Shown here one piece after another: positions 1-64,000 of a DNA stretch of 64,000 bases. Both the position numbers and the translations under genes were made by a program. How positions within the stretch are numbered: position 1 is the stretch's first letter; each line of letters begins with the position of its first letter. The stretch is from assembly GCF_034480035.2 (NCBI RefSeq), contig NZ_CP118753.2, positions 786,001 to 850,000 of the forward strand, written 5' to 3'. The DNA is from Methanosphaera sp. ISO3-F5 (GTDB taxonomy: Archaea > Methanobacteriota > Methanobacteria > Methanobacteriales > Methanobacteriaceae). The notes beneath the pieces are model-generated. The model was not told where the DNA came from and did not search any database. It was given only the letters and a program-made list of their open reading frames with translations.

Positions 1-788
1 GCAGTATCAATACAAGCAACATTATACTGATGAACCTTAAGAATTTCCTCAATAATCTCAGGACTAGAAGCACAATAACCAACACGTAAACCAGTCATAG
101 CATAAGCCTTACTAAAACCATTTATCGTCACAGCATTATCAGTAAAACTCTGGAAACTATAATGTTTCTTACCATAAATAATCTTCTCATAGATTTCATC
201 AGAAAAAATAATAAATTCCTTATCAGTAGCAAGATCACTAATAGCCTTAATATCCTCTTTTTCCATAACAGCACCAGTAGGATTACAAGGAGAATTAATT
301 ACAATTGCCTTAGTGTCCGGAGTAAGAGCATCCTCAACATCAGATACTGTAGTTTTAAACCCATTTTTGCTACTTGACTTAACAGGAACACTATTTGCAC
401 CAGCAAGACGTACACACTCAGCATAAGATAAAAAACCAGGATCTGGAATTAAAACATCATCACCCGGATTAACAAGTGCCTGAATACTAGAATATAAAGC
501 TTCACTAGCACCAACAGTAACAATCACATCATCACTGGAAACTCTGATATCATTATCTTTATTTAATTTACGAGCAATACTTTCACGTAACTTTGGTTCA
601 CCCTTATTCTGTGAATAATGAGTAAAATTATTATCCAATGCATTCTTCAATGATTCAATAATATGTTTTGGACAATCAAAATCAGGTTCACCAAGTGCTA
701 GATTAATAGCAGTAGGACTAGCCTGTTCAAACATTTTACGTACCTGTGATAAATTAATATCTTTAACTCTATCTGCTCCAATATTCAT
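1..788 (-). CDS. Class I/II PLP-dependent aminotransferase (3' end cut by window edge)
   Basis: Fold-type I aminotransferase of the aspartate/aromatic type, transferring an amino group via pyridoxal phosphate in the cytoplasm. Reading the minus strand from the ATG at 788 gives an uninterrupted frame to the window edge (about 262 residues). It has the family's N-terminal substrate segment (ALGEPDFDCPKHI), the GASEALYSSIQ cofactor segment, INSPCNPTGAV, the SDEIYEKI motif whose Asp pairs with the PLP ring nitrogen, and NGFSKAYAMTGLRVGY, whose Lys forms the Schiff base. The C-terminal part lies outside the window. It starts 29 bp after the radical SAM gene on the same strand, with GAGGTAG as ribosome site, so the two are probably co-transcribed. 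The exact substrate cannot be read from the sequence. Confidence 0.93.
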   Translation of the reverse strand, partial: MNIGADRVKDINLSQVRKMFEQASPTAINLALGEPDFDCPKHIIESLKNALDNNFTHYSQNKGEPKLRESIARKLNKDNDIRVSSDDVIVTVGASEALYSSIQALVNPGDDVLIPDPGFLSYAECVRLAGANSVPVKSSSKNGFKTTVSDVEDALTPDTKAIVINSPCNPTGAVMEKEDIKAISDLATDKEFIIFSDEIYEKIIYGKKHYSFQSFTDNAVTINGFSKAYAMTGLRVGYCASSPEIIEEILKVHQYNVACIDT

Positions 789-817
789 AATAAACTACCT
801 CAATTCAAATTAAAACT

Positions 818-2377
818 CTAATTACAACTTCCACAATTATAACAACCATCACTTTCACACCATGGAGTTACAATAGCATCATTTACTTTTTCATACTCTT
901 TTACCAGGAATTTTTCATTAATACCAACATCAATTTCATGCCAAGGAACATGATAATCATCATTCAACTTAGCTTTATTAATACTATATGCAAGCTTGTA
1001 CCAATCCTTAAATGAAATTTTATCTCCCACTTTTAACAAATCATTTAATTCAACACCACTATTAGTAAGAACATACTGTATAGTAGCTTTTTTCAAGTTT
1101 TCTTGTTTATTTCTATGTCTTAGACGAACACTGTACTTCTTAAACCTATCAAACAGGGTATCATAATCAAAACCCATAAACTGTAAAGGAGTATGAGGTT
1201 TAGGAATCAGAGGATTAACACTAGTTGTAATGGCATTATAACGAACACCACGACTAGTTATTGCTCTAAGAAAATTAACTAACTCTAAAACGTCATCATT
1301 GGTTTCACCGGGAGTACCTAAAAGAAGATACATTTTCACTTTTAACTTCAAGTCAAGAGCCCGGTCAATAGTACTGACAATATCCTTATCAGTCATTGGC
1401 TTATTAAGCTTAAGACGTTGCTTATAAGTGGTTTCAGGTGCAATGGTAATAGTTTTCATACCACTTGTCTTAAAAATCTCTAAAAGTTCATCACTAACAG
1501 ATTCAACACGAAGTGATGGAGTAGCAATCTGAAAACCATCCTCATATAAATTCCAACATAACTCCTCAATCTTACTATAATCACTAACAGCCTCACCAAT
1601 AAGTGCAACCTTGTTATGACCAGTTGCATGACGAGTTTTAACAGCAGTGTCTAATAGAATATCTAGTGGCACTTCACGTCGGGGCCTGTACATACAACCA
1701 CTCATACAAAACCTACATCCACGGGTACAACCTCGTGAAACTTCCATAAGGAATGCATCAGTACCAAATGCAGGAACAAACTTCTTATTATCAGTTTTGG
1801 TTACAATCTGGTAAATAGGTCTCCAAGCATCCTTCATATTCTTAACTTGTTGTATTTTCACTGGTTCACCAGGTTTATAAACACCAGGTATGTCCAGGAA
1901 ATCATAAATGTCTTCACGGGGGTTATTTGTATCACTCCTGACATCAATGATATCATCAATAATCATCTCAGCATCACCTATTACAAACAAGTCAATAAAC
2001 TTGGAAATAGGAAGAGGATTGGATGCTGCACAAGGGCCCCCGGCAATTACTAAGGGGTCGTTTGGACGTCTGTTCTTGCTTTCTAATGGAATATTGCTAC
2101 GTTTTAACATGTCAATCATGTTAAAATAGTCCTGTTCAAATTGTAAAGTAAATCCCACAATATCAAAATCAGCAAGGTCACTTCTGGTTTCAATACTCTT
2201 GGTTTGTGGATAAATAACTCTTTCACAATAAATATCCTCACGAGCATTAAGATAATCATAGATAATCTGATAACCTAACGAAGTCATTGCAACCCTATAA
2301 ACATTAGGATAACATGAAGCAAAACGTGTTATCACTTTTCTAGGATTTTTAATTACTGTGTTATATTCTTCAATCAT
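818..2377 (-). CDS. Radical SAM protein, B12-binding-like N-terminus (YgiQ/TIGR03960-like)
   Basis: 519 residues. Residues 1-180 look like a B12-binding-type Rossmann domain (FASCYPNVYRVAMTSLGYQ; later VIAGGPCAASNP). The radical SAM core follows, with CTRGCRFC giving the CxxxCxxC 4Fe-4S site at Cys217, Cys221 and Cys224. The C-terminus carries a further Cys cluster (WCESDGCYNCGSCN) that could bind a second cluster. Members cleave S-adenosylmethionine to start radical chemistry; the substrate of this archaeal subfamily is not known to me. It is first in a likely two-gene operon with the aminotransferase. The ribosome site before the ATG is weak. Confidence 0.85.
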   Translation of the reverse strand: MIEEYNTVIKNPRKVITRFASCYPNVYRVAMTSLGYQIIYDYLNAREDIYCERVIYPQTKSIETRSDLADFDIVGFTLQFEQDYFNMIDMLKRSNIPLESKNRRPNDPLVIAGGPCAASNPLPISKFIDLFVIGDAEMIIDDIIDVRSDTNNPREDIYDFLDIPGVYKPGEPVKIQQVKNMKDAWRPIYQIVTKTDNKKFVPAFGTDAFLMEVSRGCTRGCRFCMSGCMYRPRREVPLDILLDTAVKTRHATGHNKVALIGEAVSDYSKIEELCWNLYEDGFQIATPSLRVESVSDELLEIFKTSGMKTITIAPETTYKQRLKLNKPMTDKDIVSTIDRALDLKLKVKMYLLLGTPGETNDDVLELVNFLRAITSRGVRYNAITTSVNPLIPKPHTPLQFMGFDYDTLFDRFKKYSVRLRHRNKQENLKKATIQYVLTNSGVELNDLLKVGDKISFKDWYKLAYSINKAKLNDDYHVPWHEIDVGINEKFLVKEYEKVNDAIVTPWCESDGCYNCGSCN

Positions 2378-2872
2378 TTTAATATTCCATTATAAACTAG
2401 TAAGTTATATTTATATAATTATAAATTATTATTTTTATTCATTATTATTAGTCAAATTATTTAAGATTAATCTTTAATTTGAAATATGATCATAAATTAA
2501 GAAAAACATGATGGATAAATGCAGGTATTAATGAACTAAAACTATTTTGCATTTTGTATGTAATGACATGAAAAATTTAAACTATATATTATGTTACACA
2601 ACTGATTGAATGAACCAATAATGGAATATGTAATTTTTAATGGAATTTATCAACTATTTATATGATTTAATTTATTGCTGAAATTAATATTAAATAAATT
2701 ATGAATTATAAAAGTTAATTTGAAAAGGAGAATTAATTTCGTGGTGCAAGATATTCTAAACTTATATTTAATGTATTTTTGGGGATAATATCTCTTAAAA
2801 TTCTAGATTTTAATTAAAAGAGTATTAGTAAGTTAACTGTCTATGATATTTTGGTTTTCACACATTTTATAT
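2378..2872. other. Gene-free AT-rich spacer
   Basis: I see no credible gene here. A 15-codon reading frame starts with GTG at 2741 after an AAGGAG-like sequence on the plus strand, but it is too short to call. The spacer separates the radical SAM promoter from the decayed hepT gene. Confidence 0.5.
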
Positions 2873-3251
2873 TTATAGCAATTTTTTCTTTAATTCCTTG
2901 AGAATAGTTTCAAAGAATTCCTTTATTATGGGTTTCATTATTTAAAGTATTTCAAAGAATGACAAAATTTACTCTAAGATAATTATGAGCAAACTGATGT
3001 CTCATTCCAATCACATCAGGCCATGGAAAAAAATTATTATCATCTTTGATATATTTAGATAATTTTTCAGAATATTCTTCAATGTTAATAACAATCATCC
3101 CCGCTGAAAGAGAGTTTCTTTTATCATTAATAAATTCATTATAATCATAATTAATTTCATCTAATAAATATTCAACATCTGAACAGTTTTCCTAAATGAA
3201 CTCAAATTATTCAATATCTATTTGTATAGGATTTTTATCTTTTTTTTTCAT
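2873..3251 (-). pseudogene. hepT: hepT-like HEPN toxin (DUF86), inactivated
   Basis: Minus-strand remnant of a HepT-type HEPN ribonuclease toxin. From an ATG at 3251 the frame reads MKKKDKNPIQIDIE, is interrupted by TAA (3207-3209) and TAG (3192-3194), then reads CSDVEYLLDEINYDYNEF and PWPDVIGMRHQFAHNYLRVN. The last segment holds the HEPN catalytic Rx4H motif (RHQFAH) and the Asn-Tyr that HepT targets/antitoxins act on. A TGA at 2952-2954 sits where a Trp is usual. After a further shift the frame continues as IIKEFFETILKELKKKLL to a stop at 2873, which matches the HepT C-terminus. Total span (about 126 codons) equals a whole HepT, so this is a full-length gene killed by several lesions. In the family, HepT is an RNase neutralised by MntA. 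Confidence 0.75.
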
Positions 3252-3648
3252 ATAATAATACTCCATATTTTTTTTAATCTTATTTAAAAATTTAGGGTTT
3301 TCAATATTTGTTGAAACTAAATTAACATGGCAACCAAAAAAGTGATTTTAATTTTCTTACTAATGAAGAATATTGAAGTAATCCCGTTAATTCACTATTA
3401 TATAAAAGATTAATATCACTATCTTCAGTTGCTTCACCTTTTGATATGATTCAAACAAGAATAAACTTATAAATTATACTCTTGGGTATTATGTACTGAT
3501 TTTTCTTTAATTTTATCAATACTGTATACCATTTTTTAATAGTCTCCTTCGTTTGACTAATAGTACTTTTTATATGCAGATAAATAATTTTTTGATTGAA
3601 ATACATTTCATTATAATTATTCATTTTTTGGTTTTTTAAAGTCAACAA
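3252..3648 (-). pseudogene. mntA: mntA-like nucleotidyltransferase antitoxin, inactivated
   Basis: Minus-strand remnant of an MNT-domain minimal nucleotidyltransferase. A 65-codon open start (ATG at 3648, ending IYKFILV) runs into TGA at 3451-3453. In the same frame the sequence continues ISKGEATEDSDINLLYNSEL, recognisable as the family signature GSxxxGxxxxxSDIDL with the Gly-Ser lost near the stop and the second Asp changed to Asn. Near a run of A residues around 3335 the frame shifts and reads GCHVNLVSTNIENPKFLNKI, the usual MntA C-terminus, running straight into hepT. In intact MntA/HepT pairs this enzyme AMPylates the toxin. Gene order (antitoxin first) matches known operons. Confidence 0.72.
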
Positions 3649-3761
3649 GAATACTTTTATTTATCTCTTAAAAAAACTGATAAATATGATTTAATATTAT
3701 TTTAAATATTATATTAAACAAAGAGTTATAATAGTATTTAATTATTTTTGAGGATATTATT

Positions 3762-4220
3762 TTGAATAAAAAGTATAAAAAGATAGCAGTTGGTGGAACT
3801 TTTGATAAGTTCCATAGGGGTCATGAAAAACTACTTGGTACTGCTTTTGAATTGGGTGATGAAGTTTTAATTGGGGTTTCTTCTGATGTTTTTGCAAGTA
3901 GTAAAAGTCATGAAATTGAACCATTGGATAAGAGGGTTTGTAAAATTATTTCCTTCTTGGAACAATTTGATAATACTTATGAAATAAAGGAGATTTTTGA
4001 TTCTTGCGGTACTGCTGATGTTGACTCTGATCTTGATGCTATTGTTGTCAGTGAAGAAACTGAAAAGTCTGCTGAGTATATTAATAGTTTACGTTATGAA
4101 CGTAATCTTGAATTACTGGATATTATTGTTATTGAATGGATAATGGCTGATGATGGGACTCCTATTTCTTCTACACGTATACGTAAGGGGGAGATAAATA
4201 AGAAAGGTAAGTTATTATAA
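3762..4220 (+). CDS. coaD: Phosphopantetheine adenylyltransferase (archaeal type)
   Basis: Transfers AMP from ATP to 4'-phosphopantetheine to make dephospho-CoA, the penultimate step of coenzyme A synthesis, in the cytosol. 152 residues, the usual archaeal length. The nucleotidyltransferase signature GGTFDKFHRGH lies at residues 11-21 (Thr/His motif that binds ATP phosphates), and the second signature ISSTRIRKGEI is near the C-terminus. The start is TTG at 3762, supported by GAGG about 9 bases upstream. The codon style is T-rich (gtt, gat, ttt), unlike the A/C-ending codons of the glycosyltransferase at 4764. Its stop overlaps by 6 bp the end of a convergent pilin gene. Confidence 0.93.
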   Translation: MNKKYKKIAVGGTFDKFHRGHEKLLGTAFELGDEVLIGVSSDVFASSKSHEIEPLDKRVCKIISFLEQFDNTYEIKEIFDSCGTADVDSDLDAIVVSEETEKSAEYINSLRYERNLELLDIIVIEWIMADDGTPISSTRIRKGEINKKGKLL

Positions 4221-4394
4221 TTTGTTAAGTATATTATCTCTTCCGGTTATTATTACTTCTTTTGTCTGGTTTGTTATCTCATGGAGTGTATTTGTTGTGT
4301 AGTATGCTGTTATCAGTACTATCATGCTCATTATTGAAAGAATTAATATTAGTTCTGCACTTACTTGTCCTTTGCTATCTAGTTTTATTTTCAT
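4215..4394 (-). CDS. Class III signal peptide pilin-like protein (59 aa)
   Basis: Short reading frame on the minus strand: MKIKLDSKGQVSAELILILS, continuing for 59 codons to TAA at 4215-4217. The N-terminus has the archaeal class III prepilin signature: a short basic leader, then KGQ followed by a hydrophobic stretch of about 20 residues, with Glu at +5 of the mature protein. This type is cut before the Gln by an EppA-type prepilin peptidase and assembled into adhesion pili. It starts 7 bp after the next pilin gene on the same strand, so they form an operon. A peptidase gene is in the window at 32732. Confidence 0.82.
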   Translation of the reverse strand: MKIKLDSKGQVSAELILILSIMSMIVLITAYYTTNTLHEITNQTKEVIITGRDNILNKL

Positions 4395-4401
4395 ATTTTT
4401 T

Positions 4402-4590
4402 CTAGGTTTTTGTTAGGTTTTGTCTTATTTGTTCGGCATCATCTTTGGCATTGAATGTTTCTCCGTTTGAGAAGTAGTTTGAATATATTTGTAGTGCTAC
4501 TAATGCTATTATTATCACTCCTCCGAAGAGTAGTATGTATTCTGCTGCTCCTTGTCCTTTTTCGTCTTTTATGATGTTTATTATGTTCAC
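4402..4590 (-). CDS. Class III signal peptide pilin (62 aa)
   Basis: 62-residue pilin precursor. After a 12-residue leader comes KGQGAAEYILLFGG, the class III motif (Q at +1, Glu at +5 after cleavage) leading into a hydrophobic helix, then a short polar tail NYFSNGETFNAKDDAEQ. Proteins of this size form the thin pili of methanogens. The ribosome site GGAGGTG lies just upstream of the ATG. It is followed after 7 bp by a second pilin-like gene. The promoter region at 4591-4763 is shared with a divergent glycosyltransferase and has several AGTAATA/TATTACT elements. Confidence 0.88.
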   Translation of the reverse strand: MNIINIIKDEKGQGAAEYILLFGGVIIIALVALQIYSNYFSNGETFNAKDDAEQIRQNLTKT

Positions 4591-4763
4591 CTCCTAATGT
4601 ATTACTATTTACACTTTTTAGTAATAATATTATATAAGTATTACTATTACTCTAATAAAGTAATAATTTTTAAGAAAAAAATATAACATATAACAAAAAA
4701 CATAATAATAACAAATAAAGCAAAAAACACACAAACAAAAAAACTTCAAAGGAAAAGAAAAAA
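4591..4763. promoter_or_regulatory. Divergent promoter region with AGTAATA/TATTACT repeats
   Basis: The spacer between the pilin operon (minus) and the glycosyltransferase (plus) holds GTATTACTA at 4599-4607, AGTAATAAT at 4620-4628, AGTATTACT at 4637-4645 and AGTAATAAT at 4659-4667 around a TATATAAG box (4630-4638). The same 9-mer AGTATTACT occurs in the promoters at 47150 and 54484. Possible operator elements, but low-complexity AT sequence makes chance matches common. Confidence 0.35.
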
Positions 4764-5911
4764 ATGAAAATACTAATAACAACATGCGGAGTAGGAATAG
4801 GACACGCATCCAGAGACATAGCACTAGCACAATACCTGGAACAAAACCAACACCAAATAGAATTCGCAAGCTATGGATCAGGACTAAACTACCTAAAAAA
4901 ATACAAATACAAAACACACAACCTACCCCCAATGAACTTTGAAGGAAAAGAAGGAGAAATAAACATCGAAGAATCAATAAAACAATCCAAAGACATACCA
5001 TTCACATTCATAAAAAGCATGTACAAAGAATCAAGAATCATAAAAAAATCAAAACCAGACATAATAATATCAGACTCACACTACTCCATGCCAATAACAG
5101 CAAAATTCCTAAACATACCATGCTACATAATAACAAACGACCTAACATTCGGATTCTCAAAAAGCACAGAACTAAAAAGCATAAAATACTTCGAAAAAGG
5201 AATAAGAAAATTCATAATAGAAATAACAAAAGGATGCCAAAAAATACTCATACCAGACATACCAGGAAACATACAAATACCCGAAGAACTACAAAACAAA
5301 ACATCACACATCGGACCACTACTACACAACAACTACAAACAAATAGACACAAAAGAAAACCTAAGAAAAAAACACAAATTCACAAACAACGAAAAAATAA
5401 TAGTAGTAACCATAGGAGGAAGTGAATTCGGAAAAATCCTAATAAAAAACATCTGCACAATATCAGAACAAATAAAAGCAGATAAAATAATAATATTCAC
5501 AGGACTAGAAGTAAAATCAGAATCATTCCACAACTTCAACAAAGAAAAACTAATAATCAAAGACTTCACACACAACCTAGTAGAATGGATGAAACTATCG
5601 ACCTAACAATAACACTCGCAGGACACACAACAAGCATGGAACTAATATCAATACAAAAACCAAACATAATGATACCAATAACAAACCACATAGAACAAGA
5701 AAGAAACGCAAAACGAATGAAACAATGCGGAATAACAATAACAACAGAAATAAACAATCCACCAGAACTACTAAAACAAATAAACAAAACACTAGACAAC
5801 ATAGAAAACATAAAAATAAACAGAGAATACTACAATACATTCATAGAATATGATGGACGAAAGAATGCACATAACATAATAACAAATTTTAATCAAATAA
5901 AACAAATATAA
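4764..5911 (+). pseudogene. MurG-like glycosyltransferase (MJ1255/TIGR00661-like), frameshifted
   Basis: Two overlapping frames make one GT28/MurG-like protein of about 380 residues. The first frame (4764-5606) carries the Rossmann start MKILITTCGVGIGHASRD and the interdomain VVTIGGSEFGK. It ends HNLVEWMKLST then stop. The second frame (from about 5600 to 5911) continues DLTITLAGHTTSMELISIQKP, the conserved nucleotide-sugar-binding GH(T)TSMEL segment. Adding one base between the tc and gac near 5600 restores WMKLSDLTITLAGHTT, the expected family sequence, so a single base has been lost. Either it is a recent inactivating deletion, a programmed shift or a sequence error. Both frames retain the same A/C-ending codon style, so decay is recent if real. 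The intact enzyme would add a sugar to a lipid-linked precursor. Confidence 0.8.
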
Positions 5912-5935
5912 CAATAACAAATGAAGGTGATTAGA

Positions 5936-6640
5936 GTGAAAATAGAATACTTGGGACATTCAGCATTTGAAATAACAACAGAAGAAGGAATGAAAATATT
6001 AATAGACCCATTCATAAGTGCAAACCCATCATGCACAAAACCAGTCGAATTATTTAAACCAGACATAATACTAGTAACACACGGACACATGGACCACTTC
6101 GGAGACACACTAGAAATAGCAAACAATACAGGAGCAACAGTAATATCAACACATGAAATAGCAACATTCATACAAAAACAAGGACTAAACGCCATAGGCA
6201 TGAACATTGGAGGATCAATATCAGTAAACAACCTAATAAACATAACAATGACAGATGCAAGGCACTCATCCGGCCTAGACTTCCTAGAAAACATGGAAGA
6301 AGGAGGAGTATCCACAGGATTTGTAATAACCCTAGAAAACGGCAAAAAAATATACCATGCAGGAGACACAGGGCTCTTCGGAGACATGAAAATGGTCATA
6401 GGAGACATATACCAACCAGATATAGCACTATTGCCAATAGGTGACAAATTCACAATGGGAATCGAAGACGCAGCAATAGCAGCATCATGGCTACAATCCA
6501 GAATAGTAATACCAATGCACTATGATACATTCGAAGAAATAGAACAAGACACAAACCTCTTTGCAAAATATGTGGAAGAAGCAAGTCTTGGAACAATCAC
6601 AGTAGTACTTCAACCAGGAGAAAACTACCAAGAAGAATAA
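5936..6640 (+). CDS. UPF0173 metal-dependent hydrolase (metallo-beta-lactamase fold)
   Basis: About 234 residues, the normal size of UPF0173 proteins. The metal-binding THGHMDHFGDT motif (HxHxDH) is near residues 48-58. Further ligands are likely in TDARHSS, in HAGDTGLFGD and in the C-terminal PMHYDTFEEI. The fold hydrolyses ester or phosphodiester-type bonds with one or two metal ions; the physiological substrate is unknown. I prefer the GTG at 5936 because GGTGA lies 5 bases before it; an in-frame ATG at 5921 would add five residues but contains that ribosome site. Small gap after the broken glycosyltransferase, same strand. Confidence 0.88.
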   Translation: MKIEYLGHSAFEITTEEGMKILIDPFISANPSCTKPVELFKPDIILVTHGHMDHFGDTLEIANNTGATVISTHEIATFIQKQGLNAIGMNIGGSISVNNLINITMTDARHSSGLDFLENMEEGGVSTGFVITLENGKKIYHAGDTGLFGDMKMVIGDIYQPDIALLPIGDKFTMGIEDAAIAASWLQSRIVIPMHYDTFEEIEQDTNLFAKYVEEASLGTITVVLQPGENYQEE

Positions 6641-6747
6641 ATTATAATAAATAACATAAAAAATAAAAATAGAACTAGGAAAGATTAAACAAAAAAACTA
6701 AAATTATATCCTAAAAAAAATAATACATAAGAAAATAATCATTTTTC

Positions 6748-8754
6748 TTATAAAATCTTTCCATATTTTTGTTTATACTCACGTACATCAAGTAAATCAC
6801 ATTTACCGCTAGGTAAACTACGTACGATATCATCAACACCAAACATTTTTTCTGAATCAATCTTACTCAAAATTTCCTTACTTATACGCTCTTTTTTAGT
6901 AAAACCTGGCTTGACAATAACAAAATTATCAGTTAAACGTTCAACACACTGAACAGGACCAGCCATAACACGTTTATCACCATCATAATCAACTATGCCA
7001 ATAGCAATCAATACAGGAACATTACGAATAAAATTCTTACGACCACGAATAACAAAAGCACCCTTCTTCAAGAACTCACCAGACTGAGGAGTCTTAGAAA
7101 CCTGATCCAAATTAACCCAATAACTATCATAACTACTAAAACCCTCACTCCAAGCACTACTATAACTACTAGCAAAACAAGCAGCATCATAAAGAGTACT
7201 TTCAGGAATTACTTCATCACCATCATTCTGGACAATAGTGGAAGGAGCACCATGAATATCACAATGTAAATAAATATCATTATTCTTAGAGTATTTCTTC
7301 ACAACCTGTTCATTACTATTTGCATCACGACCACCAATGACAAGAAAACCGTCACGACTAATAAACCATCTGAGTTTCTCATACCATTTAAGTTCACGTT
7401 TAACCTTAGGCTTCTGCTTCTCTTTAAGCTCCGCGATAGCAACTTCCTTCTTATCCTGTAAACGTTTAATCTCTTTCTTAGTATTTTCAATAGCTTCCTT
7501 CACACCACTAATCTTTCGTTTAGCCTTCTTACCCTTATTATAATATTTTTCAGTACTCTCAGGAATACCAATATTACTATCAACCTGAACAACAACATCA
7601 TCCAATTTCAATGTAAGAACACCCATCTTATCAACAGATTCAATCATACTAAGCTCAGGAATATTACCTTCCTTCTTAGATTTCTTAATAATCGATGAAA
7701 TTTCCTTCCAGGAATATTTAAGCCGAGCATTACTTATAACATCAAGTATCTGCTGGATTTCATTATAATGGGCATAAATTGTATCTCCCTTATGTTGTGT
7801 ATCATCAATAGTTTTATAAAATCCTTTCAGTGATTCTTCCTGCATATGTAAACGTTTTTCAAACTTACCTATACGTTTACTCCATGCATCTTCCTCCTGG
7901 TTTTTAATTTCGTTAACTATTTTTTTACTATAAAAATCATCAGCAGCTTTATTAAATGTTTCAAAAGTTTTACTTTCAAAACCTTCATAATTATTTAAGT
8001 TAATAGGAACCAAATCCTTATTTTTAGAATTATCCTCCTTATCAAGTATTATCTGAGGATTAGGTTCATTCTCTACTCTATAAAATAATTTCTTAATAGC
8101 TTCATCCAATTCATATACTTCATCATCACTTATTTCACCAGCAGGAGTAGACTTGTCAATATTTGTATATCCTATAACTTCTTCAGCATATAACCCGCCA
8201 AGACCATTTGTAGCAATAGTACGAGTAATATCAGCATCAGAACTTTCAAGAACACTTCTTATCTCTGAGGGATTAGTATTATTAATATTAATGCCCTTCT
8301 CTGGAGGATACTTGTACTCTTCATGAGAAGTAACCTTACGGTCCTGCCATTTCCTATGCTTTAATGGAGAAATAATATTCTTATTCTCATCAAGTAGAAT
8401 AACATTACCTTTACTAAATAATTCCACGACAAGAGTATACTCCACATTCTTCTGAACAGTAATTTCTATGATTCTATCAAAATTATGTTGCTTAACACTG
8501 GTAATACTACCTCCAGCCAAATGTTTTCTAAGAAGCATAGGAAAATTTGGTGGAATGGTTGGATTAGGTTGTGGATAATCGGTTAAATGAATACGAACAC
8601 CTGCCTGCATAACCAAATCCTTACGTCCCTCACCAGCCTTTCTTAATTTAATTCTAATAGTATCATATGTAGGCTGATATGACTTATCAATACGGGCACC
8701 AATAAGTTCATCATTCAATTCCTTCACAATTCTGTAAACATCTACATTAGACAT
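6748..8754 (-). CDS. rqcH: Rqc2/NEMF homologue RqcH (NFACT family)
   Basis: 668-residue NFACT protein, the archaeal counterpart of eukaryotic NEMF/Rqc2 and bacterial RqcH. These bind large ribosomal subunits blocked by peptidyl-tRNA and take part in ribosome-associated quality control, with C-terminal tailing in characterised members. The N-terminal NFACT-N domain opens SNVDVYRIVKELNDELIGARIDK, with PNFPMLLRKHL near residue 75. A long coiled coil occupies about 290-430. The NFACT-R (DUF814) domain follows (LKWYEKLRWFISRDGFLVIGGRDA, then HCDIHGAPSTIVQN). Single gene between spacers, transcribed towards the hydrolase. Confidence 0.92.
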   Translation of the reverse strand: MSNVDVYRIVKELNDELIGARIDKSYQPTYDTIRIKLRKAGEGRKDLVMQAGVRIHLTDYPQPNPTIPPNFPMLLRKHLAGGSITSVKQHNFDRIIEITVQKNVEYTLVVELFSKGNVILLDENKNIISPLKHRKWQDRKVTSHEEYKYPPEKGININNTNPSEIRSVLESSDADITRTIATNGLGGLYAEEVIGYTNIDKSTPAGEISDDEVYELDEAIKKLFYRVENEPNPQIILDKEDNSKNKDLVPINLNNYEGFESKTFETFNKAADDFYSKKIVNEIKNQEEDAWSKRIGKFEKRLHMQEESLKGFYKTIDDTQHKGDTIYAHYNEIQQILDVISNARLKYSWKEISSIIKKSKKEGNIPELSMIESVDKMGVLTLKLDDVVVQVDSNIGIPESTEKYYNKGKKAKRKISGVKEAIENTKKEIKRLQDKKEVAIAELKEKQKPKVKRELKWYEKLRWFISRDGFLVIGGRDANSNEQVVKKYSKNNDIYLHCDIHGAPSTIVQNDGDEVIPESTLYDAACFASSYSSAWSEGFSSYDSYWVNLDQVSKTPQSGEFLKKGAFVIRGRKNFIRNVPVLIAIGIVDYDGDKRVMAGPVQCVERLTDNFVIVKPGFTKKERISKEILSKIDSEKMFGVDDIVRSLPSGKCDLLDVREYKQKYGKIL

Positions 8755-8913
8755 TGATTTAATAATAACACTCTCAAAATAATTTTCTATATAATTCTAT
8801 AACTCTCATCTTAATTAAAATTTCCATTATGATTTATAAGTAATATTTTTAATCTAAAAACTATAAAATAATATATAAAAATGATTATTTTTTCATGTTG
8901 AGAAGTGTGTAAT

Positions 8914-11154
8914 ATGGGATCAAATGTAGTATTAATCGGAAAAATAGCAGATTACCAATCTAATTTTAATTTAATCAATATGCAAATTCAAAAAGGAATA
9001 TTAAACATTCTAGGATGGGTATTAGAAGAATCAAATTATGAAACAATAGATGATATTCCAGTTTACTCCTCATATTCAGAGATTAAAGATTTGGACTTTG
9101 ATTATTTTATCTTATTAACCGAAAATAAGGAATATTATAATAGTATATCAGTCGAAAATAATTTTAAACAAAAAATTATACCAATAAGAGTATTTAATTT
9201 ACCATTTTTTGATTTTGAAAAGTATCAAAAATTACTTGAAAATCCTCCATCAATTATAAGCAGACATTGTTGGGGTGGAATTGTTTATCATAGTTTAGGA
9301 TTACAATTCAGGTCACCATTCGTGAATTTATTTTTACACGAGACCGATTTTAATAAATTAGCTAAAAATTTTTCTTATTACATGAACAAAGAACTGGAAT
9401 ATATTCAGGAAGGTTTTGATCCAATTCTTAAAACAAATTATCCAATAGTACGACTTGGAGACTTAACATTATACTTTAATCATTATTCTACATTTGAAGA
9501 AGCCAAGACTAAATGGGATGAACGAAAAAAGAGAATAAATTATGATAATTTGTTCTTTGAAACAACAACTGAACTAAAAAGTGTAGCACTACAATTCAAA
9601 TCATTAGATTTAGAACGAAAAATTTGTTTCTGTGTTGATGATATTGAAGGAAAAGGAATGATAAACTGTGTAGACACAATTCCCGAATTTAGAAGAGGAA
9701 AATTAGGCATGTTTGTTAATGGAACAGCAACTGGCGAAATACCTTACTTTGATCTGATAGATTTATTATTAAATTATAATTATACTTCCAGAATTAAAGT
9801 TCCACAAAGATCAGATAAAGAAAGAGCATACTCATACTATAAGACAACAAACCTATATGAACTAGAATATACCAGATTCTTTGGTTTAGATGAACAAGTA
9901 CCATGGGAATTAAATGATAACATACAGCTATCAAATTTTATAGAAAACTTAGGTATTAATCATCCTAAAATATACTATAAACTAGATAATATATCCGATT
10001 TAAAGAAAATAGAAAATAATTTACCAACAAAGTTTTTCCTCAAAAGCTCTTACAAAACATCAAGTAACATGATGCTGCTTAAAAAATTCGATGACAATCA
10101 TTTTGTTGATGAATTTTCATCAAAAAAATATACAATTGATGAAATAATTAATGAAAATATTAATAAATTCAATTCAGTAAAAGAAATAAATCCTTATTTT
10201 GTTGTAGAGGAGTATATAGGTAATTTCCTACCAAATCTTAAGGTTCCTTTAGAATATAAAATATTCTGTTTTAATGGAATTCCAAAGATAATTTTACAAA
10301 CTAATAAAAACAATCAGACATATAGCTTTTCATTATTTGACGGAACTTTTATTCCATTACATGAAGGAAGAGATTGGTTTATTGATAAAACTTTAGCAGA
10401 AGTGGGAATTCCAATCATACCACCAAATGCATATAAAATATTAGCTCAATCAATTAAAATATCCCAATCAATAGGTGACAAACTAGTTATAATTGACTGG
10501 TTTGATAATGCTGAAGAACCAGTATTTAAAGGATTAACTTTTGCGAGTAAGGAATTATTCACTGGAATGTTTTCATTATCAAGGGAAATAATATTAAATC
10601 TAAATACTTCCCTGGATAAACAATATCCTATGGCTTATATTGAGAAAGGATACAGAGTTGATGAAACTAAATTATATAATTGTCTCAGTCAAGAATTAAA
10701 TTTCTATACTCAAGAATATAATGATTTACTAAATAGTTGGGCAGAGGGTAATATGGAATCATTAGAAAAAATAAGTTCCTACTTTAAAAAAGTAGCTTCT
10801 TCAGAAAGTGATGAGATTAAAAAAAGACTTTATCAACATTTAGAAATTGCATGGCTAGAAACTTTATTATTATATGATGAATTGTTAACAGAAAACCTAT
10901 GTCGACAAATAAGGGCAGGATGGGGCTTCGTATTTTTAAAAACAATATATCATAATCAAAGAATAAATGAAGCAAATGAAATATTATATCATAACGCAAA
11001 AGAAAGTGATTGGTATAAAATTAGGTGGGCACAATTCATATTAGATTTAAGTGATAATGAAGCAGAAATAAGTCAAGCAAAAGAATATGTGAATACTTAT
11101 TCAGAAAAAGGAATGGATTATGCATTAAGTGTGAAAGAAAAATATGCTTTATGA
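8914..11154 (+). CDS. DUF1919 + TupA-like ATP-grasp fusion, surface glycan biosynthesis
   Basis: 746 residues with several parts. Residues 1-105 look like a Rossmann-type sensing segment (VVLIGKIADYQ, then DIPVYSSYSEIKDLDFDYFI). Residues 112-290 match DUF1919 of polysaccharide loci (ISRHCWGGIVYHSLGLQFRS, then LTLYFNHYSTFEEAK and KRINYDN). Residues about 330-570 resemble the TupA-like ATP-grasp family (KVPLEYKIFCFNGIPKIILQ, then GTFIPLHEGRDW), which forms peptide-like bonds in wall polymers. The rest is helical and unassigned. I chose ATG 8914 over an in-frame GTG at 8905; the ribosome site is weak. It converges on the glycosyltransferase gene with an 8-bp gap. Role in decorating a surface glycan is inferred. 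Confidence 0.72.
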   Translation: MGSNVVLIGKIADYQSNFNLINMQIQKGILNILGWVLEESNYETIDDIPVYSSYSEIKDLDFDYFILLTENKEYYNSISVENNFKQKIIPIRVFNLPFFDFEKYQKLLENPPSIISRHCWGGIVYHSLGLQFRSPFVNLFLHETDFNKLAKNFSYYMNKELEYIQEGFDPILKTNYPIVRLGDLTLYFNHYSTFEEAKTKWDERKKRINYDNLFFETTTELKSVALQFKSLDLERKICFCVDDIEGKGMINCVDTIPEFRRGKLGMFVNGTATGEIPYFDLIDLLLNYNYTSRIKVPQRSDKERAYSYYKTTNLYELEYTRFFGLDEQVPWELNDNIQLSNFIENLGINHPKIYYKLDNISDLKKIENNLPTKFFLKSSYKTSSNMMLLKKFDDNHFVDEFSSKKYTIDEIINENINKFNSVKEINPYFVVEEYIGNFLPNLKVPLEYKIFCFNGIPKIILQTNKNNQTYSFSLFDGTFIPLHEGRDWFIDKTLAEVGIPIIPPNAYKILAQSIKISQSIGDKLVIIDWFDNAEEPVFKGLTFASKELFTGMFSLSREIILNLNTSLDKQYPMAYIEKGYRVDETKLYNCLSQELNFYTQEYNDLLNSWAEGNMESLEKISSYFKKVASSESDEIKKRLYQHLEIAWLETLLLYDELLTENLCRQIRAGWGFVFLKTIYHNQRINEANEILYHNAKESDWYKIRWAQFILDLSDNEAEISQAKEYVNTYSEKGMDYALSVKEKYAL

Positions 11155-11162
11155 GTAGACTA

Positions 11163-14100
11163 TTAGTCTACATCCCATTTAGCAGTTTTAAACCCATACT
11201 TCTTCTGTTCTTCTGGCGACCATCTGTTTTGAACATATAAAAGATTATGTTCCTTCTCAGATTTTTTTCTAAGCGTACTGGTTGCTTGTTGTAATTTATG
11301 ATACACTCTTGCCTCAGATACATGATATATCTTCTGATTAAGAATGCTACGAATATAATTGCAATATATCATATCTGATCTGAAATGTCTTCCTAGTTCA
11401 GCATCTAATCCTAATGATTTATTGTATGTGTCACGTTTAATGTATACGCAGAAAAATGCTGCGAAACTAATTTCAGTATATTCACCATTATGGAATAATG
11501 GAACATTAATAATATTCTTATGATGGTTTGATAAATTCACATCACATTCAATATTTTTTTGAGCAAATGGTACATGAACATTAATTGTTTTAGTATTTGC
11601 AGGCAATACTTGTTGTGGAACAGTTATTCCACAATCTTTTAATTCATAAGCTGCTTTTTGTAGTAATGGTATTGCATTTTTAGTTACAACAGCATCATTA
11701 TTTAGTAAAAGAATATCATTTCTTATATCTGAAATTTCAATTCCTTGATTAACTGCATAAGTAAATCCAAGATTTTCATTGTTTAATATTAATTTAATTT
11801 TATGTTTATCTTTTAAATCAATCAGATATTTTATTACATCTTCACTAGAATTATTATCTATAACAATAATTTCGAGCCAAGAAGCTTTTAATTCAAATAG
11901 TGAGTTCAAACATTCTTTTAAATCTTTTAAAGATTCATAACTTGGAATGATTACACTCACGCCATGTTTCATGTTAAAATCATATTTTTTGGACTCTAAT
12001 CTCTTTTTTTGATTTTCAATCACTATTTCGGATTGGTTTAATAATTTAACATCATTTGATATGGAATTTTCTGCAATATTAAAATAATAGTTAGATAATA
12101 TGACTGGTATTGAATATATTTTCCCGTAGGTCATATATTTTAATATTAAATCCCAATCTACAAAACGTTTTAAACCTTCATCAAAACCGCCATTTTCTTC
12201 ATATATCTCACGGGTATGACAAAAACTATTTAAGTCAACATAGTTCCTGTTCATTAATAACCCTTTGTTTATGGTACCATATCGTATATATTTAAGGTTG
12301 TTCTTTTCTTTTTCATACACGTATTGTCCTGAATATAATGCATCAGCATCTTCAAGTACATTGAATGCTCCAATCATAGTTTTAACATAATCTTTTTCCC
12401 AATTGTTATCTGAGTCCAAGTACATTATGTATTTTCCTCTGGATTCTTTTAAACCAATGTTTCTGGACTTGGAAACTCCATAATTTTCTGGATTATTTAT
12501 TAATTTTATACGATTGTCATCAAAACTATTTATCTTGTCAAGAGTGTTGTCCGTACTATTATCATTAATGATTATTAACTCTAAATTCTTATAACTTTGA
12601 GTTAAAACAGATGTAATTGCATTTTCTATTAAATCTTCCCTATTATAGACTGGCATTATCACAGTAACTAGGGGGTTATCATTTACATTTCCACATAAAT
12701 ATTTGGCAATATTATTCATTACGGCAAGTATTTTCTTTCTAGGTTCATTTAATGGTAAAATCATTTCTGGTGATGTCATACTATGGGAAAAGAATCTTTC
12801 TATATTATTTTCAAAGTCATACTTGACAAATGAATGACTTATCTCGCTAATTACTTTGTTTTCTGCTATTAATTGTATTTTATGTTCTTTTCCGTCAATA
12901 AAGTCATCGGGAATGCTGAATTCAAAGCCATGTTTTCCTTGATTTATATGTTTTAGTTTAAGGTCTTCCCTGTATATGTCGGCTATTATTGGATAGGATT
13001 TGTTTTCAATCTTTATTTTTGCAGGTACTGGTTCATTATTTCCAATTTCTGCCACCCATCCTTTAATCAAAGTATCCTTTATGCTGCTCTGAAAAGCTCC
13101 TTTCACTGGTTTTTTGGAGCTACGATCATTTTTCTTGGAATTGTAGGTAATTTCATCAATTTTGAAAGTATCAAAGTATATTAATTCAATTTTGTGGTCA
13201 TTGTTGTCTTTGTATTCTTCTGGGATAATAAATTCAAATCCGTGTTCGCCGTGATTTATATGTTTTTTTTCTAAATCTTCCCGGTAAATGTTAGCGTTTA
13301 GGGGATATATTTTATTATCAATTTTAAGTTTAGCATCTATTGGGTAATTGTTTCCAATTTCAGCTATCCAACCTCTCAGAACATTATCCAGTACTGTTTC
13401 TTGTACTGTTCCTCTGATATGTAAATTTATGTCTCGTTCTTCTTTTCTTCCGTACAATAAGTAATGTAATGCTGGATTGATACTTATATTATTCAAGTCT
13501 GGATTTGCTTCGATATATCTATGATAATTAAATTCTTCATTAGGTTTTTGATTTTTATTAAGACAGTTATACAAGTAATGTAAATACACGTTATTACAAT
13601 TTTTAATCTTGTATGTTCGAAGGTAATATCCAATATTTAAAAAGTTACTTTCATCTAATTGCTTGTATGATTTAATATTAAGTGGCAGGTTTTTAATTCC
13701 ACCTATCTGTTTTGAATGAATTAATAAACTTAAAGGGTATATGGTGGATGATATTTTATTTTTTAAATTTTTATTTTTATTATATTCGTTTAAATATATT
13801 TGATTTAAAATGTTGTTTAACATTGGATTAAATTTATAACTGTTATTTAATTTCTTATCCAGATTATCAAATAAGTATATGAGATCATAATTTTCTGAAA
13901 GAGATATTGTTGTTAAGTTGTATTCGTTTAAGTCTTCATTAATTTTCTTATCTGATTTAATAATTAATAATGGAATTTCATCAGTTTCTTTCTTAATTAT
14001 TTTAAGATAGTTTTCTGATGAAAAATCAGTGTTATCAATAATTAGATCATAACTGTTTTTTGAAAAACTTTTTTTAAAGTTTTGTATGAAATCATTTTCA

Positions 14101-14237
14101 TTAACAGAAAGGGTTACGCCTTTTTTATCATTAAATGCATTATTTAAAAATATGTTTTCATTTATACTTGTGTCCTTAATGAATAAAATATTATCAATAT
14201 CAATATTTTTTATAAAATCATAAATTATCTCTTCCAC
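11163..14237 (-). CDS. Two-domain GT2 glycosyltransferase with duplicated N-terminal modules
   Basis: 1024 residues. Residues 1-190 are unassigned. About 230-272 hold one copy of the NPxLHYLLYGRxEER module that is repeated in the neighbouring giant protein. Two related modules of about 85 residues follow at 275-360 and 376-460 (GWIAEIGNN, IYREDLEKKHIN, GFEF). GT2 domain A starts near 522 (VTVIMPVYN, YLDSDNNWEKD with the DxD-type metal site). GT2 domain B starts near 756 (VSVIIPSYES, LLNNDAVVTKNAI). GT2 enzymes move sugars from nucleotide donors to growing glycans on the cytoplasmic membrane face. GTG start with AAGGGATT upstream. No membrane segments seen. Confidence 0.88.
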   Translation of the reverse strand: MEEIIYDFIKNIDIDNILFIKDTSINENIFLNNAFNDKKGVTLSVNENDFIQNFKKSFSKNSYDLIIDNTDFSSENYLKIIKKETDEIPLLIIKSDKKINEDLNEYNLTTISLSENYDLIYLFDNLDKKLNNSYKFNPMLNNILNQIYLNEYNKNKNLKNKISSTIYPLSLLIHSKQIGGIKNLPLNIKSYKQLDESNFLNIGYYLRTYKIKNCNNVYLHYLYNCLNKNQKPNEEFNYHRYIEANPDLNNISINPALHYLLYGRKEERDINLHIRGTVQETVLDNVLRGWIAEIGNNYPIDAKLKIDNKIYPLNANIYREDLEKKHINHGEHGFEFIIPEEYKDNNDHKIELIYFDTFKIDEITYNSKKNDRSSKKPVKGAFQSSIKDTLIKGWVAEIGNNEPVPAKIKIENKSYPIIADIYREDLKLKHINQGKHGFEFSIPDDFIDGKEHKIQLIAENKVISEISHSFVKYDFENNIERFFSHSMTSPEMILPLNEPRKKILAVMNNIAKYLCGNVNDNPLVTVIMPVYNREDLIENAITSVLTQSYKNLELIIINDNSTDNTLDKINSFDDNRIKLINNPENYGVSKSRNIGLKESRGKYIMYLDSDNNWEKDYVKTMIGAFNVLEDADALYSGQYVYEKEKNNLKYIRYGTINKGLLMNRNYVDLNSFCHTREIYEENGGFDEGLKRFVDWDLILKYMTYGKIYSIPVILSNYYFNIAENSISNDVKLLNQSEIVIENQKKRLESKKYDFNMKHGVSVIIPSYESLKDLKECLNSLFELKASWLEIIVIDNNSSEDVIKYLIDLKDKHKIKLILNNENLGFTYAVNQGIEISDIRNDILLLNNDAVVTKNAIPLLQKAAYELKDCGITVPQQVLPANTKTINVHVPFAQKNIECDVNLSNHHKNIINVPLFHNGEYTEISFAAFFCVYIKRDTYNKSLGLDAELGRHFRSDMIYCNYIRSILNQKIYHVSEARVYHKLQQATSTLRKKSEKEHNLLYVQNRWSPEEQKKYGFKTAKWDVD
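12858..13415 (-). repeat. Two tandem ~85-residue modules in the 1024-aa glycosyltransferase
   Basis: Both copies share GW(I/V)AEIGNN, a K(I/L)KI(D/E)NK(I/S)YP segment, IYREDL..KHIN, G.HGFEF(I/S)IP and HKI(E/Q)L. I do not know a named domain for this module; it may bind the acceptor glycan. Confidence 0.7.
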
Positions 14238-14592
14238 AAAATCCCTTCATTAATTATTATATTTTAATTTATACCTTTTGTTTCTTAAATAATTTTATAT
14301 AGATTTAAATTTTGTTATCATTTAAATTAGCTATGAATTAACATCAGAGTTGTTTATAAATTAAATAAAAACCTTATTTTAGTCAATCAAATAATTATCT
14401 TAATTATAATATAATTAAACTAATATCTTGTTAATAAGAGTTGATAATAACGATGTAACCTATTAAAACAGGTATTTATTCAAATTTTTAATTCAAGAAA
14501 AATTAATTAATTATCAGATATATAATTAGATGTATTATAAAATATGTTCTAAGAATAAAATGGAATGTTTAAAAAAATAGAAGGTAATTATA
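14238..14592. other. 355-bp divergent promoter spacer
   Basis: No gene seen. It lies between two divergent glycosyltransferase genes. ATTATAAAATATG near 14535 is a plausible TATA element for the plus-strand gene, and AAGGTAATT at 14582-14590 its ribosome site. Confidence 0.45.
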
Positions 14593-17500
14593 ATGGCTTA
14601 TGGGATTAAATCAATGAGTGCAAATGCGATTAAAACTAAAATTATCAGAAACAAACTTTTTGATGAAGAATATTATTTATCATTTATCAAAGAGGAAAAT
14701 ATAGATGATGCATTAGAACATTATTTGAACATAGGATATAAAATGGGATTAAATCCTTCACCTTTTTTTGATACAAAATATTACTTAGAACATAATCCTG
14801 ATGTTAAAAATACAAATATGAACCCATTAGCTCATTATGCAATATATGAATTAGGCAGTGACAAGAAAATTAAATTTGATCTAAGTTTATCTGAATATAA
14901 AAAATTCATTGAATTGGTCTATGCAGAGAAACTTTTTGATGAAGAATACTACCGAAAACAATGTAAAGATGAAAAAATAACTGATCTAATGGACCATTAC
15001 ATATATATTGGAAGTAAAAATGGTTTAAATCCATCAATATTATTTGATACAAATAATTATTTAAAAAATAATCATGATGTATCAGAAAAAAAAATTAATC
15101 CATTAATTCATTACGTACTTTATGCATTAAATAGTGAACGTAAGGTAAAACATGATTTATCCATTCAGGAGTGGAAAAACTTTAGAAAAAAAGTTTACAG
15201 GGAATACTTATTTAATGATTCATATTATCTATCAAACCTAAAAGAAACACAGGTAACAGACCCTCTGGATCATTATCTGAGTATAGGATATCATAATGGA
15301 TTAAATCCATCAGAATATTTTGAAACAACAACTTACCTGGAAAATAATCCTGATGTAAAAAAATTGGATATTAATCCATTAATACATTATGTTCTATATT
15401 CATTTAACAGTAATCGTAAAGTAAAAATAAATCTAAGCTTGTCAAATTATAAAAAATTTAAAGAAACAGCATATAAAGAAAAATTATTTATAGACGAATA
15501 CTATTTAAATCAATTTTCTGAAAAAATAAACAATCCATTCGATCATTATTTAACAATAGGCTGGAAAGAAAACAAAAATCCATCCTATCGTTTTAACACA
15601 CAATATTATCTTCAAAAAAATAGGGATGTTAAAGAATCAGGAATTAATCCATTATTCCATTTAATAAATTATTCTTTAGAAAGTAATAGAAAATTCAATT
15701 TTGATATATCCTATCCAGAATTTAAAAAATTTGAAAAAGAAGTTATCGAAGAAGGATTTTTTGAAGAGGAATATTATACTAGTCAATTAAATGAATATAC
15801 GCAGGACCCATTAGGACATTACTTGGAAATTGGATGGAAAGAAAATAAAAATCCTTCTTATATATTTGATACAAATGAATTCTTAAAATATAATAGTGAC
15901 AGTATTAAAGGAAACAATAATCCATTAATCTATTTTATGTTAAATGATAGGGATAAGAACCATAAAATAAATTACGGTTTCTCTTATAAAGAATTCTGTG
16001 GATTTGAGAAAAAAGTTAAACAATTAGGTTTATTTGATGAAGAGTATTATCGTGTAACTAATCCTGATGTTCATGCTCATAATCTTTTATCTCACTATTT
16101 AACCATTGGATTTAAAGAGGGAAGAAATCCATCCGGATTATTTGACACTAACTGTTATTTAAAAAACAGTCGTGATATAGTTAAATTAGGATTAAATCCT
16201 TTGATTCATTATGCTAATCATGCATATAATGGGAATAGAAAAATTAAATGTGACTTAAGTTTATCTAAATTTAATGAATTTAAAGATTTTATAATAAATG
16301 AAGGATTTTATGATGAAGAATACTATTTAGAACAATGTAACACTACTATAATTGATCCATTGGATCATTATTTAACAGTAGGTTGGAAAAAAAATAAAAA
16401 TCCTTCACCATTGTTTAATACAAAAGAATATTTACGATTTAATGAGGATATTCGTGAATCAGGAATGAATCCATTACTCCATTATGTGAAATATGGAATG
16501 AATCAATCAAGAATCTTTAATTTCGGATTAACATATGAAGAATTCAAAAACTTCCAAAAAGTTATAATGGAAGAAGAATTATTTGATGAAGAATACTACT
16601 TAAATCAATTAAAAAATCAAGAAATAAAATATCCATTATACCATTATTTAACAGAAGGATACAAATTAGGGCTTGATCCATCAGTCAACTTCAGCACATC
16701 TGGTTATCTAAGCCAATATACCGATATTGCTAATGATGGAAGAAATCCGTTAGTACATTTCTGTCAATACGGTATGGACGAGGACAGGATAGCTAAATAT
16801 AATATCACATTACCGGAACTTAAAGAATTTAGAAAAAAAGTTGTTGAAGAAGAATTATTTGATGAAGAATACTATCTCAGTCAATGTAATGAAAAGAATA
16901 TTAGAAATCCATTAGACCATTATGTGGAAATTGGAAGCAAAAAAGGATTAAATCCATCAATCTTATTCAACACAAACAATTACATAAAAAACAATCCTAA
17001 TGTCAAATATTTAAATAAAAATCCATTAGTACACTATACAATGTATGCATATGATTCTAATAGGAAAGTAAATCATGATTTAAGTTTAAAGCAATATAAA
17101 AAATTCAGGAACTTTGTAATTAAAGAAAAATATTTTGATGAAAAATATTACTTATCAAATCTTCAGGATACAAGAGAAGTAAATGATGCATTAGAACATT
17201 ACTTGAACATAGGATATGAAGAAGGGTATGATCCTTCCGAGAAATTCAATACAAGCGAATATCTTGAAGAATATCCGGGTATTGGGGATAAAAACCCATT
17301 AATTCATTACATAATGAATCTGTTAAATGCATATGATACTCTATCCGATTCTGAATTATTTGATGAAGAATTCTATTTAACACATTTAGATGACTATTTA
17401 ATCACTGAAGAAGACGAAAAATTAATGAGAAACGAATCAGATGAGTTCGAAAAAAAGAGCAAATATGATCCCGAAGAAATAGACGATCCAGTAATGCATT

Positions 17501-20500
17501 ATCTTACCATAGGAGTTAAAGATGGTTTAAACCCAAATCCATATTTTTCATCATTAAAATACTTGGAATGGAACCAGGATGTCAAAGATGCAGGATTGGA
17601 TCCATTATACCATTATATTATTCACGGAAAAAGACAAACCAGGGATAGTTACATGGTATTAAGTAATCACTTAAAAAAATTCGATAAAAGATACAAGATA
17701 CATTCAACATCTAACATGCTAAAAGCATTAAAAAACAAAGTATCCATCATAATACCAATATATAATGCTTACGAAGAAACAAAAGAATGTATTACAAGTG
17801 TGCTACGAAATACACATATAAACTATGAGTTAATCTTAATAAATGATTGCAGTACCGATAAAAGAATAGATGAATTACTAGACTCATTAAGATACGTTCC
17901 ACAAATCAGGATAATAAGAAATAAAGAAAATCAAGGATTTATCCGAAATGTAAACATGGGTATGAACTCTACCAAAAACGATGTAGTACTATTAAATAGC
18001 GATACAATAGTCACACCACACTGGCTAAGTCATCTAGTATACTGTGCATACTCAAGTAACGAGATAGGTACTGTAACACCATTTTCCAATGCATCAGATA
18101 TTTCCATACAAGAATTTGATAATAAAAACTTCGATGAAATAAACAAAAATGCTTACCGATTAGATAAGTTATCATATAACCTAAATATTGAAGCACCCAC
18201 AGGTAACGGTTTTTGCATGTTCATCAAACGAGCCTGTATAGAAGAAGTAGGTCTTTTTGATGAAACCTTCGGAAAAGGTTATGGTGAAGAAACAGATTTC
18301 ACTTACAGAGCATTAAATAATGGATGGTTAAATATAAGAAATGATTCAGTATTCATATATCATAGAAGACATGCCTCATTTAAAAAAGAAAACACTAATA
18401 ATTTAAAAGCAAGAAACAAGAAAATACTAGAAAAAAGATATCCTAGTTTATACGATGATTGGAATGAATTCGTACAATCAAAATCATTACAAGACTCACT
18501 AGAAAGAATACGATTACATCATGATGATATTAAAAATCCTGAAAGAATATTATACGTAACTGGAATAGAAAAGAATACACCAATCCTTGATGAAGATTAT
18601 CATAAAATTGCAGATTATTACGATACATATATCCTAACACTACACAGTAAACAGATCAAATTAGGAGTTATAAGGGAAGGTAGATTCGTATTATACGAAA
18701 AATGGGATATAACATCAAAATGGGATCAGAACACATATGTCTCATTATATACAAATATCCTACTAAATTTAAAAATTGACCTGGTCTATGTAAAATACCT
18801 ATACTCATACTATAATCCAAATAATCAGGATTTATCATTATTCATACGATTATTATCACGATTTGAAATTCAAGCATTATATGAGGCAACATGCAACAAG
18901 GAAAACATACATGAAACAATACACAACCTATTAAATCCACATGAATCACTCAAGGAATTAATAAACAAGAAAACACATGAAATTGACTTTAACAATTCAA
19001 AATTAGTAGTTTACACAGCATTAACTGGAAACTATGATGAATTAGTTACTCCACTAGTCATAAACCCTAAATTCGATTACATCTGTTTCACAGACAATCC
19101 AAACCTAAAATCAGATTTCTGGACAATCAAGTACATGGAAGAAGAACACATAGACAAGATACGAAAAGCCAGAAAATATAAGATATTACCACATAAATAC
19201 CTAAAAGAATACGATTATTCATTATGGATAGATGCAAACTTTGACATAATAGGAGATATTGAAGAATACATTCACAAATATTCATCAAACAATAAACTAT
19301 TAGTAATAAAACACGATATCCGGGATGACATATACGATGAAGCAGAAGAATGCATACGACTAGAAAAAGACACACCAGAACTAATACACAAACAAATAGC
19401 AAGATATGCAGAAGACAATTATCCAAGACACAACGGATTAATAGCAAGTGGAATAATATTCAGAAATCATAATAATCAAGAAGTAAAAGCATTAATGAAC
19501 GAATGGTACCGAGAAGTACAAGATTATAGTAGACGAGACCAATTAAGTTTTAACTATGTATGCTGGAAAAACAACTTCGAATACGATGAAAGTCCAATAT
19601 TCTATTTCAAAAACCAGTACTTCCAAAGATTATTACACGTCGGAGACAATAATATCAACTTAAAATATGATGAAGAAAGTATTAACAGAATATTAGAATC
19701 ATTTAATCAGAAAACATCAATCATAATACCAATATACAACGCTTATGAAGAAACAAAAGCATGCATAGAAAGCGTACTAAAATACACTACAACACCATAC
19801 GAATTACTATTAATCAATGACTGCAGTACCGACAAACGGATAGAAGAATTATTATCTAAATACCAAGATTATCTAAATATAACAGTAATAAATAATGAAC
19901 AAAACCAGGGATTTGTAAGAAATATTAATCTAGGCTTTGAAAAAACAAGTGACGATGTAATAATACTCAACAGTGACACGGAAGTCACACCAAAATGGTT
20001 GCAAAAACTAAAAATAGCAGCATATTCCAAAGAAAACATAGCCACAGTAACCCCACTATCAAACAATGCCGGAGCATTTTCAGTTCCAATAGTAGATGAG
20101 GACAATGAATTACAACCAGAATTAGGAGTTACAGGAACAAGTAATTTAATCGAAAAAATATCAAAAAACATCAAATTATATGTTCCGACAGGAAACGGCT
20201 TCTGCATGTATATCAAACGAGAAGCAATCTACTCCGTAGGCTTCTTTGACCAAATATTTGGTAAAGGATACTGTGAAGAAAATGATTTCTGTATGAGACT
20301 GCTTGAAAAAGGATGGTTAAACGTTATAGAACCTTCAACATACATCTATCATAAACATAACGTATCCTTCGCATCATTAAAAGACGAATTATACCTGAAA
20401 AATCGTCAATTGTTGGAAGAAAAATATCCTGATTACAGTTTAAAACTATTAGATATGCTACGATCATACAATTTAAGAGATATAAGAAAAAGAATAGCAG

Positions 20501-21792
20501 TAATGCTAGAATCTGAGAATAACTATAAATTCAATGTCCAAAGAATACTATACTTAATTCATGAAGGAACAGGTGGAACATTACATACAAGCATAGAACT
20601 AATGGGAAATTTACCAGATAACATAGAATCATACATATTAACCGCAGGAAAAGAAGAAATAAAATTATATAAATACACAAAGTCAGTAAATGATTCACAA
20701 AGTAGTGAAGAGGATGATGATGAATTTTTACAACATTTAACATTATTATCCACATGGACTATAAAAAATGAATACTCCATAAAAGACGTATTCAATAATG
20801 AATTTAGAAGAATTTACTTCAACATACTATGTTCATTAAAGATAGACTTAGTTCATATTAGACATTTAATCAGACATTCATTTGACATGCCATACATAGC
20901 AAAACAGATCGGAATACCAGTAATATTATCATTCCACGACTTTTACTACGTCTGTCCATCACACAATTTAATAGATGATACCGAAAAATATTGTGGAGGG
21001 CACTGTAGTCCAATCAAAAATAATCAGGGGCAATGTGATATTACTGGAGGATTAAATGCACCACTATTAAAAACATACATCACACAATGGAGAAAAGAAG
21101 TTTCACAAATGCTTGACAATTGTGATGCATTCGTAACAACATCACAATCAGCGTATGATATTTACACAGAATTTTATCCAAAACTATCTGAAAAAACTTT
21201 TATGATAATTGAACATGGAAGAGATATTTCCACACCGGATAAAATAAACCAGAAGCTTCCAACATTCAAAGATCAACCAATAAGGATATTATTCCCTGGA
21301 CATATTAATGTAAATAAAGGTGGTTGGCTAATCAAAGCAATAAAAGAGTATGATACAGAAAATAGGTTAGAATTCCATTATATGGGAAATATTCATTCAA
21401 AATTCCATCTTGAAGATATTGGAATACATCATGGTTACTATAAACGCAGTGAATTTTGTAAAGAAGTAGAAAAAATTAAACCACACTTCATAGGATTATT
21501 CTCTATATGGCCTGAAACATACTGTCATACATTAACCGAAAGTTGGGGATGTGGAATACCAGTAATCACCCTGGATATGGGAGCGCTTGGTGAACGTGTA
21601 AAAAGACATGGTGGAGGATACTTTATAGAAAATAATCCTAAAAAAGCATATGATAAAATAATTGAAATTTCAGAAAATGATTCTCAATATGATGAGATTA
21701 TCAATCAAATAACCAAAATCAACTTTAAATCTACTAAACAAATGGCAGATGAGTATATGGAGTTATATAAAAATTTTTTAGACTTTAATTAA
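14593..21792 (+). CDS. Giant multi-domain glycosyltransferase (11 modules + GT2 + DUF616 + GT2 + GT4)
   Basis: 2399 residues. From residue 22 to about 1022 there are 11 tandem modules of 70-115 residues with the pattern LFDEEYYL ... DPLDHYLxIGxKxGLNPS ... FDTxxYLxxNPDV ... NPLIHYxxY ... RK. GT2 domain 1 starts near 1050 (VSIIIPIYNAYEETK, LLNSDTIVTPHWL). About 1470-1690 is a DUF616-type transferase domain (VYTALTGNYDEL, LWIDANFDI). GT2 domain 2 starts near 1706 with nearly the same opening (SIIIPIYNAYEETK, ILNSDTEVTPKWL). A GT4-like domain runs from about 1985 to the end (PGHINVNKGGWLI, SWGCGIPVITLDMGALGERV). No signal peptide or membrane helix, so it should act in the cytoplasm on a surface polymer. 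ATG at 14593 has AAGGTAATT upstream. Confidence 0.88.
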   Translation: MAYGIKSMSANAIKTKIIRNKLFDEEYYLSFIKEENIDDALEHYLNIGYKMGLNPSPFFDTKYYLEHNPDVKNTNMNPLAHYAIYELGSDKKIKFDLSLSEYKKFIELVYAEKLFDEEYYRKQCKDEKITDLMDHYIYIGSKNGLNPSILFDTNNYLKNNHDVSEKKINPLIHYVLYALNSERKVKHDLSIQEWKNFRKKVYREYLFNDSYYLSNLKETQVTDPLDHYLSIGYHNGLNPSEYFETTTYLENNPDVKKLDINPLIHYVLYSFNSNRKVKINLSLSNYKKFKETAYKEKLFIDEYYLNQFSEKINNPFDHYLTIGWKENKNPSYRFNTQYYLQKNRDVKESGINPLFHLINYSLESNRKFNFDISYPEFKKFEKEVIEEGFFEEEYYTSQLNEYTQDPLGHYLEIGWKENKNPSYIFDTNEFLKYNSDSIKGNNNPLIYFMLNDRDKNHKINYGFSYKEFCGFEKKVKQLGLFDEEYYRVTNPDVHAHNLLSHYLTIGFKEGRNPSGLFDTNCYLKNSRDIVKLGLNPLIHYANHAYNGNRKIKCDLSLSKFNEFKDFIINEGFYDEEYYLEQCNTTIIDPLDHYLTVGWKKNKNPSPLFNTKEYLRFNEDIRESGMNPLLHYVKYGMNQSRIFNFGLTYEEFKNFQKVIMEEELFDEEYYLNQLKNQEIKYPLYHYLTEGYKLGLDPSVNFSTSGYLSQYTDIANDGRNPLVHFCQYGMDEDRIAKYNITLPELKEFRKKVVEEELFDEEYYLSQCNEKNIRNPLDHYVEIGSKKGLNPSILFNTNNYIKNNPNVKYLNKNPLVHYTMYAYDSNRKVNHDLSLKQYKKFRNFVIKEKYFDEKYYLSNLQDTREVNDALEHYLNIGYEEGYDPSEKFNTSEYLEEYPGIGDKNPLIHYIMNLLNAYDTLSDSELFDEEFYLTHLDDYLITEEDEKLMRNESDEFEKKSKYDPEEIDDPVMHYLTIGVKDGLNPNPYFSSLKYLEWNQDVKDAGLDPLYHYIIHGKRQTRDSYMVLSNHLKKFDKRYKIHSTSNMLKALKNKVSIIIPIYNAYEETKECITSVLRNTHINYELILINDCSTDKRIDELLDSLRYVPQIRIIRNKENQGFIRNVNMGMNSTKNDVVLLNSDTIVTPHWLSHLVYCAYSSNEIGTVTPFSNASDISIQEFDNKNFDEINKNAYRLDKLSYNLNIEAPTGNGFCMFIKRACIEEVGLFDETFGKGYGEETDFTYRALNNGWLNIRNDSVFIYHRRHASFKKENTNNLKARNKKILEKRYPSLYDDWNEFVQSKSLQDSLERIRLHHDDIKNPERILYVTGIEKNTPILDEDYHKIADYYDTYILTLHSKQIKLGVIREGRFVLYEKWDITSKWDQNTYVSLYTNILLNLKIDLVYVKYLYSYYNPNNQDLSLFIRLLSRFEIQALYEATCNKENIHETIHNLLNPHESLKELINKKTHEIDFNNSKLVVYTALTGNYDELVTPLVINPKFDYICFTDNPNLKSDFWTIKYMEEEHIDKIRKARKYKILPHKYLKEYDYSLWIDANFDIIGDIEEYIHKYSSNNKLLVIKHDIRDDIYDEAEECIRLEKDTPELIHKQIARYAEDNYPRHNGLIASGIIFRNHNNQEVKALMNEWYREVQDYSRRDQLSFNYVCWKNNFEYDESPIFYFKNQYFQRLLHVGDNNINLKYDEESINRILESFNQKTSIIIPIYNAYEETKACIESVLKYTTTPYELLLINDCSTDKRIEELLSKYQDYLNITVINNEQNQGFVRNINLGFEKTSDDVIILNSDTEVTPKWLQKLKIAAYSKENIATVTPLSNNAGAFSVPIVDEDNELQPELGVTGTSNLIEKISKNIKLYVPTGNGFCMYIKREAIYSVGFFDQIFGKGYCEENDFCMRLLEKGWLNVIEPSTYIYHKHNVSFASLKDELYLKNRQLLEEKYPDYSLKLLDMLRSYNLRDIRKRIAVMLESENNYKFNVQRILYLIHEGTGGTLHTSIELMGNLPDNIESYILTAGKEEIKLYKYTKSVNDSQSSEEDDDEFLQHLTLLSTWTIKNEYSIKDVFNNEFRRIYFNILCSLKIDLVHIRHLIRHSFDMPYIAKQIGIPVILSFHDFYYVCPSHNLIDDTEKYCGGHCSPIKNNQGQCDITGGLNAPLLKTYITQWRKEVSQMLDNCDAFVTTSQSAYDIYTEFYPKLSEKTFMIIEHGRDISTPDKINQKLPTFKDQPIRILFPGHINVNKGGWLIKAIKEYDTENRLEFHYMGNIHSKFHLEDIGIHHGYYKRSEFCKEVEKIKPHFIGLFSIWPETYCHTLTESWGCGIPVITLDMGALGERVKRHGGGYFIENNPKKAYDKIIEISENDSQYDEIINQITKINFKSTKQMADEYMELYKNFLDFN
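14656..17658 (+). repeat. Eleven tandem modules (FDEEYY...HYLxIG...NPSxxFD...NPDV...NPLxHY)
   Basis: Eleven diverged copies, each beginning LFDEEYYL or close (FFEEEYYT, FYDEEYYL, YFDEKYYL). They are spaced about 91 residues, except that module 10 is shorter and module 11 has an acidic insertion. Sequence divergence at both protein and DNA level indicates an old expansion. A single copy is also in the 1024-aa protein, and related modules occur in bacterial glycan-synthesis proteins. Confidence 0.88.
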
Positions 21793-22130
21793 CTTATATA
21801 TGAATACCGTTTCTATGTATCTATAATATTTTGAAGGTAGATTACCTATTAGAATTAGTATATTACATAATTACTAATTATTTTTAATTTTTTAGGAATA
21901 TTCTGAGACTTTTTATTAATTAAATTTTCATTTTTTTATTAAAGTAATAATCATTAACTAAAATAAATATATTTAATTATATTCTATCTTGTTTTAAGGT
22001 ATAACATTAAAAAACAAAAACATTGAATAGATATAAAATACTTTTTTTACATTAATATTATTAATGATTATAAACAAACATTGAATCATCCAATAAGGAT
22101 ATAAAAAATTAATATTATTGGGATGATTTG
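21793..22130. other. 338-bp leader/promoter spacer of the adhesin gene
   Basis: No gene seen. Two TATA-like boxes (AGATATAAAATA near 22028-22039 and GGATATAAAAAA near 22097-22108) each follow an AAACATTGAAT word, so a short stretch is duplicated. The region ends in an inverted repeat over the ribosome site (see separate entry). Confidence 0.45.
22085..22127 (+). promoter_or_regulatory. Inverted repeat overlapping the adhesin ribosome-binding site
   Basis: ATCATCCAATAA (22085-22096) pairs with TTATTGGGATGAT (22115-22127) with one bulged G and an 18-base loop. The right arm contains GGGATGAT, the likely ribosome site of the ATG at 22131. If transcription begins at the upstream TATA box, the hairpin could mask translation start. 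If it begins from the box within the loop, the left arm would not be transcribed. Confidence 0.4.
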
Positions 22131-24341
22131 ATGAAGAATAACATTAAATATTTTGTAGTGTTATTTGTTTTATTAATCTTCGGTATATCTTGTGCATATG
22201 CTGCCAATGAAACATCAGATTCAACTGTTTCTGATGATACGGTAACAGCACAACCTTCTGAAGTTAATAAAGTTATAACAAAAACAAATACTAAAGACAA
22301 AACAGTTAAAACTGGATATAATGAAGTAACATCATATAATCAATTAGCTGATGAATTAACGGAAAAAACTACCGAAAAAACAGTTTATCTTAAAAAAGGA
22401 ACATACAAAGCAACAAAAACTATTAATCTTTGGGATAGTCCAACACTTAAAAAGGTTGAAATTTTCGGTAATGGAGCAGTAATAGATGGTTCAAACTCAA
22501 AACAATTCTTAAAAATATTTAAAAATGTTAAAGTTACAGTTCATGATTTAACCATTAAAAATACTAAAGGGGGAGAACGATCTGGAGCTATTGATGTAAA
22601 TGCTAAAGGAATGTTAGTAGCTGATAACTGTACCTTCATCAATGCTGTTTCAACAGGTAAAGGTGGAGCTATAACAGACTCAGGATCATCAACCATACAA
22701 AACTGTAAATTTATAGGATGTACATCAGGTCATGGTGGAGCTATATGGAGTACTGGTGAAAATGGAGGAACATTTAAACTAGAAAACTCTGTATTCACTA
22801 AAAACAAGGCAAGTGTTAAAAATAATAACGACAGAACAGCAGTAGTTTACTATTTACATCTAAAAAATGTAAAAATAAGCAACAATGTATTTGATAACAA
22901 CATAGGCAGACCACTCCATTCATTTAAATCTGTTTCAGATGTAACCGGTAACACCTTCAAAAACATAGTATTAAATGCTCCAAAAGATACAATAAGAGGA
23001 GCAGTAATTGATAACTATGAAGCAAACATTAACATAATCAACAATGAATTCAATAACATTAAAATATCTGCAAAAAGTGTTAAAGGTGGACTATTATACA
23101 ACGAAATAGGAACATCCTCATTTGAAGATAACAAAATCACAGGCTTAAAAATTTCCTCAACAGAAAGAACTGACAGTTTAAATGGTGGAATATTATTCAA
23201 CAGACATTCAACATTATCAGTAGCATATAACACTATAAGCAACACCAACAATGGATATAAAGTTCATGGTGGATCATTATATAACAATGGTGGAAAATTA
23301 TCTGTTTTCACAAACACCTTCAAAACAACAAGCACTGCTTCAAATGAAATAAGAGGTGGGGCAATGTATAACGATCCAAGTGGAACATTAGTTCAGGGTG
23401 GAAATGATTTCAGTGGAATTAAAAACATTGGAAAAGAAAACAAAAGAGAAATCTATGGATCAAGTTCAGTAAAAACCGCTCCTAAAAAATCAACAAAAGT
23501 CACCTTAAACAAAGTAACAGGAGTAGTTGGTGACACTGTAAACATAGAAGCTACCGTTAAAGATAATAGAGGAATAGGAGTAACAAGTGGAAACTTAGCA
23601 TTTAATGTAAATGGTAAAAAAACAACAATAAAAACCAACAAGGATGGAGTATTCACATACAAATACAAAACTACAAAAGTAGGATCCAACACAGTAACAG
23701 CAACATTTGCAGCAAATAACAAATACACAGCAAGTTCTGCTAAAAAAACATTCACTATAACTAAAAAAACTAGTAAACTCACAGTAACCAAAGTAGCTAA
23801 CAAAATATATAATGATAAAGTTACAATAACTGGTAAATTAGTTGATAATTCAGGTGCAGTAATTAAAAATGCAAATGTTAAAGTGAAATTTAACACTCAA
23901 ACAGTCACTGTAAAAACTAATACTAAAGGAGTATACACAACTAAAGTAACTGCTAATAAAGTTGGTAAAAACAATGTTACAGTAGCTTTTGCAGGTAATA
24001 CCAATACTAAAGCATCCAGTGTTAAAACAACTTTTTATGTAGGTAAAAAAGCAACAAAAGTTACTCTCAATAAAATAGCAGATGTAACCGTGGGAGATGA
24101 AGTAACAGTAACAGGTAAATTAACTGATGTTTCTGGTGTTGTAATTAAAAATGCTAACTTAAGAGTAAGAATTAGTGGTCAACTTCAAAATGTAAAAACA
24201 AATAGTAACGGTATATTCACAGCTAAAGCAACTACTAAAAAGGTAGGTGCTAATAAAATAGCCGTACTTTACGAAGCTACTACTAATTATAAGCTTTCTA
24301 GTCTTGAATCTACATTTAACGTAGTTAAAGCAACAGACTAA
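22131..24341 (+). CDS. Adhesin-like surface protein: beta-helix plus three Ig-like repeats
   Basis: 736 residues. Residues 1-25 form a Sec signal peptide (FVVLFVLLIFGISCAYA). Residues about 70-440 form a parallel beta-helix of the polymorphic outer-membrane/pectate-lyase type, with recurring GGAI, NN.F and NGG turns. Residues about 452-735 contain three Ig-like Big-type domains of about 95 residues (VTLNKVTGVVGDTV, LTVTKVANKIYNDKV, VTLNKIADVTVGDEV), each followed by KTNxxGxxTxK and a Tyr/Lys-rich end. Such adhesin-like proteins abound in gut Methanobacteriales and are thought to mediate attachment. There is no C-terminal membrane anchor, so binding to the pseudomurein wall is inferred. ATG at 22131 is preferred over TTG 22128, given GGGATGAT upstream. 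Confidence 0.87.
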   Translation: MKNNIKYFVVLFVLLIFGISCAYAANETSDSTVSDDTVTAQPSEVNKVITKTNTKDKTVKTGYNEVTSYNQLADELTEKTTEKTVYLKKGTYKATKTINLWDSPTLKKVEIFGNGAVIDGSNSKQFLKIFKNVKVTVHDLTIKNTKGGERSGAIDVNAKGMLVADNCTFINAVSTGKGGAITDSGSSTIQNCKFIGCTSGHGGAIWSTGENGGTFKLENSVFTKNKASVKNNNDRTAVVYYLHLKNVKISNNVFDNNIGRPLHSFKSVSDVTGNTFKNIVLNAPKDTIRGAVIDNYEANINIINNEFNNIKISAKSVKGGLLYNEIGTSSFEDNKITGLKISSTERTDSLNGGILFNRHSTLSVAYNTISNTNNGYKVHGGSLYNNGGKLSVFTNTFKTTSTASNEIRGGAMYNDPSGTLVQGGNDFSGIKNIGKENKREIYGSSSVKTAPKKSTKVTLNKVTGVVGDTVNIEATVKDNRGIGVTSGNLAFNVNGKKTTIKTNKDGVFTYKYKTTKVGSNTVTATFAANNKYTASSAKKTFTITKKTSKLTVTKVANKIYNDKVTITGKLVDNSGAVIKNANVKVKFNTQTVTVKTNTKGVYTTKVTANKVGKNNVTVAFAGNTNTKASSVKTTFYVGKKATKVTLNKIADVTVGDEVTVTGKLTDVSGVVIKNANLRVRISGQLQNVKTNSNGIFTAKATTKKVGANKIAVLYEATTNYKLSSLESTFNVVKATD
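23485..24335 (+). repeat. Three tandem Ig-like (Big-type) domains
   Basis: Three copies of about 95 codons with conserved VTLNK.., VTGKL(V/T)D, (V/L)KTN..G(V/I)(Y/F)T.K and (N/S)(K/T)(V/I)(T/A)V motifs. Similar units recur in the proteins at 40526, 54530 and 59542. Confidence 0.75.
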
Positions 24342-24562
24342 TCAGATTTATCATTTATTGTTAAATTTTAATTAATTATGAGGATATTTATCCTTGTTTT
24401 TAATTATTCTCTCTTATTTTTATTTTTTTAATCTATTTATTCGGAACTTATTTTTTTTGATAATTAATTATTTCAATTATAACAAACTTTTATTAATATC
24501 ATTATACATATATTATTATAATATAAACAGTAGGGACAAATAATATAGTAACGGTAGATATA

Positions 24563-24844
24563 ATGGATGAAGTTAGTATAATGTCCTATACACATATTAT
24601 TGGAGGAATTATTGCAGGAATCATATCATTCCTGTTTACAGTAAAAGGTTTACTTCCTGTTACAAATGAAATGATAGGAGTTTTAATCTCATTAATAATT
24701 GTGTATGGACTTGGAAAATTTGCAGAAAAGAAATATGGAAGAGAAAAAATTGGTTTAGGATCATGGTTTACTAATGGAGTATTACCATACTACTTCATGT
24801 GGATGACAGTATGGATACTGTTACTAAACTATGTAAAATTCTAA
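24563..24844 (+). CDS. Small three-helix membrane protein (possibly EMC6-like), unknown function
   Basis: 93 residues with three predicted membrane helices at about 11-29 (IGGIIAGIISFLFTV), 36-52 (MIGVLISLIIVYGLG) and 73-91 (LPYYFMWMTVWILLLNY). A short basic loop (KKYGREK) is followed by the turn GLGSWFTNG. The pattern of a Trp-Gly-bearing loop before an aromatic last helix resembles archaeal EMC6-like proteins, but I cannot confirm this. ATG at 24563 with GGTAGAT upstream. A run of six C residues follows the stop. Stands alone between the adhesin and asnB. Confidence 0.65.
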   Translation: MDEVSIMSYTHIIGGIIAGIISFLFTVKGLLPVTNEMIGVLISLIIVYGLGKFAEKKYGREKIGLGSWFTNGVLPYYFMWMTVWILLLNYVKF

Positions 24845-24911
24845 TAAAATTCTTAAACTCCCCCCAATAAAACTTTAAATTCACACTTTTTTTTAATTAG
24901 AGGAATAATTA

Positions 24912-26348
24912 ATGTGTTCAATAATAGGCATAAACGGAATTAATGTAAAAAATCACTTATTTACCATGATTGAAGTTCTAAAACATAGAGGTCCTGATGC
25001 TACAGGAGTATATTCTAACAATAAAATATACCTTAATGAAAATGTTCATCAAGCAGAAAACTCAAATTTCATGTTAGCACATAACTTGTTATCAATAATA
25101 GGAAACAATGAACTTCAGCCATTACAAAGTAATAATTTAACATTAATTGCTAATGCTGAAATATACAATTATGAAACATTAATAAAAAAGTATAATATCA
25201 CATCTTTACAAACACAATCAGATTGCGAAATAATTTTAAAGCTAATCGAAAAACATTATGATAACAATTTAAAAGAAGCCGTGTTGAATGTAATATCAGA
25301 ACTTGATGGAGATTATGCTTTTTGTATAACTGATGGTGAAGATTACATGGTCCTACGTGATGAAGTAGGGGTAAAACCAGTATATTATGGTAGTACTGAT
25401 AATTATTTTGCATTTGCATCAGAAAGCAAAGCTTTAAAACAGATTAATATTGAAAACATACACTCATTAAAACCAACACAAGCAATATACAATAATAAAA
25501 TAATCAGTATACGGCAGGAGTTCATACGAGTCGAAGATAATACTGAATATTCTTTGTTAAAAGAGGAATTGAAGAACAATATTATAAATGCGGTGCATAA
25601 ACGTGTAAACAGGTTAGATGAGGTTGCAGTACTATTTTCTGCAGGAGTTGACAGTACACTGCTAGCAGTACTTCTTAAAAAGTTTGGTATAAAAACAACA
25701 TTATACACAGTAGGTACCAAAAACAGTCAAGACCTAAAATTTGCTAAAAAAGTATCAGAAGATATACAGTTACCACTAAAAACCAGGATAATTAATGAAG
25801 AAATAATAGAAAATAATTTCATACCTACACTAAACATAATAGAAGATACAAACCTGATGAAATTAGGAGTGGGAATGACAATAAATCTCACAAGCAAACT
25901 TGCAAATAAAGATGGTCATAAAGTAATCCTATCAGGACAAGGTGCAGATGAACTATTCACAGGATACAACAGATACAAAAGAAAATACAAAAACAAAACC
26001 AAACTACTTGATGAACTAACACACGACCTAAACAACATGTACCATGTAAACCTGGAAAGAGACGATAAAGCCACAATGGCCAACTCAATAGAACTAAGAG
26101 TACCATACATGGACAAACAAATAATAAAAACAGCAATAAAAATCCCAATAAACTACATGCTACACTCAGAAGAAGACAACATACGAAAACACATACTACG
26201 AGATATAGCACAAGAACTAGGAGTACCAGAATACATAGCATACAGACCAAAAAAAGCAGCACAATACGGCACAGGAATAGATAAAATAATCAAAAAGAAA
26301 ATAATCAAAAAAGAAAAATACCAAAAAATACTCGAAAACTATCACTAA
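24912..26348 (+). CDS. asnB: Asparagine synthase (glutamine-hydrolysing)
   Basis: 478 residues. The N-terminal class II glutaminase domain has Cys2 as nucleophile after Met removal (MCSIIGING), with the HRGPDATGVY motif near residue 30. The C-terminal synthetase domain starts near 230 with the PP-loop VLFSAGVDSTLLAVLL and has SGQGADELFTGYNRYK near 340. It makes asparagine from aspartate, glutamine and ATP. Somewhat shorter than bacterial AsnB (about 550), as is common in archaea. It precedes gatC, an ACT protein and hom, so it may open an aspartate-family operon, with 140 bp between. Synonymous codons change from T-rich to A/C-rich near 25,900. Confidence 0.92.
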   Translation: MCSIIGINGINVKNHLFTMIEVLKHRGPDATGVYSNNKIYLNENVHQAENSNFMLAHNLLSIIGNNELQPLQSNNLTLIANAEIYNYETLIKKYNITSLQTQSDCEIILKLIEKHYDNNLKEAVLNVISELDGDYAFCITDGEDYMVLRDEVGVKPVYYGSTDNYFAFASESKALKQINIENIHSLKPTQAIYNNKIISIRQEFIRVEDNTEYSLLKEELKNNIINAVHKRVNRLDEVAVLFSAGVDSTLLAVLLKKFGIKTTLYTVGTKNSQDLKFAKKVSEDIQLPLKTRIINEEIIENNFIPTLNIIEDTNLMKLGVGMTINLTSKLANKDGHKVILSGQGADELFTGYNRYKRKYKNKTKLLDELTHDLNNMYHVNLERDDKATMANSIELRVPYMDKQIIKTAIKIPINYMLHSEEDNIRKHILRDIAQELGVPEYIAYRPKKAAQYGTGIDKIIKKKIIKKEKYQKILENYH

Positions 26349-26488
26349 CAAAAAAAGTCACACATATAAATCTAAACATTTTTAAAATAAAATAAACATA
26401 ATAAATAACATAACTAGGATAAAAAAACCTTAAAAAATAAAAGATTAATCTTATAAAATAATAACAAAATAATTAGGAGCAAAATAAA

Positions 26489-26704
26489 ATGGAAATAGAA
26501 AAAGAAGCAGAAAACATATTAAATAAATTTTCTGAAGCACTAGACCAAATACCAGACTCAGAAGAAACAAGATACATCGTAGACAACCTCAACAGAACAA
26601 GAGAAGATGTAATGGAAAAGAAAAATCCAGAAAAAATATTAAGAAATGCACGTGTCGATAAAAACGGCAGTGTTGTAGCAGAAAAAGGGAAATGGACGAA
26701 ATGA
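26489..26704 (+). CDS. gatC: Asp-tRNA(Asn)/Glu-tRNA(Gln) amidotransferase subunit C (GatC-like)
   Basis: 71 residues: two N-terminal helices (IEKEAENILNKFSEALDQI, then YIVDNLNRTRED), then a short tail LRNARVDKNGSVVAEKGKW. This matches the archaeal GatC pattern, where the C-terminal peptide wraps between GatA and GatB in the tRNA-dependent amidotransferase. GatC proteins are usually 85-100 residues, so this is a short form, but the conserved NAR.D..G..V segment is present. The start is ATG at 26489 with AGGAG 13 bases upstream. The stop overlaps the ATG of the ACT gene (ATGA at 26701-26704), suggesting coupled translation. Confidence 0.72.
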   Translation: MEIEKEAENILNKFSEALDQIPDSEETRYIVDNLNRTREDVMEKKNPEKILRNARVDKNGSVVAEKGKWTK

Positions 26705-27189
26705 GACTAAAATTATTAATAGAAATACCAGACACCCCTGGACAATTAGTAAACATACTCCAACCATTATCAAACTTTGGAGCTAACATATCAACAATCA
26801 TACACGAACACGACAACAGAACAGCAGACGGAAAAATACCAGTACACTTCACAATAGACGCATCAAAAGAAATACTAGAAAAAGCAGTAGATTTCATAAG
26901 AAAAGAAGGAGTAGACATAGTAGAAGTAGATGGAGTACTACAAAAAGATACACAAACATTCCTTTTACTAGGTAATATGCCAACAAGTGACCTAATGCAA
27001 ACAGTTCATAAAATTGATGAAATTAATATAATAAAAATAAACAGTGTAGACTTAAACATAGGAAACAACCTACAAGAATCAGTATGTAAAATGGTCATTG
27101 AAACAAAAGAAGACAACCGAACAGAAGCAATACAATCAGTACAAGAAATCGCAGATAATGATGGATTAGTCTTAATAAAGGAAATATAA
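26701..27189 (+). CDS. ACT-domain regulatory protein
   Basis: About 162 residues. Residues 1-75 are an ACT domain (RLKLLIEIPDTPGQLVNILQ with the Gly-Gln ligand turn, then FGANISTIIHEHD), which binds amino acids as an allosteric sensor. Residues 80-162 form a second ACT-like half (FLLLGNMPTSDLMQTVHKI). It sits between gatC and homoserine dehydrogenase (17 bp before the latter), a fixed neighbourhood in Methanobacteriales as far as I recall, so feedback control of homoserine synthesis by threonine or a related amino acid is likely. I prefer ATG 26701 (ATGA overlap with gatC); ATG 26692 is an in-frame alternative. Confidence 0.82.
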   Translation: MRLKLLIEIPDTPGQLVNILQPLSNFGANISTIIHEHDNRTADGKIPVHFTIDASKEILEKAVDFIRKEGVDIVEVDGVLQKDTQTFLLLGNMPTSDLMQTVHKIDEINIIKINSVDLNIGNNLQESVCKMVIETKEDNRTEAIQSVQEIADNDGLVLIKEI

Positions 27190-27206
27190 CATAAGGGGTA
27201 GAATCA

Positions 27207-28238
27207 ATGGCTGTAAATAAAATGAAATTATGCGTTCTTGGTTTCGGAGCAGTAGGTCAAGGAGTAGCAAATGTCATACTACAAAAACATGACGAACTAA
27301 TTGACAAATACGGATTAGATATAGAAATCACAGCAATAGCAGACAGATCTGGTGCTGCAATAAATGCTGAAGGATTAGACCTACAATTAGCATTAGATAC
27401 CAAAAACGAAACTGGAAAAATAAAAGATTACCCAGAATATGGGGTAAGTGATGTGGATGGACTAGAAGTAATGGACTTAGCAGAATATGACTGTCTGGTA
27501 GAAGCAACACCAACAAACATAGATGATGGTGAACCAACACAATCAAACATTCTAAAAGCATTCAATGACAAAAAAGATGTAGTAACATCAAATAAAGGAC
27601 CATTAGCACTAAACTTCAAAACACTAATAGATGCAGCACAAGAAAATGGAGTAAAATTCAGATTTGAAGCATCAGTTGGGGGAGCAATGCCCGTAATTAA
27701 TACTGCACGCCAATCATTAGCAGGAAATCAAATACAATCAGTACAAGGAATACTAAATGGAACAACCAATTATATCCTATCACGAATGGCTAATGAAGGA
27801 ACAGATTATGAACCAACATTAAAAGAAGCTCAAGAATTAGGAATTGCAGAAACAAATCCTTACCAAGATGTAGAAGGATTAGACGCTGCATGTAAAATAG
27901 TAATAATAGCAAACTCACTGATGGGATGGGATGTAACCCTTAAAGATGTAGCATTACATGGAATATCTGACATAACATCAAACGCTGTTAAACTAGCACT
28001 TAAAGATGGTTACCTTATAAAATTAGTAGCAGAAGCTAAAGATGGGAAACTTACAGTTGGACCAATGCTAGTAAAACAAGGCTCACCATTTGCAGTAAAT
28101 GGCACATTAAATGTAATTAATTTCAAAACAGACTTATCAGATGATGTGACAGTAGTAGGTGTAGGAGCTGGATCAATTGAAACAGCATCAGCAATACTTA
28201 GTGACATAATCAGTATAGGAAAATCTAATGCTAATTAA
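27207..28238 (+). CDS. hom: Homoserine dehydrogenase
   Basis: 343 residues. Reduces aspartate semialdehyde to homoserine with NAD(P)H, the branch to threonine and methionine. The N-terminal Rossmann motif is [16 protein letters not shown] (residues 9-24). TSNKGPLAL near 130 carries the nicotinamide-pocket Lys. [20 protein letters not shown] and [13 protein letters not shown] belong to the catalytic domain, with [24 protein letters not shown] holding the homoserine-binding Glu/Asp/Lys. It lacks the C-terminal ACT domain of many bacterial enzymes; the separate ACT gene upstream may supply regulation. Ribosome site AAGGGG before the ATG. Confidence 0.94.
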
Positions 28239-28291
28239 GCATTACTTTTTATTCCACTCCTCTTTTTATGTAAAATAATTTAGTGATTACT

Positions 28292-29044
28292 ATGACAAAT
28301 GAAAAATACTTAGCACCTCCATGGATAAAATATCCAACATATCCCGAAAAATCATCATTCTGGAAGACAGGAAGCGGTGCAGAATATTTAATAAAATATA
28401 ATGAAACAATAAACGATAAAGAAGAATATCTTAAAATATTTCCTAAAGCTCCATCATTTAAAGAAAGTGCAGTACCTAGTGAATCAGTAAGTGATGAAGT
28501 AAAAGAATATCTTCTATCACCAGAAAAAGCTTTAATCATAAATTTATGGCAAAAGGATGCAAAACCAAAATATGACAAGATTACTGCAGAAAAGAAGAAT
28601 GTAATCTTTATGTTTGACACATTATTTTTTGATCAATCAGCACACATACATGTTGGAACAAAAACATACGATTCTGCTAATGAAATAGTAGAACTATTAG
28701 AAAAAGAATTACAAAGCAAATCCCCAGATTTATGGGAAGAATTAAAATATACAGTTATAATTAACGCATTATATTATAAACTTGCTACAGATATCACATT
28801 CACTAAACAAGTAATAAGAACAGACGGTCAAGATATTATCTTCAAAAGTGATAACCTGGAATTAGGAGTTCAAGAAGATGACGAAGGAAATTACATCGGT
28901 AAAAATTTATTAGGTTTTGCAGTTATGGAAATAAGAGATGTTCTTAAGGAAGTTTATGCAAACTATGATTTGATAGATTGGGATATTTCAGGAGATCCTT
29001 ATAGTATTGAACGATGTACCTGTGGACACGTACACATGAAGTAA
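28292..29044 (+). CDS. Conserved methanogen protein of unknown function with CxCGHxH tail
   Basis: About 250 residues that I do not recognise. It opens with YLAPPWIKYPTYPEKSSFWKTG and contains a hydrophobic core segment KNVIFMFDTLFFDQSAHIHVG. It ends ERCTCGHVHMK, where two Cys and two His could bind a metal. No signal peptide or membrane helix. I chose the ATG at 28292 because GTGATT lies 4 bases before it; that GTG (28283) is an alternative in-frame start. It lies between hom and apgM on the same strand, each with its own spacer. Confidence 0.7.
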   Translation: MTNEKYLAPPWIKYPTYPEKSSFWKTGSGAEYLIKYNETINDKEEYLKIFPKAPSFKESAVPSESVSDEVKEYLLSPEKALIINLWQKDAKPKYDKITAEKKNVIFMFDTLFFDQSAHIHVGTKTYDSANEIVELLEKELQSKSPDLWEELKYTVIINALYYKLATDITFTKQVIRTDGQDIIFKSDNLELGVQEDDEGNYIGKNLLGFAVMEIRDVLKEVYANYDLIDWDISGDPYSIERCTCGHVHMK

Positions 29045-29117
29045 TAAAAATAGTTAATAAGTTAATAGTACAACATTATAATTAATAACCAAAATTTTTT
29101 TATAAACAGTGATTAAA

Positions 29118-30317
29118 ATGAAATATGTTATCGTAATAGCAGATGGTATGGCTGATGAGCCACTAGAACAACTTAACGGAAAAACGCCAGTAGTCGAAGC
29201 AAACACTCCTAACATGGATTTCATTGCAAAAAATGGGTATACTGGTTTAACAAAGAATGTTCCTGATGGAATGACTCCAGGTTCAGACGTAGCAAACACT
29301 TCTATCATGGGATTTAATCCATCAATGTTAAAAGGTAGAGGACCATTAGAAGCACCTAGTGTTGGAGTATCATTAGGAGATACTGATGTAGCATTTAGAT
29401 TAAACTTTATCAATGTAAAAGATGGTAAAATTAATGATTTTACAGCGGATCATATTTCAACAGAAGAAGCAGCACAGCTTATTGAAGCATTAAATGATAA
29501 TTTCAGTGAAATAGGAGTATTTTATCCTGGAGTTAGTTATAGAAACTTGTTCGTGATTGATGATATTGAAATGGAAGATTTAACTTCTACACCTCCACAT
29601 GATGTTGTAGGTCAACCATTTGAGGATAACTTACTAAAACCAGATAATGAAAAAGCACGATTAATCAATCAATTGATGAGAGATTCTGTAGAAGTATTAG
29701 AAAATCATCCTGTTAACAAAAAAAGAGTTAGTGAAGGAAAATTGCCTGCTAATATGATTTGGTTATGGGGTCAAGGTGCTAAACCAGTTATAGGAAACTT
29801 CCCTGAAAGATATAATATGTCTGGTGCAACTATTACTGGTGTTGATTTATTAAAAGGAATCAGTAATTATATTGGATTGGATGTTATTGAAGTACCTGGA
29901 GCAACTGCTTATTTCGATACTAACTATGAAAATAAGGTTAATTATGCATTAGAATCATTGAAGACTCATGATGTTCAATATATTCATATTGAAGCACCTG
30001 ATGAAGCAGGTCATGAAGGAAACTTGCCTGAAAAATTAAGGGCTATAGAAAATATAGATAGTATTATTCTAGGAAAATTATTAAAAGAATTACCGGGTAT
30101 TGATGAAGAGTTTACTATTGCTGTTTTACCAGATCATCCAACACCTATTGATATTAAAACTCATACAATGACACCAGTTCCATTTGCTATATATAGTACT
30201 AGCATTAAAGAACCTGATGCCACTGAAGTATTTTCTGAAGATATGTCACAGGGTAAGTATGATACGATTATTGGTCATACTTTATTGGATGAAATGATTA
30301 AGATTAGTAAGGAATAA
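29118..30317 (+). CDS. apgM: Cofactor-independent phosphoglycerate mutase (archaeal type)
   Basis: 399 residues. Interconverts 3- and 2-phosphoglycerate in glycolysis/gluconeogenesis. It belongs to the alkaline phosphatase superfamily: the N-terminal VIVIADGMADEP carries the first metal Asp, PGSDVANTSIMGF the phosphorylated Ser, and EAPDEAGHEGN and LPDHPTP the C-terminal metal ligands. Length fits archaeal ApgM (about 400). ATG 29118 has GTGAT just upstream; an in-frame GTG at 29109 is less likely. It converges with a PadR regulator gene 15 bp away. The product of this enzyme is also the substrate of the 2-phosphoglycerate kinase at 39282. Confidence 0.94.
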   Translation: MKYVIVIADGMADEPLEQLNGKTPVVEANTPNMDFIAKNGYTGLTKNVPDGMTPGSDVANTSIMGFNPSMLKGRGPLEAPSVGVSLGDTDVAFRLNFINVKDGKINDFTADHISTEEAAQLIEALNDNFSEIGVFYPGVSYRNLFVIDDIEMEDLTSTPPHDVVGQPFEDNLLKPDNEKARLINQLMRDSVEVLENHPVNKKRVSEGKLPANMIWLWGQGAKPVIGNFPERYNMSGATITGVDLLKGISNYIGLDVIEVPGATAYFDTNYENKVNYALESLKTHDVQYIHIEAPDEAGHEGNLPEKLRAIENIDSIILGKLLKELPGIDEEFTIAVLPDHPTPIDIKTHTMTPVPFAIYSTSIKEPDATEVFSEDMSQGKYDTIIGHTLLDEMIKISKE

Positions 30318-30332
30318 TTACTATTTTTTTTA

Positions 30333-30761
30333 CTATTCTTTGATTAAATCATTTATTAATTCTTTCCATATTTTTCTTTGCGTGTTTTGTCGATAGGCTG
30401 TTTTTATTAGTTTTAATGTTTTTTCGCCTTCTTCTGTTAGGCGGTATATTTTCACATCTTTCTTTTTATGAATTCCAGGGTAGAATTCTATTAATTTGTG
30501 TTCTGTCAGGGTCTTTAAAAGAGGATATATTTTGTTTGCTTTTGTTTCTTTCATTAATCCTACTTCTATTTGTGGCATAAAGAATTCATCAATCTTCTTC
30601 ATTATTAAATAGCCATGCATATTTCTTTTAGATAGAAACCATAATATTAGAAATATTGTAAAAGCTTTACTGGCTCCTTTTACAAAAATGTTGTATTCGA
30701 TGAGTTTATTCAATATATCTTCATCATATATTATATTATTATCTTTATCATTTTTTTCCAT
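30333..30761 (-). CDS. PadR-family transcriptional regulator
   Basis: 142 residues. Winged-helix DNA-binding domain at about 35-125: FLILWFLSKRNMHGYLIMKKID, then KANKIYPLLKTLTEHKLIEF for the recognition helix and IYRLTEEGEKTLKLI for the wing, followed by a short C-terminal dimerisation helix. PadR proteins are repressors that often respond to small toxic compounds and control transporters. No obvious target gene is adjacent except pyrG, which diverges from it, and itself. The start is ATG at 30761. Confidence 0.85.
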   Translation of the reverse strand: MEKNDKDNNIIYDEDILNKLIEYNIFVKGASKAFTIFLILWFLSKRNMHGYLIMKKIDEFFMPQIEVGLMKETKANKIYPLLKTLTEHKLIEFYPGIHKKKDVKIYRLTEEGEKTLKLIKTAYRQNTQRKIWKELINDLIKE

Positions 30762-31086
30762 ATTTTTTAATATATTTTTTTGTATATATAAAAATATTGA
30801 TATTATTGTTATTTTTTTATTAATTTATTATATTTTTATTTATTTTTAACTTGTTTTATACTATATATTTTTATTCATTAAAATGTGATTTCCTAAATTT
30901 TTCATACTGGTAAATGTGATAAATCTAAATAGTATCAAATACAAACATTTTATTATAATTAATTTTTTTTTTAAAAAAATTACAAATATTTATATTAAAA
31001 AATAAACAAAGTATTAATTAATAATTATTATATTATTTAATAATATAGTAATTATATTGATAATTTTATAACATTTTAAGGGAAGA
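30762..31086. other. 325-bp divergent spacer padR/pyrG
   Basis: No gene seen. Nearly all A and T, with T runs. Holds the pyrG-proximal dyad at 31022-31054 and AAGGGAAG at 31077-31084 as pyrG ribosome site. Confidence 0.5.
31022..31054 (+). promoter_or_regulatory. 16-bp inverted repeat upstream of pyrG
   Basis: Left arm 31022-31037 (TAATTATTATATTATT) and right arm 31039-31054 are complementary at 15 of 16 positions with a single base between. It ends 32 bp before the pyrG start. Possible operator or leader hairpin. AT-only composition weakens the case. Confidence 0.35.
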
Positions 31087-32697
31087 ATGGTAAACTTGTC
31101 AAAATATATTGTAGTAACTGGTGGAGTAGTAAGTTCCATAGGAAAAGGAATAACTTCAGCATCAATAGGTAGAATATTAAGGTCTTATGGAGTAAATGTA
31201 ACCGCAATAAAAATAGACCCATACCTAAACTGGGACTCCGGAACATTAAATCCATACCAACACGGAGAAGTATACGTAACAGATGACGGAATGGAATGTG
31301 ACCTAGACTTAGGACATTACGAAAGGTTTCTAGACACAGAACTATCCGGAAAAGCAAACATCACAACAGGAAAAGTATACTCATCCGTCATAGAAAAAGA
31401 AAGAAAAGGAGAATATTTAGGATCCTGTGTACAAATAATACCACACATCACAGAAGAAATCAAAATAATGATACGTGATGTAGCCAAAAAAACAAAAGCA
31501 GAAGTAGTAATGGTTGAAGTTGGAGGAACCGTAGGAGACATAGAAAGTCAACCATTCATTGAAGCTGTAAGACAACTAAAAAACGAAGAAGGACATGAAA
31601 ACTGTATGTTTGTACATGTAACCTATGTACCTTACCTAAAAGCAGCTAAAGAATTTAAAACAAAACCAACACAACACAGTACAAAAGAACTAAGAGGATT
31701 AGGAATAAACCCTGACATGATAGTATGCAGATCAGAACTATTACTAGATGACAACTTAAAAGAAAAAATAGCACACTTCTGTGACGTACCAAAAAATGCA
31801 GTCATAAATACACCTGATGCACATTCAATCTACGAAGTACCATTAACAATGTACTCCGAAAACGTTGGAAACATAGTTCTAGACCGCTTAGGAATGGAAA
31901 AACCAAACAAAGCAGACTTATATGAATGGAGCCAAATTGTAGAAGACTTAAAAATAGAATCACCAAAAGTAAAAATAGGTGTTGTAGGTAAATACATTGA
32001 ACTAGAAGACGCATACATAAGTATCAGAGAAGCTCTAAAACATGCAGGTGCTGCAAACAAAGTTAAAGTTGAAATTGATTGGATAAAAGCAGATAATGAT
32101 TTCAACATAGATTCTCTATCAAAATATGATGGATTATTAATTCCTGGAGGATTTGGAGAAAGAGGAATATCCGGAAAAATAGAATCTGTTAAATACGCAA
32201 TAAACAATAAAATCCCAATCTTTGGTATATGCTTAGGATTACATGCAATGTCAATAGCAATAGCTCAACTAAATGGACATCCTGAAGCAAATAGTACCGA
32301 GTTTGATGAAGATTGTTCCTGTCCTGTGATTGATATGATGGAAGAACAGAAGAAAATTAACAACATGGGTGGAACTATGAGATTAGGAGCATATCCATGT
32401 AAAGTTAAAGAAGGAACTATTGCATATGAAGCATATAAAGATTCACAGGTATCTGAAAGACATAGACATAGATACGAAGTTAATAATGAGTATCGTGATT
32501 TATTAACTGATTTTGGTGCAGTAATTTCAGGAACTTCTCCTGATGATTTCTTAGTTGAAATGATTGAACTTAAAGATCATCCATGGTTCTTAGGATGTCA
32601 ATTCCATCCAGAATTTAAATCAAGACCTAATGCTCCTCATCCAATATTCAAATCTTTCATTAAAGCAGCTAAAGACAATAAACAAGGCAAGTTTTAA
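31087..32697 (+). CDS. pyrG: CTP synthase (glutamine-hydrolysing)
   Basis: 536 residues, the normal length. Amidates UTP to CTP using ATP and glutamine. The synthetase domain begins KYIVVTGGVVSSIGKGITSAS (ATP P-loop), followed by KIDPYLNWDSGTLNPYQHGE. The C-terminal class I glutaminase has LIPGGFGERG, the nucleophile elbow FGICLGLHAMS (Cys near residue 380) and the catalytic His-Pro-Glu in CQFHPEFKSRP. ATG at 31087 is supported by AAGGGAAG. Codons shift from A/C-ending in the first half to T-rich in the second half near 31,950. Followed by a T run likely to end transcription. Confidence 0.96.
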   Translation: MVNLSKYIVVTGGVVSSIGKGITSASIGRILRSYGVNVTAIKIDPYLNWDSGTLNPYQHGEVYVTDDGMECDLDLGHYERFLDTELSGKANITTGKVYSSVIEKERKGEYLGSCVQIIPHITEEIKIMIRDVAKKTKAEVVMVEVGGTVGDIESQPFIEAVRQLKNEEGHENCMFVHVTYVPYLKAAKEFKTKPTQHSTKELRGLGINPDMIVCRSELLLDDNLKEKIAHFCDVPKNAVINTPDAHSIYEVPLTMYSENVGNIVLDRLGMEKPNKADLYEWSQIVEDLKIESPKVKIGVVGKYIELEDAYISIREALKHAGAANKVKVEIDWIKADNDFNIDSLSKYDGLLIPGGFGERGISGKIESVKYAINNKIPIFGICLGLHAMSIAIAQLNGHPEANSTEFDEDCSCPVIDMMEEQKKINNMGGTMRLGAYPCKVKEGTIAYEAYKDSQVSERHRHRYEVNNEYRDLLTDFGAVISGTSPDDFLVEMIELKDHPWFLGCQFHPEFKSRPNAPHPIFKSFIKAAKDNKQGKF

Positions 32698-32712
32698 TTC
32701 TTTTCTTCCCTA

Positions 32713-32720
32713 TTTTTTTT
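32713..32720 (+). terminator. Poly-T tract after pyrG
   Basis: Eight T residues after a C/T-rich stretch 16 bases past the pyrG stop, the usual form of archaeal intrinsic termination. It overlaps the leader of the next gene. Confidence 0.4.
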
Positions 32721-32731
32721 AGAAAGACATT

Positions 32732-33826
32732 ATGAATTTGTATATAATTAAAATATTTGGAATAATTTTAGTAACTATGTGTTGTTTAATCGCAACATAT
32801 ACTGATGTCAAATATCAAATAATACCTAATAAATTAACATTTACAACAATCATTCTTGGTATTAGTTTAGTAAGTATTTATTTTTCTTTAGTTGGACATT
32901 TTAATCTTTTTTATTACATTTCAATATGTGCAGTATTTGTATTCTCATATATCTTATGGAAACTTGGAGTATGGGCTGGTGGTGATGTTAAATTATTTAC
33001 TGCAGTATCTACATTGCTCATACCAGATTTTATGAATATATTGCCTAGTTATGTCATAAATGGTATTTCTTTACCGTTTAATATATTTTCTTTGAGAGTA
33101 CCTGCGTTTTATGTAATGTTTAATAGTATACTGTCCATAATACCTGTTGTTCTAATATATGTGTCAATAATAATTATGAAAGATAAACCTTATTTAAAAG
33201 AAAAGTTCATCCAATCTTTTAATTTTAAAGATGTTTTATTAACAGTAAATTCATTAATCATATCTTATATGATAATTTCAGAATTAAATGTATATCATAC
33301 TTTAATAAAAATAATATTTTTACTAATATTGTCTTATATCCTGTCAAAAATATTGAAATATAAAATAATACTGATAATATCCACAATATTAGTAATATCT
33401 CAGCAGATATTAACAGCTAATCTGATATTCTACTTAACTGAATTTATTATAATCACAGTATTAATTACGGTTAAAAATATTTATCATAAGAGCATAATAC
33501 AGGATGCATTAACACAAAATATAGATATGAATTTATTAGAAGAAGGAATGATACTTCAATATCCATTATACTATAAAAATCAACAATATTACTTTGATAA
33601 AAGTAATTGGTATGATTTCAAAGATAAAGGAGAGTTAATATGTTCAAACAATGCATGTGGCTTAACAAATGTTGAAATAAAAAAATTAAAAAAGGTATAT
33701 GTCAATTCAACAATATCTATAAAAAAAGGATTATCTTTTGCTCCATTTATATTAGCAGGATTAATAATTACATTATTGCTGGGAAATACGTATCAGCTTT
33801 CAATTTATTTGGTGGGGTTGATATAA
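32732..33826 (+). CDS. Archaeal class III prepilin peptidase (A24 family, EppA-like)
   Basis: 364 residues, strongly hydrophobic with about 9-10 membrane helices. The two catalytic aspartates of A24 peptidases are in ATYTDVKYQIIPNKLTF (residues about 22-38) and in GVWAGGDVKLFTA (GxGD-type motif, near 82-95). It cuts class III leaders before the conserved Gln in pilin precursors. The gene is immediately followed by a class III signal protein (no gap between stop and TTG start), which supports the call. The pilins at 4215-4590 are likely substrates too. The middle and C-terminal parts (120-364) are longer than the minimal peptidase. Confidence 0.86.
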   Translation: MNLYIIKIFGIILVTMCCLIATYTDVKYQIIPNKLTFTTIILGISLVSIYFSLVGHFNLFYYISICAVFVFSYILWKLGVWAGGDVKLFTAVSTLLIPDFMNILPSYVINGISLPFNIFSLRVPAFYVMFNSILSIIPVVLIYVSIIIMKDKPYLKEKFIQSFNFKDVLLTVNSLIISYMIISELNVYHTLIKIIFLLILSYILSKILKYKIILIISTILVISQQILTANLIFYLTEFIIITVLITVKNIYHKSIIQDALTQNIDMNLLEEGMILQYPLYYKNQQYYFDKSNWYDFKDKGELICSNNACGLTNVEIKKLKKVYVNSTISIKKGLSFAPFILAGLIITLLLGNTYQLSIYLVGLI

Positions 33827-34291
33827 TTGGATAATAAAGGCCAAATAGCTTTGGAATATTTGTTAATATTTTTTATTTTATTGATTATATTGTCAATAAT
33901 AACTATTCCCCTTTTATATGATGGTATTGAAGCTACAAATGATGTGACAAAGACGGTTAAGGTTAAAAGTTTTTTAACAGAACTTCAAAAGAATGTTAAA
34001 TTAATATATTCATTGGGTGCTGGTTCCAAGAGAACTATAGGTGTTTATGTTCCAGCAGATATGGTTATTTATTATACTCTTCGTAGTGGAAGACATTATG
34101 TTTATACTAATTTGATGTTATCTGATGGTTCTAATAAGAGGGTAGAGTTAGAAATGCCGTGTAAAGTTTCGTTTAATAATAATAGTAATCATTATTATTC
34201 GAGTTTAAGAAAGCGTTGGTATTATAATGTGGAGGTTAGATGGATTGAATCAGCAAATGGTGAGAGGAGTATTAATATAATTTTTAAATGA
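33827..34291 (+). CDS. Class III signal peptide-containing pilin-like protein
   Basis: 154 residues. N-terminus DNKGQIALEYLLIFFILL: short leader, cleavage expected before Gln, Glu at +5, then a hydrophobic helix of about 24 residues. The mature domain is larger than that of the small pilins and rich in Tyr, Ser and Asn (YYTLRSGRHYVYTNLMLSDG, RKRWYYNVEVRWIES). It may be a minor pilin or tip adhesin. TTG start directly at the stop of the peptidase gene; GGTGGGG sits 6-12 bases upstream. Translationally coupled with the peptidase. Confidence 0.85.
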   Translation: MDNKGQIALEYLLIFFILLIILSIITIPLLYDGIEATNDVTKTVKVKSFLTELQKNVKLIYSLGAGSKRTIGVYVPADMVIYYTLRSGRHYVYTNLMLSDGSNKRVELEMPCKVSFNNNSNHYYSSLRKRWYYNVEVRWIESANGERSINIIFK

Positions 34292-34298
34292 ATAAATT

Positions 34299-35003
34299 TT
34301 ATTCTTCTTTTTTATTTGCTAATTCTTTTAATTCTTTGTACATAATTTTTCTGTCTTCTTCTGATCTGTTTTCATGGTATACTATTTCTTCTAATTCTTC
34401 TTGTCTTCTTATTATAGTGTTTAATATTTCGGTTATAGGGTCTGGTATTTTTCCGTGTTCTAAGTCACGTTTATGTTGGCTTTGTTTACGTATTGATTCT
34501 AATGTTCTTCCTGGTATACCTACTATTGTTGAATCTGGTGGTGCTGGTTTTGTTACTACTGATCCTGCGCCTATTTTACAGTCATCTCCTATTTCTATGT
34601 CTCCAAGTACTATTGCGTTGGTACCGATTACTACTCTGTCACCTATTGTTGGATGTCTTTTTTTTGCTTCTAGGCTTGTTCCTCCGAGTACTACTCCTTT
34701 GTATAGTAGAACATCATCTCCTACGATTGTTGTTTCTCCGATTACTACTCCCATTCCATGGTCTATGAAGAATCTTCTTCCGATTGTTGCTCCGGGGTGT
34801 ATTTCTATTCCTGTGAGGAATCGGTTTATGTGGGAGATAAATCTTCCGATTAGTTTGTGATTTTTTTTCCAGAACCAGTGTGCGATTTTATGTAGCCATA
34901 GGGCGTGTAGGCCTGGATAGCAGAGTATGACTTCTATTGTGCTTTTTGCTGCAGGATCATTTGAGAAAACAGTGTTTATGTCTTCTTTTATTGTCTCAAA
35001 CAT
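34299..35003 (-). CDS. cysE: Serine O-acetyltransferase
   Basis: 234 residues. Transfers acetyl from acetyl-CoA to serine, making O-acetylserine for cysteine synthesis. N-terminal helical part ([20 protein letters not shown], then [15 protein letters not shown]), followed by the left-handed beta-helix of hexapeptide repeats with the active His in [19 protein letters not shown], and [24 protein letters not shown]. It diverges from cysK across 410 bp. A TATA element (AAAGTATATAAAG on the minus strand, about 35046-35057) and AAGGAAC before the ATG are visible. Cysteine supply by this bacterial-type route is less usual in methanogens than the Sep-tRNA route. Confidence 0.93.
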
Positions 35004-35413
35004 TGTTTCAGTTCCTTTTTTGGTTTATGTTTTTTCTTTTTTCTTTATATACTTTTATTGTTCTTTTTATTTATTTTTTCTTGACAATATAATTATATAA
35101 CTATAGTTATATTTATATATAATTATAACATATATTAATTTGTAGTCAAGAATATGATAAATTTATAATTTAACATTGTTATTTTATAAATCATTAAAAA
35201 ATTATATCTAAAAATTTTAATATTATTATATTTCAAAATTTTAGAAAAATAAATAATTAAGTAAATAATTTCAAATTATAATAATCATTTATGATACAAT
35301 AAAATATAACAATTGTTATACTTAATTTAATATCAAAACCCAATAAAATAAAAAAATCAAAAAAAATAAAAATAATAATAACAAAAACAAAAAAAGATAG
35401 GACGTGAAAAAAC
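35004..35413. promoter_or_regulatory. cysE/cysK divergent control region
   Basis: No gene seen in 410 bp. An exact 18-bp palindrome ATATAACTATAGTTATAT lies at 35095-35112, about 40 bp upstream of the cysE TATA element. Outside it are the 8-bp inverted arms TTCTTGAC (35078-35085) and GTCAAGAA (35145-35152). Together they suggest a binding site for a cysteine/sulfur regulator serving cysE and perhaps cysK. Confidence 0.45.
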
Positions 35414-36385
35414 ATGACAATAGAAAATATACCAATATTAAAAAAACCAATAGCAAACGACATAACAGAAACAATAGGAAACACACCACTAGTAAAAATA
35501 AACAAACTAACTGAAGGAATCGACGCAACAGTACTAGTAAAAGTAGAATCATTCAATCCAGTAAGCAGTGTAAAAGACAGAGTAGCAGTATCATTAATAG
35601 AAGACGCAGAAAAACAAGGAAAAATAAACAAAGATACAACAATCATCGAACCAACAAGTGGAAACACAGGAGTAGCACTAGCATTCGCAGCAGCAGCCAA
35701 AGGATACAAACTCAAAATAATACTACCAGAATCATTCTCAATAGAAAGAAGAAAACTAGTAAAAATATTCGGAGCAGACCTAGTACTAACACCAGCATCC
35801 GAAGGAATACCAGGAGCAATCAAAGAAGCAGAAAGACTAAACAAAGAAATAGAAAACTCAATAATACTACAACAATTCGAAAACCCAGCAAACCCAAAAA
35901 TACATGAAATACTAACAGGAGAAGAAATCTACACAGACACAGACGGAAAAGTAGACATAGTAGTATCCGCAGCAGGAACAGGAGGAACAGCAACAGGAAT
36001 AGCAAGAGCAATAAAACCAAAAAAAGAAAACTTCCAACTAATAGTAGTAGAAGCAGCATCATCACCAATAATCTCCAAAGGAGAAAAAGGACCACATAAA
36101 ATACAAGGAATCAGCCCAGGATTTGTAGCAGACACATTAGACCTCGATGTAATAGATGAAGTAATAACAGTAGAAGACGAAGATGCAGGTAAAGGAACAA
36201 TCAACTTAGCACAAAAAGAAGGAATCCTCGCAGGAATATCATCAGGAGCAGCAATACACGCAGCAATAGAAGTAGCAAAAAGACCAGAAAACAAAGGAAA
36301 AACTATAGTAGCAATATTACCAGATACTGGAGAAAGATATTTAAGCGTAGACTGGTTATCTGAAATATATTACGATTTAGATTAA
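35414..36385 (+). CDS. cysK: Cysteine synthase (O-acetylserine sulfhydrylase)
   Basis: 323 residues. Fold-type II PLP enzyme that replaces the acetyl of O-acetylserine with sulfide. Motifs: GNTPLVKINKL, then FNPVSSVKDRVAVSLI with the PLP-binding Lys, PTSGNTGVALAFAAAAKGY for the substrate loop, SAAGTGGTATGIARAIK for the phosphate loop, and GISSGAAIHAAIEVAKR near the C-terminus. A 20-residue N-terminal extension precedes the usual start. ACGTGAAAAAAC precedes the ATG. Codons are extremely A/C-ending, unlike divergent cysE. Forms the second step after cysE. Confidence 0.95.
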   Translation: MTIENIPILKKPIANDITETIGNTPLVKINKLTEGIDATVLVKVESFNPVSSVKDRVAVSLIEDAEKQGKINKDTTIIEPTSGNTGVALAFAAAAKGYKLKIILPESFSIERRKLVKIFGADLVLTPASEGIPGAIKEAERLNKEIENSIILQQFENPANPKIHEILTGEEIYTDTDGKVDIVVSAAGTGGTATGIARAIKPKKENFQLIVVEAASSPIISKGEKGPHKIQGISPGFVADTLDLDVIDEVITVEDEDAGKGTINLAQKEGILAGISSGAAIHAAIEVAKRPENKGKTIVAILPDTGERYLSVDWLSEIYYDLD

Positions 36386-36566
36386 TAAATCTAAATTATT
36401 CCTCCTTTTTATTAAATTTAATATTAAATTTTCAAACATAATCACAAAAAACAACCATCACTACAAATTTATATAATAACTAATTTTTACATAAAAACCT
36501 ATACAACTTTTTTAATATTTGAAAAAACAAACATATTAATATCTGAAATTCTTGAAGGATAAAAAT

Positions 36567-38036
36567 ATGATAAATGTAACAACTTTTTTAGATGCTAACG
36601 CTTGTAGATTAGATAAGCCAGTATATTATTCCATAGACAAAAACAAGAAATATACATCACGAGATATCTTAGGAATAATATCACACTTGGGAAGAACATT
36701 AAAAAAATTAGGAATAAAAAAACAAGACAGAGTAGTAATATACCTAGAAAACTCTCCAGAATACTTATTCTCCTTCTTAGCATTATGGAGAATAGGTGCA
36801 GTAGCAGTACCAACAAACAGAATATACACAATACCCGAACTAAAATATTACATAAAAGACTCAGGTGCAAAACTAATCATAACCGACCATGAAATAAATG
36901 AAATAGACATTCCATGTTACCAAATACCATTATTAGATGAATATACAAATGAAAAAATATTGGAAGCAGAAAACACATCATGGGACGATTTATGTCAATT
37001 ACAATATACAAGCGGAACAACAGGCAAACCAAAAGGAGCAATGTTAACCCATGGAAACTGGTTTAGTGCAATACACAATGAATGTGACGTGCTAAAAATG
37101 AATCAGGACAGTGTCATGTTCTGCATTTACCCTATGGCACATGTCGGAATCTCATGGGCAATTTCAGCACTAAGAGCAGCAGCATTATGCATAACCAAAA
37201 ACAGATACACATTCGAAGAATACCTTGACATTATATATGAAAACAGTGTAACTCATGCAACAGGAATGCCACCAGTAATACATTCAATAGTATCAAACCC
37301 AGAACTAGTATCTAACAAACTATACACAGTAAAATGCATAATATCTGGTGGAGGACCATTACACCAAGACACGTGGAAAAAATTCTATAAAAAATACGGA
37401 ATACCCGTACTAAATGCTTATGGATCATCAGAAACAATAGTCATAGGAACAGGAACAGTCATACGACCAGAAGATTATGCCTCAGCAGATAAATATGAAA
37501 GTGTAGGACACCCCGTATGTTTCACAGAAATAAAAATTGTTGACACTGAAGATCCATCAAAAACATTAAAACAAAAAGAAACAGGAGAAATAGCACTACG
37601 TGGACCTTCCACCACAATCGGATACTGGAATAACCCACAAGCCAATAAGGAAACATTCACAGAAGACGGCTGGTACCTGTCCGGTGATATAGGATACATT
37701 GATGATGATCAAAGACTATTCATAACCGACCGTAAAAAAGACATGATAATAATGTCTGGATGGAAAATATACCCTACCGAAGTTGAAGAAGTATTAATAG
37801 CACATGACTCAGTAGATGAAATAGCAATATTCAGCATACCTCACGAACATCGCGGAGAAATACCAGCTGCTGCCGTAATATGGAAAGAAGAACCTGATGA
37901 AGAAGGATTACTAGAATATGCCCGACAAAACCTGGCAAGATATAAAATTCCTAGAAAAATTTTCACAGTAACAGAATTACCTCGAGTAAATAATTGGAAA
38001 CTGCTAAGAAAAGACTTAAAAGAAAAATTATTATAA
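36567..38036 (+). CDS. AMP-forming acyl-CoA synthetase/ligase
   Basis: 489 residues of the ANL superfamily. Activates a carboxylate with ATP to an acyl-adenylate, then CoA thioester. Motifs in order: P-loop LQYTSGTTGKPKGAMLTHGN, the A4/A5 segment VLNAYGSSETIV, GWYLSGDIGYIDDDQRLFITDRKKDMI with the ribose-binding Asp and hinge, and LARYKIPRKIF near the end. The C-terminal catalytic Lys is probably in NNWKLLRKDLK, although the classical form PxxxxGKxxR is altered to NWKLLR. The substrate is unclear, likely a medium or aromatic acid. ATG 36567 has AAGGA 5 bases before it; a TTG at 36552 is in frame but less likely. Confidence 0.88.
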   Translation: MINVTTFLDANACRLDKPVYYSIDKNKKYTSRDILGIISHLGRTLKKLGIKKQDRVVIYLENSPEYLFSFLALWRIGAVAVPTNRIYTIPELKYYIKDSGAKLIITDHEINEIDIPCYQIPLLDEYTNEKILEAENTSWDDLCQLQYTSGTTGKPKGAMLTHGNWFSAIHNECDVLKMNQDSVMFCIYPMAHVGISWAISALRAAALCITKNRYTFEEYLDIIYENSVTHATGMPPVIHSIVSNPELVSNKLYTVKCIISGGGPLHQDTWKKFYKKYGIPVLNAYGSSETIVIGTGTVIRPEDYASADKYESVGHPVCFTEIKIVDTEDPSKTLKQKETGEIALRGPSTTIGYWNNPQANKETFTEDGWYLSGDIGYIDDDQRLFITDRKKDMIIMSGWKIYPTEVEEVLIAHDSVDEIAIFSIPHEHRGEIPAAAVIWKEEPDEEGLLEYARQNLARYKIPRKIFTVTELPRVNNWKLLRKDLKEKLL

Positions 38037-38143
38037 CATTTAATAAAATTCTCCCCAAAAAAATATTTTGTTAAGATTAATATATTTAAATTATAAAAAC
38101 TATAATAACTATTAGATATAACTAATTAATCAGAGTGTTTAAT

Positions 38144-38860
38144 ATGCATGGAAAGAATATAAGTGAGAATGTAGAAGAATATTTAGAAACCATTTACAAA
38201 AAAAGTCTCACAGATAACATGGCAAAGACAACAGAGATTTCAAAAGATTTAGGAATCGCTCCCGGCAGTGTAACACAAATGCTTAAGAAATTAGAAGAAG
38301 AAGGTTACGTAAATTACTACCAATACAAAGGAGTAAAATTAACAGATAAAGGTTATAAAATTGCAGAAAGTATAGTTCGTAAACATAGATTACTGGAAAC
38401 ATTCTTATACAACACATTAGGTATTGAAATGGAAGACCTACATGAACAAGCATGTGCAATGGAACATTCATTATCTGATGAAGCCGAAAGAAAATTATGC
38501 CAACTATTAGAATACCCAAATCAATGCCCAGATGATCATAATGTTATCCCAGTATGTGACTTGGACATAGCCACATGTTATGAATGTTCAAAAATGCAAA
38601 GCATTAAAGATATACCTAAAAGAATAGAAAACCTAATATCTGTAGGAAACATGGCTCCAAAAGAAGTTGGTACAATAAAATTTATCCGAGGAGACAATGA
38701 CCAACTCAAGGAATTGCTCGATATAGGAATAACATTAGAAACTAAAATAACATTAATTAGTGCTGCACCATTAAATGGACCTGTAAAAATATTAGTTGAA
38801 GATAAAGAAGTACAAATTGATAAAGATGTATCCTATAATTTATTTGTAGTAATCGAATAA
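38144..38860 (+). CDS. DtxR/MntR-family metal-dependent regulator with FeoA-like domain
   Basis: 238 residues. N-terminal winged helix (SENVEEYLETIYKK, LGIAPGSVTQMLKKLEEEGY with the recognition helix, YYQYKGVKLTDKG). Then the metal-binding/dimerisation domain VRKHRLLETFLYNTLG ... ACAMEHSLSDEAE with Cys, Glu and His ligands. The C-terminal part is an SH3/FeoA-like domain (PKEVGTIKFIRGDNDQLKELLD). A Cys-rich insertion (NQCPDDHNVIPVCDLDIATC) is unusual and may bind iron. Such proteins sense Fe or Mn and repress uptake or redox genes; rubredoxin is the next gene. ATG at 38144. Confidence 0.88.
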   Translation: MHGKNISENVEEYLETIYKKSLTDNMAKTTEISKDLGIAPGSVTQMLKKLEEEGYVNYYQYKGVKLTDKGYKIAESIVRKHRLLETFLYNTLGIEMEDLHEQACAMEHSLSDEAERKLCQLLEYPNQCPDDHNVIPVCDLDIATCYECSKMQSIKDIPKRIENLISVGNMAPKEVGTIKFIRGDNDQLKELLDIGITLETKITLISAAPLNGPVKILVEDKEVQIDKDVSYNLFVVIE

Positions 38861-38913
38861 TATATTAATTAAAAAAATAAAATATTAAAACAATAAATTA
38901 TGGAGTGATATAT

Positions 38914-39072
38914 ATGGCAAAATATAAATGTATGTTATGTGGATGGGTATACGACTCAGAAAAAGGAGACGAAGCACACGGAATAGCACCAGGCACATCA
39001 TTTGAAGATTTACCTGATGACTGGAAATGCCCATTATGTGGTGCAGGAAAAGACATGTTCCAAGCACAATAA
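38914..39072 (+). CDS. Rubredoxin
   Basis: 52 residues. Two CxxCG knuckles, [11 protein letters not shown] (residues 4-14) and [13 protein letters not shown] (37-49), bind a single iron; the [15 protein letters not shown] between them is typical. It carries electrons, in anaerobes commonly to superoxide reductase and rubrerythrin, both encoded at 41655-42670. GGAGTGAT lies 10 bases before the ATG. A T-tract follows. It may be controlled by the upstream DtxR-type protein. Confidence 0.95.
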
Positions 39073-39098
39073 GTTAAGTAATATAATTACTAACTTCC

Positions 39099-39106
39099 TT
39101 TTTTTT
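39099..39106 (+). terminator. Poly-T tract after rubredoxin
   Basis: Eight consecutive T residues 26 bases after the rubredoxin stop, consistent with archaeal intrinsic termination. Confidence 0.45.
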
Positions 39107-39281
39107 CTTAAAATAATCTTTCTAACACTATTTTTAATAAAATTTATCATTTTATAAAGTATTTTATTCTCAAATATTATTTTTTCTAAAAAATATAACT
39201 ATTATATAACTTAGATTACATATAAGTAATTAATTATGATTTAATCATAAAATTTTGAAAAAAGTATAAGGTGGTGAAAAC

Positions 39282-40196
39282 ATGTTACTAGTTGAAGGAG
39301 TAGTTGGTGGAAAAAAATACAGAGAACCATTCTCAAAAGGAATCCTTTCAAAATCATTAGTAAGATCAGAAGTTGATCCAGACAAAGCATATGAAATAGC
39401 TTCTGAAGTAGAAGAATCAATCACAAACGATGGGACAACAGTAATTTCAGTTACTGATTTAATAAAAATAGTTAAAGAAAAACTAAAAGAAGACGACCCA
39501 GTATTAGCAAAAAAATATATAATATGGAAAGAAATAAGAAGATCTAAAGATCCATTAATAATACTTATAGGTGGAGCATCAGGGATAGGAACATCATCAA
39601 TTTCTTTCGAATTAGCAAATAGGCTGGGAATAAAAAGTTTACTAAGTACTGATATGATACGTGAAGTAATGAGAAAAATGGTATCAAAACAGTTATGTCC
39701 AACACTATTTGAATCAAGTTACACAGCAGAAGAAGCATTAAAAACACCCGCACCACCAGAATTTGATAAAACATTACTCGGATTTAAAGATCATGTAGAA
39801 ACAGTAAGTGTAGGATTAACCGGCGTAATAGAACGTTCAATAAAAGAAGGTATAAGCATAGTAATAGAAGGAGTGCATATAGTACCAGGATTTATTGATG
39901 AAGAACTATTAAACACACCAAACGTTTACATGTTTGTATTAGCATTATCCGATGAAGAAATACATAGAGGAAGATTCTACTCAAGATGTCGTCAATTATG
40001 GGCAAGAAGACCATTAAAAAGATACCTTAAAAACTTCACATCAATTAGAAAAACACATAATTACATAGTAAATGTTGCAGATAAACATGATGTACCAGTA
40101 ATAGAAAATATTGATGTAACAACAACTATAGATGAAATAATAGAACACATCTTAGAAGTAAAACAACAAGAAAGATTAGAGAAAAAACAAAAATAA
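39282..40196 (+). CDS. pgk2: 2-phosphoglycerate kinase
   Basis: 304 residues. Phosphorylates 2-phosphoglycerate to 2,3-bisphosphoglycerate, the first step to cyclic 2,3-bisphosphoglycerate, a solute of Methanobacteriales. Residues 1-75 form an ATP-cone-like N-terminal domain ([20 protein letters not shown]). The kinase P-loop is [21 protein letters not shown] (about 95-115), with [11 protein letters not shown] and [12 protein letters not shown] downstream and a basic [11 protein letters not shown] segment. GGTGGTGAA precedes the ATG. Confidence 0.9.
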
Positions 40197-40525
40197 TCTA
40201 ATCCACATTTTTTTTAAATATATGTGCTGTGTGAAAACTAATTTTGCTATGCTAATTGCAAATAGTTTTATATGATGCATTGAACATAATCTCCTACAAT
40301 ATTCCATAGTTATGAACATGATTATAATAACTTTTTCTTAAAAACTTTAAAAAAGAATTCTTTGCACGCTTCAATAACACCTATTATTAATATAACAATT
40401 AAATTACATATAATCTCTTTTTCCAATATTTTTTAATTATTCGTTTATTAAATCTAATAAAGTATTTAAATATTAATTAATAATAAATATAAATTACTAA
40501 ACGATTAACAATGGTGATGTAATTA
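40197..40525. other. 329-bp spacer
   Basis: No gene seen. T8 at about 40209-40216 after pgk2 may terminate it. AAGTATTTAAATATT near 40460 is a TATA candidate for the following secreted protein, with GGTGATG 8 bases before its start. Confidence 0.45.
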
Positions 40526-41512
40526 ATGATAAACAATAATTTAAAAAAGATTATATTACTACTATCACTCTGTTTTCTATTAATAGGAATAGTAAGTGCT
40601 ACCAGTACCAATGACACTACAACAAAAACAAGTAATATGATTAAAGAGGAAAAAAATGTTGATACAAGCATAGCAAAAACAAATATCATCAATAAAAATG
40701 TGAACAAAGAAGTCAAAAAAGCACCTAAAAAAAATAATACAAAATTATCTATAAGTTTAAACCAATCAAAAGCAATATTGAATGATAAAGTCAAAGTAAC
40801 AGTAACCTTAAAAGATAACAAGAACAAACCAATAAAAAATCAAAATATTTCAGTAAAAATTGGTACAAAAATATATACAAAAGTAACAAACAAGAACGGT
40901 AAAATAGTACTAAACTATAAAATAACAGATAATAATGTACTTGGAAAGAATATCACAGCAAAATATAAAGGAAACACAGTTTACATATCATCAAAAGCAA
41001 CTAAACTACTAAAATCAAACGAAGCAACAATCTACAATAAAAAAATGAAACAAATAGCCACATATATTGACAAAATAGAAAAACTAGAAGATGCCATAGA
41101 TATGGTGGAAGATCGGTTAGATGATAAACATATCTCATTTAACACAGCATATAAACAAATAAATTCTTATATTACAAGTTCAATAAATTATCTGAATAAA
41201 GCAATAACAACTTCAAACGATTTATACAAATATTTAACAGATAAAAACAGAAAAACATTCATAAACTTGAATAAAAATGAATTAAAAACAGTAAAATCAA
41301 TAATGTTAGAACATCAGAAAATCTGGAAACAAACAAAATTATTTGTTGATGGAAAAATATCAGAAAAAACATTTAATTCACGATTATTCTCTTTGGATAA
41401 TAAAATTGAGAATTATGATGATGCTCTTGATATCATCGAGTTTAAAATAAAAAATTTGTATCTTAAATATCCTAGTTTAATTAAAGGTGTTGAAAAATAT
41501 TTTATTGATTAA
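40526..41512 (+). CDS. Secreted protein: one Ig-like domain plus helical domain
   Basis: 328 residues. Signal peptide at 1-26 (IILLLSLCFLLIGIVSA). Residues 27-75 are Asn/Thr/Lys-rich. An Ig-like repeat of the adhesin type is at about 75-165 (KLSISLNQSKAILNDKVKVT, then VTNKNGKIVLNYKI, YKGNTVY). The C-terminal half (170-328) is mainly helical and may form coiled coils (KMKQIATYIDKIEKLEDAIDM, DALDIIEFKIKNL). I do not recognise that part. Likely a small cell-surface protein. Ribosome site GGTGATG. Confidence 0.75.
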   Translation: MINNNLKKIILLLSLCFLLIGIVSATSTNDTTTKTSNMIKEEKNVDTSIAKTNIINKNVNKEVKKAPKKNNTKLSISLNQSKAILNDKVKVTVTLKDNKNKPIKNQNISVKIGTKIYTKVTNKNGKIVLNYKITDNNVLGKNITAKYKGNTVYISSKATKLLKSNEATIYNKKMKQIATYIDKIEKLEDAIDMVEDRLDDKHISFNTAYKQINSYITSSINYLNKAITTSNDLYKYLTDKNRKTFINLNKNELKTVKSIMLEHQKIWKQTKLFVDGKISEKTFNSRLFSLDNKIENYDDALDIIEFKIKNLYLKYPSLIKGVEKYFID

Positions 41513-41654
41513 ATATAATATTTAATCTTTTCTTTTTTTTATTTATTAAATTATTATGTCTATTTTTTTGCTCTGAATTACTAGTTAACATTTCTAGTAA
41601 TCTATCATTATTATTAAGTTTTTTTTAGAAAAAGAAAAAAATTATGGGAAAGAT

Positions 41655-42029
41655 TTAAGCTTTCCATAATCCGTGAAGAGTACAGAATTCTCTTGCTTCT
41701 ACTGAATCTGCTTCAGGGATTTTGAATGTTGCTTCAGGTTTGTCACCAGGATTTAAGTACTGTTTGTGGATTTGTCCATCAGCAATTAATTCTATCATTG
41801 CAATGTAATGGTCTTCATCCATTGGGTGTTCTACTTCTCCTACTTTAACATGGTATCCATCTTCAATTCTTGTTACGATTGGAACGTGTTTTGGAGATCC
41901 TTCACCTTCAGTTTTTGCTTCTATAACATTTAATTGTGCTACATCAACATCTTGTCCTGGTTTAATTATTTCAATAATATTTCCACTATTTTTACATAAA
42001 ACTATGCTTGTTTTATCAAAATCTGCCAT
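41655..42029 (-). CDS. sor: Superoxide reductase (desulfoferrodoxin-like, no functional Dx centre)
   Basis: 124 residues. Reduces superoxide to hydrogen peroxide using rubredoxin electrons. The catalytic Fe(His)4Cys centre is visible: KHVPIV, then GEVEHPMDEDHYIAMI (two His), and the C-terminal REFCTLHGLW with Cys and His. The N-terminal segment VLCKNSGNIIEII corresponds to the desulforedoxin domain but keeps only one of its four Cys, so centre I is absent. AGGAG lies upstream of the ATG. Directly downstream of rubrerythrin on the same strand (68 bp). Confidence 0.92.
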   Translation of the reverse strand: MADFDKTSIVLCKNSGNIIEIIKPGQDVDVAQLNVIEAKTEGEGSPKHVPIVTRIEDGYHVKVGEVEHPMDEDHYIAMIELIADGQIHKQYLNPGDKPEATFKIPEADSVEAREFCTLHGLWKA

Positions 42030-42097
42030 GATATTTAACTCCTAATCATTTTCTATAAAAAAATGGTTTGGGTGGTGAGGTGTAAGCTTCTATATAC

Positions 42098-42670
42098 TTA
42101 GAAGTCTTCTTGTGATAATTCGAAGTATGCGGATGGGTGTTCACATATTGGACATACTTCTGGTGGTTTTTCTCCTTTGTATACGAAACCACATTTTCTG
42201 CATACCCATGTAATTTCTTCGTCTCTGTTGAAGAATGTTTCTCCTTCTACCATTGCTAGTAATTTTCGGTATCTTTCTTCGTGGTGTGCTTCTACTAGAC
42301 CGATGTTTCTTAATCTTGCTGCTATTGTGGAAAATCCTTCTTCTTCTGCTACATCAGCAAATTCTGGGTACATGGATGTAGCTTCTTCGTTTTCTCCTTC
42401 TGCTGCTGCTTTAAGGTTTTCGGCTGTGGTTCCGTATGTGAATCCTACACTTGTTGGGATGTCGATACAATCTGCATCTTCTTTTAATTCTTGTATCATT
42501 TTAAATAATACTTTTGCGTGTTGGAATTCGTTATCTGCTGTTAATAGGAATATTTCAGCGATTTTTTCGAATCCTTCTTTTTTTGCAATTTTAGAGTACA
42601 TTGTGTATCTGTTTCTTGCTTGACTTTCTCCAACGAATGCTTTGGATAAATTTTCTAATGTTTTTACCAT
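42098..42670 (-). CDS. rbr: Rubrerythrin
   Basis: 190 residues. Peroxide-scavenging di-iron protein. Ferritin-like four-helix domain with the ligands in FVGESQARNRYTMY (Glu), ADNEFQHAKVLF (Glu and His) and LVEAHHEERYRKL. The C-terminal rubredoxin-like domain has WVCRKCGFVYKG and EVCPICEHPSAYFE. AAAGGTGATT lies before the ATG. Upstream of superoxide reductase on the same strand: the pair detoxifies superoxide and the peroxide it yields. Confidence 0.95.
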   Translation of the reverse strand: MVKTLENLSKAFVGESQARNRYTMYSKIAKKEGFEKIAEIFLLTADNEFQHAKVLFKMIQELKEDADCIDIPTSVGFTYGTTAENLKAAAEGENEEATSMYPEFADVAEEEGFSTIAARLRNIGLVEAHHEERYRKLLAMVEGETFFNRDEEITWVCRKCGFVYKGEKPPEVCPICEHPSAYFELSQEDF

Positions 42671-42808
42671 ATTAAATCACCTTTTTTTATAACAAAACTT
42701 ATTAAAATTTATTTATTTATTGTTTTATTATAAAGGTATTTATCTGTTTTTTAAGTATATATAAATTATTATTTTTAATAAAAAAAGTAAAAACGAGGGG
42801 GAGGATTA

Positions 42809-44611
42809 TTAGAATATCCATATAATTGTTGTTATTGCTGCAATTATGAATACTAGTGGTGCTAATAGTTTACTAACGCTGACTACGGAGGATATTGTTG
42901 TTACTAATTCGGTTGAGTTGTTTGGACCTAATGTTTTAATGTTTACTCTTGCTGTGGATGAGGCAACACTTACCTGTTCAAGGTCGTTTAATGCTTCTGG
43001 AATTAGGTCTAGTATTGCTTGTATTAATTTTTCTTCATGTTTAAATCCTACTGTTAATCCTCCACCGGATATTGTGTTTACCATGTGTGTATCTGTTGTC
43101 ATGGTTTCCATCATATCTATTTCTGGGTATTTGTTTTTTATTGCTTCAAACATTTTTTCTCTGAAGCCTGTTTGCATATTGTTTCCATCAAATACGATGT
43201 ATAACATTTTTTGATTGTTTACTTCTGTAATCATCAATTTTACTCCACTTTCACCGATTCCATCTTTAATAGGTATTTCGTCTAGTGGATTATATGCGTA
43301 TCCCATTTTTATTGGATACATTTCTGGTTTTGTTATTTTATCTATTGCTTTTTCGATTTGGTATACTCTGTTATGTCCTGGAAGTAAGCGTTCATAGTTT
43401 CCGTTTAGGCAGTTATGACAATCTACTAGTACAACGTCTTTAATGTTTGTCATATACTTTGTTTGGTAGATCATGGATAATCCTACTCCATAATCTATGT
43501 CATCTCCAGGGTTTGGGGCGAATGTGCTTAGTAGTATGGCACCTTCATCAAAGAATTGTACTCCTATTTTTGCGTCATTAAATTGTACTCTCTGGAATTC
43601 TGTTGCTTTATCTGTGTATGTTAATTCTGGTAGTACATTGTTTATTGCATCTGTTATTTTGGATACTTCTTTTGATGCTACTGGATTAAAGTCATGTGTA
43701 GCTGCTCCATGGGCTACTATTGCAAAGTCTTCTAATTGGTTTGATAGGATGGTGGGCATGTTTCCTCCACCGATATTACCAACAGGTCCTGGGTGTATGC
43801 ATGGTGATATAAAGTTTGCTTTTATTCCATTTTTTGTTTTGAAACTTATTAATGATACTATTGTGTCAATGTCTTCTCCCATTTCACTAAATACTTCTTC
43901 CATTGCTATTGATCCTTCAGTCACTTGTGCAATGAATAAACTTAGTAATTCCAGTCCACCTACTCCTAAGTTACTTTTTATTGGTGATTCTATCACAGAT
44001 ACAAAGGCGTATACTGCTATTGCCAGAACTAATGCTCCAATTATCGCCTTTAAGTATAATGAGTAAATATTTGCTGTTGTAGCGGCTGTTAAATTGTTGA
44101 TTAGTACCCACATACTTATTGTTAGTATGGGTTGTATTGCTGAAATTATTACTCCTTGGAAGTATCTGATGTTTGATGTTGCCCATAGTACTAATGTTTC
44201 TATTGCGAAACCAAATAATAATCCTAGTAGTAAAGTGTTTGATGTAATGTCTATATGTATTATTAATGTTATTATTGCTCCTAACAGGTAAAAGAAACAT
44301 GTTATAAGCATATACACGAATGCGAGGAACATTGCTTGTTTAAGTTTGACATGTCTTCCATTAAGTTTGTTTACTATTGAATGTATTAATCCTCCTGATG
44401 CTATGGTTGTCAGACCTAGTAGGAAGAAAGTTGTTGCAGCACCATCTAGGAATGAGTAAACAACTGAGTTCGTGCTTAATCCTGGTGTTAAACATTCAAC
44501 AATTCCTCCAGTCAGTATACTGATGATTAATATTAGGAAAACAGATATTTTAGTTTTTGGAAGGGTTACCATATATTTTGTTAATCCAATTATTCTCTCT
44601 GATAATCCCAT
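42809..44611 (-). CDS. DUF2070 family membrane protein
   Basis: 600 residues. The N-terminal third has 6-7 membrane helices (VFLILIISILTGGIVECL, FLLGLTTIASGGLIHSIV, LAFVYMLITCFFYLLGAII). A large soluble domain has conserved FISPCIHPGPVGNIGGGNMP and HGAATHDFNPVASKE, likely a metal or nucleotide site, and VVLVDCHNCLNGNYERLLPGH. A last hydrophobic helix closes the protein. These features are those of archaeal DUF2070, whose function is not known to me. AGGTAGG precedes the ATG. A C-tract follows the stop. Confidence 0.9.
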   Translation of the reverse strand: MGLSERIIGLTKYMVTLPKTKISVFLILIISILTGGIVECLTPGLSTNSVVYSFLDGAATTFFLLGLTTIASGGLIHSIVNKLNGRHVKLKQAMFLAFVYMLITCFFYLLGAIITLIIHIDITSNTLLLGLLFGFAIETLVLWATSNIRYFQGVIISAIQPILTISMWVLINNLTAATTANIYSLYLKAIIGALVLAIAVYAFVSVIESPIKSNLGVGGLELLSLFIAQVTEGSIAMEEVFSEMGEDIDTIVSLISFKTKNGIKANFISPCIHPGPVGNIGGGNMPTILSNQLEDFAIVAHGAATHDFNPVASKEVSKITDAINNVLPELTYTDKATEFQRVQFNDAKIGVQFFDEGAILLSTFAPNPGDDIDYGVGLSMIYQTKYMTNIKDVVLVDCHNCLNGNYERLLPGHNRVYQIEKAIDKITKPEMYPIKMGYAYNPLDEIPIKDGIGESGVKLMITEVNNQKMLYIVFDGNNMQTGFREKMFEAIKNKYPEIDMMETMTTDTHMVNTISGGGLTVGFKHEEKLIQAILDLIPEALNDLEQVSVASSTARVNIKTLGPNNSTELVTTISSVVSVSKLLAPLVFIIAAITTIIWIF

Positions 44612-44736
44612 AGCCTACCTCCATGGATTTATATAAAATACTATATGTTATATATTATATTAAATTTAATGATTGTATTAAGTATTTAATTAATAAAAAA
44701 CAGAAGTAATATATAGTAATTATATGGGGTATAATT

Positions 44737-45276
44737 TTGGAATATGAATTAAACACACCATTAAAAGATGTAGACATAAATAAATTAAAAGCAGGAGATA
44801 CTGTTTATTTGACGGGTAAAATTTTCACTGCTCGTGATAGTGCACATAAAAGAATTATTGAATCTGGCGCGCCAATGGATCTGGAAGGCGTTGTATTGTT
44901 TCATGCAGGTCCTATTATACGTCAACAAGATGATGAGTATAAAATTGTTGCAGTAGGTCCTACCACTAGTATGCGTATGAACCCTTATGAGGCCGATGTT
45001 CTTGATATGGGTGTTAAAGCTGTTATTGGAAAGGGTGGAATGGATGAAAACACTCAAAAAGCTTTAGTTCGTAACAATGCAGTATTTTTAACAGCTGTTG
45101 GTGGTTGTGCTGCTTTATATGTCAGCAGTATTAATAATGTTGATTCTGTAGAATGGCTAGATTTAGGTATGCCTGAGGCTATTTGGCAGTTAGATGTTAC
45201 TAGGTTTGGGCCATTAATTGTTACTATGGATTCGAATAATGAAAATCTATATAAAAAGAACAAAAAGGATGATTGA
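44737..45276 (+). CDS. Fumarate hydratase, beta subunit (class I, two-subunit type)
   Basis: 179 residues, the swivelling C-terminal domain of class I iron-sulfur fumarases. Motifs: [53 protein letters not shown] and [13 protein letters not shown], with [12 protein letters not shown]. The alpha subunit is not in this window. Methanogens use it in the incomplete reductive tricarboxylic acid pathway. TTG start with GGGG 7-10 bases upstream. Followed after 3 bp by a secreted protein gene. Confidence 0.92.
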
Positions 45277-45279
45277 TTT

Positions 45280-45918
45280 ATGAGAAGCAAAGTGTTACTT
45301 CCTATAATTGGAGTATTATCTATTATTATTATTTCATTATTCTTCGTAATGTCTCCTACATTTATTACTAATAATGGTGATAGTAAACATTTTGAAGATA
45401 ATGATTTGGCATTTGACATGACTAATAATTGGACAGTTTATGAGTATGATGATATAATTAAAACACCATTTTTATCATCTAGTCCGGATTCTATTATAAT
45501 TAATCCTATTAGTAAATCTCAGTTTAGTTATTATGATGGTAATGTTGAAGAATTGCAGGATGATGTAATAAATACTAGTTCAACTAATCAGTTTGATGTT
45601 GCAATTGTTAAAACAGAAATTACCAAACATGATTCTTTACCTAAAGGAGTTACATTGGATGATGCTTATAAAGCTGATACATTATACTCTCTTATGAGTG
45701 GTAGTGGTAAATTTAATTTAGAAGAAACTAAAACATTAAATGTTAATGGTAAAAATGCCCGTCAATTTAAGTATACTGTTAGTTTAGTGACTTATCAGGA
45801 TACTTGGATTGAAAATAATGGTCATTATTTTAGGGTTTTAAGTCAAGCACCTACTGACTTTTATGCTGATGCTCAGCCACAGTTTGATTATTTAATAAGT
45901 ACGTTAGTCATTAAATAA
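45280..45918 (+). CDS. Membrane-anchored extracellular protein, PsbP-like
   Basis: 212 residues. An N-terminal helix (VLLPIIGVLSIIIISLFFVM) anchors or exports it. The rest is an extracellular domain reminiscent of PsbP-like folds in Methanobacteriales (LAFDMTNNWTVYEY, TLNVNGKNARQFKYT, ending QPQFDYLISTLVIK), a resemblance I cannot confirm. It starts 3 bp after the fumarase gene, so it may be co-transcribed. Function unknown. Confidence 0.7.
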   Translation: MRSKVLLPIIGVLSIIIISLFFVMSPTFITNNGDSKHFEDNDLAFDMTNNWTVYEYDDIIKTPFLSSSPDSIIINPISKSQFSYYDGNVEELQDDVINTSSTNQFDVAIVKTEITKHDSLPKGVTLDDAYKADTLYSLMSGSGKFNLEETKTLNVNGKNARQFKYTVSLVTYQDTWIENNGHYFRVLSQAPTDFYADAQPQFDYLISTLVIK

Positions 45919-45964
45919 CCTTTTCTATTTTTAAATTTTTTTGTAAAAAAAAGTGTTTAATTAA

Positions 45965-46423
45965 TTAGTTCATTGAACTAATTATTGATTTTATATTATT
46001 TTCAGTTGCACTGTCTGTATAAGCAGTTTTTATGTTAACAACATTCTTGTCTTTTTTGAACCAATACCTGAGTGTTGTATGTGTTCCATTTATTTCCTTA
46101 GCTGTTGTTTTTATAACTTTTTTGCCATTGTCTAATGTGAGATTTTGTATTGTGATATTGTAAGTTTTATTGTATTTGTTTTCATATTTTTTTATTGCTG
46201 CGTTAACGTTATTTGTATCCTGTGATATGATGTGTATTTTGTGAGTTCCATTACCGATGGTTAAAATATTATCAGATGATTTTTGAACTGTGTATCCTGT
46301 TGGAAGTTTTACTGCTTTTCCATCTATTGTTGATTTGTTTAATGGTGAATATGGACTTAACAAAAATATTCCCAGTACTAATGTTAGTATAACGATTATT
46401 GCTACATAATGTATACGTTTCAA
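45965..46423 (-). CDS. Membrane-anchored extracellular protein of unknown function
   Basis: 152 residues. An N-terminal helix (YVAIIVILTLVLGIFLL) is followed by an extracellular domain with several N-glycosylation sequons (NST, NGT, NKT, NIT). VKLPTGYTVQKSSDNILTIG resembles the PsbP-like protein that converges with it, so the two may be distant relatives. TTG start with GGGAGGAAG upstream. Unrecognised function. Confidence 0.65.
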   Translation of the reverse strand: MKRIHYVAIIVILTLVLGIFLLSPYSPLNKSTIDGKAVKLPTGYTVQKSSDNILTIGNGTHKIHIISQDTNNVNAAIKKYENKYNKTYNITIQNLTLDNGKKVIKTTAKEINGTHTTLRYWFKKDKNVVNIKTAYTDSATENNIKSIISSMN

Positions 46424-46550
46424 GTTTCTTCCTCCCTTTGAGTTAATATTATTAGTTCTATTTTTAATTAGATATGTATTTGTCTACTAGGTAAGTTAAT
46501 ATGTTTCATTGGTTAATATATAATATTATAAAATATGATGAGAGAATAAA

Positions 46551-46814
46551 ATGGATGAAAAGTTAGAACGTATTTTTATTAATTTTGCTGATTCTCATGA
46601 AGAATCTTTGAATGAGATGGGAATGACGAAGGAATCTTTTATTGAACAAGCTAGGTCTTGGTGTGAAACAGAGGAGGGTAAATTGGAGATTCAGAAGTTC
46701 ATTCTTGAAAATGAGGTTCAAGATTTGGAGAAGGAGATTTCTGAAATTAAGAAGATAATTAATAAGAAGCGTGAGTCTATAGATGAGATTAATGAAGAGT
46801 TAAATAATTTATAG
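46551..46814 (+). CDS. Small coiled-coil protein, unknown function
   Basis: 87 residues. The first half (LERIFINFADSHEESL, MGMTKESFIEQARSWCETEEG) is helical. The second half is a clear coiled coil (ENEVQDLEKEISEIKKIINK, ESIDEINEELNNL). No membrane segment. Followed after 12 bp by a 64-residue gene on the same strand. I do not recognise it. The Met at 46551 has GAGAGAAT upstream. Confidence 0.6.
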   Translation: MDEKLERIFINFADSHEESLNEMGMTKESFIEQARSWCETEEGKLEIQKFILENEVQDLEKEISEIKKIINKKRESIDEINEELNNL

Positions 46815-46826
46815 TGGTGATGTTTT

Positions 46827-47021
46827 ATGGTTGAATTGTCTATTAAGAAGAAAGTGTCACGTAAGGATAATGATCCTAATGAGCCTATGTATGTTGAAAT
46901 TCCTAGTGTTATTGTTGATGGTTATAGCTTGAAAGATGGTGATGAGGTAGAGTGGACTTATTTTATTAATTGTAAGAATCAGAAGAAAGTTACTTTAAAG
47001 TATGAGTATAAAGGTTTTTAA
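46827..47021 (+). CDS. Small beta-rich protein, AbrB/SpoVT-like pattern
   Basis: 64 residues. The segment YVEIPSVIVDGYSLKDGDEVEW resembles the swapped-hairpin AbrB core (IP...V..LGLK.GD.V), which binds DNA, but the gene is too short to be sure. GTGGTGATG precedes the ATG. It is the second gene of a pair with the coiled-coil protein and stands before the heavy-metal ATPase promoter. Confidence 0.5.
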   Translation: MVELSIKKKVSRKDNDPNEPMYVEIPSVIVDGYSLKDGDEVEWTYFINCKNQKKVTLKYEYKGF

Positions 47022-47094
47022 CTTTTTTATTTGATTCAAATTTTCTTTTTTTTTAATAACTTTTTTTTAATCAGTATTATTTTCATAGTTTCCG

Positions 47095-47158
47095 AGTAAT
47101 ACAAATGTATTACTTTTTAGTAAATTCATTTATATATCTGTATTACAATAGTATTACT
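47095..47158 (+). promoter_or_regulatory. P-type ATPase promoter with inverted and repeated AGTAATAC elements
   Basis: AGTAATAC and GTATTACT form an inverted repeat with a 4-base centre (47095-47114). TTTATATA (about 47129-47136) is the likely TATA element. Further GTATTAC words lie at 47140-47146 and 47151-47157. Sites flanking a TATA box suggest repression by a metal-sensing regulator; none is adjacent. Confidence 0.5.
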
Positions 47159-47191
47159 ATACATTAAAAATATTTATATGGAGGTAATACT

Positions 47192-49096
47192 TTGGAACAA
47201 ATAGAAAAAATCATGAGAGTTCTAGAAGGACTAAAAATGACCATAGTAGGTGGAATATTCCTATTAATCAGTTTATTCTTTGTCCTAACCGGAACAAAAA
47301 TACCATATTACCTAGATCCTGCATGGGTAACAATAATAATCTGTGGAATACCACTAGTATACCTAGCACTAACCAGACTCATATACGAACACTGGGTATC
47401 ATCAGCACTACTAATAGTAATGGCAATGGTAGCATCAATATATATAGGTGAAATATTCGCAGCAGGAGAAGTATGTTTCATCATGGCACTAGGAGCACTC
47501 CTAGAAGAATACACAGTAGAAAGATCAAAACGAGGACTAACAGACCTAATCAACCTAAAACCTGAACAAGGAAGATTACTAATAACAGAAAACGGAAAAA
47601 CAATAGAAAAACAAGTAAATGCAAAAGATATTCAAAAAGATGCACTACTCAGAGTTTTACCTGGAGAAAAAATACCAGTAGACGGAGTAATAATAAGCGG
47701 AGACACATCAGTAGACCAATCAGTAATGACTGGAGAATCATTACCATTAGATAAAACCACAGGTGATGAAGTATTCTCAGGAACACTAAACTTACACGGA
47801 GCAATAGACATCCGAGCAACAAATGTAGGAGCAGATTCATCACTCGAAAAACTCATAAGACTAGTTCAAGAAGCAGATGAAAAACAAGCACCAACACAGA
47901 GAATAGCAGACAAATGGGCAACATGGTTAGTACCAGTAGCATTAGGAATAGCCATAGTAACATACGCATTAACAGGAAACCTGGAAAGAGCAGTAACAAT
48001 ACTAGTAGTATTCTGTCCATGCGCATTAATACTAGCAACACCAACAGCAATCATGGCAGCAATAGGACAAGCAACCAAACAGGGAGTACTCATCAAATCA
48101 GGGGAAGCCTTAGAAATAATGGGAAATGTAGATACAATAACCTTCGATAAAACAGGAACACTCACCTATGGAAACCTAGAAGTATCCGATATCATACCAT
48201 TAGTAAACGATGTATCACAAGAAAAACTACAAGAACTAGTAACAATATCCGAAATAAAATCAGAACATCCAATAGGTAAAGCAATAGTAACTCATGCAAA
48301 AGAAGCAGGAAAAACATATAATGATCCTGATAAATTTGAAATGGTACCCGGTAAAGGAGTAAAAATAGAATATAACAATTCCATAATATTGTCTGGAACA
48401 ACAAGATTCATGGAAGACAATAAAATCACAGTAACCGATAACTGTATAAAAGAATTAGACCTGCTAAGAAACGAAGGTAAAGCATCAATAGTAGTAGCAC
48501 AAGATGATAGAATCATTGGAATAGTAGGTTTATCAGATGTATTAAGAGAAAATGCTTCCAAAGTCGTAAGTACATTACATGACGACTTAGAAACAAACGT
48601 TGAATTATTAACTGGTGATAACCATAAAGCAGCAAATTACTTTGCATCAAAAGTAGGAATAACAGATATTCACTCCGAATTATTACCTGAAAATAAAGTA
48701 GAAATAATCGAACAATTAAAAGGCGAAAAAAAGAAAGTGTGCATGGTTGGTGATGGAGTAAATGATGCACCAGCACTAAAAACAGCAGATGTTAGTGTTG
48801 CTATGGGTGGAATTGGTAGTGACATAGCAATTGAAGCAGCGGACATAGCACTTCTCGGTGACGATATTGAAAAATTACCATATCTTAAAAAATTATCAAA
48901 TTCAACATTATTCACAATACATTTAAGTATAACAATATCCATGATCATTAACGCTATAGCAATTATATGTTCCGTTCTAGGATTATTAAATCCGATTACA
49001 GGAGCTTTAGTGCATAATATAGGTTCTTGTGCAGTAGTAATGCTCGCAGCATCACTTTATGATAGGGACTTTTCTAAATATGTTATAACAGCATAA
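47192..49096 (+). CDS. Heavy-metal translocating P-type ATPase (P1B)
   Basis: 634 residues. Pumps metal ions across the membrane using ATP. The N-terminal helices lack a CxxC metal-binding domain. Actuator motif VMTGESLPLDK, transmembrane metal motif FCPCALILATP, phosphorylation site ITFDKTGTLTYGN, SEHPIGKAI of the heavy-metal class, and GDGVNDAPALKTADVSVAMGG of the hinge are all present. CPC plus HP is typical of copper or Zn/Cd/Pb pumps; the exact ion is not clear. TTG start with GGAGGT 6 bases before. Induction by metal is suggested by the repeats in its promoter. Confidence 0.93.
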   Translation: MEQIEKIMRVLEGLKMTIVGGIFLLISLFFVLTGTKIPYYLDPAWVTIIICGIPLVYLALTRLIYEHWVSSALLIVMAMVASIYIGEIFAAGEVCFIMALGALLEEYTVERSKRGLTDLINLKPEQGRLLITENGKTIEKQVNAKDIQKDALLRVLPGEKIPVDGVIISGDTSVDQSVMTGESLPLDKTTGDEVFSGTLNLHGAIDIRATNVGADSSLEKLIRLVQEADEKQAPTQRIADKWATWLVPVALGIAIVTYALTGNLERAVTILVVFCPCALILATPTAIMAAIGQATKQGVLIKSGEALEIMGNVDTITFDKTGTLTYGNLEVSDIIPLVNDVSQEKLQELVTISEIKSEHPIGKAIVTHAKEAGKTYNDPDKFEMVPGKGVKIEYNNSIILSGTTRFMEDNKITVTDNCIKELDLLRNEGKASIVVAQDDRIIGIVGLSDVLRENASKVVSTLHDDLETNVELLTGDNHKAANYFASKVGITDIHSELLPENKVEIIEQLKGEKKKVCMVGDGVNDAPALKTADVSVAMGGIGSDIAIEAADIALLGDDIEKLPYLKKLSNSTLFTIHLSITISMIINAIAIICSVLGLLNPITGALVHNIGSCAVVMLAASLYDRDFSKYVITA

Positions 49097-49520
49097 ACAT
49101 TATATAACCTCCATATCTCCATACTTTTTTTTTAAGAATTATTTTTTTCTTTATAATAAAATTATTAATGAAAATCTATAAGATTAACAATTATTTTTAG
49201 TTAAGGATTATTTTTACATATGGAATATTTAATCATAAAGATTGTTTAAACTTTTTTTTTTAATAATTATTATGGAATGTTTTTATAAGATTAATAAATA
49301 AAATATTAATTACTTAACATATGAATGAAGATTATTCTGACTAAATTTTTAATAATTGGAAATTTTACTAATTTTTAGTCATTAATATAATGTTTTTTGC
49401 AGAATTGTGTTTATTGAAAAATAATTGACTAGAGCCTTGTGGTCAAGATTCTTTATTATTAAATGTGGAATTTGGTTAAACGGATATTTTATTCTTTTTA
49501 AAGTTATTTATGGGTTTATT
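49097..49520. other. 424-bp spacer
   Basis: No gene that I can support. T9-10 runs at about 49127-49136 and 49252-49261 could end transcription of the ATPase gene. An extension of the next gene upstream to 49425 is open but lacks a ribosome site. Confidence 0.45.
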
Positions 49521-50318
49521 ATGAAAAAACAGGAAAATAAGGGTATATTTGATTATAGGTTACATTTAACAATTTTGTTTGTTTCAGTAATTTCATTATA
49601 TGTTGGTATCGTAAATATTAACTTATTTTATGGAATAAGAATAGTTGTTCTGCCATTAATATTTTCTTTATTCTTAGCAATGATTTGTTATTTGTCAAAA
49701 TCTTTTAAATGGATTGATAAAAAATCATCGGCTGTTTCTTCAAGGTTGTTATTGCTGCTTATTGGTCCTTTAATTGTAAAGCTTGCTATTGCTAGTGGTC
49801 AAAATATTGAAATGTTAATTAGTGTGGGGCCTATATTGTTACTTGAGGAATTGGGTGATATTGGTACTATATTGTTTGGACTTCCTGTTGCATTATTGTT
49901 GGGTTTTAAGCGTGAAGCTATTGGTATGACCAGTTCTATTTGTCGTGAGCCTCAAATGGTTGTTCTTATAGATAAGTATGGTTTTGATTCTAGTGAGGTT
50001 AAAGGTTTTTTCACGGTTTACTTGATTGGAATTATTTTTGGAACATTGTTAATTAGTTTAATTGTTAATTTCCTGGTTTATGTTCTGCCATTACATCCTT
50101 ATAGTTTTGCTCTTGCTTCAGGGATTGGGAGTACAAGTATGAGTGTTGCAGCAGTTTCATCTTTAACTGCTATTTATCCTTCATTAACTGATAAATTGTT
50201 GGCATTTAGTGGTATATCAAACTTAATTTCAGTAGTGTTCAGTATATATGTCTACATGTTTATTTCATTACCATTAACTGAGTGGCTATATAATAAATTT
50301 GAACACTATTTTAATTAA
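49521..50318 (+). CDS. DUF3100 family membrane protein
   Basis: 265 residues with about 8 membrane helices (LHLTILFVSVISLYVGIV, IRIVVLPLIFSLFLAMI, LLLLLIGPLIVKLAI, FGTLLISLIVNFLVYVL). Family-defining segments: GPILLLEELGDIGTILFGLP, GFKREAIGMTSSICREP and LASGIGSTSMSVAAVSSL. The arrangement is transporter-like, but function is unknown to me. I chose ATG 49521, where the protein becomes family-like; a TTG at 49425 would add 32 residues. Confidence 0.82.
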   Translation: MKKQENKGIFDYRLHLTILFVSVISLYVGIVNINLFYGIRIVVLPLIFSLFLAMICYLSKSFKWIDKKSSAVSSRLLLLLIGPLIVKLAIASGQNIEMLISVGPILLLEELGDIGTILFGLPVALLLGFKREAIGMTSSICREPQMVVLIDKYGFDSSEVKGFFTVYLIGIIFGTLLISLIVNFLVYVLPLHPYSFALASGIGSTSMSVAAVSSLTAIYPSLTDKLLAFSGISNLISVVFSIYVYMFISLPLTEWLYNKFEHYFN

Positions 50319-50510
50319 AGAATAATACAACACTACTCAAATAATTTATCATATATTTTATTATTTTTTATCTTCAAAATTTTTTACAATAACACTTTTC
50401 AATAAATTAACAAAATAAAAAAATTGTCATGATTTTTCATTAAAAATTTTATTAACTAACAAAAACATAGTAACAATTATATAAAGAAACTTTTTAGGAG
50501 TAAAGAAAAC

Positions 50511-51368
50511 ATGAGTGATTTAATAATTCAAAAATCAACAGATTTAATCGAAAAACTAAGACAAGAAAGTACACTAACCCACTGCATAACAAATGTAGTA
50601 ACAGTCAAAGACTGTGCAAACGCAGTACTAGCCGTGGGCGGATCACCAATAATGGCAAATGCTCCTGAAGAAGCAGAAGAAATAACCAGCATAGCAAGTT
50701 CACTAGTAATAAACATAGGAACATTAACAACAGAACAAATACAAACAATGAAAAAATCAGCAAAAACAGCAACCAAACAACAAAAACCATTCATACTAGA
50801 CCCAGTAGGAGTCGGAATAAGTAAAATAAGAAATGAAACACCAATAGAAATAATAAAAGAATCAAAACCAACAATAATCAGAGGAAACCTATCAGAAATA
50901 AAGGCAATAGCAATGTTCTATGACATACTCGAAGAATGCACAACAGCCAAAGGAGTAGATGTAGCAGACACAGACATCATAAACGAAAAAACACTAAAAA
51001 CCAATGCACAAATAGTAAAAAACATAGCTGAAAAACTAAACACAACCATAGCAGTATCAGGACCAATAGACATAATATCCGATGGAAAAGAAGTATATGC
51101 AATAAACAATGGTGATGCAATGATGGCAAACATCACAGGAACAGGATGCATGCTAGGATGCATAATGGGAGCATACACAGCCGTAGGTGATGGACTTACA
51201 GCAGCAATAACAGCAACAACAGTAATGGCAATAGCAGGAGAACTAGCAGCACAAAAAACAATGGAAACAAATACTGGAACAGGATCATTCGGAATATACT
51301 TAATCGATGAATTATCCAAAATAAACAAAGAAACATTCACAAAATATGCAAACATCCAAAAATTATAG
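50511..51368 (+). CDS. thiM: Hydroxyethylthiazole kinase (copy 1)
   Basis: 285 residues. Phosphorylates 4-methyl-5-(2-hydroxyethyl)thiazole for thiamine salvage. Ribokinase-like fold. LTHCITNVVTVKDCANAVLA near the N-terminus, FILDPVGVGISKIR, IIRGNLSEIKAIA with the conserved Asn, and ITGTGCMLGCIMGAY with the active-site GTGC Cys near residue 213. AGGAG precedes the ATG, with ATTATATAAAG as TATA element. It is followed after 10 bp by thiE. A paralogue lies at 62989. Strong A/C-ending codons. Confidence 0.95.
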   Translation: MSDLIIQKSTDLIEKLRQESTLTHCITNVVTVKDCANAVLAVGGSPIMANAPEEAEEITSIASSLVINIGTLTTEQIQTMKKSAKTATKQQKPFILDPVGVGISKIRNETPIEIIKESKPTIIRGNLSEIKAIAMFYDILEECTTAKGVDVADTDIINEKTLKTNAQIVKNIAEKLNTTIAVSGPIDIISDGKEVYAINNGDAMMANITGTGCMLGCIMGAYTAVGDGLTAAITATTVMAIAGELAAQKTMETNTGTGSFGIYLIDELSKINKETFTKYANIQKL

Positions 51369-51378
51369 GGTGGATAAT

Positions 51379-51999
51379 ATGAAAGAATATGGATTATATT
51401 TGGTAACAGACCAATTTGACCTAACAGAACAACAATTCTTACATGTAATAGAACAAGCAATAATAGGTGGAACATCCATCATACAAATACGTGAAAAAAC
51501 CAGCACAACAAAAGACTTCTATGAACTAGCAAAAAAATGTAAAAAAATCACAGATAGTTATGACGTACCTCTAATAATAAATGACAGGATAGATGTAGCA
51601 CAGGCTGTAGATGCTGCGGGAGTACATTTAGGTCAAGATGATATGCCATGTAGGATAGCAAGAAAAATATTAGGTCCGGACAAAACAATAGGAATAAGTG
51701 CATACACATACAAAGAAGCATTAAAAGCACAAAATGATGGTGCAGACTATCTTGGGGTAGGAGCTATAAAGGCAACATCAACCAAGAAAGATGCAAACAT
51801 AGCTACACCCGAAGAATTAATTAAAATCAAGGAAAAAATTGAAATTCCAACGGTTGCAATAGGTGGAGTAGACAAGTCCAATGCACATAAATTAGTTACT
51901 GAGTATGGTTTTGATGGAATAGCTGTTGTGTCTGCAATAATGAAGAGTAACAATCCTCGTAAAGCGTCAATAAAACTTGTGAATGAGTTAAATAGATAA
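51379..51999 (+). CDS. thiE: Thiamine-phosphate synthase
   Basis: 206 residues. Joins thiazole phosphate with hydroxymethylpyrimidine pyrophosphate to form thiamine phosphate. TIM-barrel with YGLYLVTDQ, GGTSIIQIREKTSTTKDFYE, PLIINDRIDVAQAVDAAGVHLGQDDMPC, GVGAIKATSTKKDA and IPTVAIGGVDKSNA. The start is the ATG at 51379 with GGGTGG upstream; the frame is open further back into thiM but family length supports this start. Second gene of the thiM-thiE operon. Confidence 0.95.
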   Translation: MKEYGLYLVTDQFDLTEQQFLHVIEQAIIGGTSIIQIREKTSTTKDFYELAKKCKKITDSYDVPLIINDRIDVAQAVDAAGVHLGQDDMPCRIARKILGPDKTIGISAYTYKEALKAQNDGADYLGVGAIKATSTKKDANIATPEELIKIKEKIEIPTVAIGGVDKSNAHKLVTEYGFDGIAVVSAIMKSNNPRKASIKLVNELNR

Positions 52000-52078
52000 C
52001 TTCAATGTTACTATTATTTTTTTAGAAGAATTATTGGAATGTATTATAATTTTTTCAATTGTAATATTTCGTTTCTTT

Positions 52079-52483
52079 TTATTTTTTTAGTAATTTTGTC
52101 CATTCTGGATGATTGTCAACAAATTCTTTTAGTATCAGTTCTAGTCCTATTGCAAATCCATTGTCTTCATCATACCAATTTTTTTCTTTTCTTGTATTGA
52201 TGTATAATATGGAATATGCCTTCATTTTATAGTTTTCATACATTACTGCTTGTGGATATTTTTGATTGTATTCTGTTGGATCTATTTCTAGTATGTAAGC
52301 TAATTTTGTTGGGTATGGTTGGGGACTTTTTTGTAGTTCTTCTCTTATTTTTTGTGCGTATTGTCTGTTTATTCTTATTTTTCCGCTGAAATTTCCTGGT
52401 TGTTGTTCGTACCATTGGAGGTATTTTAGCATTTTTTCCTGTTCTTTTTCCAGTATTTTGTTAATTTCTTTTGTTGTTTTCAA
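52079..52483 (-). CDS. Unknown 134-aa cytoplasmic protein, possible immunity-type gene
   Basis: 134 residues, not recognised. Helical start (EINKILEKEQEKMLKYLQWY), then YPTKLAYILEIDPTEYNQ and MKAYSILYINTRKEKNWYD strands, ending LILKEFVDNHPEWTKLLKK. No signal peptide. Located downstream of the barnase/barstar genes and 70 bp after another unknown small gene on the same strand. Small soluble single-domain proteins in such a place are often immunity proteins, but that is inference. ATG at 52483 follows GGAGATAAACC. Confidence 0.6.
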   Translation of the reverse strand: MKTTKEINKILEKEQEKMLKYLQWYEQQPGNFSGKIRINRQYAQKIREELQKSPQPYPTKLAYILEIDPTEYNQKYPQAVMYENYKMKAYSILYINTRKEKNWYDEDNGFAIGLELILKEFVDNHPEWTKLLKK

Positions 52484-52553
52484 CGGTTTATCTCCTGTTG
52501 GTGTTTTTATAAAAAAAAGGGTTTTTTTGGTGGGTGGTGATATTTTTTTTGGG

Positions 52554-52964
52554 TTATTCGTCGGTTATGATTATGTTTTTGTATTGTGGGAATTCTTCTA
52601 TGAAGTCGAATATTTCTTTGTCTAGAAATTCTTCGTATCGGCCTATTGGGTCTGAGTCGGGGTTTGCGTATTTGAATTGTAGTTCGTTTCTTTTTGCGTA
52701 GCTTTTTTGTAGTCTTTCTTTTGTTTTTGGGTCGAAGTTGTTGAATTTTGTTGGTCTGTCGTGGTCGTGTCCTATGTATGCTAATCCGATTGCATTGAAT
52801 CTGTAGGGCATGATTGTTCCTGCGTTTAGTGCTACTTCGTACATTTCGAAGTATTTTTCTGTTATGTATTCATAGTTTAGGGTTACTTTTGATTCTTTTA
52901 TGTGTTTATCTACTTCTTTTAGGTTGTTTATGTAGGTTATATCCCATTCTTTTTCGTTTATCAT
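52554..52964 (-). CDS. Unknown 136-aa acidic cytoplasmic protein
   Basis: 136 residues, not recognised. Many Glu, Asp, Tyr and Phe. Distinct segments: EWDITYINNLKEVDKHIKES, PYRFNAIGLAYIGHDHDRPT, YANPDSDPIGRYEEFLDKEI, FDFIEEFPQYKNIIITDE. No signal peptide or membrane helix. It lies 156 bp beyond the second barstar on the same strand. The stop is followed by a C-rich stretch and T/A runs. Role unknown; immunity or regulatory gene for a toxin locus is possible. Confidence 0.6.
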   Translation of the reverse strand: MINEKEWDITYINNLKEVDKHIKESKVTLNYEYITEKYFEMYEVALNAGTIMPYRFNAIGLAYIGHDHDRPTKFNNFDPKTKERLQKSYAKRNELQFKYANPDSDPIGRYEEFLDKEIFDFIEEFPQYKNIIITDE

Positions 52965-53120
52965 TTGTTTTTCACTCTCTATTTATCTTTCTTCACAATG
53001 TTATATATGTTTATTAATATAAATACATTGTTAATAAATAATCATTCACTCAAATTTTCATCAAAAAAAGTAAAATTTAATAAATTAAAAAAGATAATTT
53101 GAAAAGAATATTTATTCAAA

Positions 53121-53363
53121 TTAATCTTCAACATAAACAGTTAACTTATCTGACTTACTGCTAATTGATATAAATAAGTCTAGTAATGTGTTAGTCATAC
53201 AACCTGTATTAATGATATGTATCTCAGTTTCTTCTTCCAGGTTTTCTAGAAATTCTTCTAGTTTTTCATAACTACTATCATAATCCGGTAATTCTAGCAC
53301 GTCCTGCAGGTAGTACTTAGGATCTTTTCTAATTATTTTTCCATTAATTTCTATTAATTTCAT
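53121..53363 (-). CDS. Barstar-like ribonuclease inhibitor (copy 2, diverged)
   Basis: 80 residues with the barstar fold pattern: start KLIEINGKIIRKDPKYYLQD, then LELPDYDSSYEKLEEFLENL, then a strand IHIINTG and C-terminal KLTVYVED. Compared with copy 1 (about one third alike by eye), the barnase-facing Asp residues in NLDALYDCL align with Glu36 and Glu40, allowing a two-residue insertion. It begins 6 bp after copy 1, so it is translated from the same message. It may inhibit the same RNase or a different one. Confidence 0.75.
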   Translation of the reverse strand: MKLIEINGKIIRKDPKYYLQDVLELPDYDSSYEKLEEFLENLEEETEIHIINTGCMTNTLLDLFISISSKSDKLTVYVED

Positions 53364-53369
53364 GGCGTA

Positions 53370-53615
53370 TCATTCATCACATATAAAGTATAAGAAGGTA
53401 TTTTCTAATGATGCATCAAAGAATGTGTCTATGAGGTCTTGGTTTACATATTCACTATTTATCAGTTCTATTTCTGTTTCGACTCCAATTTCTGTCAGGC
53501 AATCATATAATGCATCAAGGTTTCTACCATAGTAATCTGGAAATTCCAGTATTTCTTTTAGGTAGTCATGTTTTTTTTCTTTAATTATTTTACCATCGAG
53601 GATTATGTGTTTCAA
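53370..53615 (-). CDS. Barstar-like ribonuclease inhibitor (copy 1)
   Basis: 81 residues, close to barstar of Bacillus in pattern: HIILDGKIIKEKKHDYLKEI, then EFPDYYGRNLDALYDCLTEI. Asp34 and Asp38 correspond to barstar Asp35 and Asp39, which cover the barnase active site. Ends TFLYFICDE with an acidic tail like barstar's Glu76 area. TTG start; its AGGAG site overlaps the TAG stop of the barnase gene, so the two are tightly coupled. Cytoplasmic inhibitor that would protect the producer from any barnase that is not exported. Confidence 0.88.
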   Translation of the reverse strand: MKHIILDGKIIKEKKHDYLKEILEFPDYYGRNLDALYDCLTEIGVETEIELINSEYVNQDLIDTFFDASLENTFLYFICDE

Positions 53616-53626
53616 TGTGTTGTCTC

Positions 53627-54088
53627 CTATATTTCTTTGAATGTTTCGTAATGGTCTTCTGTGTAGTAAACTTTGTAGTCCTGGGTGGAGTATACTATTC
53701 TTTTTGCTCCTCTGCTTGTTCCATTTGCATCTATGTCACATTCAATATATTTGCTTTCTATATGTGGTAGGATTCCTTGTCGGTTTGTGAACACATCTCC
53801 TCCTATGCTTTTTCCTGGAGCGTAACTTTTAAGTGGTCCTCCTTTCCATCCTAGGCTTTGTGCTTCTTTTTTGGTTATATAATTACTTGGTAGTTTATGG
53901 TATTGTTTTATGTATGCTGCTACCTCGTCGGCTGTTATGTATTCTCCACTTTCTATTACAGTTGTGTTATTTGTACTGTTTAGTGTGGTGTCTGTATTGT
54001 TTGAATCGGATAATGCTCCTGTTCCAAATAATCCTCCGAGGAGTGCTATTATTATAATTATTATAGCGGATATTATTTTATTATCCAT
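53627..54088 (-). CDS. Secreted or membrane-anchored barnase-type ribonuclease
   Basis: 153 residues. Residues 1-26 form a hydrophobic export or anchor segment (IISAIIIIIIALLGGLFGTG). Residues 27-48 are a Ser/Asn/Thr linker. Residues 50-153 match Bacillus barnase over its whole length: ADEVAAYIKQYHKLPSNYIT, then EAQSLGWKGG, APGKSIGGDVFTNRQGILP, YIECDIDANGTSRGAKRIVY and YYTEDHYETF. Catalytic equivalents are present: Lys65 (barnase Lys27), Glu116 (Glu73), Arg126 (Arg83), Arg130 (Arg87), His146 (His102). It should cleave single-stranded RNA. ATG 54088 is chosen because GAGGTGG lies 6 bases before it. Two barstar genes follow in the same operon. Confidence 0.92.
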   Translation of the reverse strand: MDNKIISAIIIIIIALLGGLFGTGALSDSNNTDTTLNSTNNTTVIESGEYITADEVAAYIKQYHKLPSNYITKKEAQSLGWKGGPLKSYAPGKSIGGDVFTNRQGILPHIESKYIECDIDANGTSRGAKRIVYSTQDYKVYYTEDHYETFKEI

Positions 54089-54098
54089 TTTTTCCACC

Positions 54099-54529
54099 TC
54101 ATTTTTTTTTGGTTATGTGAAGGGTTTTCGGCATATCTTTTTGTGTATGTTGGATTTTGTGGGTGGGTGTGGCTTGTTGTGATAGTTTGTTATTTGGTGG
54201 GATGCTGTTTTTTTTTTGTTGGTATTATATTGAATTATTTTTTTTGTTTTAGTATTCGTTGTGGTGTGTTTTTTTACTTTTTGTCTTTATTGAATATTGC
54301 CGTTTTTCATGTTATATTATTTGTTTTTTGGTGGTTTTATCTTTTTTTGATTATGTTTTTGTTTATATTTTTTTATTATTTTTTTTTATTTATTGCATAT
54401 TTTATTACTTTTATTGTTAATTGTATGATACTTTTATATATTATTTTGTTCAATATTTAATTGTAATAAGAAAATACCATAAAAGTATTACTTCTTATTA
54501 TTAACTAGAAAAACTAAAGAGGAATCCAC
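54099..54529. other. 431-bp spacer between divergent barnase operon and adhesin gene
   Basis: Very T/G-rich on the plus strand. A 105-codon hydrophobic reading frame at 54143-54460 has no ribosome site and only Phe/Leu/Ile/Cys-rich low-complexity content, so I reject it. AGTATTACT at 54484-54492 and GAGGAATCC (54519-54527) precede the adhesin ATG. Confidence 0.45.
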
Positions 54530-57500
54530 ATGAACAAAAACAATAAAAAACTATTCATAATAACAACACTAGTATTTCTTTTAGTTGGACTAAACACAAT
54601 AACAGCAAACGAAATAAACGAAAACCAAACAACAAACATACAAGAAAAAACAACACAAGAAATAAACACAGAAATAACAACAAACACACAAAAACAACAC
54701 AACCACCAACAAGAAAACAAGAAACAAATACACAAAACAAAACAAAACACAAAACAAGACACCCCTAAAATAACAACAAACCTGGAAATCAAATTCCAAA
54801 ACAACCCAGAAGACGAAATATATAAAACAACACACATAAACGAAGAATACATAATAGACATCTCACTTACAAAAGATCCAGACCAAACACCACTACCAGC
54901 AACAATACAACTATACCTACAACAAGACACACAACCCTTAAACATAACCCTAAACCAATCAGGACAAACACAACAAAAATACACAGCACAAACACCCGGA
55001 ACATACGAAATACATGCAGAATATCAAGGAAACAACGAATACGAAAACACAATAAGTAACACCCTAATACTAAGCATAGAACAATACACTCCAACAATCA
55101 CAACCAACACAATAGAAAACACATGCTACAACTCAACAATCACAATCAACGGAACACTAACCCTAGAAGACACACCAATGATAAACAAAAACATAGAACT
55201 ATCATTCAACAACAACCACATAACCACACTAAAAACAGATACCCACGGCCAATTCACATACACATTAAACCTCGAAAACGTACCAATACAAAATAAAGCA
55301 CTAATCCTCCTAGAATACACTAGTGACAACATAACACATACAGACGCATACCAAGAAACAAGTTTTGACATAGAAAAAATCAAAAACAACATACAAACAA
55401 ACAAAATAGAAAATACCATAGTACTAAACAACATAAACATAAACGGAAAAGTAACAAGCGAAAACAACAAAACATACACACAAACATTAACAGCAATAAT
55501 AACAAACACAGACACAAATACACAAGTATACAATAACACAATATCCATACCCAAAGGAACATACTCCATAAACTATACTCCAATAACAAGTGGAAACTAC
55601 ACAGTAAAACTAATAACACCCGAAGACGAATATTACCTAAACAGCACAAATCATACAGAATTCACAGTAGAAAAAGCAACACCCACACTAATACTAGAAG
55701 ATGCATATCACATAACAGTACAAGAAAACATATCAATAACAGGAAAACTAATAACAGAATATCAAAAACCACTAACACACACAAACATAACCATCTCAAC
55801 ACAAAATCAAACAATAACAACACTCACAACAGACGAAAACGGAATGTTCAACTTTACAAACTACATATTCAATGAAAGCATAGAAGACGAATATCTGAAA
55901 ATATACTTTGACGTCACTAATAACACCAACTGTAACAACATACATAACGAAACAAAACTTTATATAAATAGAAGAAATACAAATATAACCCTCAACACAG
56001 AGACACATATAAAAATAAACGGAACTCTACACATAAAAGGACAAATAAAAGATGCAAAGAACCAATCAATAAAACCCCTGGGAACAATCACAGCATACAT
56101 AGAAGATAACATAATAAAAGAAAATATACAAATAACAAATGGAGAATACGAAACAACCATAAACATCAAAGAAAATTACATAGGAAAAGACAAAATCAGC
56201 ATAAAAACAGTATTCATACCAGAAAACCCCCTAGTATACAGCACAGAAAATTATGCAAAACAAACAATCACACACCAACCACTAAACACACAACTAACAA
56301 TACAAGTCAATAATTCCCATGTGGACACTAAAGTGAATATAAGCATAACCCTAGAAGATGAAAACAAAAACAAGTTAGATAAAACAGTAAAAATCACAGT
56401 AACCGACCAAGAAAACAACAAAATCCTCGACAAAACATTAACATTAAACAATGGAAAAAACAACACATCATTCACGCCAAACAAGGAAGGAATATACAAT
56501 ATTATCACAGAATATGCAGGCGAACCAAATATCTACACACAAACAACAGCATCCAAGGAAATCATTGCTACTAAAACAGACACAAAACTAGTAACCAGTA
56601 CACCAAACAGATCATACGTGAATGACACAATCAAAATCACAGGAAAACTAGTGGATGAAAACAATCAAACAATAACCAACACGAAACTCAATATACTCAT
56701 AAAATCAGCAAATACAAACACGTCCGACATTATACAAACAAGAGCAACAGGAAGCTACGAATACGAATTCAAACCACAAGAAACACAACAATACAATATC
56801 ACAATAATATTCAATGGAACATATAAATACAATCAATCCCAATCACACATCACAATAACACCAATTAAACACAGTACACACACCACAATAACAAAGATTA
56901 ACACATCAAAATATAATTCAACCATAACCATAACAGGACAAGTACTTGATAACGAAAATAACCACACAGTCAATGGAACAGTAACAATAATACTAAACGA
57001 CAATATAATCACTACAATAGCATTAATAAACGGACAATACAAAACAACACACACAATAAAAACAATACAAGACAATAAACTACAAATAAAATTCAATGAA
57101 AACAATGTATACACACAATCAAACAAAACAATAAACTTTGAAACAACACCATTAACAACAAAAATCACAGCAAACAAGATACCAAGCACAGAAATAAATG
57201 AAACAATAACAATCAATGGAAGAGTCACTGATGAAAACAATAAAGATGTAGATGGAAAAGTACAAATATACATCAACAATCAAAGCACTATCAGGGAACT
57301 GAAATTAAACAATTCCACATACCAATTCACATACCAAACAGTTAAAATGGGACAGAACACGCTGAACATAATATTCACACCAGACACAAACATATACACA
57401 ACCACAGGAATTAACACGACATTCAATGTAATCCGAACAAACCTTCAATTATCAAACATGGAAAAACAAGCCGATAAAAAAGATGATACAATCACAATAA

Positions 57501-59257
57501 TTGGTAAACTAGTAAACAATAACAATATTCCAACAAACAATATAAAAGTCAACATAATATGCAACAATAAAACATATACTCAAACAACAAATAATGACGG
57601 AATTTTCACTATAAAAACAGACAGGTTACAGCCAGGTAATTACTCAGTACTGTTAACAGTAAAGCAAACAGATTACTTTAACGAGTACGATCAAGATATG
57701 GGAAATGTGATTATAGAAAAGAAAACACCAGTCATAAATCTGGACAATATAGAAAACACAACATATTCCAAACAACTAATCATAACCGGAAACCTAACAG
57801 ACAATTATAACAGGCCACTCACAAAACAAAACATAATAATCAAAACAGATAACACGGAATACAAGACAATAACTGATGATAATGGAAAATATAATATAAC
57901 AATAGAAAACTTCCAAGCAGGAATAAACAATTTAACCATAATCGTACCGGAAACCGTGAACACTAAACAAAGCAGTTTAAACAAAACATTCAAAGCAGAA
58001 AAAGAAGATGCGAAGATAATACTAGACCTTCCAGAACAGGTAGTGCCTGGTCAAACATTATCTATTCAGGGAAAACTAGTTAACATAGAAAACCAGCACA
58101 TACCCTACAGGACTGTTAACATCACAGTAAATAACCAAACATTCAATGCAGTAACCGATGCTATGGGCAGATTCATAAAAAACATAACCAATATTAATAT
58201 GGGAAAATATGATATAAATGTGATATTCGAAGATTCTAACTATAATACGATTATTGCTCATAAAACTATTAATAGTAACAAAGTAGATGTACAGGTAAGC
58301 GTGGATAACATAGTAGCACGAGTTGGAGAAAACATAAAATTTCAGGCAAAGGTACATGATAAGTATGGAAATCCTGTTTATGGAGGAAACCTTGTATTTA
58401 AACTAAACGGTAGAACATTAAGAAGTGACGGCAGATTTGACACCAACAATAGTTCTGTTATAAAGTTCAGTGTTAAAAACGGATTAGTGGAATACATATT
58501 AACTGCAGATTTATATCTTAGGAATGGAAAAAATATCACGGCCAGTTATAGTGGATCATATAAGTATAATAGTGCAAAATCAAATATTGCAGTTGCAAAC
58601 ATACAACTAAGATATGCCAGTATTAAAGTAACAACAAACACAGGTAAAGTAAAACATCATGAAATCATTACTTTCACTGCCAGAGTAAAAGATACAACAC
58701 CAAAATCTAATAAAAACTTATTAAATAATGATGCTCGCATATTTTTTAAAATAAATGGTGTAACAATCAAAGACAAAAATGGGCAAATAATTAAAACAAA
58801 AATAAAAAACAATACTTCAACATTAAAATATAATATTACAACAATGGCAGGCATAACTAAAAGCAATACGCTAAGAAATTATGTTGTCACAGCTGTATAT
58901 GATACACCATATTATTATCCTGTAAACAATAAAAACACGACAAGATTCAATGTTGAAAGGTCTCCTGTAAATATTAATATACTAGAAGCAAGAGTGAATA
59001 AGGTATTAGTGTTGAGGGGTAATTTAACAGATTATCTGGGGTACCGGCTCGTTGGCAAAAGTAAAATATGTATAAAGATTAATGGAGTTACTTACAAGGA
59101 AAATAATTCCACTAAGTATTATACTATTAAAAATGGTGTGATAAACATAGATAACATAAATGTTAAAAATGTGAAGGTTAAAAGCTTAGAAATTGTTACC
59201 GGACAAAGACTCGCATATCTTGCAGCTAGAAAAAAAATATCTAAGATAACAAGTTAA
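54530..59257 (+). CDS. Large adhesin-like surface protein with about 15 Ig-like repeats
   Basis: 1575 residues. Signal peptide at about 1-24 (LFIITTLVFLLVGLNTITA). Residues 25-85 are an Asn/Thr/Gln/Lys-rich linker. From about 90 to the end there are about 15 Ig-like domains, each with a start such as TITITGQVLDN, TIKITGKLVDE, TLSIQGKLVN or LVLRGNLTD. Many NxT/S sequons suggest heavy glycosylation. No C-terminal membrane helix, so attachment must use wall binding. First two thirds use almost only A/C-ending codons, and the last third (after about 57,900) drifts to T-richer codons. Likely a fibrous adhesin. Divergent from the barnase operon. Confidence 0.86.
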   Translation: MNKNNKKLFIITTLVFLLVGLNTITANEINENQTTNIQEKTTQEINTEITTNTQKQHNHQQENKKQIHKTKQNTKQDTPKITTNLEIKFQNNPEDEIYKTTHINEEYIIDISLTKDPDQTPLPATIQLYLQQDTQPLNITLNQSGQTQQKYTAQTPGTYEIHAEYQGNNEYENTISNTLILSIEQYTPTITTNTIENTCYNSTITINGTLTLEDTPMINKNIELSFNNNHITTLKTDTHGQFTYTLNLENVPIQNKALILLEYTSDNITHTDAYQETSFDIEKIKNNIQTNKIENTIVLNNININGKVTSENNKTYTQTLTAIITNTDTNTQVYNNTISIPKGTYSINYTPITSGNYTVKLITPEDEYYLNSTNHTEFTVEKATPTLILEDAYHITVQENISITGKLITEYQKPLTHTNITISTQNQTITTLTTDENGMFNFTNYIFNESIEDEYLKIYFDVTNNTNCNNIHNETKLYINRRNTNITLNTETHIKINGTLHIKGQIKDAKNQSIKPLGTITAYIEDNIIKENIQITNGEYETTINIKENYIGKDKISIKTVFIPENPLVYSTENYAKQTITHQPLNTQLTIQVNNSHVDTKVNISITLEDENKNKLDKTVKITVTDQENNKILDKTLTLNNGKNNTSFTPNKEGIYNIITEYAGEPNIYTQTTASKEIIATKTDTKLVTSTPNRSYVNDTIKITGKLVDENNQTITNTKLNILIKSANTNTSDIIQTRATGSYEYEFKPQETQQYNITIIFNGTYKYNQSQSHITITPIKHSTHTTITKINTSKYNSTITITGQVLDNENNHTVNGTVTIILNDNIITTIALINGQYKTTHTIKTIQDNKLQIKFNENNVYTQSNKTINFETTPLTTKITANKIPSTEINETITINGRVTDENNKDVDGKVQIYINNQSTIRELKLNNSTYQFTYQTVKMGQNTLNIIFTPDTNIYTTTGINTTFNVIRTNLQLSNMEKQADKKDDTITIIGKLVNNNNIPTNNIKVNIICNNKTYTQTTNNDGIFTIKTDRLQPGNYSVLLTVKQTDYFNEYDQDMGNVIIEKKTPVINLDNIENTTYSKQLIITGNLTDNYNRPLTKQNIIIKTDNTEYKTITDDNGKYNITIENFQAGINNLTIIVPETVNTKQSSLNKTFKAEKEDAKIILDLPEQVVPGQTLSIQGKLVNIENQHIPYRTVNITVNNQTFNAVTDAMGRFIKNITNINMGKYDINVIFEDSNYNTIIAHKTINSNKVDVQVSVDNIVARVGENIKFQAKVHDKYGNPVYGGNLVFKLNGRTLRSDGRFDTNNSSVIKFSVKNGLVEYILTADLYLRNGKNITASYSGSYKYNSAKSNIAVANIQLRYASIKVTTNTGKVKHHEIITFTARVKDTTPKSNKNLLNNDARIFFKINGVTIKDKNGQIIKTKIKNNTSTLKYNITTMAGITKSNTLRNYVVTAVYDTPYYYPVNNKNTTRFNVERSPVNINILEARVNKVLVLRGNLTDYLGYRLVGKSKICIKINGVTYKENNSTKYYTIKNGVINIDNINVKNVKVKSLEIVTGQRLAYLAARKKISKITS

Positions 59258-59541
59258 CCCCCCCACTTTGATACAAAGAAAACCAGTATATTCTCATTCC
59301 TTTCTTCATTTTTCTTTTTTTCCCATCACAAGGCATGAAATAAACATGGACACACTACCATTATAGAAGATAATCATCCCCAGCATATAAAAGAAGAATT
59401 CATATTACTGAAAAAATTCTATTAACAATAATGGTATACCCTTATTTTTCCACCCTCATTAATTAATACTAATTCCAAATATATTTAAGTAATTATTTAT
59501 ACAATAAATAAATTATTGAATAAAAAATTTTAATTGATAAA
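59258..59541. other. 284-bp spacer with C7 tract
   Basis: Starts with seven C directly after the adhesin TAA stop (59258-59264). No gene seen. AATATATTTAAGT (about 59477-59489) is a TATA candidate for the following gene. Confidence 0.45.
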
Positions 59542-62199
59542 ATGGAGGTGGATGTTATTAATAAAAGATTTAACTTTTTATTTATTTTATTAATAATATT
59601 ACTATTTGCTTCTGTTGTATCAGCAAGTTCTGATAATATTGCAAATAGTACAAGTGACGATAAAATAATTAAAAATGATAATTCTATTGAAGATAATATT
59701 CAAGAAAAAACTATTAATAAACAATCAAATGTATTAAATAAGACAAAAGAAGCTCAAACAAGCAATAAACATAAAACAACTACCTCACTAAGAACATACA
59801 CTAATGGTAGTCATATAATAATGAATTCTACTGTAAAATCAAGTATAAAAGTAAATGAAGGTCATGTAATCTTTAAACTTGATGGTGTAACACTAAAAAA
59901 CAAGGGAAACAATATTAAAGTAAATGTTGTAAATTCCCGGGCAGTGCTAGCAGTATCAGTATCTGAATATAAAGCATTATACTCTAAATCAGAAGCAGTA
60001 TATTCAGGAAGTGACAACTTTGTTAATTCAAGAAAACAAATAAGAAACACAGAATTATTCACACATAATACCACAACATCTTTAAGAACATATTCTAATG
60101 CAACACACATAATCATGGATGCAACAATAAATTCAGATATTCCCGTTTATAACGGTTATGTAATATACAAACTGAACAAAAAAACCCTAAAAAATAAAAA
60201 TGACAACACAATAAAGGTAGATGTACGAGATTCAAAAGCAGTCTTAGCTTTACCAATATCCGAGCATAGAAGAGTATATTCTAATGCTGAAGCAGTTTAT
60301 TCAGGAAGTGCATTATACTCTAAATCAAGAACATTAAACGATAACACACTTAACTTTAAACTCAACCCAAGAATATCCGTGACTGCTAATCAATCATCCT
60401 ATTACCCTGGAGAAAATATAGGCCTGAAAATAACAATACTTTCCGATGAAACAAATAATTTCAATAATGGTAAAGTTGCTATTAAAGTAAACGGTGTAAC
60501 ACTCAAAGATGAAAATAAGAAAAGCATAGTGTACAGGATAAAAGGTGATAGTGTTGATGTATCAGTTCCTGTTCCAAAAGGATTGAAATATAATCATATG
60601 AATATCACAGTATTGTCTGAAGGTAGTAATTATAATGATGTAAAATCAGTTAATAAAATTAATTTAAACCCATTAGACACTAAAATAGTGGTTGACAATT
60701 ATGTTATAGATAATAATAATGATTTCATAATTAATGCAAATATAAAAGATAAATATGGTTATAATGTTATTGGTAAAAGATTCATGGACTTCCTAGTGGA
60801 TGGTAATAAGGTCAGAATCAACGGCAAATCCAAAGTATATGTCATTATGAACGGTAAAGTAGATTTACAAGTTCCCTTAGATCAGTATAAAAAAGGTTCA
60901 CATACAATACAGTTAAGACTTAGATCAGATAGTGCATATGCGTCAAGTTCAAGCACACTATACACTATTAATCTCAGAGAAAAATATGATTCAAACATAA
61001 TCATAGACACTCCACAAAAAGCTAAAGCAGATTCTCAAACAAAACTAAGAATTTATGTAACATATGATGATCAGTCAATACCTAAAACAGTCAATGATGG
61101 AAACATAGTTCTTAAAATTAATGGTCAGTCATTATCATCAAAAGTAACATATGGAAAGGCAATAATCTCATACAAACTCCCAAGTAAAACAGGAGAATAT
61201 ACTATAACTGCTAAATATGAAGGAACTGGTGATTTAAAAGACTCATCATCTAATAAGGTTATAACAGTAACTTCTGGAAGCATATCTTCATCAGAATCAG
61301 CAATACTAGGAAATAAAGATCCTAAAAATGAAAGAATATCCTTTACTAATGGTATACCTAACTTAGTTTACATGACAAACTATGTCTGGGCAGATGAAGA
61401 TGCAACATATACCTTAACAAAAAGTCAGTTAGAAGAAGTATTTAAACAGGATTCCTATTCACTATACTTAAATGGCCACGTATCAAAGTATGTTGCATTC
61501 AAAACAGCAAATGAAAGCGATGTATACCATGTTTTAAAACGAGAAAAATGGAACGTAATTGAGAAAGCAGCTAATAAAGTAAGAGTAAGTAGCAGTAAAG
61601 GAACTTTACCAAACACTTTGACCGTGAACTTAAAAGGAAAACGGTATACCTATGGTGAAGCAAGAGCAATACAAAGCACAGAATATACATGTGGACCAAC
61701 AGCTGCAAGTGTATGTACACAGACACTACGAAACTATGTTAACGAACACACATTAGCAACAGAATTCCATACATATGATTATCGTGGAACTTATGCAAGC
61801 TACATTGATGGTGCAATGCGAAAACATAACATGAAAGCAGTATACTACTATAAGAATAACTTTGACAGTGCATTAACCAAGGTAGCAAATGGAGGATATA
61901 CCTTCATATTCTATGGTGTAAACCATTACGTTTCAATACTTGATGTAAGTAAGGATAAGTCAAAAGTATTAGTGTCCAATTCATATGGAAACTATGATAT
62001 GGGTGGAGGAAAAATCCCTAATGGTTGGGTAACATTATCCTACATGAAAAGCAGATTCTCTTCCGATTCATTTGCCGGATTACTTGTATCACTTGATTAT
62101 TCATTATCATCAAGTACAAAAACAATAGTAAACAATTTATACAACAACTTTGGAAGCAATTGGAACAGACAAAACACAAACGAAGAATTAAATGTATAA
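59542..62199 (+). CDS. Surface protein with Ig-like repeats and C-terminal C39-like cysteine peptidase domain
   Basis: 885 residues. Signal peptide near the start (FLFILLIILLFASVVSA). Two tandem units of about 98 residues at about 76-270 (TTTSLRTYTNGSHIIMNSTV and TTTSLRTYSNATHIIMDATI), then several Ig-like domains to about 590. The C-terminal domain (about 590-870) has STEYTCGPTAASVCTQTL (Cys near 716) and FYGVNHYVSILDV (His near 794) followed by LVSNSYGNYD, where the third catalytic position is Asn. This pattern is that of C39-like (papain-fold) peptidases and recalls pseudomurein endopeptidases; wall remodelling is a fair guess. The ATG at 59542 has no ribosome site before it, while GGAGGTG (59544-59550) points to an ATT at 59557. 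Confidence 0.82.
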   Translation: MEVDVINKRFNFLFILLIILLFASVVSASSDNIANSTSDDKIIKNDNSIEDNIQEKTINKQSNVLNKTKEAQTSNKHKTTTSLRTYTNGSHIIMNSTVKSSIKVNEGHVIFKLDGVTLKNKGNNIKVNVVNSRAVLAVSVSEYKALYSKSEAVYSGSDNFVNSRKQIRNTELFTHNTTTSLRTYSNATHIIMDATINSDIPVYNGYVIYKLNKKTLKNKNDNTIKVDVRDSKAVLALPISEHRRVYSNAEAVYSGSALYSKSRTLNDNTLNFKLNPRISVTANQSSYYPGENIGLKITILSDETNNFNNGKVAIKVNGVTLKDENKKSIVYRIKGDSVDVSVPVPKGLKYNHMNITVLSEGSNYNDVKSVNKINLNPLDTKIVVDNYVIDNNNDFIINANIKDKYGYNVIGKRFMDFLVDGNKVRINGKSKVYVIMNGKVDLQVPLDQYKKGSHTIQLRLRSDSAYASSSSTLYTINLREKYDSNIIIDTPQKAKADSQTKLRIYVTYDDQSIPKTVNDGNIVLKINGQSLSSKVTYGKAIISYKLPSKTGEYTITAKYEGTGDLKDSSSNKVITVTSGSISSSESAILGNKDPKNERISFTNGIPNLVYMTNYVWADEDATYTLTKSQLEEVFKQDSYSLYLNGHVSKYVAFKTANESDVYHVLKREKWNVIEKAANKVRVSSSKGTLPNTLTVNLKGKRYTYGEARAIQSTEYTCGPTAASVCTQTLRNYVNEHTLATEFHTYDYRGTYASYIDGAMRKHNMKAVYYYKNNFDSALTKVANGGYTFIFYGVNHYVSILDVSKDKSKVLVSNSYGNYDMGGGKIPNGWVTLSYMKSRFSSDSFAGLLVSLDYSLSSSTKTIVNNLYNNFGSNWNRQNTNEELNV
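59769..60350 (+). repeat. Two tandem ~98-residue units in the peptidase-containing surface protein
   Basis: Both copies share TTTSLRTY(T/S)N, HIIM(N/D), V.YKL or IFKLDG, TLKNK, V..S.AVLA and EAVYSGS. This looks like a recent duplication, since spacing and most positions are conserved. Confidence 0.75.
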
Positions 62200-62399
62200 A
62201 TTCTTCATATTACCTTTTTTTGGGAAAATATTTTAATATTTTAGTTAAATTTAATTTTTTGGCAGTAGTAATGCTCTTTTTTCCTTGTTTTATTGTGATT
62301 AAAAATAATCCACAATAACTTAAATTTAGGCATAACTAAATATTTAATAATATTAAAAAACAAAACATAAAACAAATAAATCATAAGAGGAAAAAAAAT

Positions 62400-62828
62400 T
62401 TGGAAACAATAAACATAATCATTGGATTCATAACAATGATAATATTCATATATGCCCTAATAATAATACCACGATCACTAGGCGAACTAAAAGGAATATA
62501 CATGGAAACACCAGACCCATTCTTCGGAAAATTCGAACTAGACTGCAAATGGACACACGGACCAACATACTCCATAGGAATAATATCCTACATAGTAATC
62601 ATGCCAATAATAGTACTAATATGGGAACAAACAATGAACAAACTAGGAATAATCCCAGCAACAATAATCATAGCACTAATACTAATCCCATTCAAACTAT
62701 ACTACAACAAACAAAAACCAATCAACGAAGAAAAAGCATACAAAAAAAACATAGAAGACGGATACATAAAACCAACAGACCCAAAACCAAAAACAGAAGG
62801 AATAATAACAAAAATAATCAAAAAATAA
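62400..62828 (+). CDS. Small membrane protein of unknown function
   Basis: 142 residues with three membrane helices: residues 3-23 (INIIIGFITMIIFIYALIII), about 62-80 (IISYIVIMPIIVLIWE) and 85-102 (IIPATIIIALILIPF). The loop between helices 1 and 2 holds CKWTHGPTYS, and a basic C-terminal tail follows. Not recognised. TTG start with AGAGG 9 bases before. The stop is directly followed by nine C residues. Same codon style (A/C-ending) as the downstream thiM. Confidence 0.68.
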   Translation: METINIIIGFITMIIFIYALIIIPRSLGELKGIYMETPDPFFGKFELDCKWTHGPTYSIGIISYIVIMPIIVLIWEQTMNKLGIIPATIIIALILIPFKLYYNKQKPINEEKAYKKNIEDGYIKPTDPKPKTEGIITKIIKK

Positions 62829-62837
62829 CCCCCCCCC
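62829..62837 (+). other. C9 homopolymer directly after stop codon
   Basis: Nine C residues immediately follow TAA in DNA that is mostly A/T. Similar C-tracts follow the stops at 59257 (C7), 24844 (C6, 15 bases on) and the minus-strand stop at 42809 (C5). Function unknown. Confidence 0.6.
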
Positions 62838-62988
62838 AACCTATCATACTAATTATACAACACACATTTTCACCACACAGAACAATCAACCAATTTTTCA
62901 CAAACAATCAAAACCAAAAGAAAACTATTAATAAACATAAAAAATAAAAAAAAGACATACTCACAAAACAACTATAGGAAGAAAAAGA

Positions 62989-63855
62989 ATGAAAAAAATA
63001 GATAAACAAAAACTAAAAGAAACAAGCAAAATCATACAAAAACTACGTAACAACTGTCCACTAACACACTGCATAACAAACTACGTAACAATAAACGATT
63101 GTGCCAACGCAGTACTAGCAATAGGAGCATCACCAGCAATGGCAAACGAAGAACCAGAAATGACCGAATTCGTAAACATAGCCGGCTCAACAATAATCAA
63201 CATCGGAACACTACTAGACAACCAAATCGAAGCAATGAGAAAAGCAGCACAAGAATGCAAAAAAACAGGAACACCACTCACACTAGACCCAGTAGCAGTA
63301 GGAGTATCAAAACTAAGAAATGACTTCACAAAAGAAATCATAGACAACACAAACATAACAGTAATAAGAGGAAACATGTCCGAAATAAAAGCAATAGGAA
63401 AACTATACAACATACTCCAAGAAACAACAACAGCCAAAGGAGTAGACGTAGCCGAAACAGACATAATCACAGAAGACAATATAAAAACAAACGCAGAAAT
63501 AATAAAACAAATAGCCAAAAAACTAAACACAACAATAGCAGTATCAGGAAAAATAGACATAATCACAGATGGAACAAACACATACCTCATAGACAATGGT
63601 GAACAAATAATGTCAAAAATAACAGGAAGTGGATGCATGCTAACCTGTATAATAGGAGCATTCACAGCAGTTACAACACCATTAGAAGCAGCATTAATCG
63701 GAACATTATCCATGACAATAGCAGGAGAACTAGCATATAAAACAGTACAACACAACAAACAAGGATCTGGATCATTCAGAACATACCTAATAGATGAATT
63801 ATATAATATGAATGAAGAAAAAATAACAAAATATGGAAAATTATACAAAAACTAA
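62989..63855 (+). CDS. thiM: Hydroxyethylthiazole kinase (copy 2)
   Basis: 288 residues, clearly paralogous to the enzyme at 50511 (LTHCITNYVTINDCANAVLA; LDPVAVGVSKLR; VIRGNMSEIKAIG). In the active-site loop the usual GTGC is GSGC (ITGSGCMLTCIIGAF), which keeps the Cys. This change is seen at the anion hole and might alter rate or substrate. GGAAG lies 10 bases before the ATG. It precedes a thiamine-binding protein gene by 15 bp, so this copy too sits in a thiamine unit. Two copies are unusual. Confidence 0.92.
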   Translation: MKKIDKQKLKETSKIIQKLRNNCPLTHCITNYVTINDCANAVLAIGASPAMANEEPEMTEFVNIAGSTIINIGTLLDNQIEAMRKAAQECKKTGTPLTLDPVAVGVSKLRNDFTKEIIDNTNITVIRGNMSEIKAIGKLYNILQETTTAKGVDVAETDIITEDNIKTNAEIIKQIAKKLNTTIAVSGKIDIITDGTNTYLIDNGEQIMSKITGSGCMLTCIIGAFTAVTTPLEAALIGTLSMTIAGELAYKTVQHNKQGSGSFRTYLIDELYNMNEEKITKYGKLYKN

Positions 63856-63870
63856 TAAAGGTGAAAAATA

Positions 63871-64000
63871 ATGATAACAGCAGACTTTGCAATTGTACCT
63901 GTAGGAACCCAAGACACAGAATGTAAAGAATATGTTAAAAATGCAGTTCAAGAAATTAAAAAATCAGGATTAACATACCAATTAACAGGAATGAGTACTC
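63871..64000 (+). CDS. Thiamine-binding protein, MTH1187/YkoF family (cut by right edge)
   Basis: First 43 residues only. ITADFAIVPVGTQDTECKEY and LTYQLTGMST match the UPF0045/MTH1187 family start (ferredoxin-like fold, YkoF-type thiamine or HMP binding). AAGGTGAAA precedes the ATG. Follows thiM copy 2 by 15 bp; the pairing supports a role in thiamine or pyrimidine trafficking. The rest lies beyond the window. Confidence 0.8.
   Translation, partial: MITADFAIVPVGTQDTECKEYVKNAVQEIKKSGLTYQLTGMST

What the first reader, a model, noticed from the sequence alone, without database searches (positions are those of the whole stretch)
53121..54088. Barnase/double-barstar operon in a methanogenic archaeon
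The RNase protein aligns by eye with Bacillus barnase along the whole enzyme, with equivalents of Lys27, Glu73, Arg83, Arg87 and His102. It carries an N-terminal export or anchor helix and a Ser/Asn/Thr linker. It is followed with almost no spacing by two barstar-like genes; copy 1 keeps both Asp residues that block barnase, copy 2 replaces them with Glu. A secreted RNase needs a cell to enter, so this may be an antagonistic toxin against gut neighbours or other archaea. The first immunity gene starts inside the toxin's stop region, which would ensure co-production. Transfer from bacteria is likely.
Basis: partly seen in the sequence, partly recalled or inferred. Interest (0 to 1): 0.85.

Follow-up and report, generated by a model that had tools for sequence, protein, structure and literature searches.

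The report
Methanogen barnase with diverging barstar copies
A gut methane-producing archaeon carries, side by side, genes for a barnase-type RNA-cutting enzyme predicted to work outside the cell, for a barstar inhibitor that likely shields the cell from it, and for a second protein predicted to have the barstar shape but lacking barstar's key contact residues; the enzyme gene is in 89 of 150 related genomes searched, 87 of them with the first inhibitor gene beside it.

The parts
53627..54088 (-). Barnase-family RNase, 153 aa
   Evidence: PF00545 E 3.9e-18; PDB barnase E 9.6e-28; active-site residues
54008..54088 (-). N-terminal hydrophobic segment (residues 1-27), predicted export signal or membrane anchor
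   Evidence: most hydrophobic 16-residue window averages 3.09 (Kyte-Doolittle); 88 of 88 archaeal relatives examined have one
53936..54007 (-). Ser/Asn/Thr-rich linker with four N-X-S/T sites
   Evidence: sequence
53630..53935 (-). Catalytic barnase domain (residues 52-153)
   Evidence: alignment
53624..53629 (-). Stop codon TAG overlapping the GGAG ribosome-binding site of copy 1 (TAGGAG)
   Evidence: sequence
53370..53615 (-). Barstar copy 1 (Bst1), 81 aa, motif YYGRNLDALYDC
   Evidence: PF01337 E 4.1e-13; both Asp kept in 86 of 86 relatives examined
53121..53363 (-). Barstar-fold copy 2 (Bst2), 80 aa, starts 6 bases after the Bst1 stop

Best explanation
The operon encodes a barnase-family RNase that is predicted to be exported and to act outside the membrane, together with a barstar (copy 1) that would bind and block any enzyme left in the cytoplasm. 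The order RNase, then barstar, with the barstar ribosome-binding site overlapping the RNase stop codon, would make both from one message. The likely job of the enzyme is to cut RNA arriving at the archaeal surface or released around it, as proposed for secreted Bacillus RNases (recalled); this role is inferred. Copy 2 is a barstar-fold paralogue (fold predicted) that has lost the canonical barnase-binding contacts and probably serves another partner.
For: Enzyme and inhibitor identity. Conservation: barnase in 89 of 150 Methanobacteriales genomes, exactly one match each; Pfam barstar in 87 of 150, all 87 barnase-positive and on the same contig and strand 2-261 bases downstream. K27, E73, R83, R87, N58 in 88 of 88 barnases, H102 in 87 of 88, R59 in 86 of 88; barstar Asp35 and Asp39 in 86 of 86. 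All 88 barnases have an N-terminal hydrophobic segment, but by a pattern of my own its type differs: lipoprotein box in 14 of 16 sequences of genus g9 (the group holding a 2,937,203-base genome that I recall as M. ruminantium M1), a VSA-type signal end in 40 of 55 of genus g10, helix plus Asn/Thr linker in Methanosphaera. So location outside the membrane would be kept while the way of getting there changed. Proteins are 141-159 aa by first start codon, one 171, with no room for a delivery domain. Purifying selection on the RNase domain: median dN/dS 0.10, maximum 0.24 in 32 usable of 105 pairs, 72 saturated. 56 of 67 bacterial relatives have a barstar directly downstream too.
Against: No activity, secretion or binding was measured. 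G011 has a barnase with an intact active site but no barstar motif in the 8,540 bases fetched and no PF01337 match in its genome, so the inhibitor is not always needed; its R59 is E. The RNA-scavenging role has no direct support: none of the window proteins that I scanned around it is an uptake or nucleotidase gene, and I did not search for such genes genome-wide. The N-terminal segment in Methanosphaera has no clear cleavage site to my eye, and no trained signal predictor was run, so anchored or free is open.
Confidence: 0.6

Rival explanations
1. Antagonistic toxin: the RNase is released or presented at the surface, enters neighbouring bacteria or archaea and kills them; Bst1 is self-immunity, and Bst2/Bst3 are extra immunity genes against related foreign RNases.
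For: Toxin-then-immunity gene order; barnase is a toxin domain of bacterial polymorphic toxins with Imm-Barstar (PMC3482391, passages seen), and the same paper reads additional immunity genes as a possible line of defence against non-self toxins (passages). Gut Bacillota carry close barnases. Three barstar-like genes for one barnase in this genome.
Against: No delivery domain. The interface does not diversify: Asp35/Asp39 86 of 86, K27/R83/R87 88 of 88, so barstars would likely cross-protect and not tell kin from non-kin; but PMC3482391 itself says that immunity families serving one toxin type tend to conserve the interface. No Pfam barstar in any of 61 barnase-less genomes, and none by the copy-2 profile.
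Confidence: 0.25
2. Copy 2 is a working second barnase inhibitor in which Glu replaces Asp at the two contact positions.
For: Same operon, 6 bases after copy 1; same predicted fold; the two positions stay mostly acidic (E or D at the Asp35 position in 30 of 32, at the Asp39 position in 23 of 32).
Against: Binding segment one residue shorter, Trp38 position E in 26 of 32, Asp39 position Q, K, S or N in 9 of 32; the invariant residues (N7 G8 K9 R12 K13 D14 Y17 Y18 D21 I48 N52 C55) lie outside the barnase-contact helix (contact helix recalled). Two of eight copies in the genomes are not linked to barnase.
Confidence: 0.2
3. Ordinary type II toxin-antitoxin module acting inside the cell.
For: Small adjacent toxin and antitoxin genes.
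Against: 88 of 88 relatives keep an N-terminal hydrophobic segment; one barnase match per genome; the operon sits near thiM-thiE in G113, G117, G124, G126 and G129 as here, unlike mobile modules.
Confidence: 0.05

Closest known systems
Barnase-barstar pair of Bacillus amyloliquefaciens (PDB 1brs, 1bse)
   Same: Enzyme family, all catalytic residues, Asp35/Asp39 of the inhibitor; exported enzyme and signal-less inhibitor (Bacillus side recalled)
   Different: Archaeal host; one operon with two barstar-fold genes; forms with a lipoprotein box or anchor-like helix; inhibitor 8-9 residues shorter
Simple barnase-barstar systems of methanoarchaea (Zhang et al. 2012, PMC3482391; passages seen)
   Different: The held text (first 300,000 of 357,715 characters) has no occurrence of Methanosphaera or Methanobrevibacter; the passages seen do not describe a second or third barstar-fold gene or the change of export signal
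Putative secreted RNase (barnase) of Methanosphaera stadtmanae (Lurie-Weinberger et al. 2012, PMC3445992; one passage seen)
   Same: Same gene family in the same genus, mentioned there among transfer candidates
   Different: A single mention; barstar has 0 occurrences in the main text
Barstar-fold proteins of Salmonella (PDB 5f4c) and PDB 2cx6 (recalled as E. coli)
   Different: 18-21% identity in the structural alignment; no relation in context tested

Membership tests
Barnase / microbial RNase N1-T1 (PF00545) | Score over the curated cut-off across the whole domain | tested here: met
   66.2 bits against 24, profile 3-97 of 98
Barnase / microbial RNase N1-T1 (PF00545) | Catalytic and substrate residues K27, E73, R83, R87, H102 | tested here: met
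   list of residues taken from the finding and recall
Barnase / microbial RNase N1-T1 (PF00545) | Guanyl-preferring RNase activity | not testable with these tools
   needs an assay
Barnase / microbial RNase N1-T1 (PF00545) | Exported enzyme | tested here: inconclusive
   hydrophobic N-terminus in 88 of 88 relatives; no localisation data
Barstar (PF01337), copy 1 | Score over cut-off and Asp35/Asp39 | tested here: met
   49.6 bits against 23.4; D at both in 86 of 86
Barstar (PF01337), copy 1 | Binds and inhibits the cognate RNase | not testable with these tools
   no complex prediction or assay
Barstar (PF01337), copy 2 | Score over the family cut-off | tested here: not met
   no PF01337 match up to E 1
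Barstar (PF01337), copy 2 | Barstar fold | tested here: met
Barstar (PF01337), copy 2 | Asp35 and Asp39 of the binding helix | tested here: not met
   E and E here; D in 7 and 4 of 32
Polymorphic toxin system | N-terminal trafficking or delivery domain with a swappable C-terminal toxin | tested here: not met
   Pfam scan of the window protein only; the relatives by length (141-159 aa, one 171) and reading
Polymorphic toxin system | Immunity gene directly downstream | tested here: met
Polymorphic toxin system | Variable toxins or diversifying immunity specificity | tested here: not met
   near-invariant contacts, one barnase match per genome
Type II toxin-antitoxin module | Toxin acts inside the producing cell | tested here: inconclusive
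   hydrophobic N-terminus argues against; not measured

The most novel reading that the evidence does not exclude
Methanosphaera has grown a three-member barstar guild around one secreted RNase: Bst1 blocks the cell's own enzyme, while Bst2 and Bst3, which shed the Asp39 clamp and (Bst2) fixed a different conserved surface, intercept foreign barnase-type RNases from gut bacteria and other archaea. That would be an archaeal poly-immunity set.
Probability: 0.2. Interest if true: 0.65.

Novelty: new variant of a known kind. Interest (0 to 1): 0.42.

Why it matters
Little is known about what gut archaea export to meet RNA or rivals around them. The barstar-fold paralogues that lost the classical contacts are a natural experiment on how a textbook protein-protein interface is re-used. 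If the enzyme turns out to harm bacteria, it would be an archaeal weapon of a very well understood type.

Tried and rejected
Gene 52554-52964 (with 52079-52483) as further parts of the system: 52554-52964 has matches in 21 of 150 genomes, including all five Methanosphaera without barnase, though a close match (76% identity) in only one of those, G121; diverged relatives exist elsewhere in the genomes. 52079-52483 was not searched. Treated as neighbours only.

Co-loss of barnase with Bst2 and Bst3: in Methanosphaera 15 of 20 genomes have barnase; Bst2 is in 8 of 15 (6 adjacent, 2 unlinked), Bst3 in 10 of 15, neither in the 5 without barnase. On an enolase tree of 16 of the 20 genomes this gives 3 independent comparisons, not significant (G115 and G116 had split genes, G124 and G125 no match). 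Two of the absences may be assembly gaps: G119 has no ThiE match either, and the G121 contig ends at the neighbouring gene; G125 is only 72% complete. G111 and G122 keep thiM-thiE with other genes after it and are the firm absences. So I do not claim linkage by loss.

Direction of transfer: the tree used 47 of 88 archaeal and 60 of 67 bacterial domains plus one outgroup; 7 long bacterial rows were dropped and archaea thinned by identity. Bacteria were the nearest hits of the query; 108 columns, 47 of 102 inner branches unresolved; so one archaeal group is supported but not its exact bacterial source. Position 59 is R in 86 of 88 archaeal barnases but Y in 51 of 67 bacterial relatives, so the donor may lie outside this sample. 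Loss of R59 does not follow loss of barstar in bacteria (5 R and 5 Y among the 10 rows that I sorted as without adjacent barstar; L080, whose barstar match overlaps the RNase end, was sorted as having one).

Sigma-70 pattern scan: at chance level, and not the archaeal promoter type. Papers: 10.1128/mBio.00715-19 and PMC6246560 are not held; term look-ups found no barnase in PMC12988326 and PMC12352652 and no barnase or barstar in PMC7772410; PMC11008217: first of two parts read. Statements about what is not in print rest on searches of open-licence papers only, of which listings were seen.

Full report
What is there. On the minus strand of the window, 54088-53627 encodes a 153-residue protein whose residues 52-153 are barnase: PF00545 at 66.2 bits, cut-off 24; PDB barnase E 9.6e-28, 56 of 101 aligned residues identical. 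In front lie a strongly hydrophobic segment and a linker with four N-X-S/T sites. Eleven bases after its stop a TTG starts copy 1 (81 aa), whose GGAG overlaps the stop codon; six bases after copy 1, an ATG starts copy 2 (80 aa).

Which organism. The window lies in a genome of 2,680,162 bases in two contigs, the larger of 2,506,044. These numbers equal those of Methanosphaera sp. ISO3-F5, a sheep-rumen isolate (PMC11008217).

How common. In 150 Methanobacteriales genomes barnase is in 89, each with exactly one match, in 5 of 19 genera (g10 56, g9 16, Methanosphaera 15, two others 1 each); among genomes at least 90% complete and at most 5% contaminated in 49 of 90. Pfam barstar is in 87 of 150: all 87 are barnase-positive and 2-261 bases downstream on the same strand. 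A stricter motif finds it in 86 of 89 loci. G088's contig ends 33 bases after barnase; G030's barstar is found by Pfam only; G011 seems truly to lack one, and has E for R59. Barnase-less genomes with a Pfam barstar: 0 of 61. The search by phylum added one genome and no hit. Other archaeal phyla were not searched.

What is conserved. Among 88 barnases (the broken G076 left out; the C-terminally broken G038 kept) K27, N58, E73, R83 and R87 are present in 88, H102 in 87, R59 in 86. Among 86 barstars Asp35 and Asp39 are present in 86, while much of the rest varies. The hydrophobic segment is present in 88 of 88 but carries a lipoprotein box in 14 of 16 g9 sequences and the one g2 sequence; two further pattern hits in g10 look spurious because a signal-peptide end follows. 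This is my own pattern, not a trained predictor. Within Methanosphaera the median dN/dS is 0.10 for barnase (32 of 105 pairs usable), 0.25 for copy 1 (61 of 105, maximum 0.82) and 0.21 for copy 2 (19 of 28, maximum 0.35); most other pairs are saturated.

Interpretation. Shown: gene identities, order, distribution, conservation. Predicted: fold of copy 2. Inferred: export, co-translation, inhibition by copy 1, RNA degradation outside the cell. I commit to a secreted or surface-held RNase with an intracellular safety inhibitor, at 0.6. The weapon reading stays open at 0.25: the published view of barnase-barstar pairs as perhaps incipient toxin-immunity loci (PMC3482391, passages seen) fits the order, but the single type, near-invariant contacts, lack of a delivery domain and absence of barstars in non-producers do not favour it. 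That paper also states that one-toxin immunity families tend to conserve their interface, which weakens my interface argument.

Origin. The archaeal barnases sampled are one group (SH-aLRT 99) beside gut Bacillota, and 56 of 67 bacterial loci show the same pair. A transfer into gut Methanobacteriaceae followed by spread or inheritance is likely; PMC3445992 (one passage seen) already mentions the M. stadtmanae barnase among transfer candidates, whereas the authors of PMC3482391 call the relationship of archaeal and bacterial barnases difficult to ascertain.

Novelty. Barnase-barstar in methanoarchaea is known. New here, as far as my searches of open-licence papers show (numbers under Tried and rejected), are the extent and single-copy conservation, the change of export signal type, and the barstar-fold families Bst2 and Bst3, seen only in Methanosphaera, without the standard Asp39 contact.

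Noticed in passing
genome G000 contig C1:1100063-1100275 (locus L209), outside the window: Third, unlinked barstar-like gene (Bst3) with Q at both Asp35 and Asp39 positions; 10 of 15 barnase-bearing Methanosphaera have one.
   Followed up: yes
proteins P0061, P0066, P0068, P0069, P0074, P0080, P0081, P0082, P0088, hosts unnamed: Nine double-length barnase proteins of about 265 aa. In 7 of 9 two domains could be parsed: the second keeps H102 but has L for R59; the first keeps R59 and has R for H102 in 6 of 7 (7 of 7 with the looser pattern). This looks like one dead domain that could still hold barstar and one live domain with a changed barstar contact.
   Followed up: partly
L192 (genome G011): A methanogen barnase with intact active site, no barstar found, and R59 changed to E.
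   Followed up: partly
window 59542-62199: 885-aa protein with Ig-like repeats and a C-terminal stretch resembling C39-type cysteine peptidases, just under the curated cut-offs; possibly a cell-wall-acting surface enzyme.
   Followed up: no
window 54530-59257: 1575-aa protein with eight Ig-like (Big_3_5) stretches, transcribed away from the barnase operon; probably a surface protein.
   Followed up: no
window 52079-52483 and 52554-52964: Two small uncharacterised genes kept together in several Methanosphaera; no Pfam match over cut-off; the second has diverged relatives elsewhere in the genomes.
   Followed up: partly
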